Assembly (NCBI GenBank): GCA_020846975.1
Contig: JADLCX010000093.1
Location: 1 to 64,000 of the forward strand
Length of the DNA stretch: 64,000 nt
DNA from: Phycisphaerales bacterium
GTDB lineage: Bacteria > Planctomycetota > Phycisphaerae > Phycisphaerales > UBA1924
Direction of reading: 5' to 3'
Below are positions 1 to 64,000 of the stretch, in pieces (the first letter of the stretch is position 1; every line of letters begins with the position of its first letter). Position numbers and translations under genes: made by a program. Under the pieces are notes generated by a model that saw only the letters and a list, made by a program, of their open reading frames with translations, was not told the DNA's origin and did no database searches.

Positions 1-2
1 GC

Positions 3-101
3 GCCCGCTGGCGGCCCGAACGCGCCCGCCACCTCGCCGCCCTTCCCTCCCTGCAATACAGCGAACTCTGGCAGACCTACTGGTCGTCCAAGGCCGCGTG
101 A
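3..101 (+). CDS. C-terminal end of an unidentified protein (partial)
   Basis: An open frame enters from the left edge and stops at a TGA at 99-101, giving the last 32 residues of a protein that ends in YWSSKAA. The tail is rich in Arg, Leu and Trp, unlike the Pro/Arg strings of the other two frames, so it probably is the true 3' end of the upstream gene. Too little is present to identify the family. Confidence 0.45.
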   Translation, partial: ARWRPERARHLAALPSLQYSELWQTYWSSKAA

Positions 102-175
102 TCACCATAATCGTGGACTACACCCGTTGCGCACCGCTCGCCCGAAAGCGCCGAATCGGCTAGCCTCATGCCCCT

Positions 176-1219
176 ATGGATTCGGCGCCAAGCCCACAGC
201 CGCCGGGAGAGCCGACCTCGCCGCCACCCGCTCCCGCGGGTGAGGCGGGCTCGAACACCGGTTCGCGCTCGGAATCCTCAACGCTCGGCCGCCAGTTGGG
301 GGGCGACCTGCGGTGCGTCGTCTGCGGCTACAACCTGCGCGGCCTTTCGATCCGCGGCGTATGTCCCGAGTGCGGCACGACCGTCCAGGCGGCGATCCGC
401 GCCGTGGTCGATCCGAACGCCCGCGAACTCCAGCCGATCGCGCACCCGCGGCTCGCGGCGGCGGCGGTCGTGGTGTGGATGGTCGGGGCCCTGCTCGCGG
501 CTCTTATGTGCTGGCTCACGCACCTGCTCGATCTCTTGTCGGTGGCCGGAATGCGAACATCGCCCCCGTCGCTGCTGCGCGTGCTGGTGAGCCTGCCGCT
601 GGCGGTCTCCGCGATCGGCGCTATTTCGCTGGTCAGGCCGCACGCACGAATCCCGCGGTGGCAGTCGGTGTGCGCGGCCGTGGCGGTCCTGCTGTACGTT
701 CCGCTCGGATGGCTGCTGGATCTGCATTCGGTCCGGCATGTCCAGCGGATCGGGGGCACGGTCCTGACGAACTGGCGACCGACCTGGCCGCTCACGATGG
801 AGGTGGTGTGGTCGTGCGTGCTGGTCGCGGCGATCCTGGTGCTGCTGCGGCCCAACGCCCGGCTCATGGTGGCCCGGTGCGTGCTCCTTCGGACCGGACG
901 CGTGGACCGTCAGACGATGTGGGCGATGGCCTTTTCCGCGCTGGTCATCGCGATCGGGCAGGTCATCGGTCAGGTCTCCATCGGCGCCGCCGGGCTGGGC
1001 GGGACCGTGGGTGTGACATTCGGCACCATCCTGATGGTGATCGGCGGCGGGCTGCTCACGATCGGACTGTTCGGGAGCGTGTTCGATGCCTTGCGGATCG
1101 CCCGAGCCATCGTGCGTCCGACGCGCTCGTTCAAGCAGGTCGTGCGCGAGGGCGTGACGGCCCCATCGCCTTCGCGTTCGATCCGCATCGACGACCAGTC
1201 GCGAGGTTCGCGCGGGTAG
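176..1219 (+). CDS. Multi-pass membrane protein with N-terminal zinc ribbon
   Basis: 347 aa, function unknown. A Pro/Ser-rich N-terminus of about 40 residues is followed by a four-cysteine ribbon (CVVCGYNLRG, then CPECG) at roughly residues 47-65. The rest holds about six hydrophobic segments, for example near residues 95-120, 122-145, 160-180 and 245-310. A CxxCGYNLRG ribbon ahead of a membrane domain is common in planctomycete hypotheticals. A zinc-binding role for the ribbon is family knowledge; any function is unknown. The next gene begins 10 nt after the stop, so the two may be co-transcribed. The ATG at 176 is the first in frame and lacks an obvious Shine-Dalgarno site. Confidence 0.75.
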   Translation: MDSAPSPQPPGEPTSPPPAPAGEAGSNTGSRSESSTLGRQLGGDLRCVVCGYNLRGLSIRGVCPECGTTVQAAIRAVVDPNARELQPIAHPRLAAAAVVVWMVGALLAALMCWLTHLLDLLSVAGMRTSPPSLLRVLVSLPLAVSAIGAISLVRPHARIPRWQSVCAAVAVLLYVPLGWLLDLHSVRHVQRIGGTVLTNWRPTWPLTMEVVWSCVLVAAILVLLRPNARLMVARCVLLRTGRVDRQTMWAMAFSALVIAIGQVIGQVSIGAAGLGGTVGVTFGTILMVIGGGLLTIGLFGSVFDALRIARAIVRPTRSFKQVVREGVTAPSPSRSIRIDDQSRGSRG

Positions 1220-1229
1220 ACTTCGCCCC

Positions 1230-1718
1230 ATGTTCGAGCCCGACGGAGCATCCCGGCCCGTCCCCGAGCTGAGCGAACCGGAGCGGGAACGCTTCGATGC
1301 TCTGCTCCAGGATGCCATCGACGCCCTTCCCGCCCATGTGCGAGGGCTGGTCGATCGCGTGCCCATCGTCGTGCTCGACGAGCCTTCGCCCGAGATGCTC
1401 GATGTGCTCCGCCGCGACGGTGTTCTCATGGACGAGGACGACGGCCTGGACCTGTGCGGCCTGCACACCGGCGTCGCCATCACCGATCGCTCGCTCGAGG
1501 ACCCCTCCGGATGGGGGCCTCTGGGAACGGGCGATGCCGGCGCGGGGCCGGAGCAGATCCACCTCTTTCGCCGCGGCATTTCTGACCTGGCGGGGGGGTG
1601 GAACCAGCCCCAGGCCGATCAGGAGATCTACGAGGAGATCAGGATCACCCTGCTTCACGAGATCGGGCACCACTTCGGGCTCGACGAGGACGACCTTGAA
1701 GACCTCGGCTACGCCTGA
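1230..1718 (+). CDS. Zincin-like metallopeptidase family protein
   Basis: 162 aa. The C-terminal part carries HEIGHHFG followed by DEDDLEDLGYA, the HExxHxxG zinc-peptidase signature of the small MTES_1575-like (zincin-like) family, in which an acidic residue after the Gly completes the site. The N-terminus (LPAHVRGLVDRVPIVVLDEP) also fits that family, whose members are usually 110-160 aa. No signal peptide is visible, so it is likely cytoplasmic. It follows the ribbon/membrane gene by 10 nt and precedes sppA by 126 nt. The substrate is unknown for this family; the zinc-binding assignment rests on the motif. Confidence 0.8.
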   Translation: MFEPDGASRPVPELSEPERERFDALLQDAIDALPAHVRGLVDRVPIVVLDEPSPEMLDVLRRDGVLMDEDDGLDLCGLHTGVAITDRSLEDPSGWGPLGTGDAGAGPEQIHLFRRGISDLAGGWNQPQADQEIYEEIRITLLHEIGHHFGLDEDDLEDLGYA

Positions 1719-1844
1719 ATCGGGCCTTCCGTCGTTTACGACGGAACTTCGGCACCCCCGCGGCGTCGGACCGGTAGGAACTCCCGACGATCCGTTCCCG
1801 AACCGGACGATACAGTCCTTCGACCACACTTCTGGAGCAACACC

Positions 1845-3659
1845 ATGTCTCTGGCTGACCCACGGCGTTGGATTCTGGCTGCGGCCGCTTCGATCGGTTC
1901 ACTGGTCGGCCAGGCCGGGGCCGGGGAACCGGTTGGTGTCGGCCTGATCGAGATCAACGAGACGCCCACCGAGCGGCCCGGCGTGATGTCGGACCTGCTC
2001 GGCATGAAGAGCCACGAGTCGCTGCGCTCGCTGGTGGACATCCTGCGGGTCGCGGCCGCGGATGCCGACCTGAAAGCGGTCGTCGTGCGGATCCGCGATG
2101 CGGAACTTGGGAACACCCAGGTCGAGGAACTCGGCCGCGCCATGGATGCGGTCCGTGCCGCGGGCAAGAAGGTGCACGTCTTCTCCGACGCCTACTCGAC
2201 CGCCGAACTGCGCCTTGGGGCGCACGCGGACGAGGTGATCCTTCAGGCTGGCGGGGCGATCTCGTTCCCGGGCCTGTACAGCGAGGAAATGTACCTGGCC
2301 GACACGCTGAACTGGGCAGGAATCAAGCCCGACTTCGTGCAGGTCGGTGACTACAAGGGCGCGAGCGAACCGATGGCCCGCAGCTCGCCAAGTCCGCAGT
2401 GGGAGCAGAACATCTCCCGGCTTCTCGACAGCCTGTACGCGAACATCCGCGGCACGGTCAAGCAGGGACGCAAGCTCAGCGATGAGCAACTCGATGAGGC
2501 GATGCGGCAGGCGGTGTTCGCCGATGGTGATATGGCAAAGCGGGTCGGGCTGATCGACGCGACCGTGGACCTGCCAGAACTGAACAACCACCTCAGGCAG
2601 AACTACGGCGGCGAGGTCGCATGGTCGAACCTGACCGAATCGGATGAAGAGCGCGGCCTCGATATCTCCAATCCGTTCTCGCTGATCAGCAAGCTGATGA
2701 AGCCCGCATCGACCACTCCCAAGCGAGAAACCATCGCCGTGCTGCACATCGATGGTCCGATTGTCGATGGCGAGTCCGAGGGCGCCGGGCTCTTCGGCGG
2801 CTCATCCGTCGGTTCGATCACCATCCGTCGCGCGATCCAGGAGATCGAGGACCACTCCCGGATCAAGGGCGTGATCGTGCGCATCAACTCGCCGGGCGGA
2901 TCGGCCGTGGCCAGCGAGATCATCTGGCAGGGCCTCCGCCGATTGAGCAAGACCAAGCCCGTCTGGGTCAGCGTGGGCTCGATGGCCGCCTCGGGCGGGT
3001 ACTACATCGCCGTCGCCGGCGACAAGATCTACGTCAATCCATCGAGCATCGTCGGCTCGATCGGCGTGGTGGGCGGGAAGCTCGCCATGGGAGGGCTTTA
3101 CGAGAAGATCAAGCTCAATGTCGTTTCGCGATCACGAGGCCCGATGGGCGCGGTCTTCGGCAGCACCGTGCCGTGGACCGAGTCCGAGCGGGCGTTCATC
3201 CGTCAGCGGATGACCGACACCTACAACCTTTTCACGCGCCGCGTCAGCGCGGGTCGGCAGGGGATCGTTCTCGCGGACACTGCCGAGGGTCGGCTCTTCA
3301 CCGGAAACATCGCCGTCACCAACAAGATGGCCGACGAGGTCGGTGGCCTCAACGATGCGATTACCGCGCTCGCCTCGCTCCAGGGGCTCAAAGACGGCGG
3401 GTACGATGTGATGGACTTTCCGCCCGAGCCGAGCATCGCCGAGATGCTCGGCGGCCTGTTCGGTTCCATGGCCTCGGCCGTGCCGCCGGATGATGACGAC
3501 AACACCGCGTCGATCCCCGCCCACGCCGCGGTCGGCTTGCTGCGGGAGGTGGTGGGCACCGACGCGTGGCCGATGGTCCGCGACAATCTCTCGGCCCTGC
3601 TGCAGCTCCGCCGCGAGCGGGTGCTGCTGGTCTCGCCGCGCGTGCTCATTGTTCGGTGA
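1845..3659 (+). CDS. sppA: Signal peptide peptidase SppA, 67K type
   Basis: 604 aa membrane-associated serine protease that degrades cleaved signal peptides. It has the tandem arrangement of the long SppA form. The N-terminal domain holds the general-base lysine in DYKGASEP (Lys171), and the C-terminal domain holds the nucleophile in NSPGGSAVASE (Ser353), matching the Lys/Ser dyad of E. coli SppA. An N-terminal hydrophobic stretch ending in AGAGEP looks like a signal peptide or anchor. The ATG at 1845 follows a weak GGAGCAA. The C-terminal 60 residues (DDDDNTASIPAHAAV...) extend beyond the protease domain. The next gene is convergent, with 18 nt between stops. Confidence 0.92.
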   Translation: MSLADPRRWILAAAASIGSLVGQAGAGEPVGVGLIEINETPTERPGVMSDLLGMKSHESLRSLVDILRVAAADADLKAVVVRIRDAELGNTQVEELGRAMDAVRAAGKKVHVFSDAYSTAELRLGAHADEVILQAGGAISFPGLYSEEMYLADTLNWAGIKPDFVQVGDYKGASEPMARSSPSPQWEQNISRLLDSLYANIRGTVKQGRKLSDEQLDEAMRQAVFADGDMAKRVGLIDATVDLPELNNHLRQNYGGEVAWSNLTESDEERGLDISNPFSLISKLMKPASTTPKRETIAVLHIDGPIVDGESEGAGLFGGSSVGSITIRRAIQEIEDHSRIKGVIVRINSPGGSAVASEIIWQGLRRLSKTKPVWVSVGSMAASGGYYIAVAGDKIYVNPSSIVGSIGVVGGKLAMGGLYEKIKLNVVSRSRGPMGAVFGSTVPWTESERAFIRQRMTDTYNLFTRRVSAGRQGIVLADTAEGRLFTGNIAVTNKMADEVGGLNDAITALASLQGLKDGGYDVMDFPPEPSIAEMLGGLFGSMASAVPPDDDDNTASIPAHAAVGLLREVVGTDAWPMVRDNLSALLQLRRERVLLVSPRVLIVR

Positions 3660-3677
3660 TCCGTCAGAATCCTCGAT

Positions 3678-4919
3678 TCAGGCCCGCCGGGCCGCACCGG
3701 CCGGTGTGCTCGCCGGCGCGTGCTCGCGACAGATCGCCGCCAGCGCGTCGATCGCGCTGCGGACATCATCCGACGCAAGAAACGGGCCAAAGCTCAGCCG
3801 AACCGCTCCGCGGCCGTGCGGCGGCGCGGTGCCGAACGTCCGGTGGGCCAAGGGTGCGCAGTGCAGCCCGGCACGCGTCAGGATGCCGAAGCCCGTTTCG
3901 AGCGCGGCGGCGATTTCCTGCGGCTCCAGTGATTCGTGCACAATGCTGAACACGCCCACACGATCGTCCGGCCGCCGCGGTCCGAGCAAGATCGCACCCG
4001 GAAACTCGCCCGTTTCCACGGCCGCGAGCATGGGTTTCATCAGCCCAACCTCGTGCTCGCGCACCGCCGACACGCCGCGTTCGAGCAGCCACGCGACACC
4101 CTCGGAGAGCCCCACGATGCCGACGATGTTGTGAGAGCCGGCCTCGTACTTCTCCGGCATCATCGTCGGGTGCGTCTCTTGTTCGCTCACGCTTCCCGTG
4201 CCGCCCTCCCGCACCGTCGCGACGCGCGACTCGAGGCCGGGCCGGATGTACAGGCCACCCGTGCCCGTCGGCCCGAGCAACCCCTTGTGGCCGGGAAAGG
4301 CCAGAAGGTCGATCTTCATCGCGCGGACATCGACCTCGATGTGCCCGAGTGACTGCGCCGCATCGACCAGGTACGGAACACCCGCCGCGCGGCACGCCTC
4401 GCCGATCGTCGCCACGGGCTGAATCGTCCCGGTCACGTTGCTGGCGTGGTTGACCGCGACCAGCGCCGTGTGACCGGGCCTGATCGCCCTACGAACCGCG
4501 TCGGCATCGACAAGCCCTGTCTCCGGGTCGGCCTCGATCCGCGTCCACTCGATCTCGCCCAGCAACTCGATCAACGCGTTGATCGGTCGGAGCACCGAGT
4601 TGTGCTCCATCCACGTGCTGACGATGTGCGGCGTGCTGCCCCGCGACGCCCGCCGCGCGGCTTCGAGCACGCCCTTGATCGCCAGATTCAGCGCATCGGT
4701 CGTGTTGTGCGTGAACACCACGTGATCCGGGTTCTCGCCGTTGATCAGCCGGTTGATCCGCTCGCGGCACTGGCGGATCAGCCGCCCCGCCTCGCGCGCC
4801 GGCGCGTGCGTTCCCCGTCCCGGCGCGCCGTTCTCGGTCATGAACCGAAACATCGCCTCCGCCACCCGCGGCGGTTTGGGAAAACTCGTCGCCGCGTTGT
4901 CAAAGTACCGCACGGTCAT
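3678..4919 (-). CDS. Cysteine desulfurase family protein (class V aminotransferase fold)
   Basis: 413 aa from the ATG at 4919; the open frame extends 35 codons upstream but homology begins at TVRYFDNAATSFPKPP, the typical N-terminus of this PLP subfamily. The Schiff-base lysine lies in FPGHKGLLGPTGTGG and a Cys in RAGLHCAPLAH sits where SufS-type enzymes carry the persulfide cysteine. This argues for sulfur (or selenium) transfer from cysteine, but the subfamily is poorly characterised. It lies 101 nt downstream of gcvT on the same strand and converges on sppA. No SufE or IscU partner is nearby, so its acceptor is unknown. Confidence 0.85.
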   Translation of the reverse strand: MTVRYFDNAATSFPKPPRVAEAMFRFMTENGAPGRGTHAPAREAGRLIRQCRERINRLINGENPDHVVFTHNTTDALNLAIKGVLEAARRASRGSTPHIVSTWMEHNSVLRPINALIELLGEIEWTRIEADPETGLVDADAVRRAIRPGHTALVAVNHASNVTGTIQPVATIGEACRAAGVPYLVDAAQSLGHIEVDVRAMKIDLLAFPGHKGLLGPTGTGGLYIRPGLESRVATVREGGTGSVSEQETHPTMMPEKYEAGSHNIVGIVGLSEGVAWLLERGVSAVREHEVGLMKPMLAAVETGEFPGAILLGPRRPDDRVGVFSIVHESLEPQEIAAALETGFGILTRAGLHCAPLAHRTFGTAPPHGRGAVRLSFGPFLASDDVRSAIDALAAICREHAPASTPAGAARRA

Positions 4920-5020
4920 CACCGCGATCGTAGCGGACGAAACACTGGATGCATGACGCGGCGCAATCAGAACTCCGCCGAGGCAGAAGAGGAAACAGCC
5001 GAGACACCTTGCGTACGGCC

Positions 5021-6178
5021 TCACGCCCCCCGTGTCGGGCTGTAGAACGGCAGTTTGCGGGTCTTGCCGGCGATCACCGACTCGCGGCCCGTGTCGATCT
5101 CGACCGCCGCGTTCTCCGGCGCGATGTCGCGATCAACAAACCCCATGGCGATCGGGATCCCGAGCGTCGGGCTCATGCACGCGCTGGTGACGATCCCGAC
5201 ATCCTTGCCCCCTGCCTTGATCGTCATGCCCTGGCGTGCCGTGCGCTTGCCAGCGAGCGCCATGCCGACCAGCCGCCGTCGCGGCCCGCCCTCGGCCCGC
5301 GATTTCTTCAACGCCTCCATGCCGATGAACGGCTCACCCCGCTCGAGGCTGTCCTTGTCGAGGGCGATCGCGAAGTCCACGCCACACGACAGGGCGTTGA
5401 TCTCCTCCCCGAGTTCGTGCCCGTAGAGCGGCATCCCCGCTTCCATCCGCAGCGTGTCACGCGCGCCCAGCCCGGCCGGCTTGATCAACCCTTCGGCCTG
5501 ATCGATCCCGGCATCCTTGAGCAGCATCTTCATCGCCATCCCGACCACCGACGCGGGCAGGATGACCTCGACCCCGTCCTCGCCCGTGTAGCCGGTGCGG
5601 CTGACGATGAGCTTCATCACCACCAGGTTCTTCACCGCGAACCGGTACCGCTTCAGCGTCGGAACCTCGCTGCTCACGCGGCTCACCAGTTCCATCACCT
5701 TCGGGCCCTGCAGCGCGACCATCGCCGTGCTCTCGGTCTGGTCGTCGATCTTCACGGTCAGGTCGCCGGCCGCCCGCGTCTGCTCGAAGTGCGCCAGCAT
5801 CTTCGACCGGTTGCCGGCGTTCACGACCACGAGAAACTCGTCGTCGTCGAGCCGATACACGATCACATCATCGTGCACGCCGCCCTGCGGGTTGCACACC
5901 AGCGAGTACCGGCACTGCCCCGCGGCCATGTCGCTGATCCGCCGCGTGCACAGCCGTTCCAGCAGCCGCCGCGCGTGCCGACCGGTGATCTTCACGCGCC
6001 CCATGTGCGAGACGTCGAACAACCCGCCGCTCCGCCGGACCTGCTCGTGTTCCTTGATGATCCCGCCCGTCTCGGCCGCACCCGGCGGGGCGTACATCAT
6101 CGGCATCTGCCAGCCCGCGAAATCGACCATCTTCCCGCCGCGATCGATGTGGAACTGGTACAGGGGCGTGCGCAGCAA
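5021..6178 (-). CDS. gcvT: Aminomethyltransferase, glycine cleavage T protein
   Basis: 385 aa. It transfers the aminomethyl unit from the lipoyl H protein to tetrahydrofolate, releasing ammonia. The start (LRTPLYQFHIDRGGKMVDFAGWQMPM) is the canonical T-protein N-terminus. FDVSHMGRV, RTGYTGEDGVEV and GLGARDTLRMEAGMPLYGHE are the folate and active-site segments of the family. Length is close to the usual 360-380. The gcvH and gcvP genes are not in this window. No glycine-riboswitch-like structure is seen in the 157-nt gap upstream. Confidence 0.93.
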   Translation of the reverse strand: MLRTPLYQFHIDRGGKMVDFAGWQMPMMYAPPGAAETGGIIKEHEQVRRSGGLFDVSHMGRVKITGRHARRLLERLCTRRISDMAAGQCRYSLVCNPQGGVHDDVIVYRLDDDEFLVVVNAGNRSKMLAHFEQTRAAGDLTVKIDDQTESTAMVALQGPKVMELVSRVSSEVPTLKRYRFAVKNLVVMKLIVSRTGYTGEDGVEVILPASVVGMAMKMLLKDAGIDQAEGLIKPAGLGARDTLRMEAGMPLYGHELGEEINALSCGVDFAIALDKDSLERGEPFIGMEALKKSRAEGGPRRRLVGMALAGKRTARQGMTIKAGGKDVGIVTSACMSPTLGIPIAMGFVDRDIAPENAAVEIDTGRESVIAGKTRKLPFYSPTRGA

Positions 6179-6335
6179 GTGTATTTCCTGTCAAAGTGTG
6201 ACCCGGGCCCGCGGCCCGCGGTTCGTGGCAATGCTCACCCGTCCCGCTTCGATGATAGCCGAACCCCGTCCTATTGCGCCGAAGTCGTACCTCGTCCCGC
6301 GGTGGTTGTGTCGCAGGCTCCCTGCTCCTCCCGCA

Positions 6336-7331
6336 TCACGGCCCGGATCGCTTTTCCCAACTCCACCCGAGCGACCGATCGAACACCGTCACGCTCGCGT
6401 CGGCGATCAACCGCTTCGCCAGCCGATCCATCGCCGCCCGCTCCCGCACCAGCCGAACCTCCGCCCGGAGCTGCTCCTTCGCCGAATCCAGCGATGGCGC
6501 ATCGGCGGCGGGGGCGATCCTCTGCTCGACCCTGACCAGGGCGTAGCCCTGGTTCGTACCCCACGAAACCGCGACCGGCGGGCTCACCTTCCCGACTTCC
6601 AACTCGCCCACCACTTTCCGGATCGCTGCCGGGTAGTTCGGATCCGACGGGCTGAACGGGTCGAGCACGCCACCGCGCGAGGAAGAGGGGTCGATCGAAA
6701 CCTGCGCGGCCACCTCCGCGAACGACTCTCCCGCGGCAACCCGGTCGGCCGCGCTTCGCGCCGACTGCTCGCTCCGCACGAGGATCATCCTCGCGAGCAC
6801 CCGGGCTCCATGCTTGAGTTCCCACGCCTGCCTCAGGTCATCCTCGCTGATCTCCAGGCCCGCGCCATCCGCCCGGACCAGCGCCCGCAGTTGCGCGTTC
6901 CGCTCCAGCAACGCCGCGAACCGCACCGGCCCGAGGCCCCGATTGACCCGCACGCGTTCCAGGAGCGCTTCGCCATCGCCTGCCGGCAGGTTCGCCGCGC
7001 TGGCCAGAGCCGTTGTGAGCATCTCCCGCTCGTGTTCGATGGCGTTGGACGCGACCGTGACGCCCCGGCTCTGAACCTCCCGCTTGAGCGCAAGTCCGAG
7101 CGCGAGTTCCTCCAGAATCTGGCCGCCCGCCGCTTCGCCCAGGTGAGCCTGGAGTTCGTCCCATTCCACGCGCGATTCTCCCACAAGCGCGGGTGGCGGT
7201 TCTAGGAAACCCGGGCCCACACCCAGCATCACCGCCAGCGATGCCATGACCACGGGGCCGAGCAGTCTGCCGGGCCGTTTCGCCAACGGCCCATGCGGAC
7301 GTGGGGCCAACCTCGGAACGTGATTGCGCAT
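6336..7331 (-). CDS. Exported PpiC/SurA-type peptidyl-prolyl isomerase
   Basis: 331 aa. A hydrophobic segment near residues 25-45 (VVMASLAVMLGVGPGFL) suggests an export signal or anchor. The C-terminal half (about residues 170-285) is a parvulin domain: ARMILVRSEQSARSAADRVAAG, then VSIDPSSSRGGVLDPFS and GTNQGYALVRVEQR, the usual spacing of rotamase strands. The N-terminal half is helical with charged repeats, like the SurA/PrsA chaperone part. It probably assists folding of exported proteins in the periplasm. It sits upstream of gcvT on the same strand with a 157-nt gap, probably as a separate unit. Confidence 0.82.
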   Translation of the reverse strand: MRNHVPRLAPRPHGPLAKRPGRLLGPVVMASLAVMLGVGPGFLEPPPALVGESRVEWDELQAHLGEAAGGQILEELALGLALKREVQSRGVTVASNAIEHEREMLTTALASAANLPAGDGEALLERVRVNRGLGPVRFAALLERNAQLRALVRADGAGLEISEDDLRQAWELKHGARVLARMILVRSEQSARSAADRVAAGESFAEVAAQVSIDPSSSRGGVLDPFSPSDPNYPAAIRKVVGELEVGKVSPPVAVSWGTNQGYALVRVEQRIAPAADAPSLDSAKEQLRAEVRLVRERAAMDRLAKRLIADASVTVFDRSLGWSWEKRSGP

Positions 7332-7384
7332 GACCGAATCTCAGCCGCCCCGACCCGCCGAATCAACACGTTGGGGGCTGGAAC

Positions 7385-7404
7385 CCAAACAATATGCGAA
7401 TAAT
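7385..7404. promoter_or_regulatory. Conserved 20-mer, copy 1, upstream of the first pseudopilin gene
   Basis: CCAAACAATATGCGAATAAT lies in the AT-richer gap between the divergent PpiC gene and the pseudopilin gene, 216 nt before the latter's start. A copy matching at 17 of 20 positions lies at 8631-8650, ahead of the second pseudopilin gene. The conservation outside coding sequence suggests a shared control site or a fragment of duplicated leader. Its function is not known. Confidence 0.4.
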
Positions 7405-7620
7405 AAGGGATTCGCGCTACGCGTGAATCCGGTCCGCGCTGACTGTGCGTATCAGGTAGGGTTGGCTTTCGGTCTCGATCCAACCATTCTCATGCGTTCT
7501 GGCCGGGATTGGCCGATCGTGGCTGAATCTGTTACGATTGCGTAGTGTCAAGTGGTCGAAATCGGGGGGGGAGGATGGGAGCCCGTGTTCTTCGGGCTCC
7601 CTGGCTGCAAGGAGGGCTTC

Positions 7621-8622
7621 ATGGTGCCAGTACGGCGGTTGGTTCGACGCGCGTTCACGCTGATCGAACTGCTCGTGGTCATCGCGATCATCGCGCTTTT
7701 GATCGCGATTCTTCTCCCCGCACTCGGCGAGGCTCGCCGCGCCGCCCGCAAGAGCGTGTGCGAATCGAACTACAAGCAGATCGGCACCGCGTTCGCCACG
7801 TATTCGACCGACTTCCAGGACCGCATCGCTTCGTTCACCTGGAGGGCCGGCTCGCAGTTGAGCAACTTCATCCCGCTCAACGGCGCGGCCAACGACAACG
7901 ACTCGGCCGTGAATCAGGCGACGGACATCATCCGGCGGCTTGCCGATCGTCCGACCTTCGCGCCCGACTACAACTGGATCCCGCACCCGCGATACAGCCA
8001 CCTGGTGCTCCACGACTACCTCGCCCAGCGCATCCCGGAGAAAATGGTCGTCTGCCCCGAGGACTTCAACCGGAACGCGTGGCAGGCCGACCCGCTGAAC
8101 GTCCCGCCACCGGCGATCCCGCGTCAGGCCTATTCCAGTTCCTACACGCTCGTCCCCGCGGCCATCTCGCCCGACGTCTCGCGCCCGGGCGATCCGACGA
8201 TCTATCCCAACACCGCCAACTCCGAGACGGTCTTCATTCCCAACGCGGCCAAACTCGGCCGCCGCAAGATGAGCGAGGTCGCCTACCCGTCTCAGAAGGT
8301 CAGCAACTTCGACTCCAACGCGCGGCACGACCGCAAGAAGCAAACCTACTACGGCTACGCGGACATCGTGCAGCCGGTCCTCTTCTTCGACTCCTCCGTG
8401 CGCGATGTCCGAACCGGCGAGTGCAACAAGGGCGGCAATCCCAACGCTCTTGCTCCGCGCAACGGCGACGGAACCTCGCCCCCGCTGGTCCTGACCTACG
8501 TGCCCTCGACGTACGACCCGCCTACACGCTCCGGTGCGGCAACCGAGCCGATCATCGCGTACTTCATGTGGACCCGCGGCGGCCTTGCCGGCGTCGATAC
8601 CGGTGGTCGCGACGCACGCTGA
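7621..8622 (+). CDS. Type IV pilin-like (pseudopilin) secreted protein, paralogue 1
   Basis: 333 aa from the ATG at 7621, preceded by AAGGAGGGC. The N-terminus [16 protein letters not shown] is the prepilin-peptidase cleavage and methylation motif (cleavage before Phe, Glu at +5). It continues into the hydrophobic helix and [13 protein letters not shown], as in the abundant planctomycete prepilin-type families. The C-terminal half holds [15 protein letters not shown] and ends in [19 protein letters not shown]. The following gene encodes a clear paralogue with the same landmarks, so the pair arose by tandem duplication. Likely anchored by its N-terminal helix and displayed outside the inner membrane; partner apparatus genes are absent here. 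Confidence 0.88.
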
Positions 8623-8630
8623 TTCGGCAT

Positions 8631-8650
8631 CCAAACAGTCTCCGAATAAT
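8631..8650. promoter_or_regulatory. Conserved 20-mer, copy 2, upstream of the second pseudopilin gene
   Basis: CCAAACAGTCTCCGAATAAT begins 8 nt after the stop of the first pseudopilin gene and 187 nt before the start of the second. It differs from the copy at 7385-7404 at three positions. See that entry for interpretation. Confidence 0.4.
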
Positions 8651-8817
8651 CTGCCAACCTCTCCCGGCGACTTTTCCCCAAGTTGCCGGTTTTCACTTTT
8701 TGGGTTGTGCTCGGACGGGACTTGATTTACTCTGAATGTGCACGGGGCTCGGCCGATCATTGAGCCCGGTGGTCGCTCCGCGCCGCGTTCTGCGGCTTTG
8801 GAATTTGGAGGGTCCCG

Positions 8818-9903
8818 ATGAAACTCGTAAGGCCGCCGCGATTCGCGGCCAATCGTTCCGCGTTCACGCTCATCGAGCTGCTGGTCGTGATCGCCATCAT
8901 CGCGCTGCTGATCGCCATTCTGTTGCCCGGCCTCTGCCAGGCGCGCTCGTCGGCCCGCAAGTCGCAGTGTCAATCCAACCTCAAGCAGTTTGGTGCCGGG
9001 ATCCAAGGCTACGCCACCGACTTCTTCGACCGCCTCGCTTCGTTCACATGGAAGAAGAACGTGGACTACGGCTTCGGAGGCGCGGCCAACAACGTCAACC
9101 TCGCGTGTGCCAATCAGGCGGTGGACATCATCCGCCGTCGCTCCAACACGGTGATGACGACGCCAAACCTCTGGATCCCCTTCCCGCTCTACAACCACCT
9201 CGTGATGAACGACTACCTCGGCCAGCGGCTTCCCGAGCCGATGGTCGTGTGCCCGGAGGACAAACTCCGCCTCAACTGGCAGAAATCCATCGTTCCCAAC
9301 CCGAATGGCTTCCATCAGTTGATCGCCAACGTCGAACGCCCCGGCACCGCGGGCATCGCCAACGACGACAAGCGCTGGCCGTACAGCTCCAGTTACCAGT
9401 TCGTCAGTTGCTTCTGGTCGCCCGATTATGACCGCGTGCTCCCGGGCGGGATCACGATGCAGACCGTTCACCAGGGCCCGCAGCACAACACCTATTACGT
9501 TCCGCCGGCCAACGATCGGACCACCCTCGGCAACCGCAAGATCTCCGATGTCGCCTTTCCCTCGGTCAAGGTCTCGATGTTCGATCAGAACGATCGTCAC
9601 CCATCGTGCGGCAATCGGGTTCAGACCTTCAACTGCTACACGAAGGCCAACGTGCCGCTCCTGTTCTTCGACGCATCCGTGCGGGATGTCAAGACCAAGG
9701 ACGTCAACCGAGGTTTCAACCCCGCCGCCCCGCTGAATCAGACCGCCGTGACCACGTTCCTCTACGCGCCCGCCGGCTGGGAACCCCCCGCGCTACCGGG
9801 CGTCAGCACGACCGTCACGGGCTACTTCAGATGGACCCGTGCCGGCCTCCGCGGTGTCGATATCGGCGGCAACGAAATCCGCGTCCTGAACAACGCCAAC
9901 TGA
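8818..9903 (+). CDS. Type IV pilin-like (pseudopilin) secreted protein, paralogue 2
   Basis: 361 aa; the ATG at 8818 follows [28 protein letters not shown] is the class III-type prepilin leader, followed by the hydrophobic helix and [13 protein letters not shown]. Shared landmarks with the preceding gene include [10 protein letters not shown] near residue 70, the NQAVDIIRR segment, the LxMVVCPED segment, the [13 protein letters not shown] segment, [14 protein letters not shown] and a C-terminal [16 protein letters not shown]. Substrate and assembly partners are unknown. The 195-nt gap between the two genes contains the second copy of the conserved 20-mer, so this gene may have its own promoter. 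Confidence 0.88.
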
Positions 9904-10021
9904 TCAGCGTTCCCGGCTTTCGTCCGGCGTTCCTCCGCGCCGACGCCCGACCGCCTTCTCTCGCCCGAATCCCGGCGTTCCTCCGCCGCGCGTAGTGTTC
10001 CCCTTCACAAGGAGCACCCGC

Positions 10022-11338
10022 ATGCCCGTCCATCGCCTCGTTCTCGCGGCTTCCGTGGCCTTCGCCGCGGCCGGCGCCTCAGCCCAAACCACAACCCTGA
10101 CCCCCGCCGAAACCGCCGCCGGCTGGAAACTCCTCTTCGACGGCTCACCGAAGTCCGCGAGCGCCAACTTCCACGCGTTCAAGAAGTCGGAGTTCCCCGT
10201 CAAGGCGTGGGTGGTCGAGAACGGCGTCATGCGCACCGTGAAGGGCGCGGACTCGGTCGATGTCGTCTCCGCCGAGCAGTTCGGCGACTTCGAGCTCGCG
10301 CTCGAGTACCGCTGCACGCCCGGCGCCAACAGCGGCATCATGTACCGCGTCACCGACAAGCACGGTGCGACCTACCAGACCGGGCCGGAGTTCCAGGTCC
10401 TCGACGATCCGGGTGTCGATGTCGGCGGCGGCAAGAAGGGCATCGGCACCGACGACCCGCACTCCGCCGGTGCGCTCTACGACCTGGCCAAGCCCGCTGC
10501 GGGCAAGACCATCAAGCCCGCCGGTGAGTGGAACCAGGCGCGTATCCGCATCAAGGACGGCCTGTTGCAGCACTTCCTCAACGGAACCAAGGTCGTCGAG
10601 TGCCGCATGGACGACGATTCGTGGAAACAGAAGATCGCCGGGAGCAAGTTCAAGGACACCGACGGCTTCGGTCTCCAGCCCCGCGGCATGATCGCCCTCC
10701 AGCACCACGGCGACGAAGTCGCCTATCGGAACATCAAGGTCCGCGACCTCGGCCGCGATGCCAAGATGCCCGGCCAGGTCGATCTCTTCAACGGCAAGGA
10801 CGTGGCCGACTGGGGCTTCTTCCTCAACGACAACGGCAAGAAGGATGACGTCTGGTCGGTCGCTGATGGCGTCATGGTTTGCAAAGGCTCGCCCGCCGGA
10901 TACATCCGAACGAACGAGAACTACACCAACTTCGTTCTCAAGGTCGAGTGGCGATGGAGCCCGGTCACCAGGAAGGCCGGCAACAGCGGCGTGCTCGTGC
11001 GCGTGCAGGAGCCCGACAAGGTCTGGCCCAAGTCCGTCGAGGCGCAGCTCCAGAGCGGCAGCGCGGGCGATTTCTGGAACATCGGCGATTTCCCGATGAA
11101 GGCCGAGCCCTCGCGAACCAACGGCCGCAACACCAAGCACACCCACGCCGCCGAACGGCCCCTCGGCGAGTGGAACGAGTACGAGATCATCGTCAACGGT
11201 GGCGACGTGGTCCTCAACGTCAACGGCGAGGAACTGAATCGCGCCCGGGACGTCGCCGCCCTGTCCGGCAAGGTCGCCCTTCAGTCCGAAGGAACCGAGA
11301 TCCACTTCCGCAAGGTCGCCCTGTCGCCCATCAAGTGA
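10022..11338 (+). CDS. Secreted protein with two DUF1080 (3-keto-disaccharide hydrolase) domains
   Basis: 438 aa from the ATG at 10022, chosen because AAGGAG precedes it and a good Sec signal (HRLVLAASVAFAAAGASAQ) follows at once. Two copies of the LamG-like DUF1080 fold follow. The first covers about residues 30-225 (GWKLLFDGSP, ALEYRCTPGANSGIMYRV, GEWNQARIRI). The second covers about residues 230-438 (DLFNGKDVADWGF, KVEWRWSPVTRKAGNSGVLVRV, GEWNEYEIIV). The family is named for hydrolysis of 3-ketoglycosides and is very abundant in planctomycetes. Tandem domains in one chain suggest internal duplication. A terminator-like hairpin follows. Confidence 0.88.
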   Translation: MPVHRLVLAASVAFAAAGASAQTTTLTPAETAAGWKLLFDGSPKSASANFHAFKKSEFPVKAWVVENGVMRTVKGADSVDVVSAEQFGDFELALEYRCTPGANSGIMYRVTDKHGATYQTGPEFQVLDDPGVDVGGGKKGIGTDDPHSAGALYDLAKPAAGKTIKPAGEWNQARIRIKDGLLQHFLNGTKVVECRMDDDSWKQKIAGSKFKDTDGFGLQPRGMIALQHHGDEVAYRNIKVRDLGRDAKMPGQVDLFNGKDVADWGFFLNDNGKKDDVWSVADGVMVCKGSPAGYIRTNENYTNFVLKVEWRWSPVTRKAGNSGVLVRVQEPDKVWPKSVEAQLQSGSAGDFWNIGDFPMKAEPSRTNGRNTKHTHAAERPLGEWNEYEIIVNGGDVVLNVNGEELNRARDVAALSGKVALQSEGTEIHFRKVALSPIK

Positions 11339-11414
11339 CCGCGTGAGCGGGGGCCATCGCTCGCCGCGCGGCGGGGCGGTGGTGAGGGGAAACCCTGCCT
11401 TCGTTTGCCGAAAA

Positions 11415-11441
11415 GAGCCGGCGGATTGGTTCCGCCGGCTC
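11415..11441. terminator. Bidirectional hairpin terminator between convergent genes
   Basis: Perfect 11-bp stem GAGCCGGCGGA / TCCGCCGGCTC with a 5-nt loop. It is followed on the plus side by CTTGTTTT and, read from the other strand, by TTTT. It sits between the DUF1080 gene and the convergent TPR gene, so it can serve both. Confidence 0.8.
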
Positions 11442-11474
11442 CTTGTTTTCAGGGACCTCAAACCGAGGCTCGCC

Positions 11475-12554
11475 TCAGCCCGCCATCTTCAGCGTGAACG
11501 CGTCCAGCGTCGCCGTGTCCAGCCCCGCATCGCGGGCTTTCTGCAGCGCGCTGATCGCGGCGTACTTCTGGCCGCCCATGTGCTGCAGCATCGCGACCGT
11601 CAGCCAGGCATCCGCCGTGTTCAAGCCATCCGCGCTCCGCGCGGCCTGATCGAGCAGCGCCGAGTGGGCCGACGCCCCGCCGATATCCTCCATGCGCAAC
11701 GGTCGGTCGAGCAGGCTCGGCTCGAGTTTGTAGCCCGTCACGATGTTCTTGAATCCCTCCTGCGGATGACCCGTCGCGATCTGGGCCAGGCCCAGGTTCC
11801 GCGTCGCGGTGCCGTCCTTGTCCCAGGCCGCGAGGTATCGTCCGTACACACGGGCCGCGTTGGTCATGTCGCCTATCCGCAGGTACGCGTCGCCAAGTTC
11901 GCGGTCGCGGTAGTTACCGGTCTGCGGCGAAGCCGGTTCGGTCGGCGCGGGCTCGGGCGCCGGTGCAGGCCGCTCGATCACCTTTTCCACGATGACCTTC
12001 TTCTCGATCGTCACCGGCCGCTCGACCACCACCCGCTTCTCGACATACACCGGCCGCTCCACCACGACAGGCTCACTCACGACCACCGTCCGCGTCACAG
12101 GCGCGTAGTAGGAATCGCGCACGATTACCGGCGGATACGGCGCCACAACCACCGGCGGAGGGCATGGCGCCACGACCACCGGCGCGCACACCGGCGGTCG
12201 GTAGTACGTCGGACCGCACCAGTTCGAGCCGCGCCAGCCATATCCGTAGCCCGCACCGTACCCCGAGGAGTAGCCGTACCCGGCCGACCAGCCCGAGCCG
12301 TACCCGTAGCTGCCGATGCCGATGTTCAGCGAGAATGACGAGTGGGAATGGTCGTCGTGATGTCCGCCGCCACCGTGGCCGCCATGACCATTCGAGCGAG
12401 CGCCGTACACCTGCTTGTTCATGTTGTTCTGGCTTCGCCCGCCGCGATCCGCGGCCAGCGCCTGACCGGCGCACGCGATCGTCATCGCCGCGGCCACCGC
12501 GCTCGCAACCACCGACCTGCTCAACCGTCCGTCCTTGCACGCCTGGGAGAACAT
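11475..12554 (-). CDS. Secreted His/Gly-rich, Val/Pro-rich protein with C-terminal TPR-like domain
   Basis: 359 aa when begun at the ATG at 12554, which has AGGAG 9 nt upstream; an in-frame start 19 codons earlier is less likely. After a signal-like stretch (SVVASAVAAAMTIACAGQALAA) comes a Gly/His segment (GHGGHGGGGHHDDHSHSS), then a Gly/Tyr/Ser region and a Val/Glu/Pro repeat region with VVVERPVYVEKR-like units. The final 130 residues (RELGDAYLRIGDMTNAARVYGRYL...) look like TPR helices. The His cluster could bind metal, and the repeats resemble cell-surface spacers. Function is unknown. A bidirectional terminator lies just beyond its stop. Confidence 0.75.
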   Translation of the reverse strand: MFSQACKDGRLSRSVVASAVAAAMTIACAGQALAADRGGRSQNNMNKQVYGARSNGHGGHGGGGHHDDHSHSSFSLNIGIGSYGYGSGWSAGYGYSSGYGAGYGYGWRGSNWCGPTYYRPPVCAPVVVAPCPPPVVVAPYPPVIVRDSYYAPVTRTVVVSEPVVVERPVYVEKRVVVERPVTIEKKVIVEKVIERPAPAPEPAPTEPASPQTGNYRDRELGDAYLRIGDMTNAARVYGRYLAAWDKDGTATRNLGLAQIATGHPQEGFKNIVTGYKLEPSLLDRPLRMEDIGGASAHSALLDQAARSADGLNTADAWLTVAMLQHMGGQKYAAISALQKARDAGLDTATLDAFTLKMAG

Positions 12555-12947
12555 TTGGATCAACTCCTGAGGGCTCCGGGGTCGCCGTTGCTCTACCCGT
12601 TGAGTATGCACCCCTTCGGTGCCTCGACCGGGTTCCGGCGAATCGGCAACCCTCGATTAATCATACGGACAACCAGACAAAAAGTTTCAGTGCACTAACT
12701 TCGTGTCGCAAGTCGCTGTGGCAGAGCCAGTTAAGACGCGACACCAGCGAATCGATTGAGAGTTATCCACATTCCGGCCAGTTGGTGCGGTCTTTGGACG
12801 GTTTGCTGATATACTGCTTCTGTTCGCGTATCGAATTTCTTGATCGCTGGGGTTTCGGGGGTGTTTGCGGACTCGCAAGAACTCCATCGCCCGGCGGCTA
12901 GCATCCGCCCCGCGCCGCACGGCGCGTCTGCATGGAGGAACGAATCG
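12555..12947. other. 393-nt divergent intergenic region
   Basis: Separates the minus-strand TPR protein gene from the plus-strand saccharopine-dehydrogenase-like gene, so it must hold promoters for both. It is more AT-rich than its surroundings. A candidate extended -10 element is listed separately. A single perfect E. coli-type DnaA box (TTATCCACA, 12763-12771) is present but isolated. No small gene or RNA is evident. Confidence 0.5.
12807..12815 (+). promoter_or_regulatory. Candidate extended -10 promoter element
   Basis: TGA-TATACT fits the extended -10 pattern (TGn followed by a TATAAT-like hexamer), 132 nt ahead of the saccharopine-dehydrogenase-like gene. No convincing -35 hexamer lies at 16-18 nt, which extended -10 promoters tolerate. 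Confidence 0.3.
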
Positions 12948-14168
12948 ATGAAAAACGTACTGGTGCTTGGAGGAGGCAAGGTCGGCAAGTCGGTGGCGGA
13001 GCTGCTGCTCGCGCTCGGCCGCGGGGCTTATCGCGTGACGCTCGCCGACCGCGATGAGGCCAACCTCCGCGAGGTTGACGCCAACCTCTCGCGTCTCAAG
13101 AAACTGGTTCCGCACGCGGTCGAGTTCGCCACCCGCCGCATCGACGCGGCCGACAAGGCCGCCGTCCGTGCCGCGCTCAAGGAAGTCGGCGCGGGCGGAT
13201 CGGTGATCTGCATGCTCCCGTACGACCTGGTGCTCGGTGTCGCGGAGATCGCGTCCGAACTCGGTGTCCACTATTTCGACGTCACGGAAGATGTCGAGAC
13301 CTCCGATGCCGTCAAGCGCCTGGCCGAGAGCGGGCGGGCCAAGGTGGCCCTCGTGCCCCAGTGCGGACTCGCGCCGGGATACATCGCCATCGCGGGCTAC
13401 GAGATCGCGAGGAAGTTCGATGAGATCCACGAACTCACGCTCCGTGTCGGTGCGCTCCCGCAATACCCCACCAACGCCCTGCACTACAACGTCACCTGGT
13501 CCACGGCCGGCGTCGTCAACGAGTACTGCGAGCCGTGCAACGTGATGCTCGATGGCAGGTTTGCCAAGCTCCCCGCGCTCGAAGGGTTGGAAGACTTCAG
13601 TTTCGAGGGGGTCGGATACGAAGCGTTCTACACGTCGGGCGGCGTCGGCAGCCTGATCGAAACGCTGCTCGCCGAGAAGAAGACCACGGCCGAGAGCCGC
13701 ATCGCCTACAAGACCATCCGCTATCCCGGCCACCGCGACCTGATGAAGTTTCTATTGCAGGACCTGCGGCTCGGCGTCGAGAACGCCAAGCCGACCTCCA
13801 GCGGGCGCGTGTTCGATCGACGCCTCGCGATGGAACTGCTCGACCACGCCATCGCCCGGACTCTGCAGGATGTCGTCATCGTTTTCGTGAGTTGCATCGG
13901 CATCCGCGAGGGACGCCGAGAGCAGATCAACCTCAAGCGCGCGGTGCGAGCCACCACGATGTTCGGCCGTGTCTGGCCCGCCATCGAGCTCACCACCGCG
14001 GCCGGCGTGTGCGCGATGGTCGATATGCACAACCTGGGCAAGTTGCCCGCCTCGGGATTCATCAAGCAGGAGGACTGCACGCTGACGGCGTTCAACGAGT
14101 CGCTCTTTGGGCTTGCCTATGAAGCGCCCGAACGGATCGAAGCCGCGGTTCTGGGTGCCAAGCGGTAA
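12948..14168 (+). CDS. Saccharopine dehydrogenase family protein
   Basis: 406 aa from the ATG at 12948, preceded by GGAGGAACGAATCG. The N-terminus KNVLVLGGGKVGKSVAELL is a Rossmann nucleotide-binding loop. CMLPYDLVLGVAEIASELG and VPQCGLAPGYIAIAG are typical of the NAD(P)-binding part, and about residues 170-400 (YNVTWSTAGVVNEYC, YKTIRYPGHRDLMKF) form the saccharopine-dehydrogenase C-terminal domain. Relatives include saccharopine reductase of the aminoadipate lysine route and lysine 6-dehydrogenase; sequence alone does not decide. A homoaconitase-like gene 2.7 kb downstream supports a lysine/aminoadipate link. No signal peptide, so cytoplasmic. Confidence 0.82.
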   Translation: MKNVLVLGGGKVGKSVAELLLALGRGAYRVTLADRDEANLREVDANLSRLKKLVPHAVEFATRRIDAADKAAVRAALKEVGAGGSVICMLPYDLVLGVAEIASELGVHYFDVTEDVETSDAVKRLAESGRAKVALVPQCGLAPGYIAIAGYEIARKFDEIHELTLRVGALPQYPTNALHYNVTWSTAGVVNEYCEPCNVMLDGRFAKLPALEGLEDFSFEGVGYEAFYTSGGVGSLIETLLAEKKTTAESRIAYKTIRYPGHRDLMKFLLQDLRLGVENAKPTSSGRVFDRRLAMELLDHAIARTLQDVVIVFVSCIGIREGRREQINLKRAVRATTMFGRVWPAIELTTAAGVCAMVDMHNLGKLPASGFIKQEDCTLTAFNESLFGLAYEAPERIEAAVLGAKR

Positions 14169-14200
14169 CGGTTCGGCTTTCGGAAAGCGGCGTGAATCTG

Positions 14201-14224
14201 GCCGCAGGCCTGTCGGCCTGCGGC
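14201..14224 (+). terminator. Terminator-like hairpin after the saccharopine-dehydrogenase-like gene
   Basis: Perfect 10-bp stem GCCGCAGGCC / GGCCTGCGGC with loop TGTC, 33 nt after the stop codon. There is no U-tract behind it, so it may be an attenuator or an RNA-stabilising stem rather than an intrinsic terminator. Confidence 0.4.
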
Positions 14225-14261
14225 AGGAAACCGGAAGGGAGAGGGGGAGGGGGGTCGCCAA

Positions 14262-16415
14262 GTGCCCGCGGTGGTGTATAGTCAAGATGTGGATGCGAAT
14301 ATCCAGATTGGCCGGAGCCCGAGCGGCCCCGGCCGCTCTCGTTCGGCTCGGCCCGTGAAGGCGATTCAGGGGGGCGCAATCCAACCGCCGGGCCGACCCC
14401 TGCGACTCCCGCTGCCTGTGCTGTATGAAGAGCGGCGCCGCCGCCCCCGCCCGGTGCCGCGGGCCTCGAACCGCGCCAAGTGGCGTGCCGGGATCATGAT
14501 CGCGATCTATGTGCTGATGATCGCGCACATCCTGCATTGGTGGATCACGGGCCGAAGCGTCGGCAGATTCGTGCTGTCGGACTCGATGGAGACTCTTGAA
14601 CTGGGCCGGGTCAACCCCGGGTTCATCCTGTTCACCGTGGGCGCGCTGGTCACCGTCGTGTTCGGACGATTCCTGTGCGGTTGGGCGTGCCACATGGCCG
14701 GCCTGCAGGACCTGTGCGCATGGATCATGCGTCGCCTCGGCGTGCGACCGCACTTGTTTCGCTCACGTCTGCTGGGCTATGTCCCGATCTCGCTCGCGGT
14801 GTACATGTTCATCTGGCCGACGCTGAAGCGGGAAGTCGTGCTTCCCGTGCTGCGAGATGTGTGGCCCCAGGCCGCGGCGTGGCTCACGCCCGTGCCCGAC
14901 TTTCCCGGCCTGACCCTGCATGTGACGACCACCAACCTGTGGTCCGGCCTGCCCTCGGCCGCGATCGCGGTGCCGTTCCTGCTCCTTTGTGGTTTCGGCA
15001 CGGTCTACTTCCTCGGCGCTCGGGGTCTGTGCCGGTACGGATGCCCGTACGGCGGGCTGTTCCTGCCGCTCGAGCAGCTCGCGCCCGGGCGCATCGTCGT
15101 CGATGCCTCGAAGTGCGATCAGTGCGGGCTCTGTACCGCCGCGTGCACCGCGCAAGTGCGTGTCCACGACGAGATCCGCGCCTTCGGGATGGTCACCGAC
15201 CGGAACTGCGTCCGGTCCCTCGATTGCGTGTCGGCGTGTCCCCATCAGGCGCTGTCTTTCCGGTTTACGAGGCCCGCGGTCCTGCGTGGCCGAGCGCCCG
15301 AGGGAGAGTCGCCGCGACGCCGGTTCGACCTAACTCTGCCGGAAGAGATCGCGGCGGCGGCGGTGTTCCTGCTGGTCTTCCTGGTCGCCCGCGGGTTGTA
15401 CGGACGGATCCCCATGCTCATGGCGGCAACCCTCGCCGCCATCTGCGCGTACATCGGCTGGAAGACTCTGCGCCTCGCGCGAGACCGCGATGTTCGAGTA
15501 ACCGGCGCCCAGCTCAAGCGGGCCGGCCGGCTGACGCGCTCGGGCCTGGGGGTCGCCGGTCTGACATCCGTGATCGTCCTGCTGACGGCGCACTCCGCGG
15601 CGATCCGGAGCATGACCTGGCTGGCCGAGCGTGCCGATGACCGGGTCCGCATCGGTCTGAACGAAGTGCTGGCCGACCACGCGTCGCGGGTTCCTTCCGA
15701 GATGCGACAGCACGCGGCCGATGCCCTGCGCTGGTACGGACGCGCCGACTCACTCCGTCGCGGCGGGATCGGTCTCGCCGAGACGCCGTCGTCTCTGAGC
15801 CGCCGCCCGTGGCTCTTGCTGGTCACGGGAGATTGGGACCGAGCCAAAGCCGAACTACGCGCGGCGTTGCAGGTTCAGGGGCCGGACGACCAGAACTCCG
15901 TATCGCTCGCCCGGATCCTGCTCGCCGAAGGAAACACCTCCGAAGCCGAGAGTGTGCTGGCCGAGGCACAACGCGCGGATCAGCCCGCACCCGAGTCTCG
16001 AGACCTGCTTTGCCATCTCTGGATGCAGTCCGGGCGTGCGCAACTCGCCGAGGCAGCGTACACCCAAGCGATCGCCGCGGATTCCGCCGACCGCTCGGCG
16101 CTCGTCGGACTTGGCCGCCTGAGGCTCGCCGCGAACGCGCCGCTCGACGCCGCCGAGCTTCTTGCTCGCGCCGTCAAGGCCTCGCCGGACGTGGCGGCCA
16201 TCCGCGCCGATCTCGCCGTGGCTCTGGCATCGGGCGGGCGCTACGTCGAGGCCCACCGCGAGCTGGAAGCGGGAATACAGGCCGTTCCGGACGCTCGCTC
16301 GCAGTTCGTGGACCTCGCACGATGGCTCTTCCGCGAGGTGGGGCGGAACGAGTTGGCCGCGGAGTGGGATCGTCGGGTCGAGGCGGCGCCGACGTTGCCG
16401 CGGGATCGCCGGTGA
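14262..16415 (+). CDS. NapH/NosR-like polyferredoxin membrane protein fused to a TPR domain
   Basis: 717 aa from a GTG at 14262 behind a purine-rich GGAGGGGGG. Residues about 75-330 hold several membrane helices. Between them lie FLCGWACHMAGLQ and GLCRYGCPYGGLFLP, the CxxxCP-type motifs of the NapH/NosR/CcoG family. Two ferredoxin clusters follow: KCDQCGLCTAAC, and a degenerate NCVRSLDCVSACP in which the second Cys is Ser. After two more membrane segments, about residues 470-710 form TPR-like helices (LARILLAEGNTSEAESVLAEAQ, LVGLGRLRLAANAPLDAAELL). It likely moves electrons across the membrane; the TPR tail suggests a protein partner. Partner unknown. Confidence 0.85.
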   Translation: MPAVVYSQDVDANIQIGRSPSGPGRSRSARPVKAIQGGAIQPPGRPLRLPLPVLYEERRRRPRPVPRASNRAKWRAGIMIAIYVLMIAHILHWWITGRSVGRFVLSDSMETLELGRVNPGFILFTVGALVTVVFGRFLCGWACHMAGLQDLCAWIMRRLGVRPHLFRSRLLGYVPISLAVYMFIWPTLKREVVLPVLRDVWPQAAAWLTPVPDFPGLTLHVTTTNLWSGLPSAAIAVPFLLLCGFGTVYFLGARGLCRYGCPYGGLFLPLEQLAPGRIVVDASKCDQCGLCTAACTAQVRVHDEIRAFGMVTDRNCVRSLDCVSACPHQALSFRFTRPAVLRGRAPEGESPRRRFDLTLPEEIAAAAVFLLVFLVARGLYGRIPMLMAATLAAICAYIGWKTLRLARDRDVRVTGAQLKRAGRLTRSGLGVAGLTSVIVLLTAHSAAIRSMTWLAERADDRVRIGLNEVLADHASRVPSEMRQHAADALRWYGRADSLRRGGIGLAETPSSLSRRPWLLLVTGDWDRAKAELRAALQVQGPDDQNSVSLARILLAEGNTSEAESVLAEAQRADQPAPESRDLLCHLWMQSGRAQLAEAAYTQAIAADSADRSALVGLGRLRLAANAPLDAAELLARAVKASPDVAAIRADLAVALASGGRYVEAHRELEAGIQAVPDARSQFVDLARWLFREVGRNELAAEWDRRVEAAPTLPRDRR

Positions 16416-16478
16416 CGACGGCCGGGGTGCTACTGTCTGTTTCGAGTCTACTCCGCAGATTGACCAAGGAGCATCGAG

Positions 16479-16790
16479 ATGAACCTGCGTCGTGTTTCGG
16501 CGGCCGCGTGCCTGACCATCGTGCTTGTCGCGCATTCCGGTTGTGCCACATCTGAGAAGTCCGAGGGCGAGTGGTGCAAGGCCGTCAAGCCCGGCGTCGT
16601 CACCACCGTCAACCACTACTGCGTCGTGGTTGGCGATGACCCCGTCGATCCTTCGGTCAAGGCGATCACGTGGAAGGGGCAGCAGGTGGGTCTTTGCTGC
16701 GAGGGATGCCGCCCGCGATGGAACAAGATGTCCGAGGCGGAGAAGGATCAGGCGGTCGCCCGCGCCGTCGCCAAGGGCAAGCCCGAATAA
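16479..16790 (+). CDS. Small Cys-rich lipoprotein
   Basis: 103 aa; the ATG at 16479 follows AAGGAGCATCGAG. The signal ends in a lipobox-like AHSGC at residues 19-23, so it is probably lipid-anchored. The mature part has TVNHYCVVVGDDPVDP and VGLCCEGCRPRWNKM, an arrangement recalling YHS/TRASH-type metal or thiol domains in which Cys residues bind metal. It starts 63 nt after the polyferredoxin/TPR gene on the same strand, so co-transcription and a shared redox or metal role are plausible but inferred. This small family is frequent in planctomycetes; its function is not established. Confidence 0.8.
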   Translation: MNLRRVSAAACLTIVLVAHSGCATSEKSEGEWCKAVKPGVVTTVNHYCVVVGDDPVDPSVKAITWKGQQVGLCCEGCRPRWNKMSEAEKDQAVARAVAKGKPE

Positions 16791-16848
16791 GGCGCAAGCC
16801 GGTCGGGAGATCACGAAGCAGGCGTGATCCGTGGTACCATCCGGCACC

Positions 16849-18861
16849 ATGCCGCATGTCCCATTGACGACCATCGAGAAGATCGCCACACGCTTCACCG
16901 TCGGCCTCAAGCCCGGCGATGGCGGTGGTGCTGTGCGGCAGGGCGACTTTGTGACCATCCGCCCCAAGCACGTCATGACCCACGACAACACGGGCGCGGT
17001 CATCCCGAAGTTCAAGCAGATCGGCGCCAGGACGATCCACGACCCGCGCCAGCCGGTCTTCGCTATCGACCACGACATCCAGAACACCACCCCCGAGAAT
17101 CTCGGCAAGTACGCGAAGATCGAGGCGTTTGCCGGTGAGCACGGCGTCGACTTCTATCCGGCGGGCACGGGCATCAGCCACCAGGTGATGGTTGAGCAGG
17201 GTTACGTGACGCCGGGGTCGATGGTGGTCGGGTCGGACTCGCACTCCAACCTCTACGGGGCTCTGTGCTGTCTGGGCACGCCCGTCGTACGCACCGACGC
17301 GGCCAGTCTCTGGGCCACGGGTGTCACGTGGTGGCAGTGCCCGCCCGTGGCGCGTGTCGAACTCAAGGGCCGGCTCCGCCCCGGCGTCGTCGGCAAGGAT
17401 GTCATCGTCGCGCTCTGCGGACTGTTCAACAAGGATGAGGTGCTCAACCACGCCGTCGAGTTCGTCGGTGATGGAGTCGCCTCGCTGAGCATCGATCAGC
17501 GCATGTCGATCGCCAACATGACGACCGAGTGGGGGGCTCTGGCGGGCCTTTTCCCGTTCGATGAAGTCACGCGCGACTACCTGTACTCCCGCGCCGACTA
17601 CTTTGCGAGGGGGCGTCGGCCCGGGGTTCAGCGCGCCGGGTCGCTGGGCCGCTACACCCGCGCCGATGTCGATCGTTGGTGGATGGAGCGGGCCGCCCTT
17701 GCCCCCGATGTCGGGGCACGCTACGCGGTTGAACTGGAGATCGACCTGGGCTCGATCGTGCCGCATGTCTCCGGCCCGAACGATGTGAAGACCATGCACT
17801 CGCTCCCGGAGATCGAGGCGCGGCAGGTCAAGATCAACAAGGCGTGGCTGATGTCCTGCGTCAACGCGCGCTACGAGGACCTCGCCGAGGCGGGTCGGAT
17901 CGTCAAGGGCAGGAAGGTCGCGCCGGGCGTCGAGTTCTACCTCGCCGCCGCGAGCGCCGAGACGCAGGCCCGCGCCGAGAGCGAAGGCCACTGGCAGGCT
18001 CTGCTGGATGCCGGCGCGACACCGCTCCCTCCCGGCTGCGGCACGTGCATCGGACTCGGCGCGGGCACCATCAAGGCGGGCGAGGTGGGAATCAGCGCGA
18101 CCAATCGCAACTTCGAGGGCCGGATGGGCGACCGCAAGGGTGAGGTCTATCTCGGTTCGCCCGCCGTGGTCGCCGCGAGCGCGATCGCGGGCCACATCTG
18201 TTCGCCGACGAAGTTTGAGGCGGGCCGCGTGCGTTTCGCGCTCAGGTCATCTACCAAAGGAACGCCGGTCTCCGCGACCAGCGCGGCGCAGAGTGTTTCC
18301 GTGATCCCCGGCTTCCCGCCCACGGTGCGCGGCCGCATCTGGTTCATGGACCGCGACAACCTCAACACCGACGGCATCTACGCCGGCAAGCACACCTACA
18401 ACGACAACATGACCGCCGAGCAGATGGCCGCGGTCATCTTCGAGAACTACGACCCCGATTTTCTGAAGAAGGCCCGACCGGGCGACATCGTGGTGGGGGG
18501 GCTGAACTTCGGCACGGGTTCGTCCCGAGAGCAGGCCGCGACCGCCCTCAAGCACTTCGGTATTCCCTGCCTGGTCGCGGCTTCGTTCAGCGAGACCTAC
18601 AAGCGCAACGCGTTCAACAACGGGTTTGTCGTCTTTGAATGCCCGCCACTGGTCGCGTGGCTTCGCGGAAGACCCGCCGGCGACCGGGCTGAGAAGTCCC
18701 GGCTGGTCGGCGAAGTCGAGATCGACTACCAGCGTTCGACGATCGCTGTCGATGGCAAGGCTTTCCCATTCCCGGCGCTCTCGCCGGTTGCCCAGGAACT
18801 CGTGGTTGCGGGTGGCGCGGAGGAGGTCGTCCGGCGTCGGCTTGCCACGCACTCGGCATGA
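16849..18861 (+). CDS. Fused homoaconitase-like hydratase (fungal Lys4 type)
   Basis: 670 aa from the ATG at 16849; a GTG six codons earlier is possible. It is an aconitase-superfamily enzyme with catalytic and swivel domains in one chain. The 4Fe-4S ligands are Cys337 (LMSCVNAR), Cys397 and Cys400 (GCGTCIGLG). The swivel part carries NLNTDGIYAGKHTYND and NFGTGSSREQAATALKHF, which I recall as very close to the corresponding parts of yeast Lys4 (about 690 aa), rather than to AcnA/AcnB or LeuCD. The expected reaction is homocitrate/homoisocitrate isomerisation in the alpha-aminoadipate lysine route. That substrate is inferred; another tricarboxylate is possible. Confidence 0.82.
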   Translation: MPHVPLTTIEKIATRFTVGLKPGDGGGAVRQGDFVTIRPKHVMTHDNTGAVIPKFKQIGARTIHDPRQPVFAIDHDIQNTTPENLGKYAKIEAFAGEHGVDFYPAGTGISHQVMVEQGYVTPGSMVVGSDSHSNLYGALCCLGTPVVRTDAASLWATGVTWWQCPPVARVELKGRLRPGVVGKDVIVALCGLFNKDEVLNHAVEFVGDGVASLSIDQRMSIANMTTEWGALAGLFPFDEVTRDYLYSRADYFARGRRPGVQRAGSLGRYTRADVDRWWMERAALAPDVGARYAVELEIDLGSIVPHVSGPNDVKTMHSLPEIEARQVKINKAWLMSCVNARYEDLAEAGRIVKGRKVAPGVEFYLAAASAETQARAESEGHWQALLDAGATPLPPGCGTCIGLGAGTIKAGEVGISATNRNFEGRMGDRKGEVYLGSPAVVAASAIAGHICSPTKFEAGRVRFALRSSTKGTPVSATSAAQSVSVIPGFPPTVRGRIWFMDRDNLNTDGIYAGKHTYNDNMTAEQMAAVIFENYDPDFLKKARPGDIVVGGLNFGTGSSREQAATALKHFGIPCLVAASFSETYKRNAFNNGFVVFECPPLVAWLRGRPAGDRAEKSRLVGEVEIDYQRSTIAVDGKAFPFPALSPVAQELVVAGGAEEVVRRRLATHSA

Positions 18862-18917
18862 TCGCGGCGCTCTGAGCGACGCTGTCCATCACAGGTGAGT
18901 GAATAGAGTTGCCCCCC

Positions 18918-21260
18918 ATGAAGCCACACCTCCGCGTCATTCTCACGGTCCTGGTCGCGCTGCCGAGCGTGATCGCGCCGCGGGCGGCCAGCGCCCAGCC
19001 CGGCGAGCCCGGCATCGGCGAGCGACTCTCGATGCCCGAGTCCTGGAGAGGCTCCGCGGCGCGGTTCGTCGCCACGGACACCGACCGCGCCAAGCTTCCG
19101 CCCTCGCTCGCGCTGCGGGATCCGACGCGGTTGGAGCCCGCGGGAGAAGTTCCTGGGACATTCAAGAGCCGTCCGGTGTTCTGGAAGTCGACCGACGGAC
19201 GATTCTGCACGCGCATCGACATTGAAGCCGGCACGTCGCTGTATGGCACGGGCGAGATCGCCGGACCGTTGCTCCGCAACGGGCGCAAGTCGATCTGCTG
19301 GAACACCGACGCCTACGGCTACGACCAGTCGTACCCCTCGCTCTACCAGAGCCATCCGTGGGTGCTGGCGGTGCGGGCCGATGGTTCCTGCTTCGGCGTG
19401 CTCGCCGACACCACCTGGCGGTGCGAGATCGACCTGACCGGCAGCGAGACCGGCGGCACTGCGGCGGGCAGCATCGTGTTTCGCGGCGAAGGTTCCCCGT
19501 ACGTCGTCTACGTGATCGACGGCGCGAACCCGAAGGAGGCCCTTTCCGGGCTCGGCACGCTCGTCGGCGCCATGCCCCTTCCGCCGCTGTGGGCGCTCGG
19601 ATATCACCAGTGCCGCTACTCGTACTTTCCCGAGAAGCGGGTCCGCGAGATCGCCGACAACTTCCGCACGCGCAATCTGCCGTGCGATGTCATCTGGTTC
19701 GACATCGACTACATGGACCAGTACAAGGTCTTCACGTTCAACACCGCGCCGGATGCGTTCCCGAATGTCAAGAAACTCAACGCCGACCTCGGCGCGATGG
19801 GGTTTCATCGCATCTGGATGATCGATCCGGGCGTGAAGGCCGAGCCCGGGTACTCCGTGTTCGACTCGGGCACTCAAAGGGATGTCTGGGTGCAGGATGC
19901 GCGGGGCAAGACCTACCGGGGCGAGGTGTGGCCCGGTTTCTGCACCTTTCCGGACTACACCATGCCCGAAGCGCGCGCGTGGTGGGAGGGGCTGTACGGC
20001 GGCTTCCTCGCGCAAGGGATCGACGGGGTGTGGAACGACATGAACGAGCCCGCGGTGTTCAACGTCAAGAGCAAGACAATGCCGGAGGACAACCGGCATC
20101 GCGGCGGCGTGCTCGAGTATCCCTCCGGCGGAACCGCGACGCTCCCGGCAGGTCCGCACCTCCAGTACCACAATGTCTACGGCATGCTCATGGCCAAGGG
20201 CACGTTCGACGGCATCGCCAAGGCGCGGCCAGCAGTCCGACCTTTCGTGCTCACACGCGCCGGATACATGGGCAGTCACCGCTACGCTGCCACATGGACC
20301 GGCGACAACAGCGCGGAGTGGGACGATCTCGAGCAATCAGTCTCGATGGTGCTGAACCTCGGCCTCAGCGGCGCACCGTTCACCGGACCCGACATTGGCG
20401 GCTTCAACGGGAACGGTCCGCCCGGAGAACAGGATCAACTCTTCGCACGCTGGTTCGGGCTCGGAACACTGCTTCCCTTCAGCCGCGGCCACACGGGCAA
20501 GGGCAACATCGACAAGGAGCCGTGGGGATTCGGACCAGAGGTCGAGGTCACGTGCCGCAAGGCGCTGGAGCGCCGCTATCGCCTGCTGCCCTACCTGTAC
20601 ACGGTGTTCGACGAAGCCAGCCGCACCAACCTGCCGGTTGCCCGCCCGCTGTTCATGCTCGAACCAGCCAACCCCGCGCTTCGGAGCGAGGATGACGCGT
20701 TCACGATCGGTGATGATCTTCTGGTGGTCGGCAGGCTCACGCCAGAGCGAGATCGCGCCGTGGCCAGGCCCGCGGGGAACTGGCAGCGCATCTACCTCAA
20801 TGGTGAAGGCGACAACCCGGACTTGCCCGAACTCTTCGTGCGAGAGGGCCGGATTGTCCCGATCGGCCCGGTCGTGCAGCACACCGGCGAACCGCCGAAG
20901 AAGCCCGCCGGAGGCGCCTCCGGCGCTCTCGGTGCGGGTGAGCACCCGCTGACGTTGCTCGTCGCGCTGGATAAGAACGGGTCGGCCGAGGGCACGCTGT
21001 ACGAGGATGCCGGTGACGGGTTCGGCTACCGGAGCGGCGAGTATCTGCGCACGACCTACCGCGCGACGACGCTCGACAAGGGCCGCGTGCGTGTGGAGAT
21101 CGCCGGCGTCGAGGGCAAGTTGACGCGGCCCGCGCGCGACCTTCGCATCATGCTCCTTCGCGACGGCTGGTATCTGCCCGCGGCCGGGCTCGACGGCCAG
21201 GCTCTGACGATGGACCCGGCGAGGCTTTCGCCGATCAAGATGAGCGAGTCGAAGCCGTAG
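18918..21260 (+). CDS. Secreted glycoside hydrolase family 31 (alpha-glucosidase-like)
   Basis: 780 aa from the ATG at 18918; a TTG three codons upstream is less likely. The signal peptide is LRVILTVLVALPSVIAPRAASAQ. The GH31 barrel shows GVWNDMNEP with nucleophile Asp374 and TWTGDNSAEWDDL with acid/base Asp463, plus WFDIDYMD and RPFVLTRAGYMGSHRYA. The C-terminal beta domain includes a DUF5110-like tail (GTLYEDAGDGFGYRSGEYLRTTY). Expected to cleave alpha-linked glucosides, or alpha-xylosides, in the periplasm or outside. Its last 26 nt overlap the 3' end of the convergent glycosyltransferase gene. Confidence 0.93.
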   Translation: MKPHLRVILTVLVALPSVIAPRAASAQPGEPGIGERLSMPESWRGSAARFVATDTDRAKLPPSLALRDPTRLEPAGEVPGTFKSRPVFWKSTDGRFCTRIDIEAGTSLYGTGEIAGPLLRNGRKSICWNTDAYGYDQSYPSLYQSHPWVLAVRADGSCFGVLADTTWRCEIDLTGSETGGTAAGSIVFRGEGSPYVVYVIDGANPKEALSGLGTLVGAMPLPPLWALGYHQCRYSYFPEKRVREIADNFRTRNLPCDVIWFDIDYMDQYKVFTFNTAPDAFPNVKKLNADLGAMGFHRIWMIDPGVKAEPGYSVFDSGTQRDVWVQDARGKTYRGEVWPGFCTFPDYTMPEARAWWEGLYGGFLAQGIDGVWNDMNEPAVFNVKSKTMPEDNRHRGGVLEYPSGGTATLPAGPHLQYHNVYGMLMAKGTFDGIAKARPAVRPFVLTRAGYMGSHRYAATWTGDNSAEWDDLEQSVSMVLNLGLSGAPFTGPDIGGFNGNGPPGEQDQLFARWFGLGTLLPFSRGHTGKGNIDKEPWGFGPEVEVTCRKALERRYRLLPYLYTVFDEASRTNLPVARPLFMLEPANPALRSEDDAFTIGDDLLVVGRLTPERDRAVARPAGNWQRIYLNGEGDNPDLPELFVREGRIVPIGPVVQHTGEPPKKPAGGASGALGAGEHPLTLLVALDKNGSAEGTLYEDAGDGFGYRSGEYLRTTYRATTLDKGRVRVEIAGVEGKLTRPARDLRIMLLRDGWYLPAAGLDGQALTMDPARLSPIKMSESKP

Positions 21261-22398
21261 CCGCCGAAGCCTGGACCGGCACAGGCGGGACATGCACGGA
21301 TGGCAGGGACATCGTGTGGCTGCCCGTCAGCAGCGAGAGCGCACGCTCGGACACTTCATCGACGGTGATGCGTTCCATCAGCAGCCGGCCGCTCGCCTCG
21401 TCCTTGTGGTCGAGACGGTCGGTCGCGGCGATGTGCTGAATCACGTCCCGCTCGCGGCGGTAGGGGCCGACCTTTTCCACGCGCGTCGGGCCGAACAGCG
21501 CGATGAGCGGGCGGTCGAAGCCGACCGCCATGTGCAGGGCCGCGGAATCCGATGCCATGACCAGGCGGGCCCCTTCAACGACCGCCAGGAGTTGGCCGAT
21601 GGTGGTCTGGCCGACCAGGTTCACGAGGCGGTCGCATCCGGCCGCGAGTTGCTCGAGCCCGCGGCACTGCTCGCGCTCGAAGCCCGCTCCTACAACGACG
21701 ATCCGGTCGAACGCCGCGTGCCTGTCGGCCAGGAGACGCCGGCACAGCTCGACGTACCGCTCCTGTGGCCAGAGCTTGCCCGGCCAGCGCGAAGTCGGCG
21801 CGAGCAGCACGTACCGGCCGACCGGAAGACCCAGGGAGTCCGACACGTAAGCACGATCGCCGGGCGAGGAGTAGAGCCGCATGTCGCGTGCGGCGGGGCC
21901 GCCGATCGCGACCTCGGCCAGCGCGAGCATGCGATCCACCGTGTGCGCGCCCGCCAGTCCGTGCACGTGCTCGTTGGTGCCCAGCCAGCCGAGTTCGGCT
22001 GCTTCCGCCTGGCCGATCCGGCGCGGCGCACCCGTCGCCGCGGCCAGCATCCCGCTGCGGAACAGCCCCTGGCAGTCGAGCACCAGGTCGTAACGCGCGC
22101 GTCGCAGCGAGCGGAGGTAGGCGAGGATGGCCGAAACGGCCCCCGGGCTCTTCCAACGGCCCAGCGCGGCCCGTGGGAACGCGACGACACCCGTCAGGTC
22201 GGGATGATTGGCGATCGCCGGCGCGAACGTATCCTGCACGAGCCAGTCGATCGATGTCGCCGGCCAGGGAAAGGCGCGGCGGAGTGTTGCCAGCACCGGG
22301 ACCGTGCGGCAGACATCGCCCAGGGCGCTGGGCCGGATGATCAGGATGCGCCGCGGAGCCGTGCGAGGGGCGGGGTTGTCGAGGGTGGGAGAGGTCAA
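21235..22398 (-). CDS. Glycosyltransferase family 9 (heptosyltransferase-like)
   Basis: About 387 aa. Homology starts at RRILIIRPSALGDVCRTVPVLATLRR, the GT9 N-terminus. There is no ATG or GTG between the preceding reading frame and this motif; a TTG at 22398 is the best candidate start, though a non-standard or leaderless start is possible. Later landmarks are DCQGLFRSGMLA, LLAPTSRWPGKLWPQERYVEL (donor loop) and SDSAALHMAVGFDRPLIALFGPT (the conserved D-S-x-x-x-H-x-A segment). The family adds heptose or related sugars from nucleotide donors to lipopolysaccharide cores. The gene is divergent from the 22489 gene. Confidence 0.82.
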   Translation of the reverse strand: MTSPTLDNPAPRTAPRRILIIRPSALGDVCRTVPVLATLRRAFPWPATSIDWLVQDTFAPAIANHPDLTGVVAFPRAALGRWKSPGAVSAILAYLRSLRRARYDLVLDCQGLFRSGMLAAATGAPRRIGQAEAAELGWLGTNEHVHGLAGAHTVDRMLALAEVAIGGPAARDMRLYSSPGDRAYVSDSLGLPVGRYVLLAPTSRWPGKLWPQERYVELCRRLLADRHAAFDRIVVVGAGFEREQCRGLEQLAAGCDRLVNLVGQTTIGQLLAVVEGARLVMASDSAALHMAVGFDRPLIALFGPTRVEKVGPYRRERDVIQHIAATDRLDHKDEASGRLLMERITVDEVSERALSLLTGSHTMSLPSVHVPPVPVQASAATASTRSS

Positions 22399-22488
22399 GG
22401 CTGTTGATGGAGATTCCGAACGAACGATGTTAGCGTTCCTTTCCGCCGAACTGTGTCTCCGGCCGGAGTGGTCGCTTGAGGGCTGAAC

Positions 22489-23781
22489 ATGATCCGCACG
22501 GTCTTGATGTGCGTTCTGGTGTCGATCGTGGCGTACGCCGTCCCTATCAGCGCGATGGCACGCGCGGAGGGCGTGCACGACACGGCCGCCGATCCCGCGG
22601 CTCCCGATCCGGCGGTTGCCGGAGAGTGGCTTGTGTTCTGCTCGATCCAGGCTCAGGCCGAATCGCAGGCGGGGTGCAGAACGGTCCTGCGGGAGTTTGT
22701 GGGCATCGCTCTCACGCGGATGGCGACGTGGGTGTACCCGCCAAACGCGCCGGAGTTCGATCGAATCAAGGAGTTGGTCGACCAAGCGGCTAAGGGCAAG
22801 CCGGTGTCGGTGTGGCTCGTTCCATCAAGCAACAACGAGCCGGGTCCGTTCACGATGGTGTCGCACGACGACGTTGTCAAGTCGCCGCATACCGCCATCG
22901 TGAGCGCTGCCTCGTCCGAGTGGCCGGCCCACCGCGCCATGTCCGCGGCCGCACACCCAGAAACGCCGGTGACGATCGAACTCGCCCTCAACCTCAACAA
23001 CGCGCGTCGGCTGTTCCCGGCTGCATTCGATCCGGCCATCGCGGCCGGTCGTGGCGGGGGCGCGGCGCGGGTGCTGGATGCGCTGCGACTCTCGAATGCC
23101 CGAACCGTTGGTCTGCACATCCGGCTCATCCCGCCCGCGCGGGTCAGGACGCGCGACCCATCGCTGCCGCGAATCGCGGGTACATCGGAGCCGGCGTACA
23201 AAGGACCGACGGTCGCGCTGATCGAGGCCTCCTGGTCGGCGCGTTCGCAGCCGCCGGGCACGATCTACCTTGCTCCGCTCACGACCGACCACTGGCCGAC
23301 GATGCAGGTCGGAGATCCCGCGGGTGATGATGGGCTCGCGGCCGTCGTGCGGGTTCCGTGGCGCGGCGCGCTCGACTCGGCGTTGGGCGTGTATGGTGGG
23401 CTTCTCGACGCGAGGGATGTCACGCGGTTCGATCGGCAGGCCGTGGGTTGGCGGGAAGCCCATGAGTCGGCGATCCAACGTCTGACATCGACACTCGATC
23501 CGTGGGTGCAGGTCGGGATCCGCGTGGGTGCCCCTCACGAACTGCACGCGACGGCGCGTCTTCGCGAGGATGCGTCCGCTGCCGCCACCGCGGCGGCACT
23601 CGATTCGTTCGCCGAAACTCTGCCGGGAGGCCTCCGGGCTGCCGGACGAGCGCCGCCGTGGACATGGACCGCCGATTCCGGCTCCGGGTGGTGGCTCGGC
23701 CGAGTCGGCTGGACGCTGACCGAGCGCAAGGCGCCGGAGCGATCGACGATCGAAGTCGCGATGCCGGTTCGGCGGGAGTAG
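22489..23781 (+). CDS. Exported protein of unknown function
   Basis: 430 aa. The N-terminus MIRTVLMCVLVSIVAYAVPISAMARA is a Sec-type signal. I do not recognise the family. The mature part is mixed alpha/beta with Ala/Arg-rich stretches and no clear catalytic motif; RMATWVYPP, TIELALNLNNARRLFP and TWTADSGSGWWLGRVGWTL are notable segments. Start and strand are supported by the signal peptide and high third-position GC. It is divergent from the GT9 gene across about 90 nt, with a possible shared promoter region, and lies 107 nt upstream of the glutathione peroxidase gene. Confidence 0.7.
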   Translation: MIRTVLMCVLVSIVAYAVPISAMARAEGVHDTAADPAAPDPAVAGEWLVFCSIQAQAESQAGCRTVLREFVGIALTRMATWVYPPNAPEFDRIKELVDQAAKGKPVSVWLVPSSNNEPGPFTMVSHDDVVKSPHTAIVSAASSEWPAHRAMSAAAHPETPVTIELALNLNNARRLFPAAFDPAIAAGRGGGAARVLDALRLSNARTVGLHIRLIPPARVRTRDPSLPRIAGTSEPAYKGPTVALIEASWSARSQPPGTIYLAPLTTDHWPTMQVGDPAGDDGLAAVVRVPWRGALDSALGVYGGLLDARDVTRFDRQAVGWREAHESAIQRLTSTLDPWVQVGIRVGAPHELHATARLREDASAAATAAALDSFAETLPGGLRAAGRAPPWTWTADSGSGWWLGRVGWTLTERKAPERSTIEVAMPVRRE

Positions 23782-23888
23782 CGGTTGTGGGCGGTGCGAG
23801 CGGCGCGATATCAGACAAGCGAGCGGGTTCGCTCCCAGTGGTGAGCTAAGATCCGTATCCGTTGAACCCACTTCCCCGGAGATTCGCA

Positions 23889-24650
23889 ATGGCATGCGGT
23901 CACTGCTCGTGCGGCCACAATCATGACCAGAATCCTCATAGGTCCAGGAGCCCTTTCGGCGTGATCGTCGGTGGAGTGCTGCTCGGACTCGCCGTGCTCG
24001 TGGGTGCGGCCGTGGCGTTTCAGCCCGGCGACAAGCAGGCGCCGAAGCCGACCCCCGCAGCATCGCCGGCCAAGGGCGTGCAGCCGGCGCCAGCGCCCGC
24101 CACGACCGACAAGCCCACCGACTCGAAGCAGCCGGCGAAGGATCCCGCCCCCGCGCCCTCCAAGTACGTGCTCGATTACACGGTGAAGAGGATCGACGGC
24201 GTCGAGCAGAAACTGGGGGACTACAAGGGCAAGGTGGTGCTGATCGTCAACGTCGCGAGCAAGTGCGGCAACACCAAGCAGTACGCCGGGTTGGAGAAGC
24301 TCTACCAGGAGAAGAAGGATGCCGGGCTGGTCATCCTCGGCTTCCCCGCCAACAACTTCGGAGGGCAGGAGCCCGGCACCAATAGAGAGATATCGGAGTT
24401 CTGCTCCAGCAAGTTCTCGGTCACGTTTCCGATGTTCGAGAAGATCAGCGTCAAGGGTGATGATGCCCACGCGCTCTACAAGCAACTCGCGGCCCAGCCC
24501 GAGGCCGTCGGTGGCGAGCCCGACTGGAACTTCGCGAAGTACCTGGTCGACCGCGACGGCAACGCCGTCGCGCACTACAAAGCCAAGACCAAGCCCGACG
24601 ATGCCGAGCTCGTGAAGAAGATCGACGAACTGCTCGCCGCGAAGAAGTGA
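23889..24650 (+). CDS. Membrane-anchored glutathione peroxidase family protein
   Basis: 253 aa from the ATG at 23889, which has GGAG 7 nt upstream. The first 16 residues (ACGHCSCGHNHDQNPH) are rich in Cys and His. A membrane helix follows (FGVIVGGVLLGLAVLVGAAVAF), then a Pro/Ala/Lys linker, then the peroxidase domain from about residue 90. Catalytic residues are Cys in NVASKCGNTKQY, Gln in GFPANNFGGQEPG and Trp in PDWNFAKYLVDRDG. It is therefore a Cys-type, probably thioredoxin-linked peroxidase reducing peroxides at the membrane. The Cys/His head would lie on the cytoplasmic side if the helix inserts N-in. It converges on the metal-repressor gene. Confidence 0.88.
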   Translation: MACGHCSCGHNHDQNPHRSRSPFGVIVGGVLLGLAVLVGAAVAFQPGDKQAPKPTPAASPAKGVQPAPAPATTDKPTDSKQPAKDPAPAPSKYVLDYTVKRIDGVEQKLGDYKGKVVLIVNVASKCGNTKQYAGLEKLYQEKKDAGLVILGFPANNFGGQEPGTNREISEFCSSKFSVTFPMFEKISVKGDDAHALYKQLAAQPEAVGGEPDWNFAKYLVDRDGNAVAHYKAKTKPDDAELVKKIDELLAAKK

Positions 24651-24664
24651 TTCGACATCCGCGA

Positions 24665-25342
24665 TCAGCCGTGACGCTTCGGCTGGACCTGCACCAGCAC
24701 GCGCCGCGCCGCGGCCTCGCTCAACGACACCCCGCTTCCCTTCGCGGACTTGACGCTGATCGTTCCCGCTCCCGGTTCTACCGACTCGACCGTCAGTTCA
24801 GAGCCGATCTCCAGGCCGTGTCGGCGGAGAAAGTTGAGCGCATCCTCGCGCTGGTCCATCGCCCGGACGAGCCTGCACGCGGAGCCGGGGGCGCACGCCG
24901 CCAACGGCACGGAAGCCGGTTCGGCGACGGTGCCGTCGGCGTGCGGGATCGGGTCTCCGTGGGGATCGGAAGCGGGGTGGCCGAGGTGGCGATCCAGAGC
25001 CTCCAGGACCCGTGGTGAGATGGCGTGCTCAAGCCGCTCGGCCTCGTCGTGTACGACGGACCAGTCGAGGTTCAAGGTGTGAACGAGAAATGTTTCGATG
25101 AGCCGGTGCCGCCGCAGGATGTCGAGCGCGGCACGCGATCCCTTCGAGGTCAGCCGGACGCCGCCGAAGCGCTCATACCGGGCCAACTTGGCCGCGGCAA
25201 GCTTCTTGACCATGCTCGTCGCCGTGCCGGTGGTGACCCCGACAACCGCGGCGATCCGTGACATCGCGGCCTCGCCCGCGGGTGATTCGCCGCTGAGGGT
25301 GTAGATCGCCTTGAGGTAGTTCTCGACGGTTTCGGTGGCCAT
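24665..25342 (-). CDS. DtxR/MntR-family metal-dependent transcriptional repressor
   Basis: 225 aa from the ATG at 25342. The start TETVENYLKAIYTLSGES is the classical first helix of the family. A winged helix follows (MSRIAAVVGVTTGTATSMVKKLAAAKLARYERFGGVRLTSKG), then the metal-binding/dimerisation domain (RRHRLIETFLVHTLNLDWSVVHDEAERLEHAISPRVLEAL) and a C-terminal SH3-like FeoA domain (GSELTVESVEPGAGTISVK). With Mn2+ or Fe2+ it should bind palindromic operators. It is transcribed away from the barrel and ABC genes, whose promoters carry matching palindromes, so it is the likely repressor of this locus. Whether it senses Mn or Fe cannot be told. Confidence 0.9.
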   Translation of the reverse strand: MATETVENYLKAIYTLSGESPAGEAAMSRIAAVVGVTTGTATSMVKKLAAAKLARYERFGGVRLTSKGSRAALDILRRHRLIETFLVHTLNLDWSVVHDEAERLEHAISPRVLEALDRHLGHPASDPHGDPIPHADGTVAEPASVPLAACAPGSACRLVRAMDQREDALNFLRRHGLEIGSELTVESVEPGAGTISVKSAKGSGVSLSEAAARRVLVQVQPKRHG

Positions 25343-25410
25343 CTGGTGCAGAAAGAGGGGGCGAGAGCGGCGGGATGATACTACGCCACTCACGCAAGCA
25401 CGGTGCGACC

Positions 25411-25438
25411 TTGATCGCGATAAATCAAAGCATATAGT
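25411..25438 (+). promoter_or_regulatory. Sigma-70-type promoter for the barrel gene
   Basis: TTGATC (25411-25416) and TATAGT (25433-25438) separated by 16 nt, 40 nt ahead of the start codon. The same hexamers with the same spacing occur ahead of the binding-protein gene. The -10 hexamer runs into the metal-repressor palindrome. Confidence 0.65.
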
Positions 25439-25455
25439 TTGAGTAGTCAAACTAT
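25434..25455. promoter_or_regulatory. Metal-repressor operator, perfect inverted repeat
   Basis: ATAGTTTGA-N4-TCAAACTAT is a perfect 9-bp inverted repeat overlapping the -10 element of the barrel gene, in the intergenic region shared with the divergent DtxR-family gene. Its shape and length fit MntR/DtxR-type operators. A site matching in most positions precedes the ABC operon. Confidence 0.75.
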
Positions 25456-25478
25456 CAGATTGCAGAGAAGGAGCGGGT

Positions 25479-26369
25479 ATGTCCAACACGGCGTGCCGGT
25501 CAGGTCTCAAGGCGTCCGTGGCGATCGGCGCGGCGGTTCACGCGTGCACGGCATCATCCGGGCAACCGGTGGGGGAGCCGGCGATCGACAAGTCGATCTA
25601 CCACCTTTTCAATCCGACACCGCGTGGATTGCTGCGAGACCTGGGCACGGATCGGCCGGACATGACCGAGAGCCCGTACACGGTGGATGCGGGGCGGTTT
25701 CAGATCGAGCTGTCGTTTGCCGACTTCACCTACGATCGTGAGAACGCGGAGTCGCAGACAGTGCGGGGACTCTCGGCCGCGCCGATGCTGTTGAAAGTCG
25801 GGCTGCTGAACAATGTCGATCTGCAGCTCGGGCTCGATCCGTACACGGCCGAGAAGACGACGGATCGATTGACGGACACCTCGATGACGATTGATGGGTT
25901 TGGTGACACGGTCGTTCGCGTGAAGGTGAATCTGTGGGGCAACGACGCGGGCGAGACGGCGTTCGCGTTGATGCCCTTCGTGAAGTATCCCACGGCGGAG
26001 GGCGGGTTGGGGAACGACGAGGTCGAGTGGGGCGTGATCGCGCCGCTGGCGATATCGCTGCCGGAGGGGTTCAGCCTTGGGCTCATGGTCGAGATCGACA
26101 TCAATCGGTCGGCCAAGAACGACCGGGACGTGGTGGACATCGTGCACACGGCGACGGTGTCGCGGTCGCTGTACGAGGAGCTTGGCGGGTTTGTCGAGTA
26201 CGCCGGGTTCGCCGGGATCGACAACGATGACGTCTACAGGGGCTGCTTCAACACGGGGCTGACGTACGGAGTGACGTCGGATGTTCAGCTCGACGGCGGG
26301 ATTCGCGTGGGGGTGACGGACGCGGCGGAGGACTTCGGGCTGTTCGCGGGTCTGTCGGTGCGGTTCTAG
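25479..26369 (+). CDS. Outer-membrane beta-barrel-like protein in the metal regulon
   Basis: 296 aa; the ATG at 25479 follows AAGGAGCGGGT. A short, atypical signal region is followed by GTDRPDMTESPYTVDAGRFQIE and amphipathic strands throughout, ending in FGLFAGLSVRF with the C-terminal Phe typical of outer-membrane barrels. It resembles the MetA-pathway-of-phenol-degradation (transporter-like) family. Its promoter overlaps a perfect metal-repressor palindrome, and it lies directly ahead of the metal ABC operon (84 nt to the next start). A role in bringing metal across the outer membrane is an inference from regulation and position, not from the family. Confidence 0.75.
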   Translation: MSNTACRSGLKASVAIGAAVHACTASSGQPVGEPAIDKSIYHLFNPTPRGLLRDLGTDRPDMTESPYTVDAGRFQIELSFADFTYDRENAESQTVRGLSAAPMLLKVGLLNNVDLQLGLDPYTAEKTTDRLTDTSMTIDGFGDTVVRVKVNLWGNDAGETAFALMPFVKYPTAEGGLGNDEVEWGVIAPLAISLPEGFSLGLMVEIDINRSAKNDRDVVDIVHTATVSRSLYEELGGFVEYAGFAGIDNDDVYRGCFNTGLTYGVTSDVQLDGGIRVGVTDAAEDFGLFAGLSVRF

Positions 26370-26394
26370 GCTCGATCGCGAGGGGCCTGAACGC

Positions 26395-26422
26395 TTGATC
26401 GCTATCGCACAAAGTGTATAGT
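26395..26422 (+). promoter_or_regulatory. Sigma-70-type promoter for the metal ABC operon
   Basis: TTGATC (26395-26400), 16-nt spacer and TATAGT (26417-26422), identical in hexamers and spacing to the promoter at 25411. The 48 nt from each -35 onward match at 36 positions by my count. Confidence 0.65.
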
Positions 26423-26439
26423 TGGAGGAATCAAACTTG
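26418..26439. promoter_or_regulatory. Metal-repressor operator, second copy
   Basis: ATAGTTGGA-N4-TCAAACTTG, an imperfect version of the palindrome at 25434-25455. The left arm differs at one and the right arm at two positions. It overlaps the -10 element of the ABC operon in the same register as the first copy. Confidence 0.7.
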
Positions 26440-26453
26440 CAGGAGGTGCCTCG

Positions 26454-27521
26454 ATGACGCGATCGATGGGACGGCCCCTTAGCGCCGGAACGCTGGTGCT
26501 GGCGGTGCTCGCGTTTGTCGGTGCGGCGGTGCTCGGTCCGACGGGCTGTGGAGAGTCGCCCCGCCGAAGGTCGGCGGCCACGGGTAACGCTACCCCGATC
26601 AAGGTTGTCGCCACGATCGGGATGATCGCCGATGTCGCCCGTGAGTTGTCGCGAGGACGGGGCGTCGCCGTGCGGGGCGTGGGGCTCATGGGTGAGGGCG
26701 TCGATCCACACCTGTACAAGGCCTCGCCCGGCGATGTGCGGGCGATGTCGGATGCGGACCTTGTCCTGTACAACGGGCTGCATCTCGAGGGCCGCATGGC
26801 CGACGTGATCGTGCGCATGGCCGGATCGCGCTCGGTCGTGCGTGTGACCGAGACCATCCCCGAGAACCTGCTTCGCGAACCGCCCGAGTTCGAGGGGCAC
26901 CCCGACCCGCACGTGTGGTTCGATGTGACCCTGTGGAGCAAGGCGGCCGAGCGCATCCGCGATGCGCTGATCGAGAAGGATCCGGGTGCGAGGGAGGCGT
27001 ACAACACCGCCGCCGCTGACTACCTGGGCACCTTGAAGGAACTCAACCGATACGCGTTGGCGACCATCGCGACAATCCCTGAGAACCAGCGGATTCTCGT
27101 CACGGCCCATGACGCGTTCGGGTACTTCGGTCGCGCGTATGGGATCGAGGTCATGGCGATCCAGGGAATCAGCACCGACAGCGAGGCCAGCCTGCGGCAG
27201 ATCAACGGGCTGGTGTCCACGCTGAGCGAGCGGAGGGTTCCCGCCGTGTTCATCGAGAGCAGTGTGCCACGAAAGACCATCGATGCGCTGATCGAAGGCT
27301 GCCGGGCCCGCGGCCACGAGGTCAAGGTTGGGGGCGAGCTTTTCAGCGATGCGATGGGGCGCGAGGGGACGGCCGAGGGAACCTACGTGGGCATGGTTCT
27401 GCACAACGTGGACACGATCGCCAAAGCCCTCGGCGGCCGAGTAGCCGATACCAAGCCGGGGCGGTTGGGGCAGCACCTGTCCCGCGTGGCCGTCCAACCG
27501 GCCGATGGCAAGGCGCACTGA
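26454..27521 (+). CDS. Metal ABC transporter substrate-binding lipoprotein (TroA/ZnuA/MntC family)
   Basis: 355 aa; the ATG at 26454 follows an AGGAGGTG. A signal with lipobox LGPTGC (Cys32) anchors it. The four expected metal ligands are in place: His86 (VDPHLYKAS), His153 (DPHVWFD), His219 ([10 protein letters not shown]) and Asp299 ([10 protein letters not shown]). His at the third position is the TroA/ZnuA pattern, whereas PsaA/MntC-type Mn proteins usually carry Glu there. So zinc, manganese or iron remain possible. It captures metal for the following ATPase and permease genes, 2 nt and then 33 nt apart. Confidence 0.93.
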
Positions 27522-27523
27522 GC

Positions 27524-28369
27524 ATGAGACGCCCGGTCGAACAGCTTGTGCAGGAGGGGGGGGCGGGCCGACTGGCCGAAGCGAGCGCACGGGCTGAACC
27601 CGCCGTGAGCGTGGAGGTCCATGATGTCACCGTCGCGTACAACCGCAAGCCGGTGCTGTGGGATGTGGATGTGTCGCTGCCCGTCGGCGAACTGATCGCG
27701 ATTGTCGGGCCGAACGGCGCCGGCAAATCCACGCTGCTGAAGGCCGCGCTCGGGCTTATCCCGCTGGCGAGCGGCCGGATCACGATCTTCGGAAGGCCCA
27801 TCCGCCAGGCGCGATCCATGGTCGGGTATGTGCCTCAGCGGGAATCGGTGGACTGGGATTTCCCCGTCAGCGTGCTGGATGTCGTGCTGATGGGCAGGTA
27901 CGGACGGTTGGGCTGGGTGCGTCGGCCGGGCCGGATCGATCGTGAGGTCGCGATGGCCTGCCTGGGCAAGGTCGGCATGACGGCGTACGCCGCGCGGCAG
28001 ATCAGCCAGCTCTCCGGCGGTCAGCAGCAGCGTGTGTTTCTGGCGCGAGCGCTCGCGCAGGATGCTTCCCTCTACTTCATGGATGAACCCTTCGCCGGTG
28101 TGGATGCCGCGACCGAGAAGGCGATCGTGGAGGTGCTCCGTCAGTTGCGTGCGGCCGGAAAAACCGTGGTCGCCGTGCACCACGACCTGCAGACGGTGCC
28201 GGAATACTTCGACCACGTCGTGCTGCTCAACATGCGCCTCATTGCCGCGGGCCCGGTGTCGAGCACGTTCACCCATGCCAACCTTCAGCGGACCTACGGC
28301 GGGCGGCTCACGCTGCTGGACGAGGCGGCGGAGTCGGTGCGACGGAACGCCACCGAGCCTCTGGTGTGA
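27524..28369 (+). CDS. Metal ABC transporter ATPase
   Basis: 281 aa. Walker [10 protein letters not shown] at residues 62-70, signature LSGGQQQRV at 163-171, Walker B LYFMDEP at 183-189, switch His in [11 protein letters not shown]. The 30-residue N-terminal extension contains an 8-G run in the DNA. The sequence between Walker A and the signature ([27 protein letters not shown]) is typical of Mn/Zn/Fe ATPases. It starts 2 nt after the binding-protein stop and is followed after 33 nt by the double permease. Confidence 0.93.
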
Positions 28370-28402
28370 TCCTCCGCCCGAACGGATCGACGGAGCGCGT
28401 GC

Positions 28403-30811
28403 TTGAATGACCTCTATCGCCTGTTGACGCTGCAAGATGCGAACACCCGCGTGGTGCTGCTGGGCGCCACCATGCTCGGGGTCGCCGCGGCGGTGGTGGG
28501 GTGTTTCGCGGTCCTTCGTCGGCGAGCGCTGGTCGGCGACGCCGCCGCGCACGCCGCGCTCCCCGGCGTCTGTGCGGCCTATTTCATCGTCGGTGAGCGG
28601 AGCTTCGCGGCGTTCATGGTCGGCGCCCTGGTGTTCGGGCTCCTCGCCGCCGGATTTGTGTCGATCATCAAGTCCGCGACGCGGATCAAGGAAGATGCCG
28701 CGATCGCCCTGGCCATCGGCGGGTTCTTCGGTCTGGGGATCGTGCTCTCGCGGATCATCCAGAACCAGCCCTCGGGAAACCGCGCAGGGCTCGACAGCTT
28801 CATCTTCGGCAAGGCCGCAAGCATGGTCTCGGACGATGCGGGGCTGATCGCCGCTGTAGCGGCGGTCGCGTTGGGCTGCGTGGCGATGCTCTACAAGGAG
28901 TTGAAACTCCTGTGCTTCGACCGCGATTTCGCCTCCGGTCAGGGTTGGCCGACACTGCTGCTCGATCTGATCCTGATGGCGCTGGTGTGCATCTGCACGG
29001 TCGCGGGCCTGCCCGCCGTCGGTGTGGTCCTCATGGTGGCTCTGCTGGTCATTCCCGCAGCGGCGGCGAGATTCTGGACCGAGCGCCTCGGCGTGATGAT
29101 CCCGGTCGCGGGGGTGTTTGGCGGCGCCGCGGGCCTGCTCGGGACGGCGATGAGCGCGACCGTGCCCGCGCCCGCGGGTTCGCTCTCGCGCGGCTGGCCA
29201 ACGGGGCCGATGATCGTGCTGGTCGCGGCGGCGGTGTTCGTGGTGTCGTTTCTTGCCGCTCCGCGGCGGGGTCTGATCGCCGCGGTCGTTCGCCATATGG
29301 AAATGCGGCGGCGTGTGGCGATGCAGCACCTCCTGCGGGATGCCTACGAACTGCTCGAGCCGACGGGTGATCTGTTCGGCAGGTGGCATCCGGCACGCCT
29401 CGCCCACGCAGCGACGACATCGGCACGCACCCTTGATCGAGCCAGGCGGCGCGGTCTGGTCGTGGCCTCGGGCGACGGATTCACGCTCACGGAGCGCGGG
29501 CAGGTCCAGGCTTGTCGAGTCGTGCGAACGCACCGCCTCTGGGAACTGTACATGATCGAACAGGCGCAGATCGCCTCCGATCACGTCGATCGGGATGCGG
29601 ACGACATCGAGCATCTGCTTCCCAAGGGCGTGGTCGACGAGCTCGAGGCCAGGCTCGCCGGCCAGCGGCGCCTGCCCACCCTCGCCGCGGGTGGGATCTC
29701 GGTGCCCGAGTCCCCCCACGCGTTGGGCGGCTCCGTCGCCGCGGCCAAGCGTGTCACGGTGATTCTGCTCGCGGCCATGGTTGTATTCTCGGAGACGCCC
29801 GCGCGCGCGGACGGACCGCGCCGGGGATCACCCGTGACGGAGTTTGCCCCGGTCGACGTCGATAGCCCAGCGAGGGCCATTTGCCATATCGGGTCCTATC
29901 CCGTCCGTGCCGACGATCTGTGGACGATCGCGACGGCGGTGTGCTGCTCCGTTGCGTGCGGAACAGTGGGGTGCTTCCTGGTGCTCCGTCGCATGTCGCT
30001 CCTTGGAGACGCGATCTCCCATGCGATCCTTCCGGGTCTTGCGCTCGCGTTCATCACGACCGGGAGTCGCGATCCCCCGGCGATGCTGGCTGGCGCGCTG
30101 GCGATCGGCATTGTCACCGCGCTGCTATCGTCCGCCCTCAGCCGTCGCGGCCGCGTTACCGAGGATGCCGCGATGGGCGTTGTCTTCACGACGCTGTTCG
30201 CGCTCGGTGTGCTGCTGATCACGATGGCCGCCGGCAGCATCGATCTTGACCCCGGCTGCGTGCTCTACGGGCTGATCGAGTTCGTACCGTTCGATACGGT
30301 CCGCACAGCCGGGATGGCCCTGCCGCGAGCGTTCGTGTGGCTCTCGATCGTGATGGTGATCAACGTGACGCTGATTGCCCTGTTCTTCAAGGAACTGCGG
30401 ATCGTCTGCTTCGACCCGTTCCTTTCGACCACCATGGGGATCAGCGCCGTCGTGGTCCACTACGGCCTGCTCACCTGCGTCGCGGCCACGTGTGTCGCGT
30501 CCTTCGAGGCTGTGGGGTCAATCCTTGTGGTGGCGATGCTCGTCGCGCCCGGCGCGACCGCCCAGCTGCTCACCGACCGGCTCTCGGGGATGGTCTGGTG
30601 GGCGGCCGCGGTCGCCGCGGCGTGCGCGATCCTGGGCTACGCACTGGCGGTCTGGCTCAACACATCGGTGGCCGGGATGATCGCGACGGTCGCGCTGGCT
30701 GTGTTCATGCTCGCCGTGGTCTTCTCGCCACGGCATGGCGTGATCGCGGACCGCCTTCGCAGAAGGCGGCTCACCGATCCCTCCGGCTTCGTGGCCTCCG
30801 AGGTTGGGTAG
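28403..30811 (+). CDS. Double metal ABC permease with an internal DtxR-like regulatory domain
   Basis: 802 aa from a TTG at 28403, one continuous frame. Residues 1-295 are an ABC-3 permease (RRALVGDAAAHAALPG, CFDRDFASGQG). Residues about 296-430 form a DtxR-like winged helix and metal-binding part, with THRLWELYMIEQ and HVDRDADDIEHLLPKGV. His377, Glu381, His394, Glu403 and His404 fall where MntR/DtxR metal ligands are found. A hydrophobic segment (451-465) leads to a second ABC-3 permease at about 500-790 (RRMSLLGDAISHAILPG, CFDPFLSTTMG). The family usually has separate permease subunits; here the heterodimer appears fused around a metal-sensing module. Confidence 0.9.
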   Translation: MNDLYRLLTLQDANTRVVLLGATMLGVAAAVVGCFAVLRRRALVGDAAAHAALPGVCAAYFIVGERSFAAFMVGALVFGLLAAGFVSIIKSATRIKEDAAIALAIGGFFGLGIVLSRIIQNQPSGNRAGLDSFIFGKAASMVSDDAGLIAAVAAVALGCVAMLYKELKLLCFDRDFASGQGWPTLLLDLILMALVCICTVAGLPAVGVVLMVALLVIPAAAARFWTERLGVMIPVAGVFGGAAGLLGTAMSATVPAPAGSLSRGWPTGPMIVLVAAAVFVVSFLAAPRRGLIAAVVRHMEMRRRVAMQHLLRDAYELLEPTGDLFGRWHPARLAHAATTSARTLDRARRRGLVVASGDGFTLTERGQVQACRVVRTHRLWELYMIEQAQIASDHVDRDADDIEHLLPKGVVDELEARLAGQRRLPTLAAGGISVPESPHALGGSVAAAKRVTVILLAAMVVFSETPARADGPRRGSPVTEFAPVDVDSPARAICHIGSYPVRADDLWTIATAVCCSVACGTVGCFLVLRRMSLLGDAISHAILPGLALAFITTGSRDPPAMLAGALAIGIVTALLSSALSRRGRVTEDAAMGVVFTTLFALGVLLITMAAGSIDLDPGCVLYGLIEFVPFDTVRTAGMALPRAFVWLSIVMVINVTLIALFFKELRIVCFDPFLSTTMGISAVVVHYGLLTCVAATCVASFEAVGSILVVAMLVAPGATAQLLTDRLSGMVWWAAAVAAACAILGYALAVWLNTSVAGMIATVALAVFMLAVVFSPRHGVIADRLRRRRLTDPSGFVASEVG

Positions 30812-30830
30812 CGAGCTCGCCGCTCGCGAG

Positions 30831-30875
30831 CGCGGCGGGGAACGCGGCAAACGCGTGGCCGCGTCCCCCGCCGTC
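30831..30875. terminator. Strong GC-rich hairpin between convergent genes
   Basis: CGGCGGGG (30833-30840) pairs with CCCCGCCG (30866-30873), and the interior ACGCGGC / GCCGCGT extends the stem with one bulge. No U-tract follows on either strand. It lies between the permease and OsmC stops, so a terminator or 3'-end stabiliser is likely. Confidence 0.45.
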
Positions 30876-30879
30876 GCGG

Positions 30880-31497
30880 TCAGAGTGTCATCTCGCACGC
30901 TGACGATCCGGCGTCAACGATCAGCGAAGAAGTAACAGGGATGGCCCGGGTGATGTTGAAGAAGTTGGGGCTGGTGGCCTTCACGATGTTGTGCAACTCG
31001 GCGAAGCGCTCCGGAGTGGCATCGCCCGCGATCCGGACCTCCTGCCGCAGCGACGGATACCCGGCCGGGACATCGGGGCTGATCCCGAGGAAGCCGCGGA
31101 GATCGATGTCACCGGTCGTGCAGACCTCCAGGCTCGTCAGCCGGATGCCCATGAGCGCGGCAACAGCCGTATAGCCGACCATCATGCAGGCATTGAGCCC
31201 GGCGAGCAGACACTCCTGCGGGTTGGCGAACTGGTTGGTCCCGCAGAGCTCGTGAGGCTCGTCGGTGCTGATCGTGAACTTGCGTTCGATGTTGGCGCCG
31301 GCGATCCGGCAGGCGTCAACGTGGTGGTCGGCGCGGGTTCCGCCCTTCCAGCGGCTGTTGATGGTCCACGTGGTGGCGCCTTCACGGGGGTCCGCGGAGA
31401 TGGCGGCGATGCAATCGCGGAGATCCGCGGTATCGATGCCGTTGATCGTGGTTGAGGCGGCGGGCGTGGAACGCGTCGGACTCTTGATTGCGGTCAT
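30880..31497 (-). CDS. OsmC/Ohr family protein
   Basis: 205 aa from the ATG at 31497, with GGAGC 6 nt upstream; the frame extends 43 codons further but into repeated low-quality sequence. The core contains WTINSRWKGG, ANPQECLLAGLNACMMVGYTAVAALMG, with the conserved Glu and Cys of the OsmC peroxidatic site, and a C-terminal part with VKATSPNFFNITRAIPV. Classic OsmC/Ohr enzymes reduce organic hydroperoxides with two cysteines. Here the second active-site Cys is plausibly the one in LNACMM or VCTTGDI, so catalysis is uncertain. It converges on the metal permease gene. Confidence 0.85.
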   Translation of the reverse strand: MTAIKSPTRSTPAASTTINGIDTADLRDCIAAISADPREGATTWTINSRWKGGTRADHHVDACRIAGANIERKFTISTDEPHELCGTNQFANPQECLLAGLNACMMVGYTAVAALMGIRLTSLEVCTTGDIDLRGFLGISPDVPAGYPSLRQEVRIAGDATPERFAELHNIVKATSPNFFNITRAIPVTSSLIVDAGSSACEMTL

Positions 31498-31583
31498 GGG
31501 GTTGCTCCGGAGGTCGAAGGGTGCGCCGCGAGCCGCAGTGGCCCGCGCATGGAGCAACAATCGGCGCTCCGATCGGGCGTGTG

Positions 31584-31624
31584 GGTGTACTCGAGGTCCA
31601 CCCGCGGTGTACTCGAGGTCCACC
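31584..31624. repeat. Two 19-bp direct repeats, 22-bp period
   Basis: GGTGTACTCGAGGTCCACC occurs at 31584-31602 and again at 31606-31624, exact copies separated by 3 nt. They lie in the gap upstream of the OsmC-like gene (start at 31497) and beyond the purD stop. Each copy is partly palindromic (GGTGTACTCGAGGTCCACC contains CTCGAG). Confidence 0.75.
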
Positions 31625-31729
31625 ACAGGGCTCGGCGTTTGTTGGGGATCGTCGGGGTGCGGGGGGTGGCGGCATGGTGCCGCGAGGATGCACCCTCAGC
31701 GGGCGAACTCGATATCTCGGATCGTGCGG

Positions 31730-33175
31730 TCATCCGGCGGCCGCGCCGATGTCGCGGCGCAGGGTCTTGCCCTCGAAGTTGATCAGGTCGGCCGCCTGAT
31801 ACGCCGCCCGTCGAGCCTCCGCCATGGACACCCCGCGACCGACGACATTCAGCACACGGCCTCCGCTGGTGACGACACGACCCTCGTTGTCGCGCTTGGT
31901 GCCGGCGTGAAACACCACAACGCCCGGAACCTTGCCCGCGGCATCCAGACCGCCGATCGGCACACCCGTCTTGTACCGGCCCGGATAGCCGCCGCTGGCC
32001 AGCACGATGCAGCAGACACGGTCGGTGGACCAGCGCATGTCGGCTTCGTCCAGCGTTCGCGTGCCTGTCGCGAGCATCAGGTCGAGAATGTCCGACTCGA
32101 GCCGCACCATCAACGCTTGGCACTCGGGGTCGCCGAAGCGAACGTTGAACTCCAGCAGTTTGGGCCCCGCGGGCGTGAGCATGACCCCCGCGTACAGCAC
32201 GCCGCGGAACTCGATCCCTTCACGCCGCATCGCATCGACGGTGGGGACAATGATCTCGGCCTGGATCTGGTTCAGTAGAGAGTCGTCGCCCTGGCCCATG
32301 ATCCCGCCGGGGCAGATCACGCCCATGCCTCCCGTGTTAGGCCCGGTGTCGCCATCACCCAGACGCTTGTGGTCCTGGCACGGCTCCAGAACATAGATGT
32401 TCCGTCCATCGACCAGGCAGAGCACGCTGACCTCGGAGCCTTCGAGCCGCTCCTCGATCACCACCGTGCGGCCGGCCTCGTCGAACTCGAGCTTCACCAT
32501 GATGCGCTCGATCGCATCGAGGGCTTCGCCGAGCGTCGAGGGCAGCACAACGCCCTTACCCTTTGCCAGCCCCGAGGCCTTGATAACCGGCAGATCGTCG
32601 TGACGCTTGGCGTACACCGCCGCGAGCGCGGGGTCCGCGGCGATCTGCTGCGACATGAATCGTCTTCGATCGCTCGAGTCGCGGATCGTGCGTGAGGCCT
32701 CGACCAGCTTGCTCAGGGCGGGCTCATCGGCGAGCACACGGCTCTCGACATAGAACCTTGCCGCTTCGGGGTCGGTGAAGATGCGGCTCTCCGCCGTGGG
32801 CACGGAGGCGTTACGGATAAGCTGCTTGCACCAGGCCTTGTCGGCCTCCAGCCGGGCCGCCGCGGCCGAAGGGCCGAAGACAACCCGGCCCGGCGCGGCC
32901 AGCGCATCGGCCAGGCCGAGCGCGAGCGGATCTTCGGGGCCGATGACCACCAGCCCGATGCTGTTCTTGTCGCAGAACCGCTGCAGCCGGAAGGGCTGGC
33001 GAAAGTCCACGGGCACATCGACGGGCGTGCCAAGTTCGGCCAGCCCGGGGTTCTGCGGGTCGGTCACGAACAATCTGCCGAGTCGGGGCGACTGCTTCAG
33101 CCTCCACGCCAATGCGTGTTCGCGTCCGCCGCCGCCGATGAGAAGTACGTTGACCGGACCACCTCCACTGGACAT
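31730..33175 (-). CDS. purD: Phosphoribosylamine-glycine ligase
   Basis: 481 aa. It joins glycine to phosphoribosylamine in purine synthesis using ATP. The start NVLLIGGGGREHALAWRL, then IGPEDPLALGLADAL, VIKASGLAKGKGVVLP, QDHKRLGDGDTGPNTGGMG and EFNVRFGDPECQ are the family's ATP-grasp landmarks. E. coli PurD is about 430 aa; the extra length is a charged helical insertion at residues 146-194, just before the VIKASGLAKGKG strand. No neighbour on this strand is a pur gene, although purH occurs 22 kb away. The next feature downstream is the OsmC-like gene. Confidence 0.95.
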   Translation of the reverse strand: MSSGGGPVNVLLIGGGGREHALAWRLKQSPRLGRLFVTDPQNPGLAELGTPVDVPVDFRQPFRLQRFCDKNSIGLVVIGPEDPLALGLADALAAPGRVVFGPSAAAARLEADKAWCKQLIRNASVPTAESRIFTDPEAARFYVESRVLADEPALSKLVEASRTIRDSSDRRRFMSQQIAADPALAAVYAKRHDDLPVIKASGLAKGKGVVLPSTLGEALDAIERIMVKLEFDEAGRTVVIEERLEGSEVSVLCLVDGRNIYVLEPCQDHKRLGDGDTGPNTGGMGVICPGGIMGQGDDSLLNQIQAEIIVPTVDAMRREGIEFRGVLYAGVMLTPAGPKLLEFNVRFGDPECQALMVRLESDILDLMLATGTRTLDEADMRWSTDRVCCIVLASGGYPGRYKTGVPIGGLDAAGKVPGVVVFHAGTKRDNEGRVVTSGGRVLNVVGRGVSMAEARRAAYQAADLINFEGKTLRRDIGAAAG

Positions 33176-33320
33176 ACCCGATGGTATGCGGCGCGGCCGG
33201 GCATCCGTGGCTTGGGCGCAGCATCAAGCCGTCAACTGTTGGATTCGTTCGTCGATTCTTTGCGATCGGCGCACGGCGTTTGACCCTTTGCGAGCCGCCG
33301 CCTACCTTTCCCCACTTGAC

Positions 33321-33394
<74 letters not shown>

Positions 33395-33407
33395 TTGCAG
33401 TACCTTG

Positions 33408-33432
33408 CGACCCGCCACTTTCCGGCGGGTCG
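33408..33432 (+). terminator. Intrinsic terminator after the initiator tRNA
   Basis: Perfect 9-bp stem CGACCCGCC / GGCGGGTCG with a 7-nt loop, followed by TTTAGGTTTTGG. Position and stem strength fit a terminator for the tRNA transcript. Confidence 0.75.
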
Positions 33433-33808
33433 TTTAGGTTTTGGGGTTGGCCGGCTCCGGCTCCGGCTCCGGCTATGGCGATGCGCGCGTTAGACACCTG
33501 TCGTCCGCGCTGTGTCGCGGGGTTGATGGCCTGCTCGTCCACGCAGAACGCGATTGCCTGTCGGACTTTCTCGTCGCGACAACCGTGGGTATCTCGCTCA
33601 GGAGCGACAGCCGCTCGGTGGTCCACTTTCCGAGGGGCTTGTTGTCGAGGTCCTGGTCGGCCGCCGTCGCGATCCTGCGGGGTTTCTTTCAGGCGGCGCG
33701 GTGTAGGCAGCGTCGCGACACCTGCCTCAACGCGGGCTCGAGATCAAGGAGTCGCAGCGGGTCTGGTCACGGTGCGCGGTTCCGCGGCGGCTTGTGCCCG
33801 ATTCTTGC
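33433..33808. other. Gene-poor stretch after the tRNA
   Basis: No convincing gene. It opens with a GGCTCC triplet repeat (33452-33474). On the minus strand a short frame around 33500-33560 reads DEKVRQAIAFCVDEQAI, which faintly recalls a solute-binding-protein segment, but neither frame continues it. It may be decayed sequence. Several in-frame stops occur in all frames. Confidence 0.4.
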
Positions 33809-36800
33809 TCAGTGAAAATCCCTCGACATCGCGGGCAGATCGGGTCCGAGATCGTCGATGGTGCGGATGGACCGGGCCAGGACGTGCACGACCCCACCGG
33901 CGCGTTCGAGCGTGCCGCGGCAGAGGATCATGCGGCTGTGTCTGGCAGCGCGGCGGAAGCGTTCGTACACCTGCGGGCGGACGATGAGGTTGGCGATGCC
34001 GGTTTCATCCTCGATGGTCATGAAGACGATGCCGGAGGCGGTGCCGGGACGCTGGCGGACCAGCACGATCCCGGCGACGGTGAGGGCGCGGCCGCGGGGT
34101 GTTCGGGATTCATCGGCGAGTTCGGCGTTGGGTGTGACCCTCAGCGCCGAGAGCTGACCGCGGAGGAAGACAAGCGGGTGTGCCTTGAGCGAGAGTCCGA
34201 CCGCGTTGTAGTCCAGCGAGACCTCGGTTGAGGGATGAACGCGGGGGAGGGGAGGTGGCGGCGCCGGCTCGCACGCTCGCGCGGCGATACGTTCCTCGAC
34301 ATCCTCGAACAGGGGTGCATACCCCTCTTTGAGCGCCTGCACTTCCCACAGCGCCTGCTGCCGCGACATGCTCATCGAGCCGAAGGCATCGGCTTCGGCC
34401 AGCAACCGGAGCGAGGAAGGACGCGCACCGCTCCGACGGGACAGAACCGCGATGGTCCTGGCTGCGCCGTGCTTCAATGCAGCCGCCGACAACCGATCGG
34501 CCTCGGCGCGGGGGAGTCCATCGACCATGCGCATCCCGAGCCGGATGGCCGGGCCGTGCCCATCCCCTCCCTTCTCGAGCGTGCAATCCCACGAGCTGTG
34601 GTTGACATCGACCGGCCGGACCTCGACACCATGCTCGCGGGCATCGCGCACGATCTGGGCAGGCTGGTAGAACCCCATCGGCTGGCTGTTGAGGAGCGCG
34701 GCCGCAAACGCGGCGGGATGATGCCTCTTGAGCCAGCACGAGGCGTAGACCAGCAGGGCAAAGCTGGCCGCGTGTGATTCGGGGAACCCGTAGCCGGAGA
34801 ACCCGCTGATCTGGGTGAAGACCTGCTGAGCGAACTCGGCGGTGAAGCCGCGGCGGATCATCCCGTCGATGAGTTTGCGCTCGAACCGCTGGATCGCCTT
34901 GCCGCTGCGCTTCCATGAGGCGATGGCGCGGCGGAGTTGGTCGGCCTCGCCGGCCGAGAACCCGGCCGCGACCACGGCCAGCGACATCGCCTGTTCCTGA
35001 AACAGCGGCACACCCAGCGTGCGACCGAGCACCTGCTCAATCTCCGGGGAGGCGTAGCGGATCGGCTCCTCCCCGTTCCGCCGCCGCAGGTACGGGTGCA
35101 CCATGTCTCCCTGGATCGGGCCGGGCCGGACGATAGCCACCTCGATGACCAGGTCGTAATAGCAACGCGGTTGCAAACGGGGGAGCATGGACATCTGCGC
35201 CCGCGACTCGATCTGGAAGACCCCGATGGTGTCGGCCTTGCAGATCATGTCGTAGGTGGCGGGGTCTTCTGGCGGGATGGTCGCCAGCGAGAGGGCTTCT
35301 CCCGTGTGCTGTTCGACCAGTTCGAGGCACTTGCGGATACAGGTGAGCATCCCCAGCCCGAGGCAATCGACCTTGAGCATCCCGAGTGCGTCGATATCGT
35401 CCTTATCCCACTCGATGACGGTGCGGTCCTCCATCGCCGCGTTCTCGATGGGGACGAGCTCGCACAGAGGCGAGCGGGTGATGACGAACCCGCCGACATG
35501 CTGGGAGAGGTGGCGGGGGAAGCCCATGAGTTCGCGGGCCAGCGACATGACACGGGCGAGGTGCGGGTCGTTCGGGTTGAGCCCGAGTTGCCTCAGACGG
35601 TCGGTGTTGACATCGGGTGTGTCGCTCCACCAGTCCAGTTCCTTGGCCAGTTGGTCCACGAGGTCGAGCGAGAGCCCCATCGCCTTGCCGACATCGCGGA
35701 TCGCGCTGCGGCCCCGGTAGCTGATGACCTCGGCGGTCAGGGCGGCCCGGTCGCGGCCGTACTTGCCGTAGATGTACTGGATCACTTCCTCGCGGCGTTC
35801 ATGCTCGAAGTCGATGTCGATGTCGGGAGGCTCATCGCGTTCCTTGCTGATGAACCGCTCGAAGAGCACGCTGACCCGATCGGGATCGACGGCGGTGACG
35901 CCGAGGCAATAGCAGACGGCGGAGTTGGCGGCGGCGCCGCGGCCCTGGCAGAGGATGCCGCGAGAGACCGCGAAGCTCACCAGATCGTGCACGGTCAGGA
36001 AGTACGGAGCGTACCGCAGATCGTCGATCAGCCGAAGTTCGTGCTCGACCTGGGCGCGGACCTTGTCGGGCACGCCGTGCGGGTATCGGTGTGCTGCGCC
36101 CGCCCACGTCAGCTCGATGAGCCTGGACATGGGTGTGCCGCTCTCGGGCACAACCTCGTCTGGGTACTCGTAGCGGAGTTGGTCCAGACTGAACCCGGCG
36201 GCACGCTCGGCGATCTGCGCGGTGCGGGCGATGGCATCCGGGCGCTCCGCGAACAGCCTCGCCATCTCCGACGGGGCTTTGAGGTGGCGTTCGGCGTTGG
36301 CGTGCAGGCGGAACCCGGCCTGCTCGATGGTGCAGCCGTGCCGGATGCAGGTGAGCACATCCTGCAACGGGCGACGTGCGCGGACGTGGTGGTGCACATC
36401 GTTGGTCGCCACCAGCGGCACGCCGACATGCTGCGACAGGTCGGCGATCTGGTGGAGACGACGTTGAGCATCCTGCCGGCAGGCCCGTGCGGACGCGATG
36501 GAGAGCCGATCTTCACGGAACGCCCGTTGCAGTCCTTGCAGCACCGCCACGAACTCGTCATCCAGAATCTTCGGAGGGACCGCCACGGCAAGCAGCCCGT
36601 CGGAGTGGTCGATCAGGTCATGCAGGCACAAGCGGCATGAACCCTTCTCCGCACGTCGCTTGCCGAGTGTGAGCAGTTGGCAAAGGCGGCCGTAGGCGGG
36701 CCGGTCGGTCGGGTAGACCAGCACCGAGAGCGGGAAGGGATCGGTGAGTTCGATGCGGCAACCGACGACCAACGCGATGCCCGCCTCCTTCGCGGCCACG

Positions 36801-37048
36801 TGCGCCCGCACAATCCCGGCCAGCGTGTTGCGGTCGGTGATGGCGATGGCTCGGTGGCCGAGCAAGGCGGCCTGCGCCACCAGTTCATCCGGCTGGCTCG
36901 CACCCGTCAGGAACGTGAAGTTGCTGGTGACCTGGAGTTCGGCGTAGGCGATGCCGGAAGCCGTCGCGGTCGGTGCGTGCGACGGCTCTTGCTGCTTGGA
37001 GGCGTGCAGCGGGTGCGGCCAGGGCTTGGCGTGCGGGGCTTCGGGCAT
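33809..37048 (-). CDS. dnaE2: Error-prone DNA polymerase III alpha subunit, DnaE2/ImuC
   Basis: 1079 aa, the usual length of DnaE2. The order is PHP domain (GHRAIAITDRNTLAGIVRAH), polymerase palm with catalytic acids in PPDIDIDFEHERREEVIQYIY, fingers (GFPRHLSQHVGGFVITRSPL, DCLGLGMLTCIRK), helix-hairpin-helix region (QISGFSGYGFPESHAASFALLVY) and a C-terminal OB fold (GRALTVAGIVLVRQRPGTASGIVFMTIEDETG). With ImuA and ImuB it forms the mutasome for translesion synthesis after DNA damage. It begins 3 nt after the imuB stop, so it is the last gene of the SRAP-imuA-imuB-dnaE2 series. Confidence 0.95.
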   Translation of the reverse strand: MPEAPHAKPWPHPLHASKQQEPSHAPTATASGIAYAELQVTSNFTFLTGASQPDELVAQAALLGHRAIAITDRNTLAGIVRAHVAAKEAGIALVVGCRIELTDPFPLSVLVYPTDRPAYGRLCQLLTLGKRRAEKGSCRLCLHDLIDHSDGLLAVAVPPKILDDEFVAVLQGLQRAFREDRLSIASARACRQDAQRRLHQIADLSQHVGVPLVATNDVHHHVRARRPLQDVLTCIRHGCTIEQAGFRLHANAERHLKAPSEMARLFAERPDAIARTAQIAERAAGFSLDQLRYEYPDEVVPESGTPMSRLIELTWAGAAHRYPHGVPDKVRAQVEHELRLIDDLRYAPYFLTVHDLVSFAVSRGILCQGRGAAANSAVCYCLGVTAVDPDRVSVLFERFISKERDEPPDIDIDFEHERREEVIQYIYGKYGRDRAALTAEVISYRGRSAIRDVGKAMGLSLDLVDQLAKELDWWSDTPDVNTDRLRQLGLNPNDPHLARVMSLARELMGFPRHLSQHVGGFVITRSPLCELVPIENAAMEDRTVIEWDKDDIDALGMLKVDCLGLGMLTCIRKCLELVEQHTGEALSLATIPPEDPATYDMICKADTIGVFQIESRAQMSMLPRLQPRCYYDLVIEVAIVRPGPIQGDMVHPYLRRRNGEEPIRYASPEIEQVLGRTLGVPLFQEQAMSLAVVAAGFSAGEADQLRRAIASWKRSGKAIQRFERKLIDGMIRRGFTAEFAQQVFTQISGFSGYGFPESHAASFALLVYASCWLKRHHPAAFAAALLNSQPMGFYQPAQIVRDAREHGVEVRPVDVNHSSWDCTLEKGGDGHGPAIRLGMRMVDGLPRAEADRLSAAALKHGAARTIAVLSRRSGARPSSLRLLAEADAFGSMSMSRQQALWEVQALKEGYAPLFEDVEERIAARACEPAPPPPLPRVHPSTEVSLDYNAVGLSLKAHPLVFLRGQLSALRVTPNAELADESRTPRGRALTVAGIVLVRQRPGTASGIVFMTIEDETGIANLIVRPQVYERFRRAARHSRMILCRGTLERAGGVVHVLARSIRTIDDLGPDLPAMSRDFH

Positions 37049-37051
37049 CTT

Positions 37052-38641
37052 TCACGCCCATTCCCCGTGCAGGAACCAGCGGGCGCTCGTTCCCTCGTGC
37101 CGCACCTCACGGAAGATCCACAGCCACCGCCCGGTCTCGGTCTGCGCCTTGAAGTAGTCGCGGGCCGCCGTGCCGTGACCCTCGTACCCCCCGTACCCCC
37201 CGCCCCCCCCGCACCCCCCGTACCCCCCGTACCCCCGCCACCACTCCGGCTCGATCCGCTCCGGGCCGATACAGGCGACGATGCGTGGTGTGTCGGCCCC
37301 GATGTTCACCCGTGTGATCGGGCCATCGGGCACCAGGAACATCGCGTTGATCGGGATGGGTCGGCGGAAAAGCAGCGAGGGTCGGTCCGCATCGATCAGC
37401 GCGGGGCCGCTGGAGCGGGGTCGATCTTCGATCCCCGTCACCGTTTCCAGATCGAACGCACGCTCCGGCAGGTGCGACTCCACGGGTCGAAGGCGCAGGA
37501 CGCGGCCCGTACCGAGCCGGGCGGTCAGCGTGTCCACCAGCTTGCCGAGTTCGCCGGAGTCGGCGGATGCGCCGCCATCGCTCCCGACTTCCCATGCCGC
37601 TTCCTGTCGGTGCAACAGCCTCGCCAGCGCATGGGCGCGAACACGCACACCCTCGACACCGAACCCGAGGTGGGCCGACTCGAGGTTGGGCCGGACCAAT
37701 GTCCACAGGTGCCGGGCATCGCGGGTCGGCCGCGCTGTCTGCACCGCGAACGTCAGGGGGTCCAGATCGGACCGGAAGAGCGTGACCTCCAGCCGGCGGC
37801 ACCCGCACTCGCGTTCCGTGAGTTGCGCGGCAATCTGCCCGACCAGTTCGCGCGTGATCATCTCGATGGCCTCGACGCGATCGGTCGGGCCATCCAGCAT
37901 CCGCTCGGCCATGACCGGCGTTCGCGGGCGGATGGGCATGATGCTCTCGACCGCCTGCCCCAGCGCCTGATCCAGCCGGAGCAGCAGCATCTCGCCGTAC
38001 CGATCGGCGAGGGCCGAGCGCGGCAAGGCCAGCAGGTGGCCGATGCGTTCAATGCCGATCCGATGCAGCTTGTCCCGCATCGCCTCGTCGATGCGGAGCG
38101 CGGCCACGGGCATCGGCGACAGCACGCTCCGGAGTTCGGAGAGTTCGGGCGGCAGCGGGCTCGGGTCATCGGTGTACCGCGCCAATGCCCACGCCGCACC
38201 CCAGGTCGGCGCACCCGCGAGCCGTGCGGTGATGCCCAGCCGGCCGACCGCGCCGAGTATCCGAGCCGCCAGCCGATCAATCCCGCCGTACAAACGCTCG
38301 CACCCGGTGGCATCCAGCCACAGGCCGTCCGGCGGATCGACGGCCACCGTCGGCACGAAGCGGATCATCCACGCCGCGAACCGCCGCAGGGATCGCTCGG
38401 CCAACGCATCATCCAGTGACTCAACGTGCGTGCGGGCCGGAGGCAAGAGCGCCCGCGCGTGCGCAACCGTCATGCCGGGGAACACGCCCGCCCGCGCCGC
38501 CATCGCGCAGCAGGAACCGACCACCTCGCGCTGGTGGTCGATGCGGCTGAGGATGACCGCGTGCATCGGGTCAAGATGCGATCGCCGCGCGGCCAGATCG
38601 CTCGCCCACCTCGGGAGAGACATCGACAACAGAACCGGCAT
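37052..38641 (-). CDS. imuB: ImuB, inactive Y-family polymerase-like mutasome subunit
   Basis: 529 aa from the ATG at 38641; homology starts at VLLSMSLPRWASDLAARRSHLDP. The Y-family palm acids are absent from this first strand (no DxD), as in known ImuB, which acts as a beta-clamp adaptor. Later landmarks are LWLDATGCERLYGG, RLAGAPTWGAAWALARY and the terminal RDYFKAQTETGRWLWIFREV. A Tyr-Gly-Gly repeat (WWRGYGGYGGCGGGGGYGG), encoded by six 9-bp tandem units, interrupts the C-terminal region just before RDYF. The 5' end overlaps the imuA 3' end by 71 nt, unless a later Met is used. Confidence 0.9.
   Translation of the reverse strand: MPVLLSMSLPRWASDLAARRSHLDPMHAVILSRIDHQREVVGSCCAMAARAGVFPGMTVAHARALLPPARTHVESLDDALAERSLRRFAAWMIRFVPTVAVDPPDGLWLDATGCERLYGGIDRLAARILGAVGRLGITARLAGAPTWGAAWALARYTDDPSPLPPELSELRSVLSPMPVAALRIDEAMRDKLHRIGIERIGHLLALPRSALADRYGEMLLLRLDQALGQAVESIMPIRPRTPVMAERMLDGPTDRVEAIEMITRELVGQIAAQLTERECGCRRLEVTLFRSDLDPLTFAVQTARPTRDARHLWTLVRPNLESAHLGFGVEGVRVRAHALARLLHRQEAAWEVGSDGGASADSGELGKLVDTLTARLGTGRVLRLRPVESHLPERAFDLETVTGIEDRPRSSGPALIDADRPSLLFRRPIPINAMFLVPDGPITRVNIGADTPRIVACIGPERIEPEWWRGYGGYGGCGGGGGYGGYEGHGTAARDYFKAQTETGRWLWIFREVRHEGTSARWFLHGEWA
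37184..37237 (-). repeat. Six 9-bp tandem units inside imuB
   Basis: On the plus strand the unit is GTACCCCCC: six consecutive units with small variants (GCCCCCCCC, GCACCCCCC, GTACCCCCG). On the coding strand each is GGGGGGTAC, translated as Tyr-Gly-Gly or a variant. Because the unit length is a multiple of three, gain or loss keeps the frame. Confidence 0.85.
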
Positions 38642-39362
38642 CGTTCCGCTCCAACACAACAGACCTCCCATCCGTGAGCAGCGACGGTGCTCCTTTGCAC
38701 CGGACCAGTTGAACCTCCCAGCGCGGGCGATCGGCTGGCACACTCGACAGCGCAGCGTGTCGAACCGACCAGCGCGTGGCGGCGACCGACAGGCACGCCC
38801 GCTCGTGCGGTGGCCGCGCCAACAGACCAATCCCTCCACCAGACTCGGCCGCGAGTTGCAGCCGCCGCGTCGCCGCGGTATCAAGCGATGAACCGTCGGC
38901 GATGACCACCACACCGGGACACCGCAGCGCGGCGTCGATCGCCCACAGCCGGTCGGCGGCGGTCGGCGGGTCGATCAGCAACGTGCGGGCGAGCCGAGCG
39001 GGGTCATCCGCACCGTCGATCCCCGCGCACGTGAGCGCATGGGTCGTTGGCCAGATGCGGGCACCGATCCAGATGGACCAGCCGCCAGCGCGGGTGCTCG
39101 CCGCGCGCTGGGCCAGATGCGCGAGGATCAAGAGCGGCGGTGTCCACGAACCGCGGATGGCTGGTGATGCTGGATCGGCCGCGTGCGGCTCAAGCCCGAA
39201 CCACTCGTGGATCGCGCCGCACCGCAGGCCACCACTTGGCAACACCTCGTCGAGGCCGCGCCAGCCCGTGCTGAAGGTCTCGTGCGTTCCCGCTTCACCC
39301 ACCTCGATCGCGTCGATGCGCTCGCGCAGCCACCGCCTCAGCGCGGCGGGATCGGTACGCAT
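38571..39362 (-). CDS. imuA: ImuA, RecA-like mutasome subunit
   Basis: 263 aa from the ATG at 39362. RTDPAALRRWLRERI leads into FSTGWRGLDEVLPSGGLRCGAIHEWFGL, the RecA/SulA-like core start of ImuA, in which the P-loop Lys/Thr are not present. LILAHLAQRAASTRAGGWSIWIGARIWP and RRLQLAAESGGGIGLLARPPHE follow in the family's order. ImuA supports translesion synthesis with ImuB and DnaE2. Its promoter region, between its start and the SRAP gene's stop, carries three direct repeats. Confidence 0.88.
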   Translation of the reverse strand: MRTDPAALRRWLRERIDAIEVGEAGTHETFSTGWRGLDEVLPSGGLRCGAIHEWFGLEPHAADPASPAIRGSWTPPLLILAHLAQRAASTRAGGWSIWIGARIWPTTHALTCAGIDGADDPARLARTLLIDPPTAADRLWAIDAALRCPGVVVIADGSSLDTAATRRLQLAAESGGGIGLLARPPHERACLSVAATRWSVRHAALSSVPADRPRWEVQLVRCKGAPSLLTDGRSVVLERNDAGSVVDVSPEVGERSGRAAIAS

Positions 39363-39392
39363 GGTGTCCGGGATGACGGGTCGCACACCGTT

Positions 39393-39460
39393 AGGGTAAC
39401 TGGTGCCTAAACAATTGCAAGACGGTTGCCCAAACAAAATGCTAAGTCATTGCCCGAACA
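39393..39460 (-). promoter_or_regulatory. imuA promoter with three direct repeats (candidate damage-response operator)
   Basis: Read leftward, TTGCAA (39420-39415) and TACCCT (39398-39393) are 16 nt apart and form a candidate promoter 30 nt before imuA. Three copies of an 11-mer with coding-strand consensus TGTTYRGGCAM lie at 39403-39413, 39426-39436 and 39450-39460, spaced 23 and 24 nt, about two helical turns. The first sits in the spacer between -35 and -10, as a repressor site would. The third lies in the last codons of the SRAP gene. Confidence 0.55.
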
Positions 39461-40154
39461 GCCCTTGCGGCTGCGGATCAACGGGCTCAACCAGCGATGG
39501 ATCATCGTTCTTGGGGCTGTTGACACGGGTGCTGACGGGGTACGCCTCGAACCCGGCCGTCTCCGCCGGCCGCAGCATCGCGGTCAGCCCCGCCGAGTCG
39601 GTGTTGAGCGGATCGAGCCACGCGGCGTGATTGGTCGGTTCGATGATGACGGGCATTCGATCGTGCAGACCGGACATCAGCGGGTTGGGCGTCGTGGTGA
39701 TGATCGTGAACGAGTCAACCACCTGGTCATCGCGCCGCCAGTGCTCCCACACACCCGCGAGCATGAACGGCTCGCGATCGGCGCGGCCGATCCAGTAGGG
39801 CTGCTTGGGGGCCTTCGGGAGTTCCGAAGACTTCCATTCGTAGAACCCGCTGATCGGCACCAGGCACCGCCGCCGGGCGAACGCGGTGCGGAACGCCGGT
39901 TTCTCGGCGATGGTCTCGCCGCGGGCGTTGATCAGCCGGCCGCCGATCGCGGGGTCATCGGCCCAAGACGGCACTAGTCCCCAGCGCAGCATCGCCCCCA
40001 CCCGCACGCCCGAGTCATCAACGCGGACGATCGGCGCCAACTGCATCGGTGCGACATTGAACCTCGGCACAAGCTCGACATCGGGCCAGCTCGTCAGTTC
40101 CAGCAGCCTCAGGAGCTGCTTCCACTTGAAGAGGTAGGTGAAGCGGCCGCACAT
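39447..40154 (-). CDS. SRAP domain protein (abasic-site DNA crosslinker, YedK/HMCES family)
   Basis: 235 aa from the ATG at 40154. This start, not one 10 codons upstream, gives Met-Cys-Gly-Arg, so that Cys2 becomes the N-terminal catalytic residue after Met removal, as the family requires. Other active-site segments are RFNVAPMQ, GRLINARGETIAEKPAF, PISGFYEWK and LHDRMPVII. SRAP proteins form a thiazolidine crosslink with abasic sites in single-stranded DNA. It directly precedes imuA-imuB-dnaE2 on the same strand, 84 nt from imuA, consistent with a damage-response role. Confidence 0.92.
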   Translation of the reverse strand: MCGRFTYLFKWKQLLRLLELTSWPDVELVPRFNVAPMQLAPIVRVDDSGVRVGAMLRWGLVPSWADDPAIGGRLINARGETIAEKPAFRTAFARRRCLVPISGFYEWKSSELPKAPKQPYWIGRADREPFMLAGVWEHWRRDDQVVDSFTIITTTPNPLMSGLHDRMPVIIEPTNHAAWLDPLNTDSAGLTAMLRPAETAGFEAYPVSTRVNSPKNDDPSLVEPVDPQPQGLFGQ

Positions 40155-40322
40155 TGGCTTGACGATAGACACATTGCTGCGCATCTTTCCGGCGAACGTC
40201 GCGATGGGACAATCCTCAGCGGTTGGACAGCATCACCACACCTGATTGCACAGCACAATCACCTAGTCGCCGCCTATGGATGGCCGGTGTGCCGAAACCC
40301 CTCGGGACCGGGATCAGGGTGA

Positions 40323-40590
40323 ACACACATACAAGCCAACAACCTCTCCGCCGAGCTCCGTCCGGTTGGATCGATCAGACCCTACGACAAGAATCCCCGC
40401 AGGAACGACCCGGCGGTGGAGGCGGTGGCCAAGTCCATCGCCGACTTCGGGTTCTTCCAGCCGATCGTGGTCGACGGGGAGGGGGTGATCGTCGTCGGCC
40501 ACGCTCGGTACAAGGCGGCGCAGAGGCTGGGGCTGGCGCGCTTGCCCATGCACGAGGTGGCGGACCGCGTCTACGCGCCGGGTCTGTGGG
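40323..40590 (+). pseudogene. Remnant of a ParB-like nuclease-domain gene
   Basis: In one frame the sequence reads LRPVGSIRPYDKNPRRNDPAVEAVAKS, then FGFFQPIVVDGEGVIVVGHARYKAAQ and LGLARLPMHEVAD, the ParB/Srx-like domain found in phage and plasmid ParB-methylase proteins. It begins right after a stop (TGA at 40320) with no ATG, GTG or TTG start, and similarity ends near 40575, where the full domain would continue. So both ends are missing and it is a fragment. The flanks from 40155 to 40322 and 40591 to 40857 show no gene. It may mark an old insertion. Confidence 0.65.
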
Positions 40591-40857
40591 GCTCTGAGAG
40601 GCGGTACATCACACCGTCCAACGGCGCGCAATGCCGGGCCGGTTGCGAAAGCTGCCAGCCCTTTGACGCTCAGGGAACGCCGCCGGAGACCTCGGCGGCG
40701 TCTTGGCCCACGTTCCGACGGGTTCGCGAGGGCGGACGCCCGCGGAGCGGGCCTGCATCATCGCGATCGGAGGGCGGCGGGATCGCTGCTTCCGGGGACG
40801 GGATGGGGCTTTGGGCGCCCGCGCGGACAGCTCGGCGATGTCGATCTGCACCCTTCG

Positions 40858-41784
40858 CTACGCGCGTGCGGGAATCGCGGCGAGCCGGGCCGCGCCGGCG
40901 GCGGCGTGGTGCGGGTGGTCGGCGCAGAGCAGTTGCCAGTTGGCCCTTGCAACGCTGGTGAGGTCGCGGGCGACCAGATCGCGCAGCGTGTCGAGCACGG
41001 GCCTGAGCGCAAGACCGACACCGCCCAGCAGCGCGACCCGATGCGGCCGGAAGATGGCGTGGCCGACGCGGATGGCGCGGGCCAGGGCGCGAATCTCGAC
41101 CTCATCGCCGCGCAGCCCGCCGAACCAGGCTTCGAGATCGCCGCGACGGGCCCGCAGCGCGGGCAGGCCGATGTACCCCTCCAGCCCGCCGCGGCCGCCA
41201 TCGGGGCCGAAGGGCACCGCCACGTGGGCATCATAAACCGAGACATCCATCTGGCCGAAGTGCCCGGGCGAGTTTCCGGAAACCCGCAGCGGCTGGCCAT
41301 CGTCGAGCACGGCCGCGCCGACGCCCGTGCCGAGGCTGATGGCCAGGAGTCGGTCGGGCTCACGGCGTTGGAGCGCTTGGGGGTGGGTGGGGTGGTGCAG
41401 GCAAAAATCCGTCGCCGCGGCGAGGGCATCGGAGACGATCAGTGGCGGGTCCTGGATCTCGACGCCGGAGGGCAGGCACGCGGCAAGCAATGCGTCGAGA
41501 TCGACGCCGATGAGGCAGGCCATGTTGACCGCGCGGGTGATCGTCCGCGTGGCGGGATCAAACAGGCCGGGCGCGCACAGCCCGGCCCGCAGGGGCTGGT
41601 CCTTGGCGATCGTCGAGACGGCGATGAGCAGGTCGGTGAGGTGGCGAGTGAGCTCATCGATCCCGGGCGTGGCGTAAGCGCGGCTCTGGGCCGTCCACAC
41701 CGGGCGATGGTGGGGGGGTGCATCGGCGCGCACGACCGCCGCCTTGATGCTCGTGCCGCCGATGTCGATGCCCAGAGCGATCAT
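40858..41784 (-). CDS. ROK family sugar kinase-like protein
   Basis: 308 aa from the ATG at 41784; the open frame continues upstream only as antisense of the GHL10 gene. It begins IALGIDIGGTSIKAAVVRAD, the phosphate-1 loop, with LCAPGLFDPATRTI, LLAISLGTGVGAAVLDDG and GNSPGHFGQMD as later ROK segments. The Cys-rich zinc motif (CxCGxxGCxE) usual in ROK kinases is replaced by GPDGGRGGLEGYIG, so it binds no zinc there. Substrate unknown, perhaps glucose or N-acetyl sugars. Its start overlaps the stop of the GHL10 gene by 4 nt (ATGA), implying coupled translation. Confidence 0.85.
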   Translation of the reverse strand: MIALGIDIGGTSIKAAVVRADAPPHHRPVWTAQSRAYATPGIDELTRHLTDLLIAVSTIAKDQPLRAGLCAPGLFDPATRTITRAVNMACLIGVDLDALLAACLPSGVEIQDPPLIVSDALAAATDFCLHHPTHPQALQRREPDRLLAISLGTGVGAAVLDDGQPLRVSGNSPGHFGQMDVSVYDAHVAVPFGPDGGRGGLEGYIGLPALRARRGDLEAWFGGLRGDEVEIRALARAIRVGHAIFRPHRVALLGGVGLALRPVLDTLRDLVARDLTSVARANWQLLCADHPHHAAAGAARLAAIPARA

Positions 41785-43085
41785 GGGCGGGGTTTGGTCG
41801 CCGGGGCGTTCGAGAAGGCCGCCGTGTTCGCGGCCCGGTACGCCGCGATCTCGGCCTGCATCGCCTTCAACCTCGCCGCGCGCTCGCCGACCTGCGCGGG
41901 CGACTTGTTCTGGAGCGGGTTGGAGGTTTCGTACATCGAGTCGTAGGCGAAGAGGGCAAAGCCGGCGGTGTGCCTGTCGGCGAGCGTGCGGAACTGGGGG
42001 CCGCTGGCGGTCGGCGTGTGCAGGTAGATGCCCACACCCGGAGAAAAGGCCGCCCCCGGCGCGGCCGCCATCCACTGGGCCACATCGCCCGCGAACTGGG
42101 CATCATCCTTGGTGTAGGTCATGGGGAAGGCGCGGTCGAGCGTGCCCTCTTTGAGCCAGAGCGCGGCATCCTGCAGGTAGTTCTCGCGCGCGAGCGCGGG
42201 GTTGCGCCAGACCGCGGCGGTGAGGGTGACGCCGGGGCGTGCCGCGACGGCCTCACGCCTGATGCGGTGCACCAGCTCGGTGATCCTGTCGCGCTTGAAG
42301 TCGCGGAAGGCGGCCTTGCCCTCGGCAGAGTTGAACTTCTTCCCCGTCGCCTCCTCGAAGATCGCGATGCTCCGCGGGTCGCTCGGGTACGCGGCCGGGT
42401 CCTTCATCGTGTCGGAGACGAACCGCACGTAGTCCATGTGCAGGCCGTCGATCGGGTAGCGTGTGACCAGCTCGCGGCAGACGCCGACGATGTGGTTGTG
42501 CACGGCGGGGAGCAGGGGGTTGACGATGATGTAGTGGTCGTTGAGGGCCTGTGGCGTGCCCGCGGCATCGCGGAGGCGCCACTCGGGATGCTTGTGGAAA
42601 GGATGCTCGGGGTTCTTTGGAGGGAGGGTGCCTTTCCACATCGGCATGATGTTGACCCACGCGTGCAGCCTCAGGCCGCGCTGGTGGGCACGCTCGACGG
42701 CGATGGCGAGGGGATCGAAGCCCGGGTCTTTGGCTCCTGCGGGCAAGCCCTTCAGGATTTCCTCGCCCCACGGCTCGAACGAAGACTGGTAGTACGCATC
42801 GCACTGGCCGCGGACCTGCCAGAGCACATCGGTGATGCCCAGGTCGGCGGCGCGGTCGATGGCGGAGGCGACATCGGCGCGGGACTTGTAGTCAAAGCGC
42901 GTGACCCACAGCGCGATGACGGGGGCGGGTTGGGCGGAGGCGGGGGGGGCAGCTGGCGGGGGGGTTGGGGAGGGAGAGGGGCGAGAGGAAGGGGGGGATT
43001 GGGCCGTGCAGGCGGCAGGGAGGATGAGGGTTAGGGCGAGAAAGAGGGAGGGAAGCAGGTGCAGGGTTCGGGCTGGAGGGTTCAT
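41781..43085 (-). CDS. GHL10-type glycoside hydrolase-like protein, probably exported
   Basis: 434 aa from the ATG at 43085. The N-terminus (LHLLPSLFLALTLILPAACTAQ) is a signal with a Cys that could be lipidated, followed by a Ser/Pro linker. The body (ALWVTRFDYKSRADVASAIDRAADLGITDVLWQVRGQCDAYYQS, RGLRLHAWVNIMPMW, YPIDGLHMDYVRF) is the YngK-like (GHL10) barrel with its conserved acidic residue at the strand end (HMDYVRF). Substrate is unknown; relatives act on sugars of the cell surface or polysaccharides. It overlaps the ROK kinase gene by 4 nt, suggesting sugar uptake and phosphorylation after cleavage. Confidence 0.85.
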   Translation of the reverse strand: MNPPARTLHLLPSLFLALTLILPAACTAQSPPSSRPSPSPTPPPAAPPASAQPAPVIALWVTRFDYKSRADVASAIDRAADLGITDVLWQVRGQCDAYYQSSFEPWGEEILKGLPAGAKDPGFDPLAIAVERAHQRGLRLHAWVNIMPMWKGTLPPKNPEHPFHKHPEWRLRDAAGTPQALNDHYIIVNPLLPAVHNHIVGVCRELVTRYPIDGLHMDYVRFVSDTMKDPAAYPSDPRSIAIFEEATGKKFNSAEGKAAFRDFKRDRITELVHRIRREAVAARPGVTLTAAVWRNPALARENYLQDAALWLKEGTLDRAFPMTYTKDDAQFAGDVAQWMAAAPGAAFSPGVGIYLHTPTASGPQFRTLADRHTAGFALFAYDSMYETSNPLQNKSPAQVGERAARLKAMQAEIAAYRAANTAAFSNAPATKPRP

Positions 43086-43171
43086 ATGGGGAGAGAGTAT
43101 CGGGCGGGGGCGGGTTGGCGGCTCCACCGAAGGCCGCTGCGGCGGTCGGGCGGTGTGGTTGCCGCTGAGGC

Positions 43172-43678
43172 TCACTTTCTGAGGTCCGAAGCCAACCAAT
43201 CACGCGAGGCGGCATCCTCACACCAGATCGAAAAGTGGCCATCGTGATTGAACGACATCGCCCGTCTTCCGTCGAAGGATGCTGCGATGATGCCCCACCC
43301 GAACGCGATGGAGAGAAACACGAGCGTCGCGGCATCTTCGCGTTCGTGAAGCATGAAGAGGTGACCAGGCCCATCCTCAAGCCTTGATCGACCGCCGCAG
43401 GTCTCACGAAACATCTGATAGAGATTCCAATCTTCCGAACTTGGCCAGATGCCGCACTCGAAGACCCACACCAACAAGTCGTCCGATTCCGGCTCGGCGA
43501 GCCATCGCACGATCGACGATGATGCGAAGCGAAGCCGTGCCGCCGGGAAGACATCGAGGTCGATTCCGAATCGGTCCGTTGACTCTCGCGGCCAATCACT
43601 GACGTTGATCGGGAGCTTGGAGAATCGGAAATGCGATTCCCACCATACGGTGATCTGCCCCGGTGTAAGGCACTTCAT
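43172..43678 (-). CDS. Hypothetical protein
   Basis: 168 aa from the ATG at 43678. Family not recognised. It is Trp/Phe-rich (TVWWESHFRFSKLP, WVFECGIWPSSEDWNLY, SIWCEDAASRDWLASDLRK), has no signal peptide, and is cytoplasmic in character. Codon use is less GC-biased than in its neighbours (many A/T third positions), which could reflect acquisition. The gene lies 86 nt upstream of the GHL10-ROK pair on the same strand, and a terminator from gdhA separates it from the next upstream unit. Confidence 0.65.
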   Translation of the reverse strand: MKCLTPGQITVWWESHFRFSKLPINVSDWPRESTDRFGIDLDVFPAARLRFASSSIVRWLAEPESDDLLVWVFECGIWPSSEDWNLYQMFRETCGGRSRLEDGPGHLFMLHEREDAATLVFLSIAFGWGIIAASFDGRRAMSFNHDGHFSIWCEDAASRDWLASDLRK

Positions 43679-43719
43679 GGCTGACAGTATCAGCGGTTGA
43701 TGTGGGTGCACATAAAAAA

Positions 43720-43739
43720 CCCCGAGCTTGCGCTCGGGG
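43720..43739 (-). terminator. Intrinsic terminator for gdhA
   Basis: Perfect 8-bp stem CCCCGAGC / GCTCGGGG with loop TTGC. Read in the gdhA direction it is followed by TTTTTT. It lies 41 nt past the gdhA stop. Confidence 0.93.
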
Positions 43740-43780
43740 CTCTGTTGCTTGATTCCACGATCCCACGACCCCTTCCACCC

Positions 43781-45148
43781 TTACGGGAAGATCCCGCGGA
43801 CGGCGTAGACCTTGCCGATGTTCTCGAGCGCGGCGATGTAGGCGGCGGTGCGCATGTCGCAGTTGTACTTCTGACGAGCGGCGGTGGTGCGGCGGGCGGC
43901 CGAGACCATGTGGCGGTTGAGGGCGGTGTCGACCTCCTCGGCATCCCAGCTCACGCACGACTTGTTCTGCACCCACTCGAAGTAGCTGACGGTCACGCCG
44001 CCGGAGTTGGCGAGGATCGCGGGGATGACCTCGATGCCGCGCTCGTTGAGCACGCGGTCGCCGGCCGGAGTGGTGGGGGCGTTGGCGCCCTCGACCAGGC
44101 ACCTGGCGTTGATCCACCCGGCCTCCTGCTCCTTGACCATCTGCTCGAGCGCGGCGGGGATGAAGGCGTCGACCCTGGTCTTGTAGAACTCTTCGTTGGA
44201 GATCTTGGTCGAGCCCGCGAAGCCGGCGACGCCGCCGTTCTTGGCGACGTGCACGGCCAGCGCCTCGGTGTCGAGGCCCTTGTCGTTGCGGATCGCGCCG
44301 GTGTGGTCCATCACGGTGATGAGCCTGGCGCCCATCTTGCCGAGGATGCGGCCCGTCCACGAGCCGACGTTGCCGTAGCCGATCAGGCTGAAGGTCATGC
44401 CCTGGATGTTGATGCCCAGTTCGGGCGCGAGTTCGACGAGCGTATCGACCAGGCCCTGGCCGGTCGCCTTCTCGCGGCCGAGCGAGCCGCCGTACTCGAC
44501 CGGCTTGCCGGTGATGACGGCCTCGGGCTGGTGCCCGCCCATCTCGGAGAGGAACGTGAAGGTGTCGGCGATCCACGCCATGTGCTGGGCGTTGGAGCCG
44601 ACATCGGGCGCGGGGATGTCGTAGTCCGGGCCGATCTGGTGCGCGATCGCGGTGGTGAACCGGCGGACGATCCGCTCCATCTCGGTCATCGAGTGCTTGC
44701 GGGGATCGACCTTGATCCCGCCCTTGCCGCCGCCGAACGGGACGCGGACCAGCGAGGTCTTCATCGTCATCAGGAACGCGAGCGACTTGACATCGTCGAG
44801 GTGGACATCGTGGTGGAAGCGGAGGCCGCCCTTGTACGGGCCCAGGGCGTTGTTGTGCTGGACGCGGTAGCCCTTGAAGAGCTTGAACGTGCCATCATCC
44901 ATCTTCACGGGGAAGTGGACCATGATCTCGTTCTTGGGCTGGGCGAGGATCAACTGGATCTCGTGCGGGAGCTCCATCATCTCCGCGGCCGTGAGCATGG
45001 TGTCCACGGTCTGGAGGTAGAGGTTGTTGGGGTCGAGGGGGAGGCCGACCTCATCGAACACCGGGCTCTTGAAGAGCTCGCGGCGGATGCCGTTGCGGCT
45101 GGGGGCGGAGTGGGGCTTCTTGACGGGGGCGGCGGTGGAGTTGCTCAT
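43781..45148 (-). CDS. gdhA: Glu/Leu/Phe/Val dehydrogenase, probably glutamate dehydrogenase
   Basis: 455 aa from the ATG at 45148. GYRVQHNNALGPYKGGLRFHHD and FGGGKGGIKVDPR hold the substrate-binding and catalytic lysines of the family, with the Asp in IPAPDVGSN. The Rossmann part reads SLIGYGNVGSWTGRIL. It interconverts 2-oxoglutarate plus ammonia and glutamate; NAD versus NADP preference is not readable with confidence. The N-terminal 25 residues (SNSTAAPVKKPHSAPSRNG) look disordered. Divergent from the receiver-like gene, and followed by a clear terminator. Confidence 0.93.
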   Translation of the reverse strand: MSNSTAAPVKKPHSAPSRNGIRRELFKSPVFDEVGLPLDPNNLYLQTVDTMLTAAEMMELPHEIQLILAQPKNEIMVHFPVKMDDGTFKLFKGYRVQHNNALGPYKGGLRFHHDVHLDDVKSLAFLMTMKTSLVRVPFGGGKGGIKVDPRKHSMTEMERIVRRFTTAIAHQIGPDYDIPAPDVGSNAQHMAWIADTFTFLSEMGGHQPEAVITGKPVEYGGSLGREKATGQGLVDTLVELAPELGINIQGMTFSLIGYGNVGSWTGRILGKMGARLITVMDHTGAIRNDKGLDTEALAVHVAKNGGVAGFAGSTKISNEEFYKTRVDAFIPAALEQMVKEQEAGWINARCLVEGANAPTTPAGDRVLNERGIEVIPAILANSGGVTVSYFEWVQNKSCVSWDAEEVDTALNRHMVSAARRTTAARQKYNCDMRTAAYIAALENIGKVYAVRGIFP

Positions 45149-45295
45149 GGGGAGGTGGGGAGGTGGGACGGGGGGAGAATTCGGAACAGAAACTCGCTGG
45201 ACAGATTGGAAGGGGGCGGGGGGGAATACGATCGTTGAAAACGTTTTCCGGCTACGCCGCGGACGGCCGCGCCGTTCGGCAATTCCGGGGTCAAG

Positions 45296-45688
45296 ATGAT
45301 ACTCTTCCACTCCGCCGATCTCTTGTGGGCGGCCAAAATCAAAGGGACGGCCGATGCGCTCGGGATCGCCGCGAGGCCCGTGCGCACGTTGGAGATGCTG
45401 GAGGCCCGGCTGGCCGACTCGCGCCCGGTGGCTCTGTTGGTCGATCTGGACGCCGAAGAGACCGCCCTGGCCCTGATCGGGCGGGTGCGTGAGGCGGAGC
45501 GGGCCGGCAAAGTGGGGAACGTGCGGGTGCTGGCGTACGGGCCGCACGTGGCCGTTGAGTCCATGCGGAGGGCCAAGGCCGCCGGCGCGGATACGGTTAT
45601 GGCTCGCGGGGGGCTGAGCGCACGTATGTCGAGTATTCTCAAGGACTTGGCGGCGATGATGGTCGTGGAGGACGCGGCCGAGGATTGA
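45296..45688 (+). CDS. Stand-alone response-regulator receiver-like protein
   Basis: 130 aa. MILFHSADLLWAAKIKGTADALG and ALLVDLDAEETALALIGRVREAERAG, then VRVLAYGPHVAVESMRRAKAAGADTVMARGGLSARM follow the beta-alpha order of a receiver. An Asp in LLVDLD sits at the phosphorylation strand, but the usual acidic pair of strand 1 is absent (ILFHS), so phosphorylation is doubtful and the protein may be a degenerate receiver. It is divergent from gdhA; no kinase gene is adjacent. Confidence 0.72.
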   Translation: MILFHSADLLWAAKIKGTADALGIAARPVRTLEMLEARLADSRPVALLVDLDAEETALALIGRVREAERAGKVGNVRVLAYGPHVAVESMRRAKAAGADTVMARGGLSARMSSILKDLAAMMVVEDAAED

Positions 45689-46009
45689 CGAAGAATCGGC
45701 GGTGCGGGCGTGGCGACGGCCTATGGCGGGGCCTACGATTCAAGTTCCTGCGAACGACTCGCGGGGCCGCGGTTCTCCCGCATGGTGCGGGAGCGGCACA
45801 CGCACCCTTGGCCGCCCCCTCGGGGCACCCCCACACAACTGGACCAGCGTTGCTCAAGACGCGCGGCGTGTCCCGCACGTGGTGTTGGCCCCTCACCGAA
45901 CTCCGGTGCCGGGGACGGCTGTTGATTGCCCTCGATCCCGCGCGAGGAGTTTCGCGGGCGGACGGATGCCCGGCATCCGGCCGGATGAATCCGAGTTCAC
46001 GAGTTACCC
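45689..46009. other. 321-nt leader before rpsA, no gene seen
   Basis: No open frame here has family resemblance or a good start. It must contain the rpsA promoter and a leader that could serve autoregulation by S1, but I see no definite promoter or repeat. The final 40 nt are unusually AT-richer (GTTACCCATGATCG). Confidence 0.4.
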
Positions 46010-47767
46010 ATGATCGACGAAAACCTCATTGCATCTCTTTCGATTTCCGACGATGACGCTGTCGCGCTGCTCTCGCCCGTGATGGGGCGGGGCGGCACGA
46101 TGGATGTCTTCCTGGACAAGACCGTCAGTTCGTTCACGCCGGGCTCGATCCTGGACGGCAAGATCATCGGCTTTGCCGGCGACGATGTCGTGGTCGAGGT
46201 CGGGCTCAAGAGCGAGGGCCTGATCGCCCGCGAGGAGTTCGACAACGCCGCGGAGTTGCGGGTCGGCGACAAGGTGCAGGTGCTCTTCGAGAAGATCGAC
46301 GAGGACAGCGGCATGGTCGCGCTCTCCAAGCGCAAGGCCGACCGCATGCTCAACTGGCAGCGGCTGATCGACACGACCCGCGAGGGCGACGTGGTCGAGG
46401 GGCGCGTGATGCGGAAGATCAAGGGCGGCCTGCTGGTGGACATCGGCGTGCCGGTGTTCCTGCCCGCGTCGCAGGTCGATGTCCGCCGTCCGGGCGACAT
46501 CGGCGACTACATCGGGCGCGACATCCGCGCGGCGGTGCTGAAGATCGACACCGAGCGTCGGAACATCGTGATCTCCCGCCGCAAGCTGATCGAGGAGGAG
46601 CGCGAGAGCGCCAAGAAGCGGCTGATGGACACCCTCAAGGAGGGCATGATCATCAACGGCACGGTCAAGAACATCGCCGACTTCGGCGCGTTCGTGGACC
46701 TGGGCGGGATCGACGGCCTGCTGCACATCACCGACATGTCGTGGGGACGGATCAACCACCCCAGCGACATGCTCAGGATCGATCAGAAGGTCGAGGTCAA
46801 GGTCCTCAACATCGACCGCGAGAAGGAGAAGATCGCGCTGGGCCTCAAGCAGAAGGAGGCTTCGCCCTGGGAAGAGATCGAGAAGAAGTACCCGGTCGGC
46901 TCCCGCGTCAAGGGCGAGGTGGTCAACATCATGTCGTACGGCGCGTTCGTGCGGCTCGAGCCGGGGATCGAGGGCCTGGTGCACATCTCCGAGATGTCCT
47001 GGACTCGGCGTGTCAACCACCCGAGCGAGCTGGTGCAGCCGGGCGCCCCGGTGGATGTCGTCGTGCTGGAGATCGACAAGACCAAGCAGGAGATCAGCCT
47101 CGGCATGAAGCAGATCGAGGTGAACCCCTGGGAGCTGGTCGGCGAGAAGTATCCCCGCGGCACGATCATCGAGGGCATGGTGCGGAACCTGGCCAACTAC
47201 GGGGCGTTCGTCGAGATCGAGCCGGGGATCGACGGGCTGCTGCACGTCAGCGACATCAGTTGGACCAAGAAGGTCACGCACCCCAACGAGGTCTTCAAGA
47301 AGAACGACAAGCTCCGATGCGTCGTGCTGGATGTGGACCAGGAGAAGCAGCGCGTCGCGCTGGGCCTCAAGCAGCTCACCGAGGACCCGTGGCTGCACGC
47401 GATTCCCGACGCCTACAAGCCGGGCATGGTCGTCCGCGGCAAGGTCACCAAGATCACCAACTTCGGCGTGTTCGTCGAGCTGGAGAACGATCTCGAGGGC
47501 CTGCTGCACATCTCCGAGCTGGCCGACCACAAGGTCGAGAACCCGCAGGACGTGGTCAAGCCGATGGAGGAGGTCGATGTCAAGATCCTCCGCGTGGATA
47601 TCGAGGACCGCAAGATCGGCCTGTCGCTCAAGCGAGCTCAGTGGGGCGATACCGCCGGCGCGCCCGACGCCGCCGAGCGCGAGGAGCGACCGAGCAAGAA
47701 GTCTCCCAAGCGCGGCGGCATGGACGACCACGGCGCGATGGGCACCGACAAGATCACGCTCGGGTGA
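46010..47767 (+). CDS. rpsA: 30S ribosomal protein S1
   Basis: 585 aa with six S1 RNA-binding repeats starting near GSILDGKIIGFAGDDVVVEV, GDVVEGRVMRKIKGGLLVDIG, GMIINGTVKNIADFGAFVDLG, GSRVKGEVVNIMSYGAFVRLE, GTIIEGMVRNLANYGAFVEIE and GMVVRGKVTKITNFGVFVELE. Repeats 3-6 carry GLLHI/VHIS-type strands. S1 helps mRNA docking at the 30S subunit. The last 40 residues (DAAEREERPSKKSPKRGG...) are charged and likely disordered. A strong terminator follows. Confidence 0.95.
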   Translation: MIDENLIASLSISDDDAVALLSPVMGRGGTMDVFLDKTVSSFTPGSILDGKIIGFAGDDVVVEVGLKSEGLIAREEFDNAAELRVGDKVQVLFEKIDEDSGMVALSKRKADRMLNWQRLIDTTREGDVVEGRVMRKIKGGLLVDIGVPVFLPASQVDVRRPGDIGDYIGRDIRAAVLKIDTERRNIVISRRKLIEEERESAKKRLMDTLKEGMIINGTVKNIADFGAFVDLGGIDGLLHITDMSWGRINHPSDMLRIDQKVEVKVLNIDREKEKIALGLKQKEASPWEEIEKKYPVGSRVKGEVVNIMSYGAFVRLEPGIEGLVHISEMSWTRRVNHPSELVQPGAPVDVVVLEIDKTKQEISLGMKQIEVNPWELVGEKYPRGTIIEGMVRNLANYGAFVEIEPGIDGLLHVSDISWTKKVTHPNEVFKKNDKLRCVVLDVDQEKQRVALGLKQLTEDPWLHAIPDAYKPGMVVRGKVTKITNFGVFVELENDLEGLLHISELADHKVENPQDVVKPMEEVDVKILRVDIEDRKIGLSLKRAQWGDTAGAPDAAEREERPSKKSPKRGGMDDHGAMGTDKITLG

Positions 47768-47814
47768 TCGGAGTATCCCGCTCTTCCGAGACGGGAGTTT
47801 GCCGCTTTTTCAAG

Positions 47815-47841
47815 GCCCACCGGCCGTCCGGTGGGCTTTTT
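47815..47841 (+). terminator. Intrinsic terminator after rpsA
   Basis: Perfect 9-bp stem GCCCACCGG / CCGGTGGGC with loop CCGT, followed by TTTTT (47837-47841). It lies 48 nt after the rpsA stop. Confidence 0.93.
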
Positions 47842-47902
47842 CTTGATCTCGATGGGGCGTGCCGGAGGCTCCCGCCTCGGAGCGGCGGAATACCCTAAGA
47901 CA

Positions 47903-48277
47903 ATGCCCATCGACTGGTCCGACAACATCATCCTTGCCGACCTGACCGCCGAGCCGGAACTTGCCGAGGAGCTCTCCGCGATCTTCGACCGTCTGCGGCC
48001 CGCGAAGGACCAGCCGCGCGACCGGAAGGTGCCGAGCGTGGTCCTTAACTTCGCATCGGTCTCGTACGTGAACTCCAGCCACATCGCCGCGTTGTTGCGC
48101 ATGCGGAAGCGGTTGATCGAGGTCGGGCGTTCGCTGGTGCTCTGCTCGCTGAACGACGACCTGTGGACGATGATGGGCCTCACCGGGCTGGACAAGGTCT
48201 TCCAGTTCGCGCCCGACACGATGACCGCGCTGGCACGGGTCCAGATCGCGGATCAGACCGGCTCGCAGGAGGCGTAA
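47903..48277 (+). CDS. STAS domain protein (anti-sigma-factor-antagonist-like)
   Basis: 124 aa from the ATG at 47903; the frame opens earlier but inside the terminator. PSVVLNFASVSYVNSSHIAALLRMRKRLIEVGRSLVLCSLNDDLWTMMGLTGLDKVF follows the STAS fold. The region that carries the regulatory Ser (D-S-S-G in SpoIIAA/RsbV) is NSSH here, so the phosphorylatable serine remains but the Asp and Gly are replaced. Such proteins take part in partner switching with anti-sigma kinases. A SpoIIE-type phosphatase, the matching activator, is encoded less than 1 kb away. Confidence 0.8.
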   Translation: MPIDWSDNIILADLTAEPELAEELSAIFDRLRPAKDQPRDRKVPSVVLNFASVSYVNSSHIAALLRMRKRLIEVGRSLVLCSLNDDLWTMMGLTGLDKVFQFAPDTMTALARVQIADQTGSQEA

Positions 48278-48343
48278 CCGGGACTGACCAACTGTGCGGA
48301 CGCCGAATCCGGCGCATCTCCGCCCGGTATCACCACAACCCCA

Positions 48344-49108
48344 ATGACCGTGATCGCCGAGCCAACCACGTCAAGCCGCACAGGATCAGCACCGAGTTCG
48401 GGCTTGATCGCCGAGCTGCGCGCCATCAGAAAGACGTACTTCAAGCCGGACGGCTCGGTGCTCGTCGAGGCCGTCGGACGCGGCGAGATCGGGGTGGACC
48501 TTGCCATCCCGCGCGGCCAGTACCTCGCGATCATGGGCGCATCGGGCTCGGGCAAGAGCACGCTCATGAACATCCTCGGGTGCCTCGACAAGCCAACGAG
48601 CGGTCAGTACCTGCTCGATGGTCGCGATTGCGCCAAGATGGACGACGAGGATCTGTCGCGGTTCCGGGGCCAGAAGATCGGGTTTGTCTTCCAGGCGTTC
48701 AACCTCATTCCCGAGCTGTCGGTCGAGGAGAACGTCGCCGTGCCGTTGTTCTACCAGCACATCGGGCCTGCCGAGCGAAGGCGGCGAGCGATCGAATCGC
48801 TCGAACTGGTCGGGCTCGGGAATCGGCTCGGACACCGGCCGCGGGAGCTCTCCGGCGGTCAGCAGCAGCGGGTGGCGATCGCGCGGGCGCTGGTGACGCG
48901 ACCGGTGGTGCTGATGGCCGACGAGCCGACCGGCAACCTTGACTCGGCGACCGGAGAGGCGATCCTGTCGGTGATCCAGGACCTGCACGCGAAGGGCATG
49001 ACGATCGTGATGGTGACGCACGACGACCGCATCAGCAAGCGGTGCCAGCGGGTGTTCAGGCTGAGGGACGGGCTCATCGAGTCCGACACGCTCAATCCGG
49101 GGTCGTAG
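48344..49108 (+). CDS. ABC transporter ATPase (LolD/MacB-type)
   Basis: 254 aa. Walker [25 protein letters not shown] signature, Walker B VVLMADEPTGNLDS and switch His in VTHDDR. MNILGCLDKPTSGQYLLDGRD and IGFVFQAFNLIPELSVEENV are typical of the MacB/LolD/FtsE branch. No permease gene is next to it, so the transported or sensed partner is elsewhere. The N-terminal 20 residues are a Ser/Thr-rich extension. The gene begins 66 nt after the STAS gene and its last 17 nt overlap the convergent phosphatase gene. Confidence 0.9.
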   Translation: MTVIAEPTTSSRTGSAPSSGLIAELRAIRKTYFKPDGSVLVEAVGRGEIGVDLAIPRGQYLAIMGASGSGKSTLMNILGCLDKPTSGQYLLDGRDCAKMDDEDLSRFRGQKIGFVFQAFNLIPELSVEENVAVPLFYQHIGPAERRRRAIESLELVGLGNRLGHRPRELSGGQQQRVAIARALVTRPVVLMADEPTGNLDSATGEAILSVIQDLHAKGMTIVMVTHDDRISKRCQRVFRLRDGLIESDTLNPGS

Positions 49109-50390
49109 CGGAGCGCACGACGGCCGCGCGAGGGGGCGCATCGCCCTCCCGCACACCGGTCGTCGCAAACGTGAGCACGGTCAGGTCGTCATCCTGGTGG
49201 AACGACCCGGCCTGGCCGTCAAGGTCGGCCGCGAGGTGCTCCATCGCGGCGTCCAGGCTCGCAAGGGACTCGCCGCGGCGCATGGCGGCAAAGTGCATGA
49301 AGTGGGGCGGGACGGGGCTGGCGAGCGAGTCCGCGGCGTGGTGGCGGCCCGCGAAGGCGGCCTCAACACCGTCGGAGTAGAGCACAAGCAACTCGTTCTC
49401 TTCGAGCTTGATCGTGACCTGCTGATACTTGGTGTCGGGGACGACACCCAGAAGCATGCCCCCGACGTCGATCGGACGCACGCCGTGCTCGCTGACGCGC
49501 AGCGGCGCAGGATGTCCGGCGCACGCGAGGGTGATGAGGCCCGTCCGCGTATCGATCGTCCCGCAGATGGCGGTGACGAATCGAGTCGGCCCGGCGATGG
49601 ATTCGTGCAGTTCGGCGTTGAGACGCTCCAATGACTCGGCCGGCTCGATGAGCCGCACGCCCGCGCGGGTCACTTCGCGCCGGGGCAGTGATCCGGTGAC
49701 GTAGAGCGTCATCAGCGCGGCGGGAACGCCGTGACCCATCGCGTCGGCGAGGAAGAACCCGATCCGGTACTCGTCGAGCGGCGTGACGTCGTACGTATCG
49801 CCGGAGACAAAGCTCGCCGGGCGGAAGAGAACCGCCGACTCGACCGTGTCCGAGCACGGCATGTGCTTGGGCAGGAAGTCGCGCTGCACCTTCGCGGCCA
49901 GCAGCAGTTCCTGCTGAAGGCGGTCGATCTCCGCGGCGGTCTCGCCCTGGAACGACTGGGCCAGCCGGACAGTCTGCTCGAGCGAACGCAGGGCGGGCTG
50001 GCGCTGCGCAAGCGCGTAGACCATTGCGGCCGTCGAGGCCGGCGGCGCGGACATGGGCTGCACGACGACCGCGCCGGGGTGGAATGTATCAAGGCGAGCC
50101 GGGGGCTCGGCCACGAGCAGGATCGTCGGGATCATCGACTGCTGGAGCACATCGATCGCCTGACACGCGGCCGTATCGAGGCTCGACAGCACGGGCGCGA
50201 GAATCGCGGCGTCCCAGTTCTGGAGCGACTTGAGCGTGCGTCCGTCGGTCAGCAGGATCTCGGGTGTGACCAGTTCGAGCCGTGGAGCGGGTACGCCCTG
50301 GGGCCAGTGCCTGAAGATCGACTCCCACCAGCCCGTGCGTGCGGCGTCTGAATCGGCATTGGCGATAAGGGCGATGGTGTGGGTGCGCAT
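49092..50390 (-). CDS. SpoIIE/RsbU-type PP2C serine phosphatase
   Basis: 432 aa. Residues about 1-140 form a receiver-like domain (IALIANADSD, AILAPVLSSLDTAACQAIDVLQ, PTILLVAEPPARL). A short coiled coil ending in AAEIDRLQQELLLAAKVQRDFLP leads into the phosphatase with FVSGDTYDVTPLDEYRIGFFLADAMGHGVPAALM, CAGHPAPLRV, LLVLYSDGVEAAF and DDDLTVLTF, the metal-binding Asp/Gly pattern of SpoIIE. It should dephosphorylate a Ser-phosphorylated STAS protein. The STAS gene at 47903 is an attractive partner. Confidence 0.9.
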   Translation of the reverse strand: MRTHTIALIANADSDAARTGWWESIFRHWPQGVPAPRLELVTPEILLTDGRTLKSLQNWDAAILAPVLSSLDTAACQAIDVLQQSMIPTILLVAEPPARLDTFHPGAVVVQPMSAPPASTAAMVYALAQRQPALRSLEQTVRLAQSFQGETAAEIDRLQQELLLAAKVQRDFLPKHMPCSDTVESAVLFRPASFVSGDTYDVTPLDEYRIGFFLADAMGHGVPAALMTLYVTGSLPRREVTRAGVRLIEPAESLERLNAELHESIAGPTRFVTAICGTIDTRTGLITLACAGHPAPLRVSEHGVRPIDVGGMLLGVVPDTKYQQVTIKLEENELLVLYSDGVEAAFAGRHHAADSLASPVPPHFMHFAAMRRGESLASLDAAMEHLAADLDGQAGSFHQDDDLTVLTFATTGVREGDAPPRAAVVRSATTPD

Positions 50391-50418
50391 CCGTGCGTCC
50401 GATCGTGGGCCGCGACTC

Positions 50419-50431
50419 GGGGGGGGGGGGG
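50419..50431. repeat. Homopolymeric run of 13 G
   Basis: Thirteen consecutive G on the plus strand, 28 nt upstream of the phosphatase start (C-run on its coding strand) and 72 nt past the DUF192 stop. It may vary in length by slippage, or reflect sequencing uncertainty. Confidence 0.9.
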
Positions 50432-50503
50432 CGGGAGTAGAGTGTTACCGGACCCGTCCTGAGTCGCGGGGCTCCAACCGAACCCGACCTCGGAAAGATC
50501 GGA

Positions 50504-51067
50504 CTACTTCGTGCGCTTCTTGAGGGCGGCGATGTCAAAGGAGACCTGGTCGCCCTCCTTGACGCCCAGTTTGGCGATCATCCCGCCCTGCACCTCGATG
50601 ACCACGGGCGATGGAAAGCGGCTGGAGTAGCCCTTGAGACGCTTGTCGTAGGCCCGCCCCGCCGCGCTGTTCCAGTCTCCGGTCTTGCCCTCCGACCCGT
50701 CGGGCTTCCGGGGGTCTTCCGGCACCATGGCGTGCGTCGTGAGGATGCGACCCGCGCCGTCGAGATACATGATGTCGATCGGAATCGGGCAGTCTCGCAT
50801 GATGAAGCTCTGCACGCCCGTCTGCGACGGGGTGAACGAGAAGATCATGCCGCCGTCGTCTTCGATGTGTGTCCGCTGGCCCAGGCCCTTCATGCGAACC
50901 TGGTCCTCCGCCGCGACCTCAAGGTAGAACGTCCTGCCGGCGATCTTGACCGGCATCACGTTGGCCGCGGCCGGGTTCTTGTCGTCGCAGCCGGGCATGA
51001 AGACCGTTCCTGTCAGCACCAGAGTCGCTACCGATCGTGCCGCGAGCGAGCTGTTGACCAGAGCCAT
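50504..51067 (-). CDS. DUF192 family exported protein
   Basis: 187 aa from the ATG at 51067, with GAGGATGACGA upstream. The signal (SVATLVLTGTVFMPGC) ends in a possible lipobox Cys. The DUF192 core includes AGRTFYLEVAAEDQVRMKGLGQRTHIEDDGGMIFSF, FIMRDCPIPIDIMYLDGAGRI and PVVIEVQGGMIAKLGVKEGDQV, matching the family's beta-rich fold. The family lacks an agreed function. Its first 40 nt overlap the gluQ 3' end, so translation of the two may be coupled. Confidence 0.88.
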   Translation of the reverse strand: MALVNSSLAARSVATLVLTGTVFMPGCDDKNPAAANVMPVKIAGRTFYLEVAAEDQVRMKGLGQRTHIEDDGGMIFSFTPSQTGVQSFIMRDCPIPIDIMYLDGAGRILTTHAMVPEDPRKPDGSEGKTGDWNSAAGRAYDKRLKGYSSRFPSPVVIEVQGGMIAKLGVKEGDQVSFDIAALKKRTK

Positions 51068-52080
51068 TCGTCATCCTCTTGGGTGAAGACCGCCGGAGAG
51101 CGGGGCATCGTAGACAAATCGAACGCCTCTTGAAACTCCGCGGCCGTCATCTCGCGGCGTCGCCGCCCGGGCCGGGCGATTCCGCACCACGCCGCGAGCA
51201 GGCCGATGATTGCCTCCGGCGCGACGCCCCCGGACCGGTAAGAGTCGATCCGCGTGTCCCCGTGCCGCTTGGCCAGTCTCTTTCCGTCGGCGCCGAGCAC
51301 CAGCGGCAGATGGGTGTGAGCGGGTTCGGGTGTCATGTCCAGGGCGCGGTAGAGGAGCAGTTGGCGGGCCGCGGAGTCGAGCAGGTCGTCGCCGCGGACA
51401 ATGTCCGTAACGCCCTGTCGGTGATCGTCGACGACAACCGCGAGCTGGTACGACGGCTGGTTGCGCCGGGTCCAGAGCACAAAGTCGCCCACGATCGCGC
51501 CCACATCGAACGAGCGATCACCCGCGAATCGATCGGCAACGCGAGTTTCGCCGGCTTCGACGATGAACCGCCAGTTCGGCCGGAGCGTCTCATCGGGCGT
51601 GCCGTCGAGCGCGTCGAAATCGAACGGACGCCCCGTGTGCGGCGGGCGCAGCGAAGCAGGGAAGGCGACATCGTGTGCGCCCTCCTGAGGCGCCGACGCG
51701 GCGGCCTCGATCTGGTTTCGGGTGAGTTCACAGGGATAGGCAAGCCCGCGCGCGGCGAGCGATCGCATCGCATCGCGATAGGGCTGGATGTCGTCCGATT
51801 GAACCAGCCAGCCCGGTCCCGCGCCGCACGATGGCCACGAGTCCCAATCAAGGCCGAGCCAGCGGAGCGTCTCGATCGCCGCGGTCGTGGCGCCGGGCTT
51901 GATGCGCGGCGTGTCGAAGTCTTCGATTCGGAGGACAAGCCTCCATCCGTTCGTTCGGGCCAAGGCCCAGTTGACCAGGAACGTCCGCGCGTTGCCCAGG
52001 TGGAGCGCGCCCGTTGGCGACGGTGCCAGCCGGGAAACTGGCGGAGGCTGGGCCTGGGATGTGGATGCGGGCCTGTTCAC
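51028..52080 (-). CDS. gluQ: Glutamyl-Q tRNA(Asp) synthetase-like
   Basis: 350 aa. It carries SRLAPSPTGALHLGNARTFLVNWALART with the HIGH-like HLGN, RIEDFDTPR, the KMSKS-like KRLAKRH, and lacks the anticodon-binding domain of full GluRS. GluQ-RS attaches glutamate to queuosine in tRNA-Asp. In E. coli a zinc site of three Cys and a Tyr lies after the YPC segment; here only Cys of YPCELTRNQIEAAAS is present, so the zinc site seems lost. The PCD gene is divergent across 60 nt. Confidence 0.88.
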   Translation of the reverse strand: MNRPASTSQAQPPPVSRLAPSPTGALHLGNARTFLVNWALARTNGWRLVLRIEDFDTPRIKPGATTAAIETLRWLGLDWDSWPSCGAGPGWLVQSDDIQPYRDAMRSLAARGLAYPCELTRNQIEAAASAPQEGAHDVAFPASLRPPHTGRPFDFDALDGTPDETLRPNWRFIVEAGETRVADRFAGDRSFDVGAIVGDFVLWTRRNQPSYQLAVVVDDHRQGVTDIVRGDDLLDSAARQLLLYRALDMTPEPAHTHLPLVLGADGKRLAKRHGDTRIDSYRSGGVAPEAIIGLLAAWCGIARPGRRRREMTAAEFQEAFDLSTMPRSPAVFTQEDDEWLWSTARSRHDR

Positions 52081-52140
52081 CGCGAGGAAGGTACACTCTC
52101 CGCGGAGCGTGGGCGGCGAGGTTCAGGTCAGGAGCCCGTG

Positions 52141-52479
52141 ATGGAGCGCATGACGGAATCCGAAGTTCAGGAGTCGATCAAGCGGCTGCCGGCCTGGTCG
52201 GAGACGGGGGGCGCGATCAACAGGACCTACCAGTTCAGCGATTTCGTCGAGGCGATGAAGTTCGTTAACGCCATCGCCGGTCAGGCCGAGACCGACCAGC
52301 ATCACCCCGACATCCTTGTGCGCTGGAACAAGGTCACGCTCTCGCTCTCGACACACGATGCCGGAGGGATCACCTCCAAGGACTTCGATTTCGCCGCCAA
52401 GGCCGACGCGCTCGCGCCCGCGCCGCCGCGCCCGACCGTCAAGCCGAAAGTTGGCGGGACCAAGCCCGGCAAGAAGTGA
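52141..52479 (+). CDS. Pterin-4-alpha-carbinolamine dehydratase
   Basis: 112 aa; the ATG at 52141 follows CAGGAGCCCGTG. The body (YQFSDFVEAMKFVNAIAGQAETDQHHPDILVRWNKVTLSLSTHDAGGIT) holds the HHP and later His residues of the family's active site. It dehydrates 4a-carbinolamine pterin made by aromatic amino acid hydroxylases, recycling the pterin cofactor, and in some bacteria has other roles. The last 20 residues are a Pro/Lys-rich tail. No hydroxylase gene is adjacent. Confidence 0.93.
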   Translation: MERMTESEVQESIKRLPAWSETGGAINRTYQFSDFVEAMKFVNAIAGQAETDQHHPDILVRWNKVTLSLSTHDAGGITSKDFDFAAKADALAPAPPRPTVKPKVGGTKPGKK

Positions 52480-52495
52480 TCTGAACGCCGGGGCT

Positions 52496-52981
52496 TCACG
52501 GGCACTCGCCGAACCACGCCTCGAGAAACTCGAAGATGTCCTGAACGGAGATCGCTCCGCTCTGATCGAAGTCGCCGCCCGGCGGCGATGGTCCAAGCGT
52601 CCCGCCGAAGTACGCGCCCAGGAACTCGAAGAGGTCCTGCACCCCGAGCGAGCCCGAGCCATCGAAATCGGCGGGGCACTGCGGCGGCTGCTCGCAGACC
52701 GTCACGAAGGCGGAACTCACGATGCACCCGTGCGCGATCGGGCAGGGCGATATGCAGCTCAACTCGAGCATGCCCGTGAGACGACCGTGCTGACCGACCA
52801 GCGGCAATCCGACGCTCAGCGGCAGGAACCACGCATCGCCGTCATCGGTCTCGAAGTAGGTGCACGCGGCCAGTCGTCGGACTGTGCCGCACTCGTCAAC
52901 GGGCACTTCGATGGCGTGTGTCGTCAGGGGCGAGCAGCACAACAGGGCCGTTGTCGTGATGGAGAGAATGCGGGCGTGCAT
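52496..52981 (-). CDS. Small secreted protein with GC-type dockerin-like tail
   Basis: 161 aa. The signal MHARILSITTTALLCCSPLTTHA is followed by a Cys-rich segment of about 80 residues (ECGTVRRLAACTY, CISPCPIAHGC). The C-terminal 65 residues hold two dockerin-like calcium loops: CPADFDGSGSLGVQDLFEFLGAYF and DFDQSGAISVQDIFEFLEAWF. Such tails are frequent at the ends of planctomycete extracellular proteins and probably anchor or sort them. Usually they are attached to large proteins; here the partner part is tiny. It converges on the pterin dehydratase gene. Confidence 0.82.
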   Translation of the reverse strand: MHARILSITTTALLCCSPLTTHAIEVPVDECGTVRRLAACTYFETDDGDAWFLPLSVGLPLVGQHGRLTGMLELSCISPCPIAHGCIVSSAFVTVCEQPPQCPADFDGSGSLGVQDLFEFLGAYFGGTLGPSPPGGDFDQSGAISVQDIFEFLEAWFGECP

Positions 52982-53086
52982 GGGGTTCCTCGCGCCCGGG
53001 CAAGATAACCGGCGGAGCCGCCCGTCGCAAGTCCGGCTGCGGCTCGTCTCGCGGTTGATGTCGGCAAGTTCGTGGCTTGCAACGGG

Positions 53087-53812
53087 TTAGCGAAGCTCGA
53101 CGTTCCAGTACGCGTCGTCCAGGAACGCCTTCCACGACGAGTACCGCTCCTGACCCAGCCGCAGCGAGATCAGCGGGTTGCGCTTCGGGCGGATCGGCTT
53201 GCGTACCAGCTTCATGTGGGCCTCGTCCGGCGTGCGTCCGCCCTTGCGGGCGTTGCACTTCACGCACGCGCACACCAGGTTCTCCCATGAATCGCCGCCG
53301 CCTTGCGCGCGCGGAAGCACGTGGTCGATCGACAGTTCCGATGTGGGGAACGCCCGGCCGCAGTACTGGCACTGGTTGCGATCGCGAGCGAACAAGTTCC
53401 GGCGGTTGAGCTTCACGATCTGCGCCGGCAGGCGGTCATATCCCAGCAGCCGGATCACTCGCGGCACGGCGATCTCGAAACGCACCGTCTGAACCCAGTC
53501 GTGCTTCTCGGGCTGGAACGTCTTGTGCAACTGCGAGATCTCGGCCCACGACTCGAAGTCGTAGTTGGCGAACTTCTGATCCTCGACGTGGATGACCTCG
53601 GCGATATCGCGGCAGAGCAGACTGAAGGCCCGCCGCGCCGAGATCACGCGCACCGCGATGTACAACTTGTTGAGGACCAGGACCTTGCAATCCAGCGGGC
53701 ACGCCAGCGCCATGGCGCCCGCGGACGGCGGATGCAGCGGGTCGAACAACCCTGCCGCCTCTTCGAGGGACGGCTGCCCGAAACTCATGGCGCCTGCCCG
53801 TGGGGTACTCAT
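53087..53812 (-). CDS. HNH endonuclease family protein
   Basis: 241 aa. The C-terminal HNH core has CQYCGRAFPTSELSIDHVLPRAQGGGDSWENLVCACVKCNARKGG: two CxxC pairs for structural zinc, and His in IDHV with Asn in WENLV as the active-site elements. The N-terminal half contains DCKVLVLNKLYIAVRVISARRAFSLLC, common to a group of stand-alone HNH proteins in planctomycetes and cyanobacteria. Those are not necessarily mobile. No intron, intein or phage genes surround it. It lies downstream of purH on the same strand. Confidence 0.88.
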   Translation of the reverse strand: MSTPRAGAMSFGQPSLEEAAGLFDPLHPPSAGAMALACPLDCKVLVLNKLYIAVRVISARRAFSLLCRDIAEVIHVEDQKFANYDFESWAEISQLHKTFQPEKHDWVQTVRFEIAVPRVIRLLGYDRLPAQIVKLNRRNLFARDRNQCQYCGRAFPTSELSIDHVLPRAQGGGDSWENLVCACVKCNARKGGRTPDEAHMKLVRKPIRPKRNPLISLRLGQERYSSWKAFLDDAYWNVELR

Positions 53813-53970
53813 ACATCGCCCGGTGTCGCCCTTCGGCGGCGTCGGGTGTCACAAGTCTGATCGGCAGGATTCTAGCGTCAAATTGTTTGGGGTTCAACCG
53901 TGCGATCAAGGCCCGATCGATGCAGCGATCGATGCGTTATCGGATTGAAGTGTGCGGTCTGCAAGGGCCG

Positions 53971-55578
53971 TCAATGCCGGAAGTGGCGCACTTCCGTGGT
54001 CAGGCAAGTGACCCCGCGAGCCTCGCAGAGGTCAAACGTCTCCTGATCGCGCTTCGATCCTCCGGGGTGCACGATCATCTTCACACCCGCATCGATCAGC
54101 ACCTGCGGCCCATCGCTGAACGGGAAGAACGCGTCGCCCACCGCGACCGCGCCCGACGACTTCGGACCGGCCTTCTCGACCGCGAGCCGGCACGCGGACA
54201 CGCGATCGACCTGCCCCGAACCCACGCCGAAGAGTCGGATGCCGCGCTCGCCGTCCGGTCCACCCACGACGACCGCGTTGCTCGACACGTGCTTGCACAG
54301 CAGAACGAGCGCCGCGGCGGCGTGGAGTTGCCGCTCGGTCGGTTTCGGCCCGGCTCGTTGCTCCCACGCCGAGGTGTTCGGCATGCGGGTGTCGCGCTCC
54401 TGGACAAGCATACCGCCGGGAACGGAGCGGTACTCCATCTTGCGGGCCGTCGAAGGGGACTTGCCGCCAACCGCCAGCAATCGGACATTCGCCCAGCGGG
54501 AACGGAGCATCTCGAGCGCGGCCTCGTCAAAGTCGGGCGCGACGATGACCTCGAAGAAGTTGCTCGGGTCGCAGACGACGCGCGCCGCGTCCGCGTCGAC
54601 CGCGTGCGTCGTCGCGAGAATCCCCCCGTACGCCGCACGTGGGTCGCCCGCGATCGCCAGCGCCACCGCTTCGGCCAGCGTGCCCGCCACCGCGCCCCCG
54701 CACGGATTGGTGTGCTTGACGACCACCGCGCCGACCGACCAACCCGATGCCCCGTTGAGCCGGCCGAGCGACTTGGCCGCCTCCAGCGCGGCCGCGGCGT
54801 CGTTGATGTTGTTGTACGAGAGCTGCTTGCCGTGGAGCTGGCGGGCGTTCACCACCGTCGGGCCGGTCGAAGACGGGTCGCGGTACAGCGCGGCCGCCTG
54901 GTGCGGGTTCTCACCGTAGCGAAGCTCGTCGAGCTTGAGGTAGCCGAGCTGAAGCGTCTGCGGAAACGCCGCCGGGGTGTGCCGGCCGAGGAAACTCGTG
55001 ATCGCCGCGTCGTACTCCGACGTCCGTGCAAACGCCGCCGCGGCCAGTTCGGCCCGGGTTGCCTGCGTTGTGCACCCGCCGTTCGAGTCCATCTCCTGCA
55101 CGATCCGGTCGTAGAACCTCGCCGCGGGCACGACCGTGACCCACTGGTGGTTCTTCGCGGCGGCCCTCAGCATCGCCGGACCGCCCACATCGATGTTCTC
55201 GATCGCCTCGGACATCGAGACGTCCGGCTTTGAGACCGTCTCCTGGAACGGGTATAGGTTGATGCAGACCAGGTCGATCGGCTCGATCCCGTGCTTCCTC
55301 AGAAACGCCTCGTGCTCCGGGTTGTTGCGCACCGCGAGGATGCCGCCGTGCACGCCCGGGTGAAGTGTCTTGACGCGACCGTCCAGCCCCTCGGGAAAGT
55401 GCGTGAGCTGTTCGACCGCTTGCACGTCAACGCCCGCCGAGGTCAGCGCCCTGGCCGTCCCGCCCGTCGAGACGATCTTCACCCCGCGCGAGGCCAGCGC
55501 CTTCGCGAACGGCACCAGGTCGGTCTTGTCGCTCACCGAGAGCAGGGCGCGGCGGATGGGGTAGGCGGTGCTGGGCAT
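53971..55578 (-). CDS. purH: Bifunctional AICAR transformylase/IMP cyclohydrolase
   Basis: 535 aa, the usual length. The N-terminal IMP cyclohydrolase begins RRALLSVSDKTDLVPFAKALASRGVKIVSTGGTARAL, with PEGLDGRVKTLHPGVHGGILA. The transformylase follows, with LRYGENPHQAAALYR, VVKHTNPCGGAVAGTLAEA and AVGDAFFPFSDGPQVLIDAGVKMIVHPGGSKRD. It performs the last two steps of IMP synthesis. It starts 29 nt after the propeller lipoprotein gene, which suggests co-transcription. Confidence 0.97.
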   Translation of the reverse strand: MPSTAYPIRRALLSVSDKTDLVPFAKALASRGVKIVSTGGTARALTSAGVDVQAVEQLTHFPEGLDGRVKTLHPGVHGGILAVRNNPEHEAFLRKHGIEPIDLVCINLYPFQETVSKPDVSMSEAIENIDVGGPAMLRAAAKNHQWVTVVPAARFYDRIVQEMDSNGGCTTQATRAELAAAAFARTSEYDAAITSFLGRHTPAAFPQTLQLGYLKLDELRYGENPHQAAALYRDPSSTGPTVVNARQLHGKQLSYNNINDAAAALEAAKSLGRLNGASGWSVGAVVVKHTNPCGGAVAGTLAEAVALAIAGDPRAAYGGILATTHAVDADAARVVCDPSNFFEVIVAPDFDEAALEMLRSRWANVRLLAVGGKSPSTARKMEYRSVPGGMLVQERDTRMPNTSAWEQRAGPKPTERQLHAAAALVLLCKHVSSNAVVVGGPDGERGIRLFGVGSGQVDRVSACRLAVEKAGPKSSGAVAVGDAFFPFSDGPQVLIDAGVKMIVHPGGSKRDQETFDLCEARGVTCLTTEVRHFRH

Positions 55579-55607
55579 GTTCGATGCAGATCGCGGGGCC
55601 GGTGAGT

Positions 55608-56759
55608 TCAGTTGCGAGGAACGAGCTTCGTGACCACACCCGACGCCGACGCGAGGTACAGGTTGCCATCCACGAAGTTGTCCGACTTGATCATGGCGAC
55701 GTTGTCGAGCTTGACCGATTCAACAACCGACCCGTCGCCCGGGTTGATGAGGCTCGCCGTCGCCCCGTCCCACACCATCAGCCGCGACTTCCGCATCCCG
55801 ATCACCGTCCCGTGCAGCTTCGGGTTGGTCCAGACGCGAGAGCCGGCGTACGCCTCGAACGCGCACACCCCGTCGCCGCCCATGTCGCAGTAGACCTTCC
55901 CGTCGTGATACGCCGGCGCGAACTTGAGCGGCGCGTCGGTGCGCTTCCGCCAGCTCTCGCTCGCGCCCTCACGGTTGAACGCGTACAGCGAGTGGTCCGT
56001 GCTCGCTACGAACAGCGTCGTCTCACTCGCGGCCAGCGAGACATCGGTTCCGCCGAACATCCGGTTCCGCCCGTACGCGAACCCGTGCTCGCCGTTCAGG
56101 ATCAGCAGATCGCCCGATCTCGCCACGATCCCGATCACCCCGTCGTCGTTCATCCTCACCGGGTCGATCTCGATGGCGTCGTCCAGGAACGAGCCCCACT
56201 GCCGGTACCCGCTCAGCGTGTTGTGAGCCAGCACCTGCCCGTTGGAGCATCCGTACACCATCAGTGGTCCGATGACGATCGGTCTGGTGTTCACGACCTG
56301 CGACAGTTTCTGCTTGGTCTGGAGCGCCCCCGTGTCCGCGTCATAAAAGAAAGCGTCCGACTCGCTCGACACGATGATGTTCTTGTCATGCCGCGTCAGC
56401 CCGACGAACTTGGTCAGCGGGCTCGCCACCGGGTCCGACCACCTCCGCTCGCCGCTGCGGGTCTCCAGCACCGTCAGCACGCTCCCGCTCTCCTGGACCG
56501 CCACGAGGTCGTCGAGAATCTCCATCCGCTCCACCACCTCGCCGGTGGTCATCGTCGGGAATCCCCGCCACTCCACGCGATACCCGAACTGGGCGTAACT
56601 CTCGTGCTGCGGCACAACCGCCGACGCCCGCTTCTCCGCCGAGACCACCTGTGGCCCGGTCTCGCACCCCGTCAGCATGGCGCCCGCAGCCGCGGTCGCG
56701 CTCAGCACAATGGAGAATCGGGACAGGCGGCGGACGTTCAGGATTCGCGGCATCTTCAT
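55608..56759 (-). CDS. PQQ-like beta-propeller lipoprotein (BamB-like)
   Basis: 383 aa from the ATG at 56759. The signal (FSIVLSATAAAGAMLTGC) has lipobox LTGC. The body is a series of propeller blades with repeated W/G-D-x-x-T-G and LxAxN-type strands: VLTVLETRSGERRW, FFYDADTGALQTKQ, VLAHNTLSGYRQW, LYAFNREGASESW and ICAFEAYAGSRVWTNPK-like segments. It resembles BamB and other PQQ-repeat scaffold proteins, but no Bam genes are adjacent, so its role is uncertain. It precedes purH. Confidence 0.82.
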   Translation of the reverse strand: MKMPRILNVRRLSRFSIVLSATAAAGAMLTGCETGPQVVSAEKRASAVVPQHESYAQFGYRVEWRGFPTMTTGEVVERMEILDDLVAVQESGSVLTVLETRSGERRWSDPVASPLTKFVGLTRHDKNIIVSSESDAFFYDADTGALQTKQKLSQVVNTRPIVIGPLMVYGCSNGQVLAHNTLSGYRQWGSFLDDAIEIDPVRMNDDGVIGIVARSGDLLILNGEHGFAYGRNRMFGGTDVSLAASETTLFVASTDHSLYAFNREGASESWRKRTDAPLKFAPAYHDGKVYCDMGGDGVCAFEAYAGSRVWTNPKLHGTVIGMRKSRLMVWDGATASLINPGDGSVVESVKLDNVAMIKSDNFVDGNLYLASASGVVTKLVPRN

Positions 56760-56958
56760 GGTGCTCGGGCTCCGGCGAAGGGCAGGTCGGACCGTGTGGA
56801 GATTGGAGGGATAGGAGGTAAGGGCAGAGGGTAGCAAGGCGCGTCCCCGTGTGTTCGACCGGCGCGAACCGGATTACACCCGGGGGGACGGGGGGCGGGT
56901 GGGGGAGTGAGGGCGCCGCTCGCACTCCTGCACACATCGTAACGCTATTCTGTCCCGC

Positions 56959-57681
56959 ATGTTTACCGGTCTGATTCAGGCTGTCGGTCGCGTCGAGCAC
57001 GCGACTCGAACGAGAAAAGGCGGCGGTCTGCGGCTGGCCATCGACCCGTGCGGGTGGTCGGCCGCTCCCCCCGGGACCTCGCCCGCCGAGGGCGATTCGA
57101 TCGCCATTGCTGGTGTCTGCCTCACGCTCAGCGCGCCCATCGAGCCCAAGCGCCCGCTGCTCCGGTTCGATGTCATCCCTGAAACGCTTGCCAAGACCAC
57201 GCTCGGTCGGCTCCGCAAGGGCGATCCCGTCAACCTCGAACACGCGGCGACACTGGGCACCCTGCTGGGCGGTCACCTTGTCCAGGGCCACGTTGACGGT
57301 GTCGGCCTCGTCGAGTCCGTTCGGCGCCGGGCGGACGACTGGCGCATCCACATCGATGTTCCCGCCTCGGTCGGCCCTGAGGGCCTTGATCTGATGGCGG
57401 CAATCGTTCCGAAAGGTTCCATCACCCTCGATGGCGTGTCGCTCACCGTCGTGGGCACCTGGTGCGACGGTCGCAGCACCAAGGGCGGGGGTGAGGGAGC
57501 TGGGGGCTTCTCCGTCGCCCTGATCCCCACCACCCTTGCCAAGACCACGCTCAAGCGACTCAAAAGTGGCGATCATGTCAACCTCGAAACCGATGTCATC
57601 GGCAAGACCGTCGCGATGTGGATGCGACGCTACACCGCCGGCGCCGCCAGGTCGGCGAAGTCGAAGGGAGTCCGCCCGTGA
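56959..57681 (+). CDS. ribE: Riboflavin synthase, alpha chain
   Basis: 240 aa. It starts MFTGLIQAVGRVEH, the invariant N-terminus. Two lumazine-binding halves each end in the repeat ETLAKTTLGRLRKGDPVNLEHAA and TTLAKTTLKRLKSGDHVNLETD. GGHLVQGHVDG carries the conserved catalytic region. It dismutates two 6,7-dimethyl-8-ribityllumazine molecules to riboflavin. A Gly-rich insertion (RSTKGGGEGAGGF) lengthens the second half relative to the usual 200-215 aa. Its TGA overlaps the GTG of ruvC. No FMN riboswitch pattern is seen upstream. Confidence 0.95.
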   Translation: MFTGLIQAVGRVEHATRTRKGGGLRLAIDPCGWSAAPPGTSPAEGDSIAIAGVCLTLSAPIEPKRPLLRFDVIPETLAKTTLGRLRKGDPVNLEHAATLGTLLGGHLVQGHVDGVGLVESVRRRADDWRIHIDVPASVGPEGLDLMAAIVPKGSITLDGVSLTVVGTWCDGRSTKGGGEGAGGFSVALIPTTLAKTTLKRLKSGDHVNLETDVIGKTVAMWMRRYTAGAARSAKSKGVRP

Positions 57682-58244
57682 GTGGGTCGGCCGGGACGCG
57701 CGTGCTCGGCATCGACCCCGGCCTCCGGGTCACCGGCTACGCCTGCCTCGAAGCCGTCAGCCGCTCCGTCCGCCCGTCGCCCCGGCGATCCTCCGGCCGC
57801 GGCGTCGCCACCATGATCGAGGCCGGAGTCATTCGTCTTTCCGGTGGCCGCGGGAGGGACCGGGGGGGTGGAGGGGGTGGGGCGGCGAAATCGGTGTCCC
57901 AGCGGCTCGCCGAACTCGATGCCGATCTCCGCGAGGTCATCGAGCGCACTCGCCCGAGCATCGTGGCCGTTGAGAAGCTCTACGCCCACTACAAGCACCC
58001 CACGACGGCCATCATCATGGGTCATGCGCGCGGCGTGGTGCTCCTCAACATCCGCCGCGCCGGGCTCGAACTCGTCGAACTCGGTGCGACCGAAGTGAAG
58101 AAGTCCCTCACCGGCAACGGTCACGCCGCCAAGATCCAGATGCAGGAGGGCGTCCGCGTCCAACTCGGCCTCAACGCCCGTCCCGAGCCCGCCGATGTGG
58201 CCGATGCGATGGCCATCGCCCTGTGCGCCCTGCGGCGAAGATGA
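57678..58244 (+). CDS. ruvC: Holliday junction endonuclease RuvC
   Basis: 188 aa from a GTG at 57678, which overlaps the ribE stop as GTGA. TRVLGIDPGLRVTGYACLE holds the first catalytic Asp, VAVEKLYAHYKHPTTAIIMGHARGVVLL the Glu, and PADVADAMAIALCALRR the two C-terminal Asp residues. It resolves Holliday junctions with RuvAB, which are not in this window. A Gly/Arg-rich insertion (GGRGRDRGGGGGGAAK) follows the first beta-strands, as a surface loop. Translational coupling to ribE is expected. Confidence 0.93.
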   Translation: MSGSAGTRVLGIDPGLRVTGYACLEAVSRSVRPSPRRSSGRGVATMIEAGVIRLSGGRGRDRGGGGGGAAKSVSQRLAELDADLREVIERTRPSIVAVEKLYAHYKHPTTAIIMGHARGVVLLNIRRAGLELVELGATEVKKSLTGNGHAAKIQMQEGVRVQLGLNARPEPADVADAMAIALCALRRR

Positions 58245-58375
58245 ACGAGCCGCGCACGCAGTAAGCGGGCTGCTCGCCATGACGTCGATCACGATGTCGC
58301 GAGCCTCGGCGCGGCGCAAACCCCCGGTTGGCGATTGGGTCGGAGAGGGCGCGGCGTGCCGCGTGCGCGGCTCGT

Positions 58376-59443
58376 TCACACCAGCAACTCCGCGATCTGG
58401 ATCGCGTTCAGCGCAGCGCCCTTGCGGAGTTGGTCGCCGCAGACGAACAGATCGAAGCCGAGTGTGGCGGCTCCCGGGTCCTTGCCGCGGGAGGCATCGG
58501 GGCGGATGCGCCCGACGAGGCAGTCGTCCTTTCCGCTGGCCTTGAGCGGCGTGGGAAAGCGGTTCGCGGCGCGATCATCCACGATCGACACGCCCGGGAA
58601 CCGCGCCAGCGCGTCCCGCACCTGTTCGGTCGTCGCCGGCTTCTTCAGCGTCACGTTCACACTCTCCGCGTGCGCCCGCCTCACGGGCACGCGGATACAC
58701 GTCGCCGAGATGCCCACGGTGTCATCGCCCCAGATCTTGTGCGTCTCCTTGATGACCTTGGTCTCTTCGACGTTCAGACCCGTCTGCGGATCGACCGCCG
58801 TGTTGTGACTGAAGAGGTTGAACGCGTAGGGCTCGTGGAAGAACTTCGCCCGCACTTCCTGCCCGGCCAGGTCCGCGCGCGTGAGTTGCTCCAACTCGTC
58901 GATCCCCTTGGCGCCCGCGCCGCTCGCGGCCTGATAGGTGCTCACGATCACGCGCTCAACCCCGAACGCGTTCCGCAGCGGCGTCAGCGCCATCAGCAGG
59001 ATGATCGTCGAGCAGTTGGGGTTGGCGATGATCCGCCCCGTCCCATCCGCGTTCTTCATCGCTCGCATTCCACGCGCATCCGCCGGCCCGAGAGCCTCCG
59101 GGTTGATCTCCGGCACCACCAGCGGGATGTCCCGATCCATCCGGAACGCCGAAGAGTTGTCCACGGTCGTGCACCCGTGCCCGGCCGCCTGGCGGCAGAA
59201 CTCCTTGCTGATGCTCCCTCCCGCGCTGAACAGGGCGATATCCACCCCCTTGAGCGCGTCGTGCGTCAGCGTCTGCACGGCGTGCATCTCGCCGCGGTAC
59301 GCGATCTTCTGCCCCGCCGACCGCTCGCTCGCCAGCAGCCTGATCGACGAGTGCGGGAACCTCCGCTGCTCGAGAATCTCGAGCATCTCGCGCCCGACGG
59401 CCCCCGTCGCCCCCGCCACCGCAATGGAAACATGCTTGGACAT
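58376..59443 (-). CDS. asd: Aspartate-semialdehyde dehydrogenase
   Basis: 355 aa from the ATG at 59443. It begins SIAVAGATGAVGREMLEIL (Rossmann loop), has the catalytic Cys in RIIANPNCSTIILLMAL, and the active-site His region in RVPVRRAHAES. It reduces aspartyl phosphate to aspartate semialdehyde for lysine, methionine and threonine synthesis. If the homoaconitase-like enzyme upstream in this window really serves lysine synthesis, Asd would still be needed for the other amino acids and for cell-wall diaminopimelate. Confidence 0.97.
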   Translation of the reverse strand: MSKHVSIAVAGATGAVGREMLEILEQRRFPHSSIRLLASERSAGQKIAYRGEMHAVQTLTHDALKGVDIALFSAGGSISKEFCRQAAGHGCTTVDNSSAFRMDRDIPLVVPEINPEALGPADARGMRAMKNADGTGRIIANPNCSTIILLMALTPLRNAFGVERVIVSTYQAASGAGAKGIDELEQLTRADLAGQEVRAKFFHEPYAFNLFSHNTAVDPQTGLNVEETKVIKETHKIWGDDTVGISATCIRVPVRRAHAESVNVTLKKPATTEQVRDALARFPGVSIVDDRAANRFPTPLKASGKDDCLVGRIRPDASRGKDPGAATLGFDLFVCGDQLRKGAALNAIQIAELLV

Positions 59444-59496
59444 CACCAGAAGGTAGCCCGTGCGTCCGACGCGGGCATAGCGAACTCTTCGCGTCG

Positions 59497-59790
59497 TCAG
59501 GTAGTTCGGGCGCTCGCCGCCGTGCCCGCTCCGACAAGCCGCACTCGCGAGCCGGCCGTGCTCGGTGAGCCGCCATCGTCACTGCCGACCTTCGTCACTC
59601 TGAGCGGCCGGGCCGTCTCCGCGGATCCCCAACGCCATTCGTCGATCGCCGCGGGCCACCGGCTCCAGGATTCCGCCAGCAAGGGCTCGATCACCCGAAG
59701 CAGTCCGGCCTCCACGATCACCGCGACCGTCGCTCCGATGGCCTCGCCCTGACCCGCCATTGCCAGACGGATCGAACTTCGGTGCTCCAC
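59497..59790 (-). CDS. Small hypothetical protein upstream of asd
   Basis: 97 aa, not recognised. It starts MEHRSSIRLAMAGQGEAIG and runs through VAVIVEAGLLRVIEPLLAE, an amphipathic stretch, ending with a low-complexity tail. Third codon positions are mostly G or C, as in the neighbours, and the stop is 53 nt before asd on the same strand. No signal peptide or domain is evident, and it may not be a real gene. Confidence 0.35.
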   Translation of the reverse strand: MEHRSSIRLAMAGQGEAIGATVAVIVEAGLLRVIEPLLAESWSRWPAAIDEWRWGSAETARPLRVTKVGSDDGGSPSTAGSRVRLVGAGTAASARTT

Positions 59791-60075
59791 AAGTCATGCT
59801 CCCGCACGCAGCAAGATCGCCCGCTGTTCGGTCACCGAGAGCTGGTCAATGTCCACGGACTGCCATCGATCGGGGATGCGCCGTGGGACCGCGATGGGTG
59901 CGGCTTCAGCATCGCAACCGGGGGCGAGGCCCGAAACCGCCCTTTCGGGCCCACCAGCCGTATGCAAGTTTGCCGTACCGGCGCAACGCCCGGTGGGGGA
60001 GTGGTGCGGCGATTCGCCGCGTCCGAACCGACCGCAGCGTGACCGTGACGGTGCCCGAAACTCCTAGACTCCCCC

Positions 60076-63021
60076 ATGCACACACAGTTGCGATGGGTCT
60101 TGACCGCCGGGCTCGCCGTGTTCTGGGGCGGCCGTGCGCCGGCCCAGGCACCCGCGCCATCACCGGTCGTGGGTACGGAGCTTCACGTGGCCACGGGTGG
60201 CAGCGACCAAGCCGACGGCAGCGCCGCGCACCCCGTCGCGACGCTGGAGCGAGCACGGGATCTGGTCCGTGCGATCAGGAGGGCGGCGGGGCCGCGTGGA
60301 AAGGGTACCACGGGAGCGGGCGGGGCCGCCGTGGTGACGCTCCACGCCGGGACGTACGAACTCGTCCGTGCGTTCGAGCTCTCGACGGAGGATGGGGGGA
60401 CCGAGGGCTCGCCGATCATCTATCAGGCCGCGCTGGGCGCGGAGGTGCGCATCTCCGGCGGCCGCCGAGTCAACGGGTGGAAGCCCGTGACCGACCCCGC
60501 CGTGCTGGCGCGGCTCGATCCGGTCGCGCGAGGGCGCGTGGTGCAGGCGGACCTGCGGGCGATGGGCGTGACCGACTTCGGCACGATGGGCGGCGGGTTC
60601 GGGAAAGAGGGCGGCCCGGGGCTGGAACTCTTCTTCCGCGACCAGCCGCAGACGATCTCTCGCTACCCCAACGAGGACTTCATCACCATCGCCGATGTGC
60701 TGGGCGAGACAGACATCAAGCGTCCGCGCGCCAAGGCCCGCGTCGAGGGGATCATCACCTACGACGAGAGGGAGGCGGAGCGGCTCGCGCGGTGGAAGGA
60801 TGAAACCGAGCCGTGGGCGCTGGGCTACTGGCTCCATGATTGGGCCGAGGAGCGGCAGAAGATCGCGTCCATCGACCCCGCGGCCCGCCGCATCACGCTC
60901 GCGCCGCCGAACCACCACTACGGCTACCGCCAGGGCGGCTGGTTCTACGGCTTCAACCTGCTCTGCGAGATCGACCGCCCCGGCGAGTGGTTCCTCGATC
61001 GCGCGGCGGGCGTCATCTTCTTCTGGCCGCCGGATGCGGAGATGCGCCCGATCAAGGACGGCGAGGCCGTCGTGTCCGTGCTCGACTCGCTCGTCACGCT
61101 CAGCAGTGCCGAGTTTGTGACCTTTCGCGGTCTCACCTTCGAGCACGCCCGCGGCACCGCCTTCCGCATGGAGAAGGCCAAGGGCAACCGCGTCGAGGAC
61201 TGCACGCTCCGCAACATCGGCTCGTGGGCCGTGAGCATCCGCGGCGAAGAGAGCGGCGTCCACAACTGCGAGATCACCGGCACCGGCGACGGGGGGGTCA
61301 GCCTCGGCGGCGGCGACCGCAAGACGCTCACACCCGGGCGGCTGACAGCCGAGAACAACCACATCCACCACTGGAGCCGGTGGAACCGCATGAACCGGCA
61401 GGGGATCGCCCTCTCCGGCGTGGGCAACCGCGCCGCGCACAACCTGCTGCACGACTCGCCGCACACGGCCATCGTCTTCAGCGGCAACGACCACGCCATC
61501 GAGTTCAACGAGATCCACGACGTCTGCAAGGAGTCCAACGACGCGGGGGCGATCTACGCCGGGCGCGACTGGACCGGGCGGGGCAACGTGATCCGCCACA
61601 ACTTCCTGCACCACCTCAGCGGCTTCAAGGGCGGGCGGGCCAAGGGCTGCATCGGCATCTACCTCGACGACATGTTCAGCGGCGTGACGATCACCGGCAA
61701 CATCTTCTACGACGTGACGATGGCCGCGTATATCGGCGGCGGGATGGACAACCGCGTCGAGAACAACCTCTTCATCGACTGCAAGCCCGCGGTGCACGTG
61801 GATGCCCGCGGCCTGGGCTGGGCCCACAAGTGGTCCGACGACTGGCTGCGCGAGGTCAAGGAGAAGGGGACGCTCACGGGCATCCGCTTCGACCAGCCGC
61901 CCTACAGCGAGCGCTACCCGGAGTTGGCGACGCTGATGACACGCACGCCCCCGCCCCCCGCGCCCACGGGCAACATCATCGGGCGGAACATCCAGTTCGG
62001 CGGGACGTGGAGCGACTTCGAGAATGGCTCCGGGTCGCTGGTGACGATCGAGCACAACCTGCTGGGCGTCGATCCGCTCTTCGTCGATGCCGCGGCGCGG
62101 ACCGGCGCATCGGCCGGCGCGTTCCGGCTGCGCGACGACTCGCCAGCGTTCAAGGCGGGAGCGATGGGGGAAGAGGGATACCAGCGCATCCCTGTGGAGA
62201 AGATCGGGCGGCAACGTCCCGGAGCATCCGTGATGATCGAGCGGAAACAGGCGGTTCAGTCCGGCCACGCGCCCGTCAACGGCCTCCGGCTGTACTACGA
62301 GGTGCACGGCGCCGCGCACCCGGCGCATCCGCCGCTCGTGTTGCTGCACGGCGGGGGCGACACCATCGACACGAACTTTCGCCTCATCCTGCCGCTGCTG
62401 GCGCGCGACCGCCAGGTGATCGCGTTCGAGCAGCAGGGCTACGGGCACACGGCGGATATCGCCGATCGGCCCTTCAGCTTCGAGCAATCGGCGGACGACA
62501 CGGCCGCCCTATTGGCCTACCTCCACGTGGACAAGGCCGACCTCTTCGGCTTCAGCAACGGCGGGACCATCGCGCTGCAGGTGGCAATCCGACACCCGAA
62601 GGTCGTGCACAGACTCGTGCTGGCCTCGACCTTGGCCAGCCGCGATGGCGCCTATCCATGGCTCTGGGAGATGCTGGCCAAGGCCAGGCTCGAAGACATG
62701 CCCAAGGAACTGCAAGCGGCCTATCTCAAGGTCGCGCCGCACCCGGAGAACCTGCGGATGTTCCACGACAAAGCCGCGCAGCGCATGCGTGACTTCAAGG
62801 ACATTCCCGCCGACGCAATACGCGGGATCACCGCGCCGGCCCTCGTGGTCATCGGCGATGCCGACGTGATCCGTCCCGAGCACGCCGCGGACTTGTTCCG
62901 GGCGCTCCCGCACGCGCAGATGGCGGTGCTTCCCGGCACCGATCACATGAACGTGACGGCACACACCGACTGGTTGGCGCCGATGATCACCGGCTTTCTC
63001 GACGCCGCGACGACGAAGTGA
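60076..63021 (+). CDS. Secreted beta-helix protein fused to an alpha/beta-hydrolase
   Basis: 981 aa in one open frame. The signal (HTQLRWVLTAGLAVFWGGRAPAQA) is followed by LHVATGGSDQADGSAAHP and then a right-handed beta-helix at about residues 50-680, with right-handed-helix repeats such as NRVEDCTLRNIGSWAVSIRG and NVIRHNFLHHLSGFKGG, as in polysaccharide-active proteins. About residues 730-981 form a hydrolase: nucleophile Ser827 (GFSNGG), Asp in VVIGDADVIRPEHA and His in GTDHMN. The two parts could cleave a polysaccharide and its ester decorations. A Met in ASVMIERK near residue 720 could be an internal start. Confidence 0.85.
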   Translation: MHTQLRWVLTAGLAVFWGGRAPAQAPAPSPVVGTELHVATGGSDQADGSAAHPVATLERARDLVRAIRRAAGPRGKGTTGAGGAAVVTLHAGTYELVRAFELSTEDGGTEGSPIIYQAALGAEVRISGGRRVNGWKPVTDPAVLARLDPVARGRVVQADLRAMGVTDFGTMGGGFGKEGGPGLELFFRDQPQTISRYPNEDFITIADVLGETDIKRPRAKARVEGIITYDEREAERLARWKDETEPWALGYWLHDWAEERQKIASIDPAARRITLAPPNHHYGYRQGGWFYGFNLLCEIDRPGEWFLDRAAGVIFFWPPDAEMRPIKDGEAVVSVLDSLVTLSSAEFVTFRGLTFEHARGTAFRMEKAKGNRVEDCTLRNIGSWAVSIRGEESGVHNCEITGTGDGGVSLGGGDRKTLTPGRLTAENNHIHHWSRWNRMNRQGIALSGVGNRAAHNLLHDSPHTAIVFSGNDHAIEFNEIHDVCKESNDAGAIYAGRDWTGRGNVIRHNFLHHLSGFKGGRAKGCIGIYLDDMFSGVTITGNIFYDVTMAAYIGGGMDNRVENNLFIDCKPAVHVDARGLGWAHKWSDDWLREVKEKGTLTGIRFDQPPYSERYPELATLMTRTPPPPAPTGNIIGRNIQFGGTWSDFENGSGSLVTIEHNLLGVDPLFVDAAARTGASAGAFRLRDDSPAFKAGAMGEEGYQRIPVEKIGRQRPGASVMIERKQAVQSGHAPVNGLRLYYEVHGAAHPAHPPLVLLHGGGDTIDTNFRLILPLLARDRQVIAFEQQGYGHTADIADRPFSFEQSADDTAALLAYLHVDKADLFGFSNGGTIALQVAIRHPKVVHRLVLASTLASRDGAYPWLWEMLAKARLEDMPKELQAAYLKVAPHPENLRMFHDKAAQRMRDFKDIPADAIRGITAPALVVIGDADVIRPEHAADLFRALPHAQMAVLPGTDHMNVTAHTDWLAPMITGFLDAATTK

Positions 63022-63087
63022 AGACGGTCCGGCGCTCTGGTTTTCGCACGGCGGCTGAGTCGCACACAGATGCAGAGAGAGAACGCG

Positions 63088-63598
63088 ATGCCGTGGGACT
63101 TGATCATCGGGTGCGTGCTCATCATCCTCACCCGCATCGGCGATGTATCGCTGGGGACGGTGCGGACGGTGGCGGTCGTGAACGGGAACCGCGGGCTGGC
63201 GTGGCTCTTCGGGTTGCTGGAGATGACCATCTGGGTCTTCGCGGTCTCGGCGGTCATGGAGCACATCCGGTCCGAGCCGACCTAGGGCCTCGCGTTCGCG
63301 CTGGGCGCGGCCACCGGCAACCACATCGGCGTGACGCTCCAGCGCTGGCTCCCGTTCGGCGAGCAGGTCGTGCGGGTGTTCACGCGCGAGGGCGTCGTCC
63401 TGTTCGAGCGGCTCAAGAGCGAGGGCTACGGCGTCACCAGGTTCCAGGGCGAAGGGCGCGACGGCGCGGTCACGATGCTGTTCGTGCAGGCGGGCCGCGC
63501 CAAGGCGCGTCGTGCGCCTGGCGCGTGAACTCGACCCGCGGTGCTCTTACACCATCGACGACATCCGCGTGGCGGATTCGGTAGCGCAGGCGGGCTAG
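63088..63598 (+). pseudogene. DUF5698 membrane protein, interrupted by a stop and a frameshift
   Basis: The N-terminal part MPWDLIIGCVLIILTRIGDVSLGTVRTVAVVNG and IWVFAVSAVMEHIRSEPT ends at an amber TAG (63283). Similarity continues in the same frame past it with GLAFALGAATGNHIGVTLQRWLPFGEQVVRVFTREG. Near 63505 the frame shifts and the family C-terminus resumes as RLARELDPRCSYTIDDIRV, ending at TAG (63596). Both lesions in one short gene indicate either decay or sequencing error. If intact it would be a small integral membrane protein. Confidence 0.75.
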
Positions 63599-63610
63599 GG
63601 AGTGCGACGC

Positions 63611-64000
63611 ATGATTGACCATCGCACCGGGCCCGTCATGCCGCGCCTGATCCTGCTCGCGATGGTCCCCGGCGATGCCGAGGGCTTCTTCGCGCTCAAC
63701 AGCCATCCCGAGGTCATGCGGTTCACCGGCGAGCCGCCGATCGGCTCGCTCGACGAGGCGCGGCGTGCGATCGAGCGGAATCCCGACTTTGATCCCGCGC
63801 GCGGCGGGGCGGGCTTCGGCCGCTGGGCGTGCGGGCTGAGAGAGACGGGCGCGTTCATCGGGTTCTGCGGGCTCAAGCGCCTGGATGACCTGGGCGTCGT
63901 CGATGTGGGTTCCGGCTGCTGCCGCCGTACTGGGGTCGGGGCCTGGCGACCGAGGCGTGCGCCGCGAGCCTCGCGTACGGGTTCACGACGCTGTGCCTGC
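63611..64000 (+). pseudogene. GNAT N-acetyltransferase with a frameshift, cut by the window end
   Basis: The frame from the ATG at 63611 reads PRLILLAMVPGDAEGFFALNSHPEVMRFTGEPP and RWACGLRETGAFIGFCGLKRLDDLGVVDVG, a RimJ/RimL-type acetyltransferase. Just after VVDVG the family pattern (FRLLPPYWGRGLATEACAASLAYGF) resumes only if one base is added near 63912; the frame as given reads SGCCRRTGVG instead. The acetyl-CoA loop GRGLAT lies in the shifted part. The 3' end is beyond the window. Confidence 0.7.

Follow-up and report, generated by a model that had tools for sequence, protein, structure and literature searches.

The question raised by this locus is why an outer-membrane barrel gene and an adjacent ABC importer operon each follow a promoter of closely similar sequence overlapped by a palindrome, and which protein reads these palindromes. 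The locus lies in a stretch of 64,000 nucleotides from a Phycisphaerales bacterium, the whole of which is called the window here. The explanation that, taken as a whole, we consider very probable is that a repressor of the TroR/MntR kind would control both promoters, with the first operator (O1) ancestral and the second promoter and operator (P2/O2) a local copy.

The locus and its genes

The features of the locus, in the order of their coordinates, are the following.

24665..25342, minus strand: DtxR-family metalloregulator of 225 aa, predicted repressor, MntR/TroR/DR2539-like, with a C-terminal FeoA/SH3-like domain
25411..25438, plus strand: promoter P1, with -35 TTGATC at 25411-25416, a 16-bp spacer and -10 TATAGT at 25433-25438
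25434..25455, no strand: operator O1, ATAGTTTGA-gtag-TCAAACTAT, a perfect 9+9 palindrome with the core TTTGA-N4-TCAAA
25479..26369, plus strand: outer-membrane beta-barrel (PF13557), predicted channel (Pfam, AF2, Foldseek)
26395..26422, plus strand: promoter P2, with -35 TTGATC at 26395-26400, a 16-bp spacer and -10 TATAGT at 26417-26422
26418..26439, no strand: operator O2, a degenerate copy, ATAGTTGGA-ggaa-TCAAACTTG, with one intact half-site
26454..27521, plus strand: periplasmic or lipoprotein metal-binding substrate-binding protein (SBP) of a Mn/Zn ABC transporter, ZnuA/TroA family (PF01297, E=8e-73)
27524..28369, plus strand: ABC transporter ATPase, Mn/Fe type by its best NCBIfam matches
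28403..30811, plus strand: fused permease, DtxR-like domain and permease in one 802-aa frame, with two ABC-3 stretches and Fe_dep_repr_C at residues 363-419

The regulator has the Pfam domains PF01325 (HTH) and PF02742 (metal binding and dimerisation) above the cut-off, in addition to PF04023 (FeoA), and the DtxR-numbered ligands H79, E83, H98, E102, E105 and H106 are unchanged across 16 orthologues, as is expected of a member of the DtxR/MntR family. The solved structures nearest to it are 5zr4 and 8pvt, the latter of which we take to be DR2539 of Deinococcus. A Bacillus-type MntR with a Mn-selective binuclear site was rejected, as the MntR equivalog models scored below their cut-off and the window regulator has Asn8 and Lys11 where Bacillus MntR has the Mn-selective ligands Asp8 and Glu11; Lys11 is invariant in the orthologues. 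These replacements suggest that the regulator may respond to Fe as well. DR2539, the MntR of Deinococcus radiodurans, and the 5zr4-type regulators are its closest solved relatives in sequence, and it shares with DR2539 the Lys replacing MntR Glu11, His98 and the C-terminal domain (PMC3327659). DR2539 responds to both Mn and Fe (PMC3327659); it governs MntH via an inverted repeat, and its likeness to the window regulator is one of protein sequence.

The AlphaFold2 model of the barrel (pLDDT 87.7) was placed by Foldseek with FapF (5o67) and the COG4313 channel 4rl8, and the protein is predicted to be a FapF/COG4313-like outer-membrane channel. It ends in Arg-Phe, which we take to resemble an outer-membrane insertion signal. 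By NCBIfam, the ATPase comes closest to the Mn/Fe ATPase PRK15056 and to MntA of Deinococcus, scoring below the equivalog cut-off of each. In several relatives, e.g., L038, L040, and L044, the second permease is followed by another DtxR-like domain. The metal locus is flanked by glutathione-peroxidase-like and OsmC-like genes (window positions 23862-24650 and 30880-31626).

Identity and conservation of the operator

The palindrome had been put forward as a candidate new operator for this family member. Its core, TTTGA-N4-TCAAA, turned out to be that of the published TroR operator (PMC2628430), so a new operator class is rejected. The published oligonucleotides give the tro operators as TTTGATGCATCAAA for T. 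pallidum and TTTGATATATCAAA for T. denticola; in E. coli reporter strains, the T. denticola TroR represses both when Mn or Fe is present, and mutation of the T. denticola operator relieves repression (PMC2628430). As the 5-4-5 core is identical, the window operator is of the TroR kind, an assignment made by operator core and promoter placement. The core stands at the promoter of a TroABCD-type ABC operon, where both predicted -10 hexamers are overlapped; an operator ahead of such an importer is common to the Treponema tro system, and the overlap with the promoter is found in T. pallidum. The SH3/FeoA-like C-terminus of the regulator is shared with T. denticola TroR. Unlike in Treponema, the regulator gene is divergent rather than inside the operon, there are two promoter-operator copies, and the system includes an outer-membrane channel gene. 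The occurrence of a TroR-type site across Planctomycetota and neighbouring phyla, with a channel in the regulon, appears to be new; among the matches listed in a literature search on planctomycete MntR there was no planctomycete paper on such a regulon.

The original prediction was to fall if the palindromes were not conserved in relatives, and site 1 is widely conserved. Of 125 loci with a window-type regulator gene, 45 are loci of the phylum, window included (31.5 kb), and 80 are named loci (47 kb). The exact core occurs beside the gene 43 times in all, 22 of these in the first set (within 350 bp) and 21 in the second (within 300 bp). The counts are not independent, because the two sets overlap by at least one genome (L016/L189) and share many related species. 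Eight rearranged palindromes of matched composition gave no such site in either set. The relatives with the operator beside the regulator, both metagenome-assembled genomes and isolates, belong to Planctomycetota, Verrucomicrobiota, and Acidobacteriota, and are themselves not phylogenetically independent; the core was absent from the Bacteroidota, Actinomycetota, and myxobacterial regulator loci examined. In many relatives, read in operon orientation, TTGAC(A) is followed by an AT-rich -10 continuing into the operator, an arrangement visible in, for example, G015, G321, G059, G043, G047, and G154. Over half of the orthologues at the phylum level and beyond, chiefly those more remote, show no exact site, nor does the close orthologue G168 (65% identity), which suggests that the position of the operator or promoter drifts. 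In one relative, G049, the exact core TTTGA-N4-TCAAA appears twice within a single regulator-SBP intergenic region, at a distance of 120 bp (L047:9934 and 10054).

Two modules and the probable origin of the second copy

Both promoters have the TTGATC-N16-TATAGT arrangement described before, and they are the only sigma-70-like promoters found in 25200-26700 (2 observed versus 0.2 expected). Our recount of the identity between 25411-25458 and 26395-26442 gave the same 36 of 48 positions. The best ungapped score is 25, whereas 1000 shuffles averaged 7.7 and never went above 14. The similarity forms a sharply bounded 49-bp block (CTTGATC...CAG), with nothing comparable in either flank. Each operator overlaps its -10 hexamer, starting at the second base. 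The claim of a shared palindrome in the same register stands for the register and for one half-site: O2 retains the downstream TCAAACT and has partly lost the upstream one, and with only 6 of 9 arm pairs left, "the same palindrome" overstates the likeness. The core is exact in O1 (25438-25451) and has one mismatch in O2 (26422-26435).

A genome-wide scan with the palindrome, proposed earlier as the way to define the regulon, found two matches at up to three mismatches over the 18 specified positions, both at this locus, and none with the reversed pattern as a control. AGTTTGA-N4-TCAAACT at up to one mismatch likewise matched only O1 and O2 in the 4.2-Mb genome, so that the detectable regulon consists of these two promoters. 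With up to three mismatches allowed, this pattern shows no excess over its control (19 versus 27). A large regulon is ruled out, since no further sites rise above background in the genome. With a position weight matrix built from 30 sites of relatives, O1 scores 35.4 bits and O2 22.7, the next best site in the window reaching 6.5 and the best in 4.2 Mb of simulated sequence 20.4.

Relatives in which the SBP follows the barrel and a window-type regulator is present have a single operator, which precedes the barrel. We found nothing comparable to O2 between barrel and SBP in L037, L038, L079, L080, L083, or L089, all of which have the TroR-type operator. These empty gaps rule out a general double-operator architecture for the TroR-type set, and by this comparison of loci the second copy is local. 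It is quite conceivable, albeit the less probable reading, that only O1 functions and that P2/O2 is a decaying duplicate, the ABC genes being read through from P1. The broken half-site of O2, the single operator of these relatives and a barrel-SBP gap without a terminator-like site all fit such a decay. Against it, P2/O2 has kept its -35, its -10 and an intact half-site while the flanking DNA shows no similarity, and O2 scores above everything in the simulated genome. In addition, in two loci with the other operator type described below, L084 and L086, the barrel lies between two short-MntR-like sites, of which both are weak in L086 and the downstream one is weak in L084. These two loci suggest that an operator flanking the barrel on each side may have arisen more than once. 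The stretch L086:1400-2480 holds the barrel with its weak site on each side.

It is unlikely that the two promoters evolved independently and look alike because one sigma factor and one repressor serve both. Some similarity is indeed expected when the same two proteins must bind, but spacer positions outside the -35, the -10 and the core also agree (GC-AT, CAAAG), and the observed score of 25 lies beyond every shuffle, in a shuffle model that includes no shared functional constraint. A local duplication of the module is the reading that we prefer. P2/O2 would then make transcription of the SBP-ABC genes partly independent of that of the barrel. As O2 is probably the weaker site, our guess is that the importer would be derepressed at a higher metal level than the channel; O2 may also be too weak to bind.

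The probable reader of the operator

The divergent DtxR-family protein had been named as the likely reader, and this is supported by relatives, where the operator follows the regulator. Among genomes of the same order, we compared the 30 best SBP loci, 10 of them from genomes with the long regulator of the window type and 20 from genomes without it. The exact core lies upstream of the SBP or the barrel in 7 of the 10 and in 0 of the 20; an eighth long-regulator genome, G021, has the core with one mismatch. The chance that seven cores all fall among the ten is 120/2035800, about 6e-5, if the 30 genomes are independent; they are related, and the figure is a guide only. Among the 20 genomes without the long regulator, 16 have a TGTAGC-N4-GCTACA-like palindrome (up to two mismatches), which adjoins a short MntR gene in several checked cases (G012, G019, G024, and G025). 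Long-regulator genomes lack this palindrome, except for G015, which has both regulators. In these loci, operator type is seen to follow regulator type.

The E. coli MntR box is AACATAGC-N4-GCTATGTT. The TGTAGC-N4-GCTACA palindrome of the sister genomes resembles it and precedes the orthologous ABC operon and barrel; it is upstream of the SBP in G029, G002, G033, G024, G030, G014, G023, G016, G012, and G053 (in this order, loci L137, L142, L157, L147, L148, L149, L150, L152, L160, and L145). In several genomes the SBP gene has a short MntR gene as its neighbour. Such E. coli-type (short MntR) systems differ from the window in their operator, of which the window's operon has no copy, and in their shorter regulator. 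In G015, the TroR-type promoter-operator beside the regulator precedes a prepilin-like gene (L033:9816-10748), and the ABC operon is on another contig, under a short-MntR-type operator. Autoregulation of the regulator is not needed as the main purpose of O1, because in G058 and G021 the regulator genes are co-oriented with the operon and the site lies between the two.

The fused permease resembles Chlamydia YtgCR in joining a permease to a DtxR-like domain, and differs from it in that the domain has a permease half on either side and that a full-length regulator is encoded separately. That this fused domain rather than the divergent gene product reads the operator is very improbable: it matches Fe_dep_repr_C, and Chlamydia YtgR is a permease-linked DtxR-like repressor with an operator that was aligned to that of TroR (PMC6504234), but DtxR-like stretches in permease-sized frames also occur in the same-family genomes without the long regulator, whose SBP genes never follow TTTGA-N4-TCAAA (0 of 20), and in G015, whose ABC operon is at another place, the site still adjoins the long regulator.

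The predicted channel gene as a probable member of the regulon

Of the 14 class-level homologues closest to the barrel, 12 have a TroR-type or short-MntR-type operator upstream: the TroR-type core, within 300 bp, in seven (L079, L080, L081, L083, L085, L089, and L092) and the short-MntR type in five (L082, L084, L086, L088, and L091, with two mismatches in L086). Neither type was found upstream of the other two, L087 and L090. The homologues do not all adjoin the ABC genes. This is good sequence evidence that the barrel belongs to a metal regulon whichever repressor is in charge. Given its predicted beta-barrel fold and the Mn-type operator ahead of the gene, the protein is probably a porin of the Mn regulon. 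By description it can be likened to MnoP of Bradyrhizobium, an outer-membrane protein required for Mn uptake under Mn scarcity (review PMC9334652); the window barrel differs in being a PF13557 protein with a FapF/COG4313-like fold.

Proposed mechanism and significance

A single metal regulon in which the barrel and the ABC genes are co-repressed, as originally predicted, is supported by the conservation of site 1 in relatives. From the similarity of the modules, their conservation, the operator-regulator pairing and the predicted barrel fold, all read from sequence, we infer binding, the metal, repression, the relative strengths and the direction of copying as follows. The product of the 25342 gene would be a metal-activated repressor of the TroR/MntR kind that, with Mn(II) and possibly also Fe(II), binds the TTTGA-N4-TCAAA palindromes covering the -10 of both promoters. 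When metal is plentiful, the channel gene and the TroABCD-type importer would both be shut off. O1 would be strong and ancestral, the operator of a single barrel-ABC (or ABC) operon. P2/O2 would have arisen locally as a copy of the 49-bp module of promoter and operator; with a damaged half-site, it would give the ABC genes a second promoter that is probably less tightly repressed.

A wider reading joins three proposals: that Phycisphaerae have a widespread, undescribed Mn-regulon channel (PF13557, FapF/COG4313-like), that repressor and operator have been exchanged wholesale, the TroR type for the short-MntR type, and that asymmetric duplicated operators switch channel and importer at different metal levels. 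We put this combination forward tentatively, and doubt it slightly more than we believe it.

With the TroR-type assignment, the range of this operator widens beyond spirochaetes to take in Planctomycetota, Verrucomicrobiota, and Acidobacteriota, and its core gives a motif for annotating metal regulons in those phyla. The assignment also brings regulatory evidence to bear on what the barrel does, an uncharacterised outer-membrane protein from a family labelled "phenol degradation." The genomes compared here may be regarded as a natural series in which repressor and operator are exchanged together ahead of the same operon.
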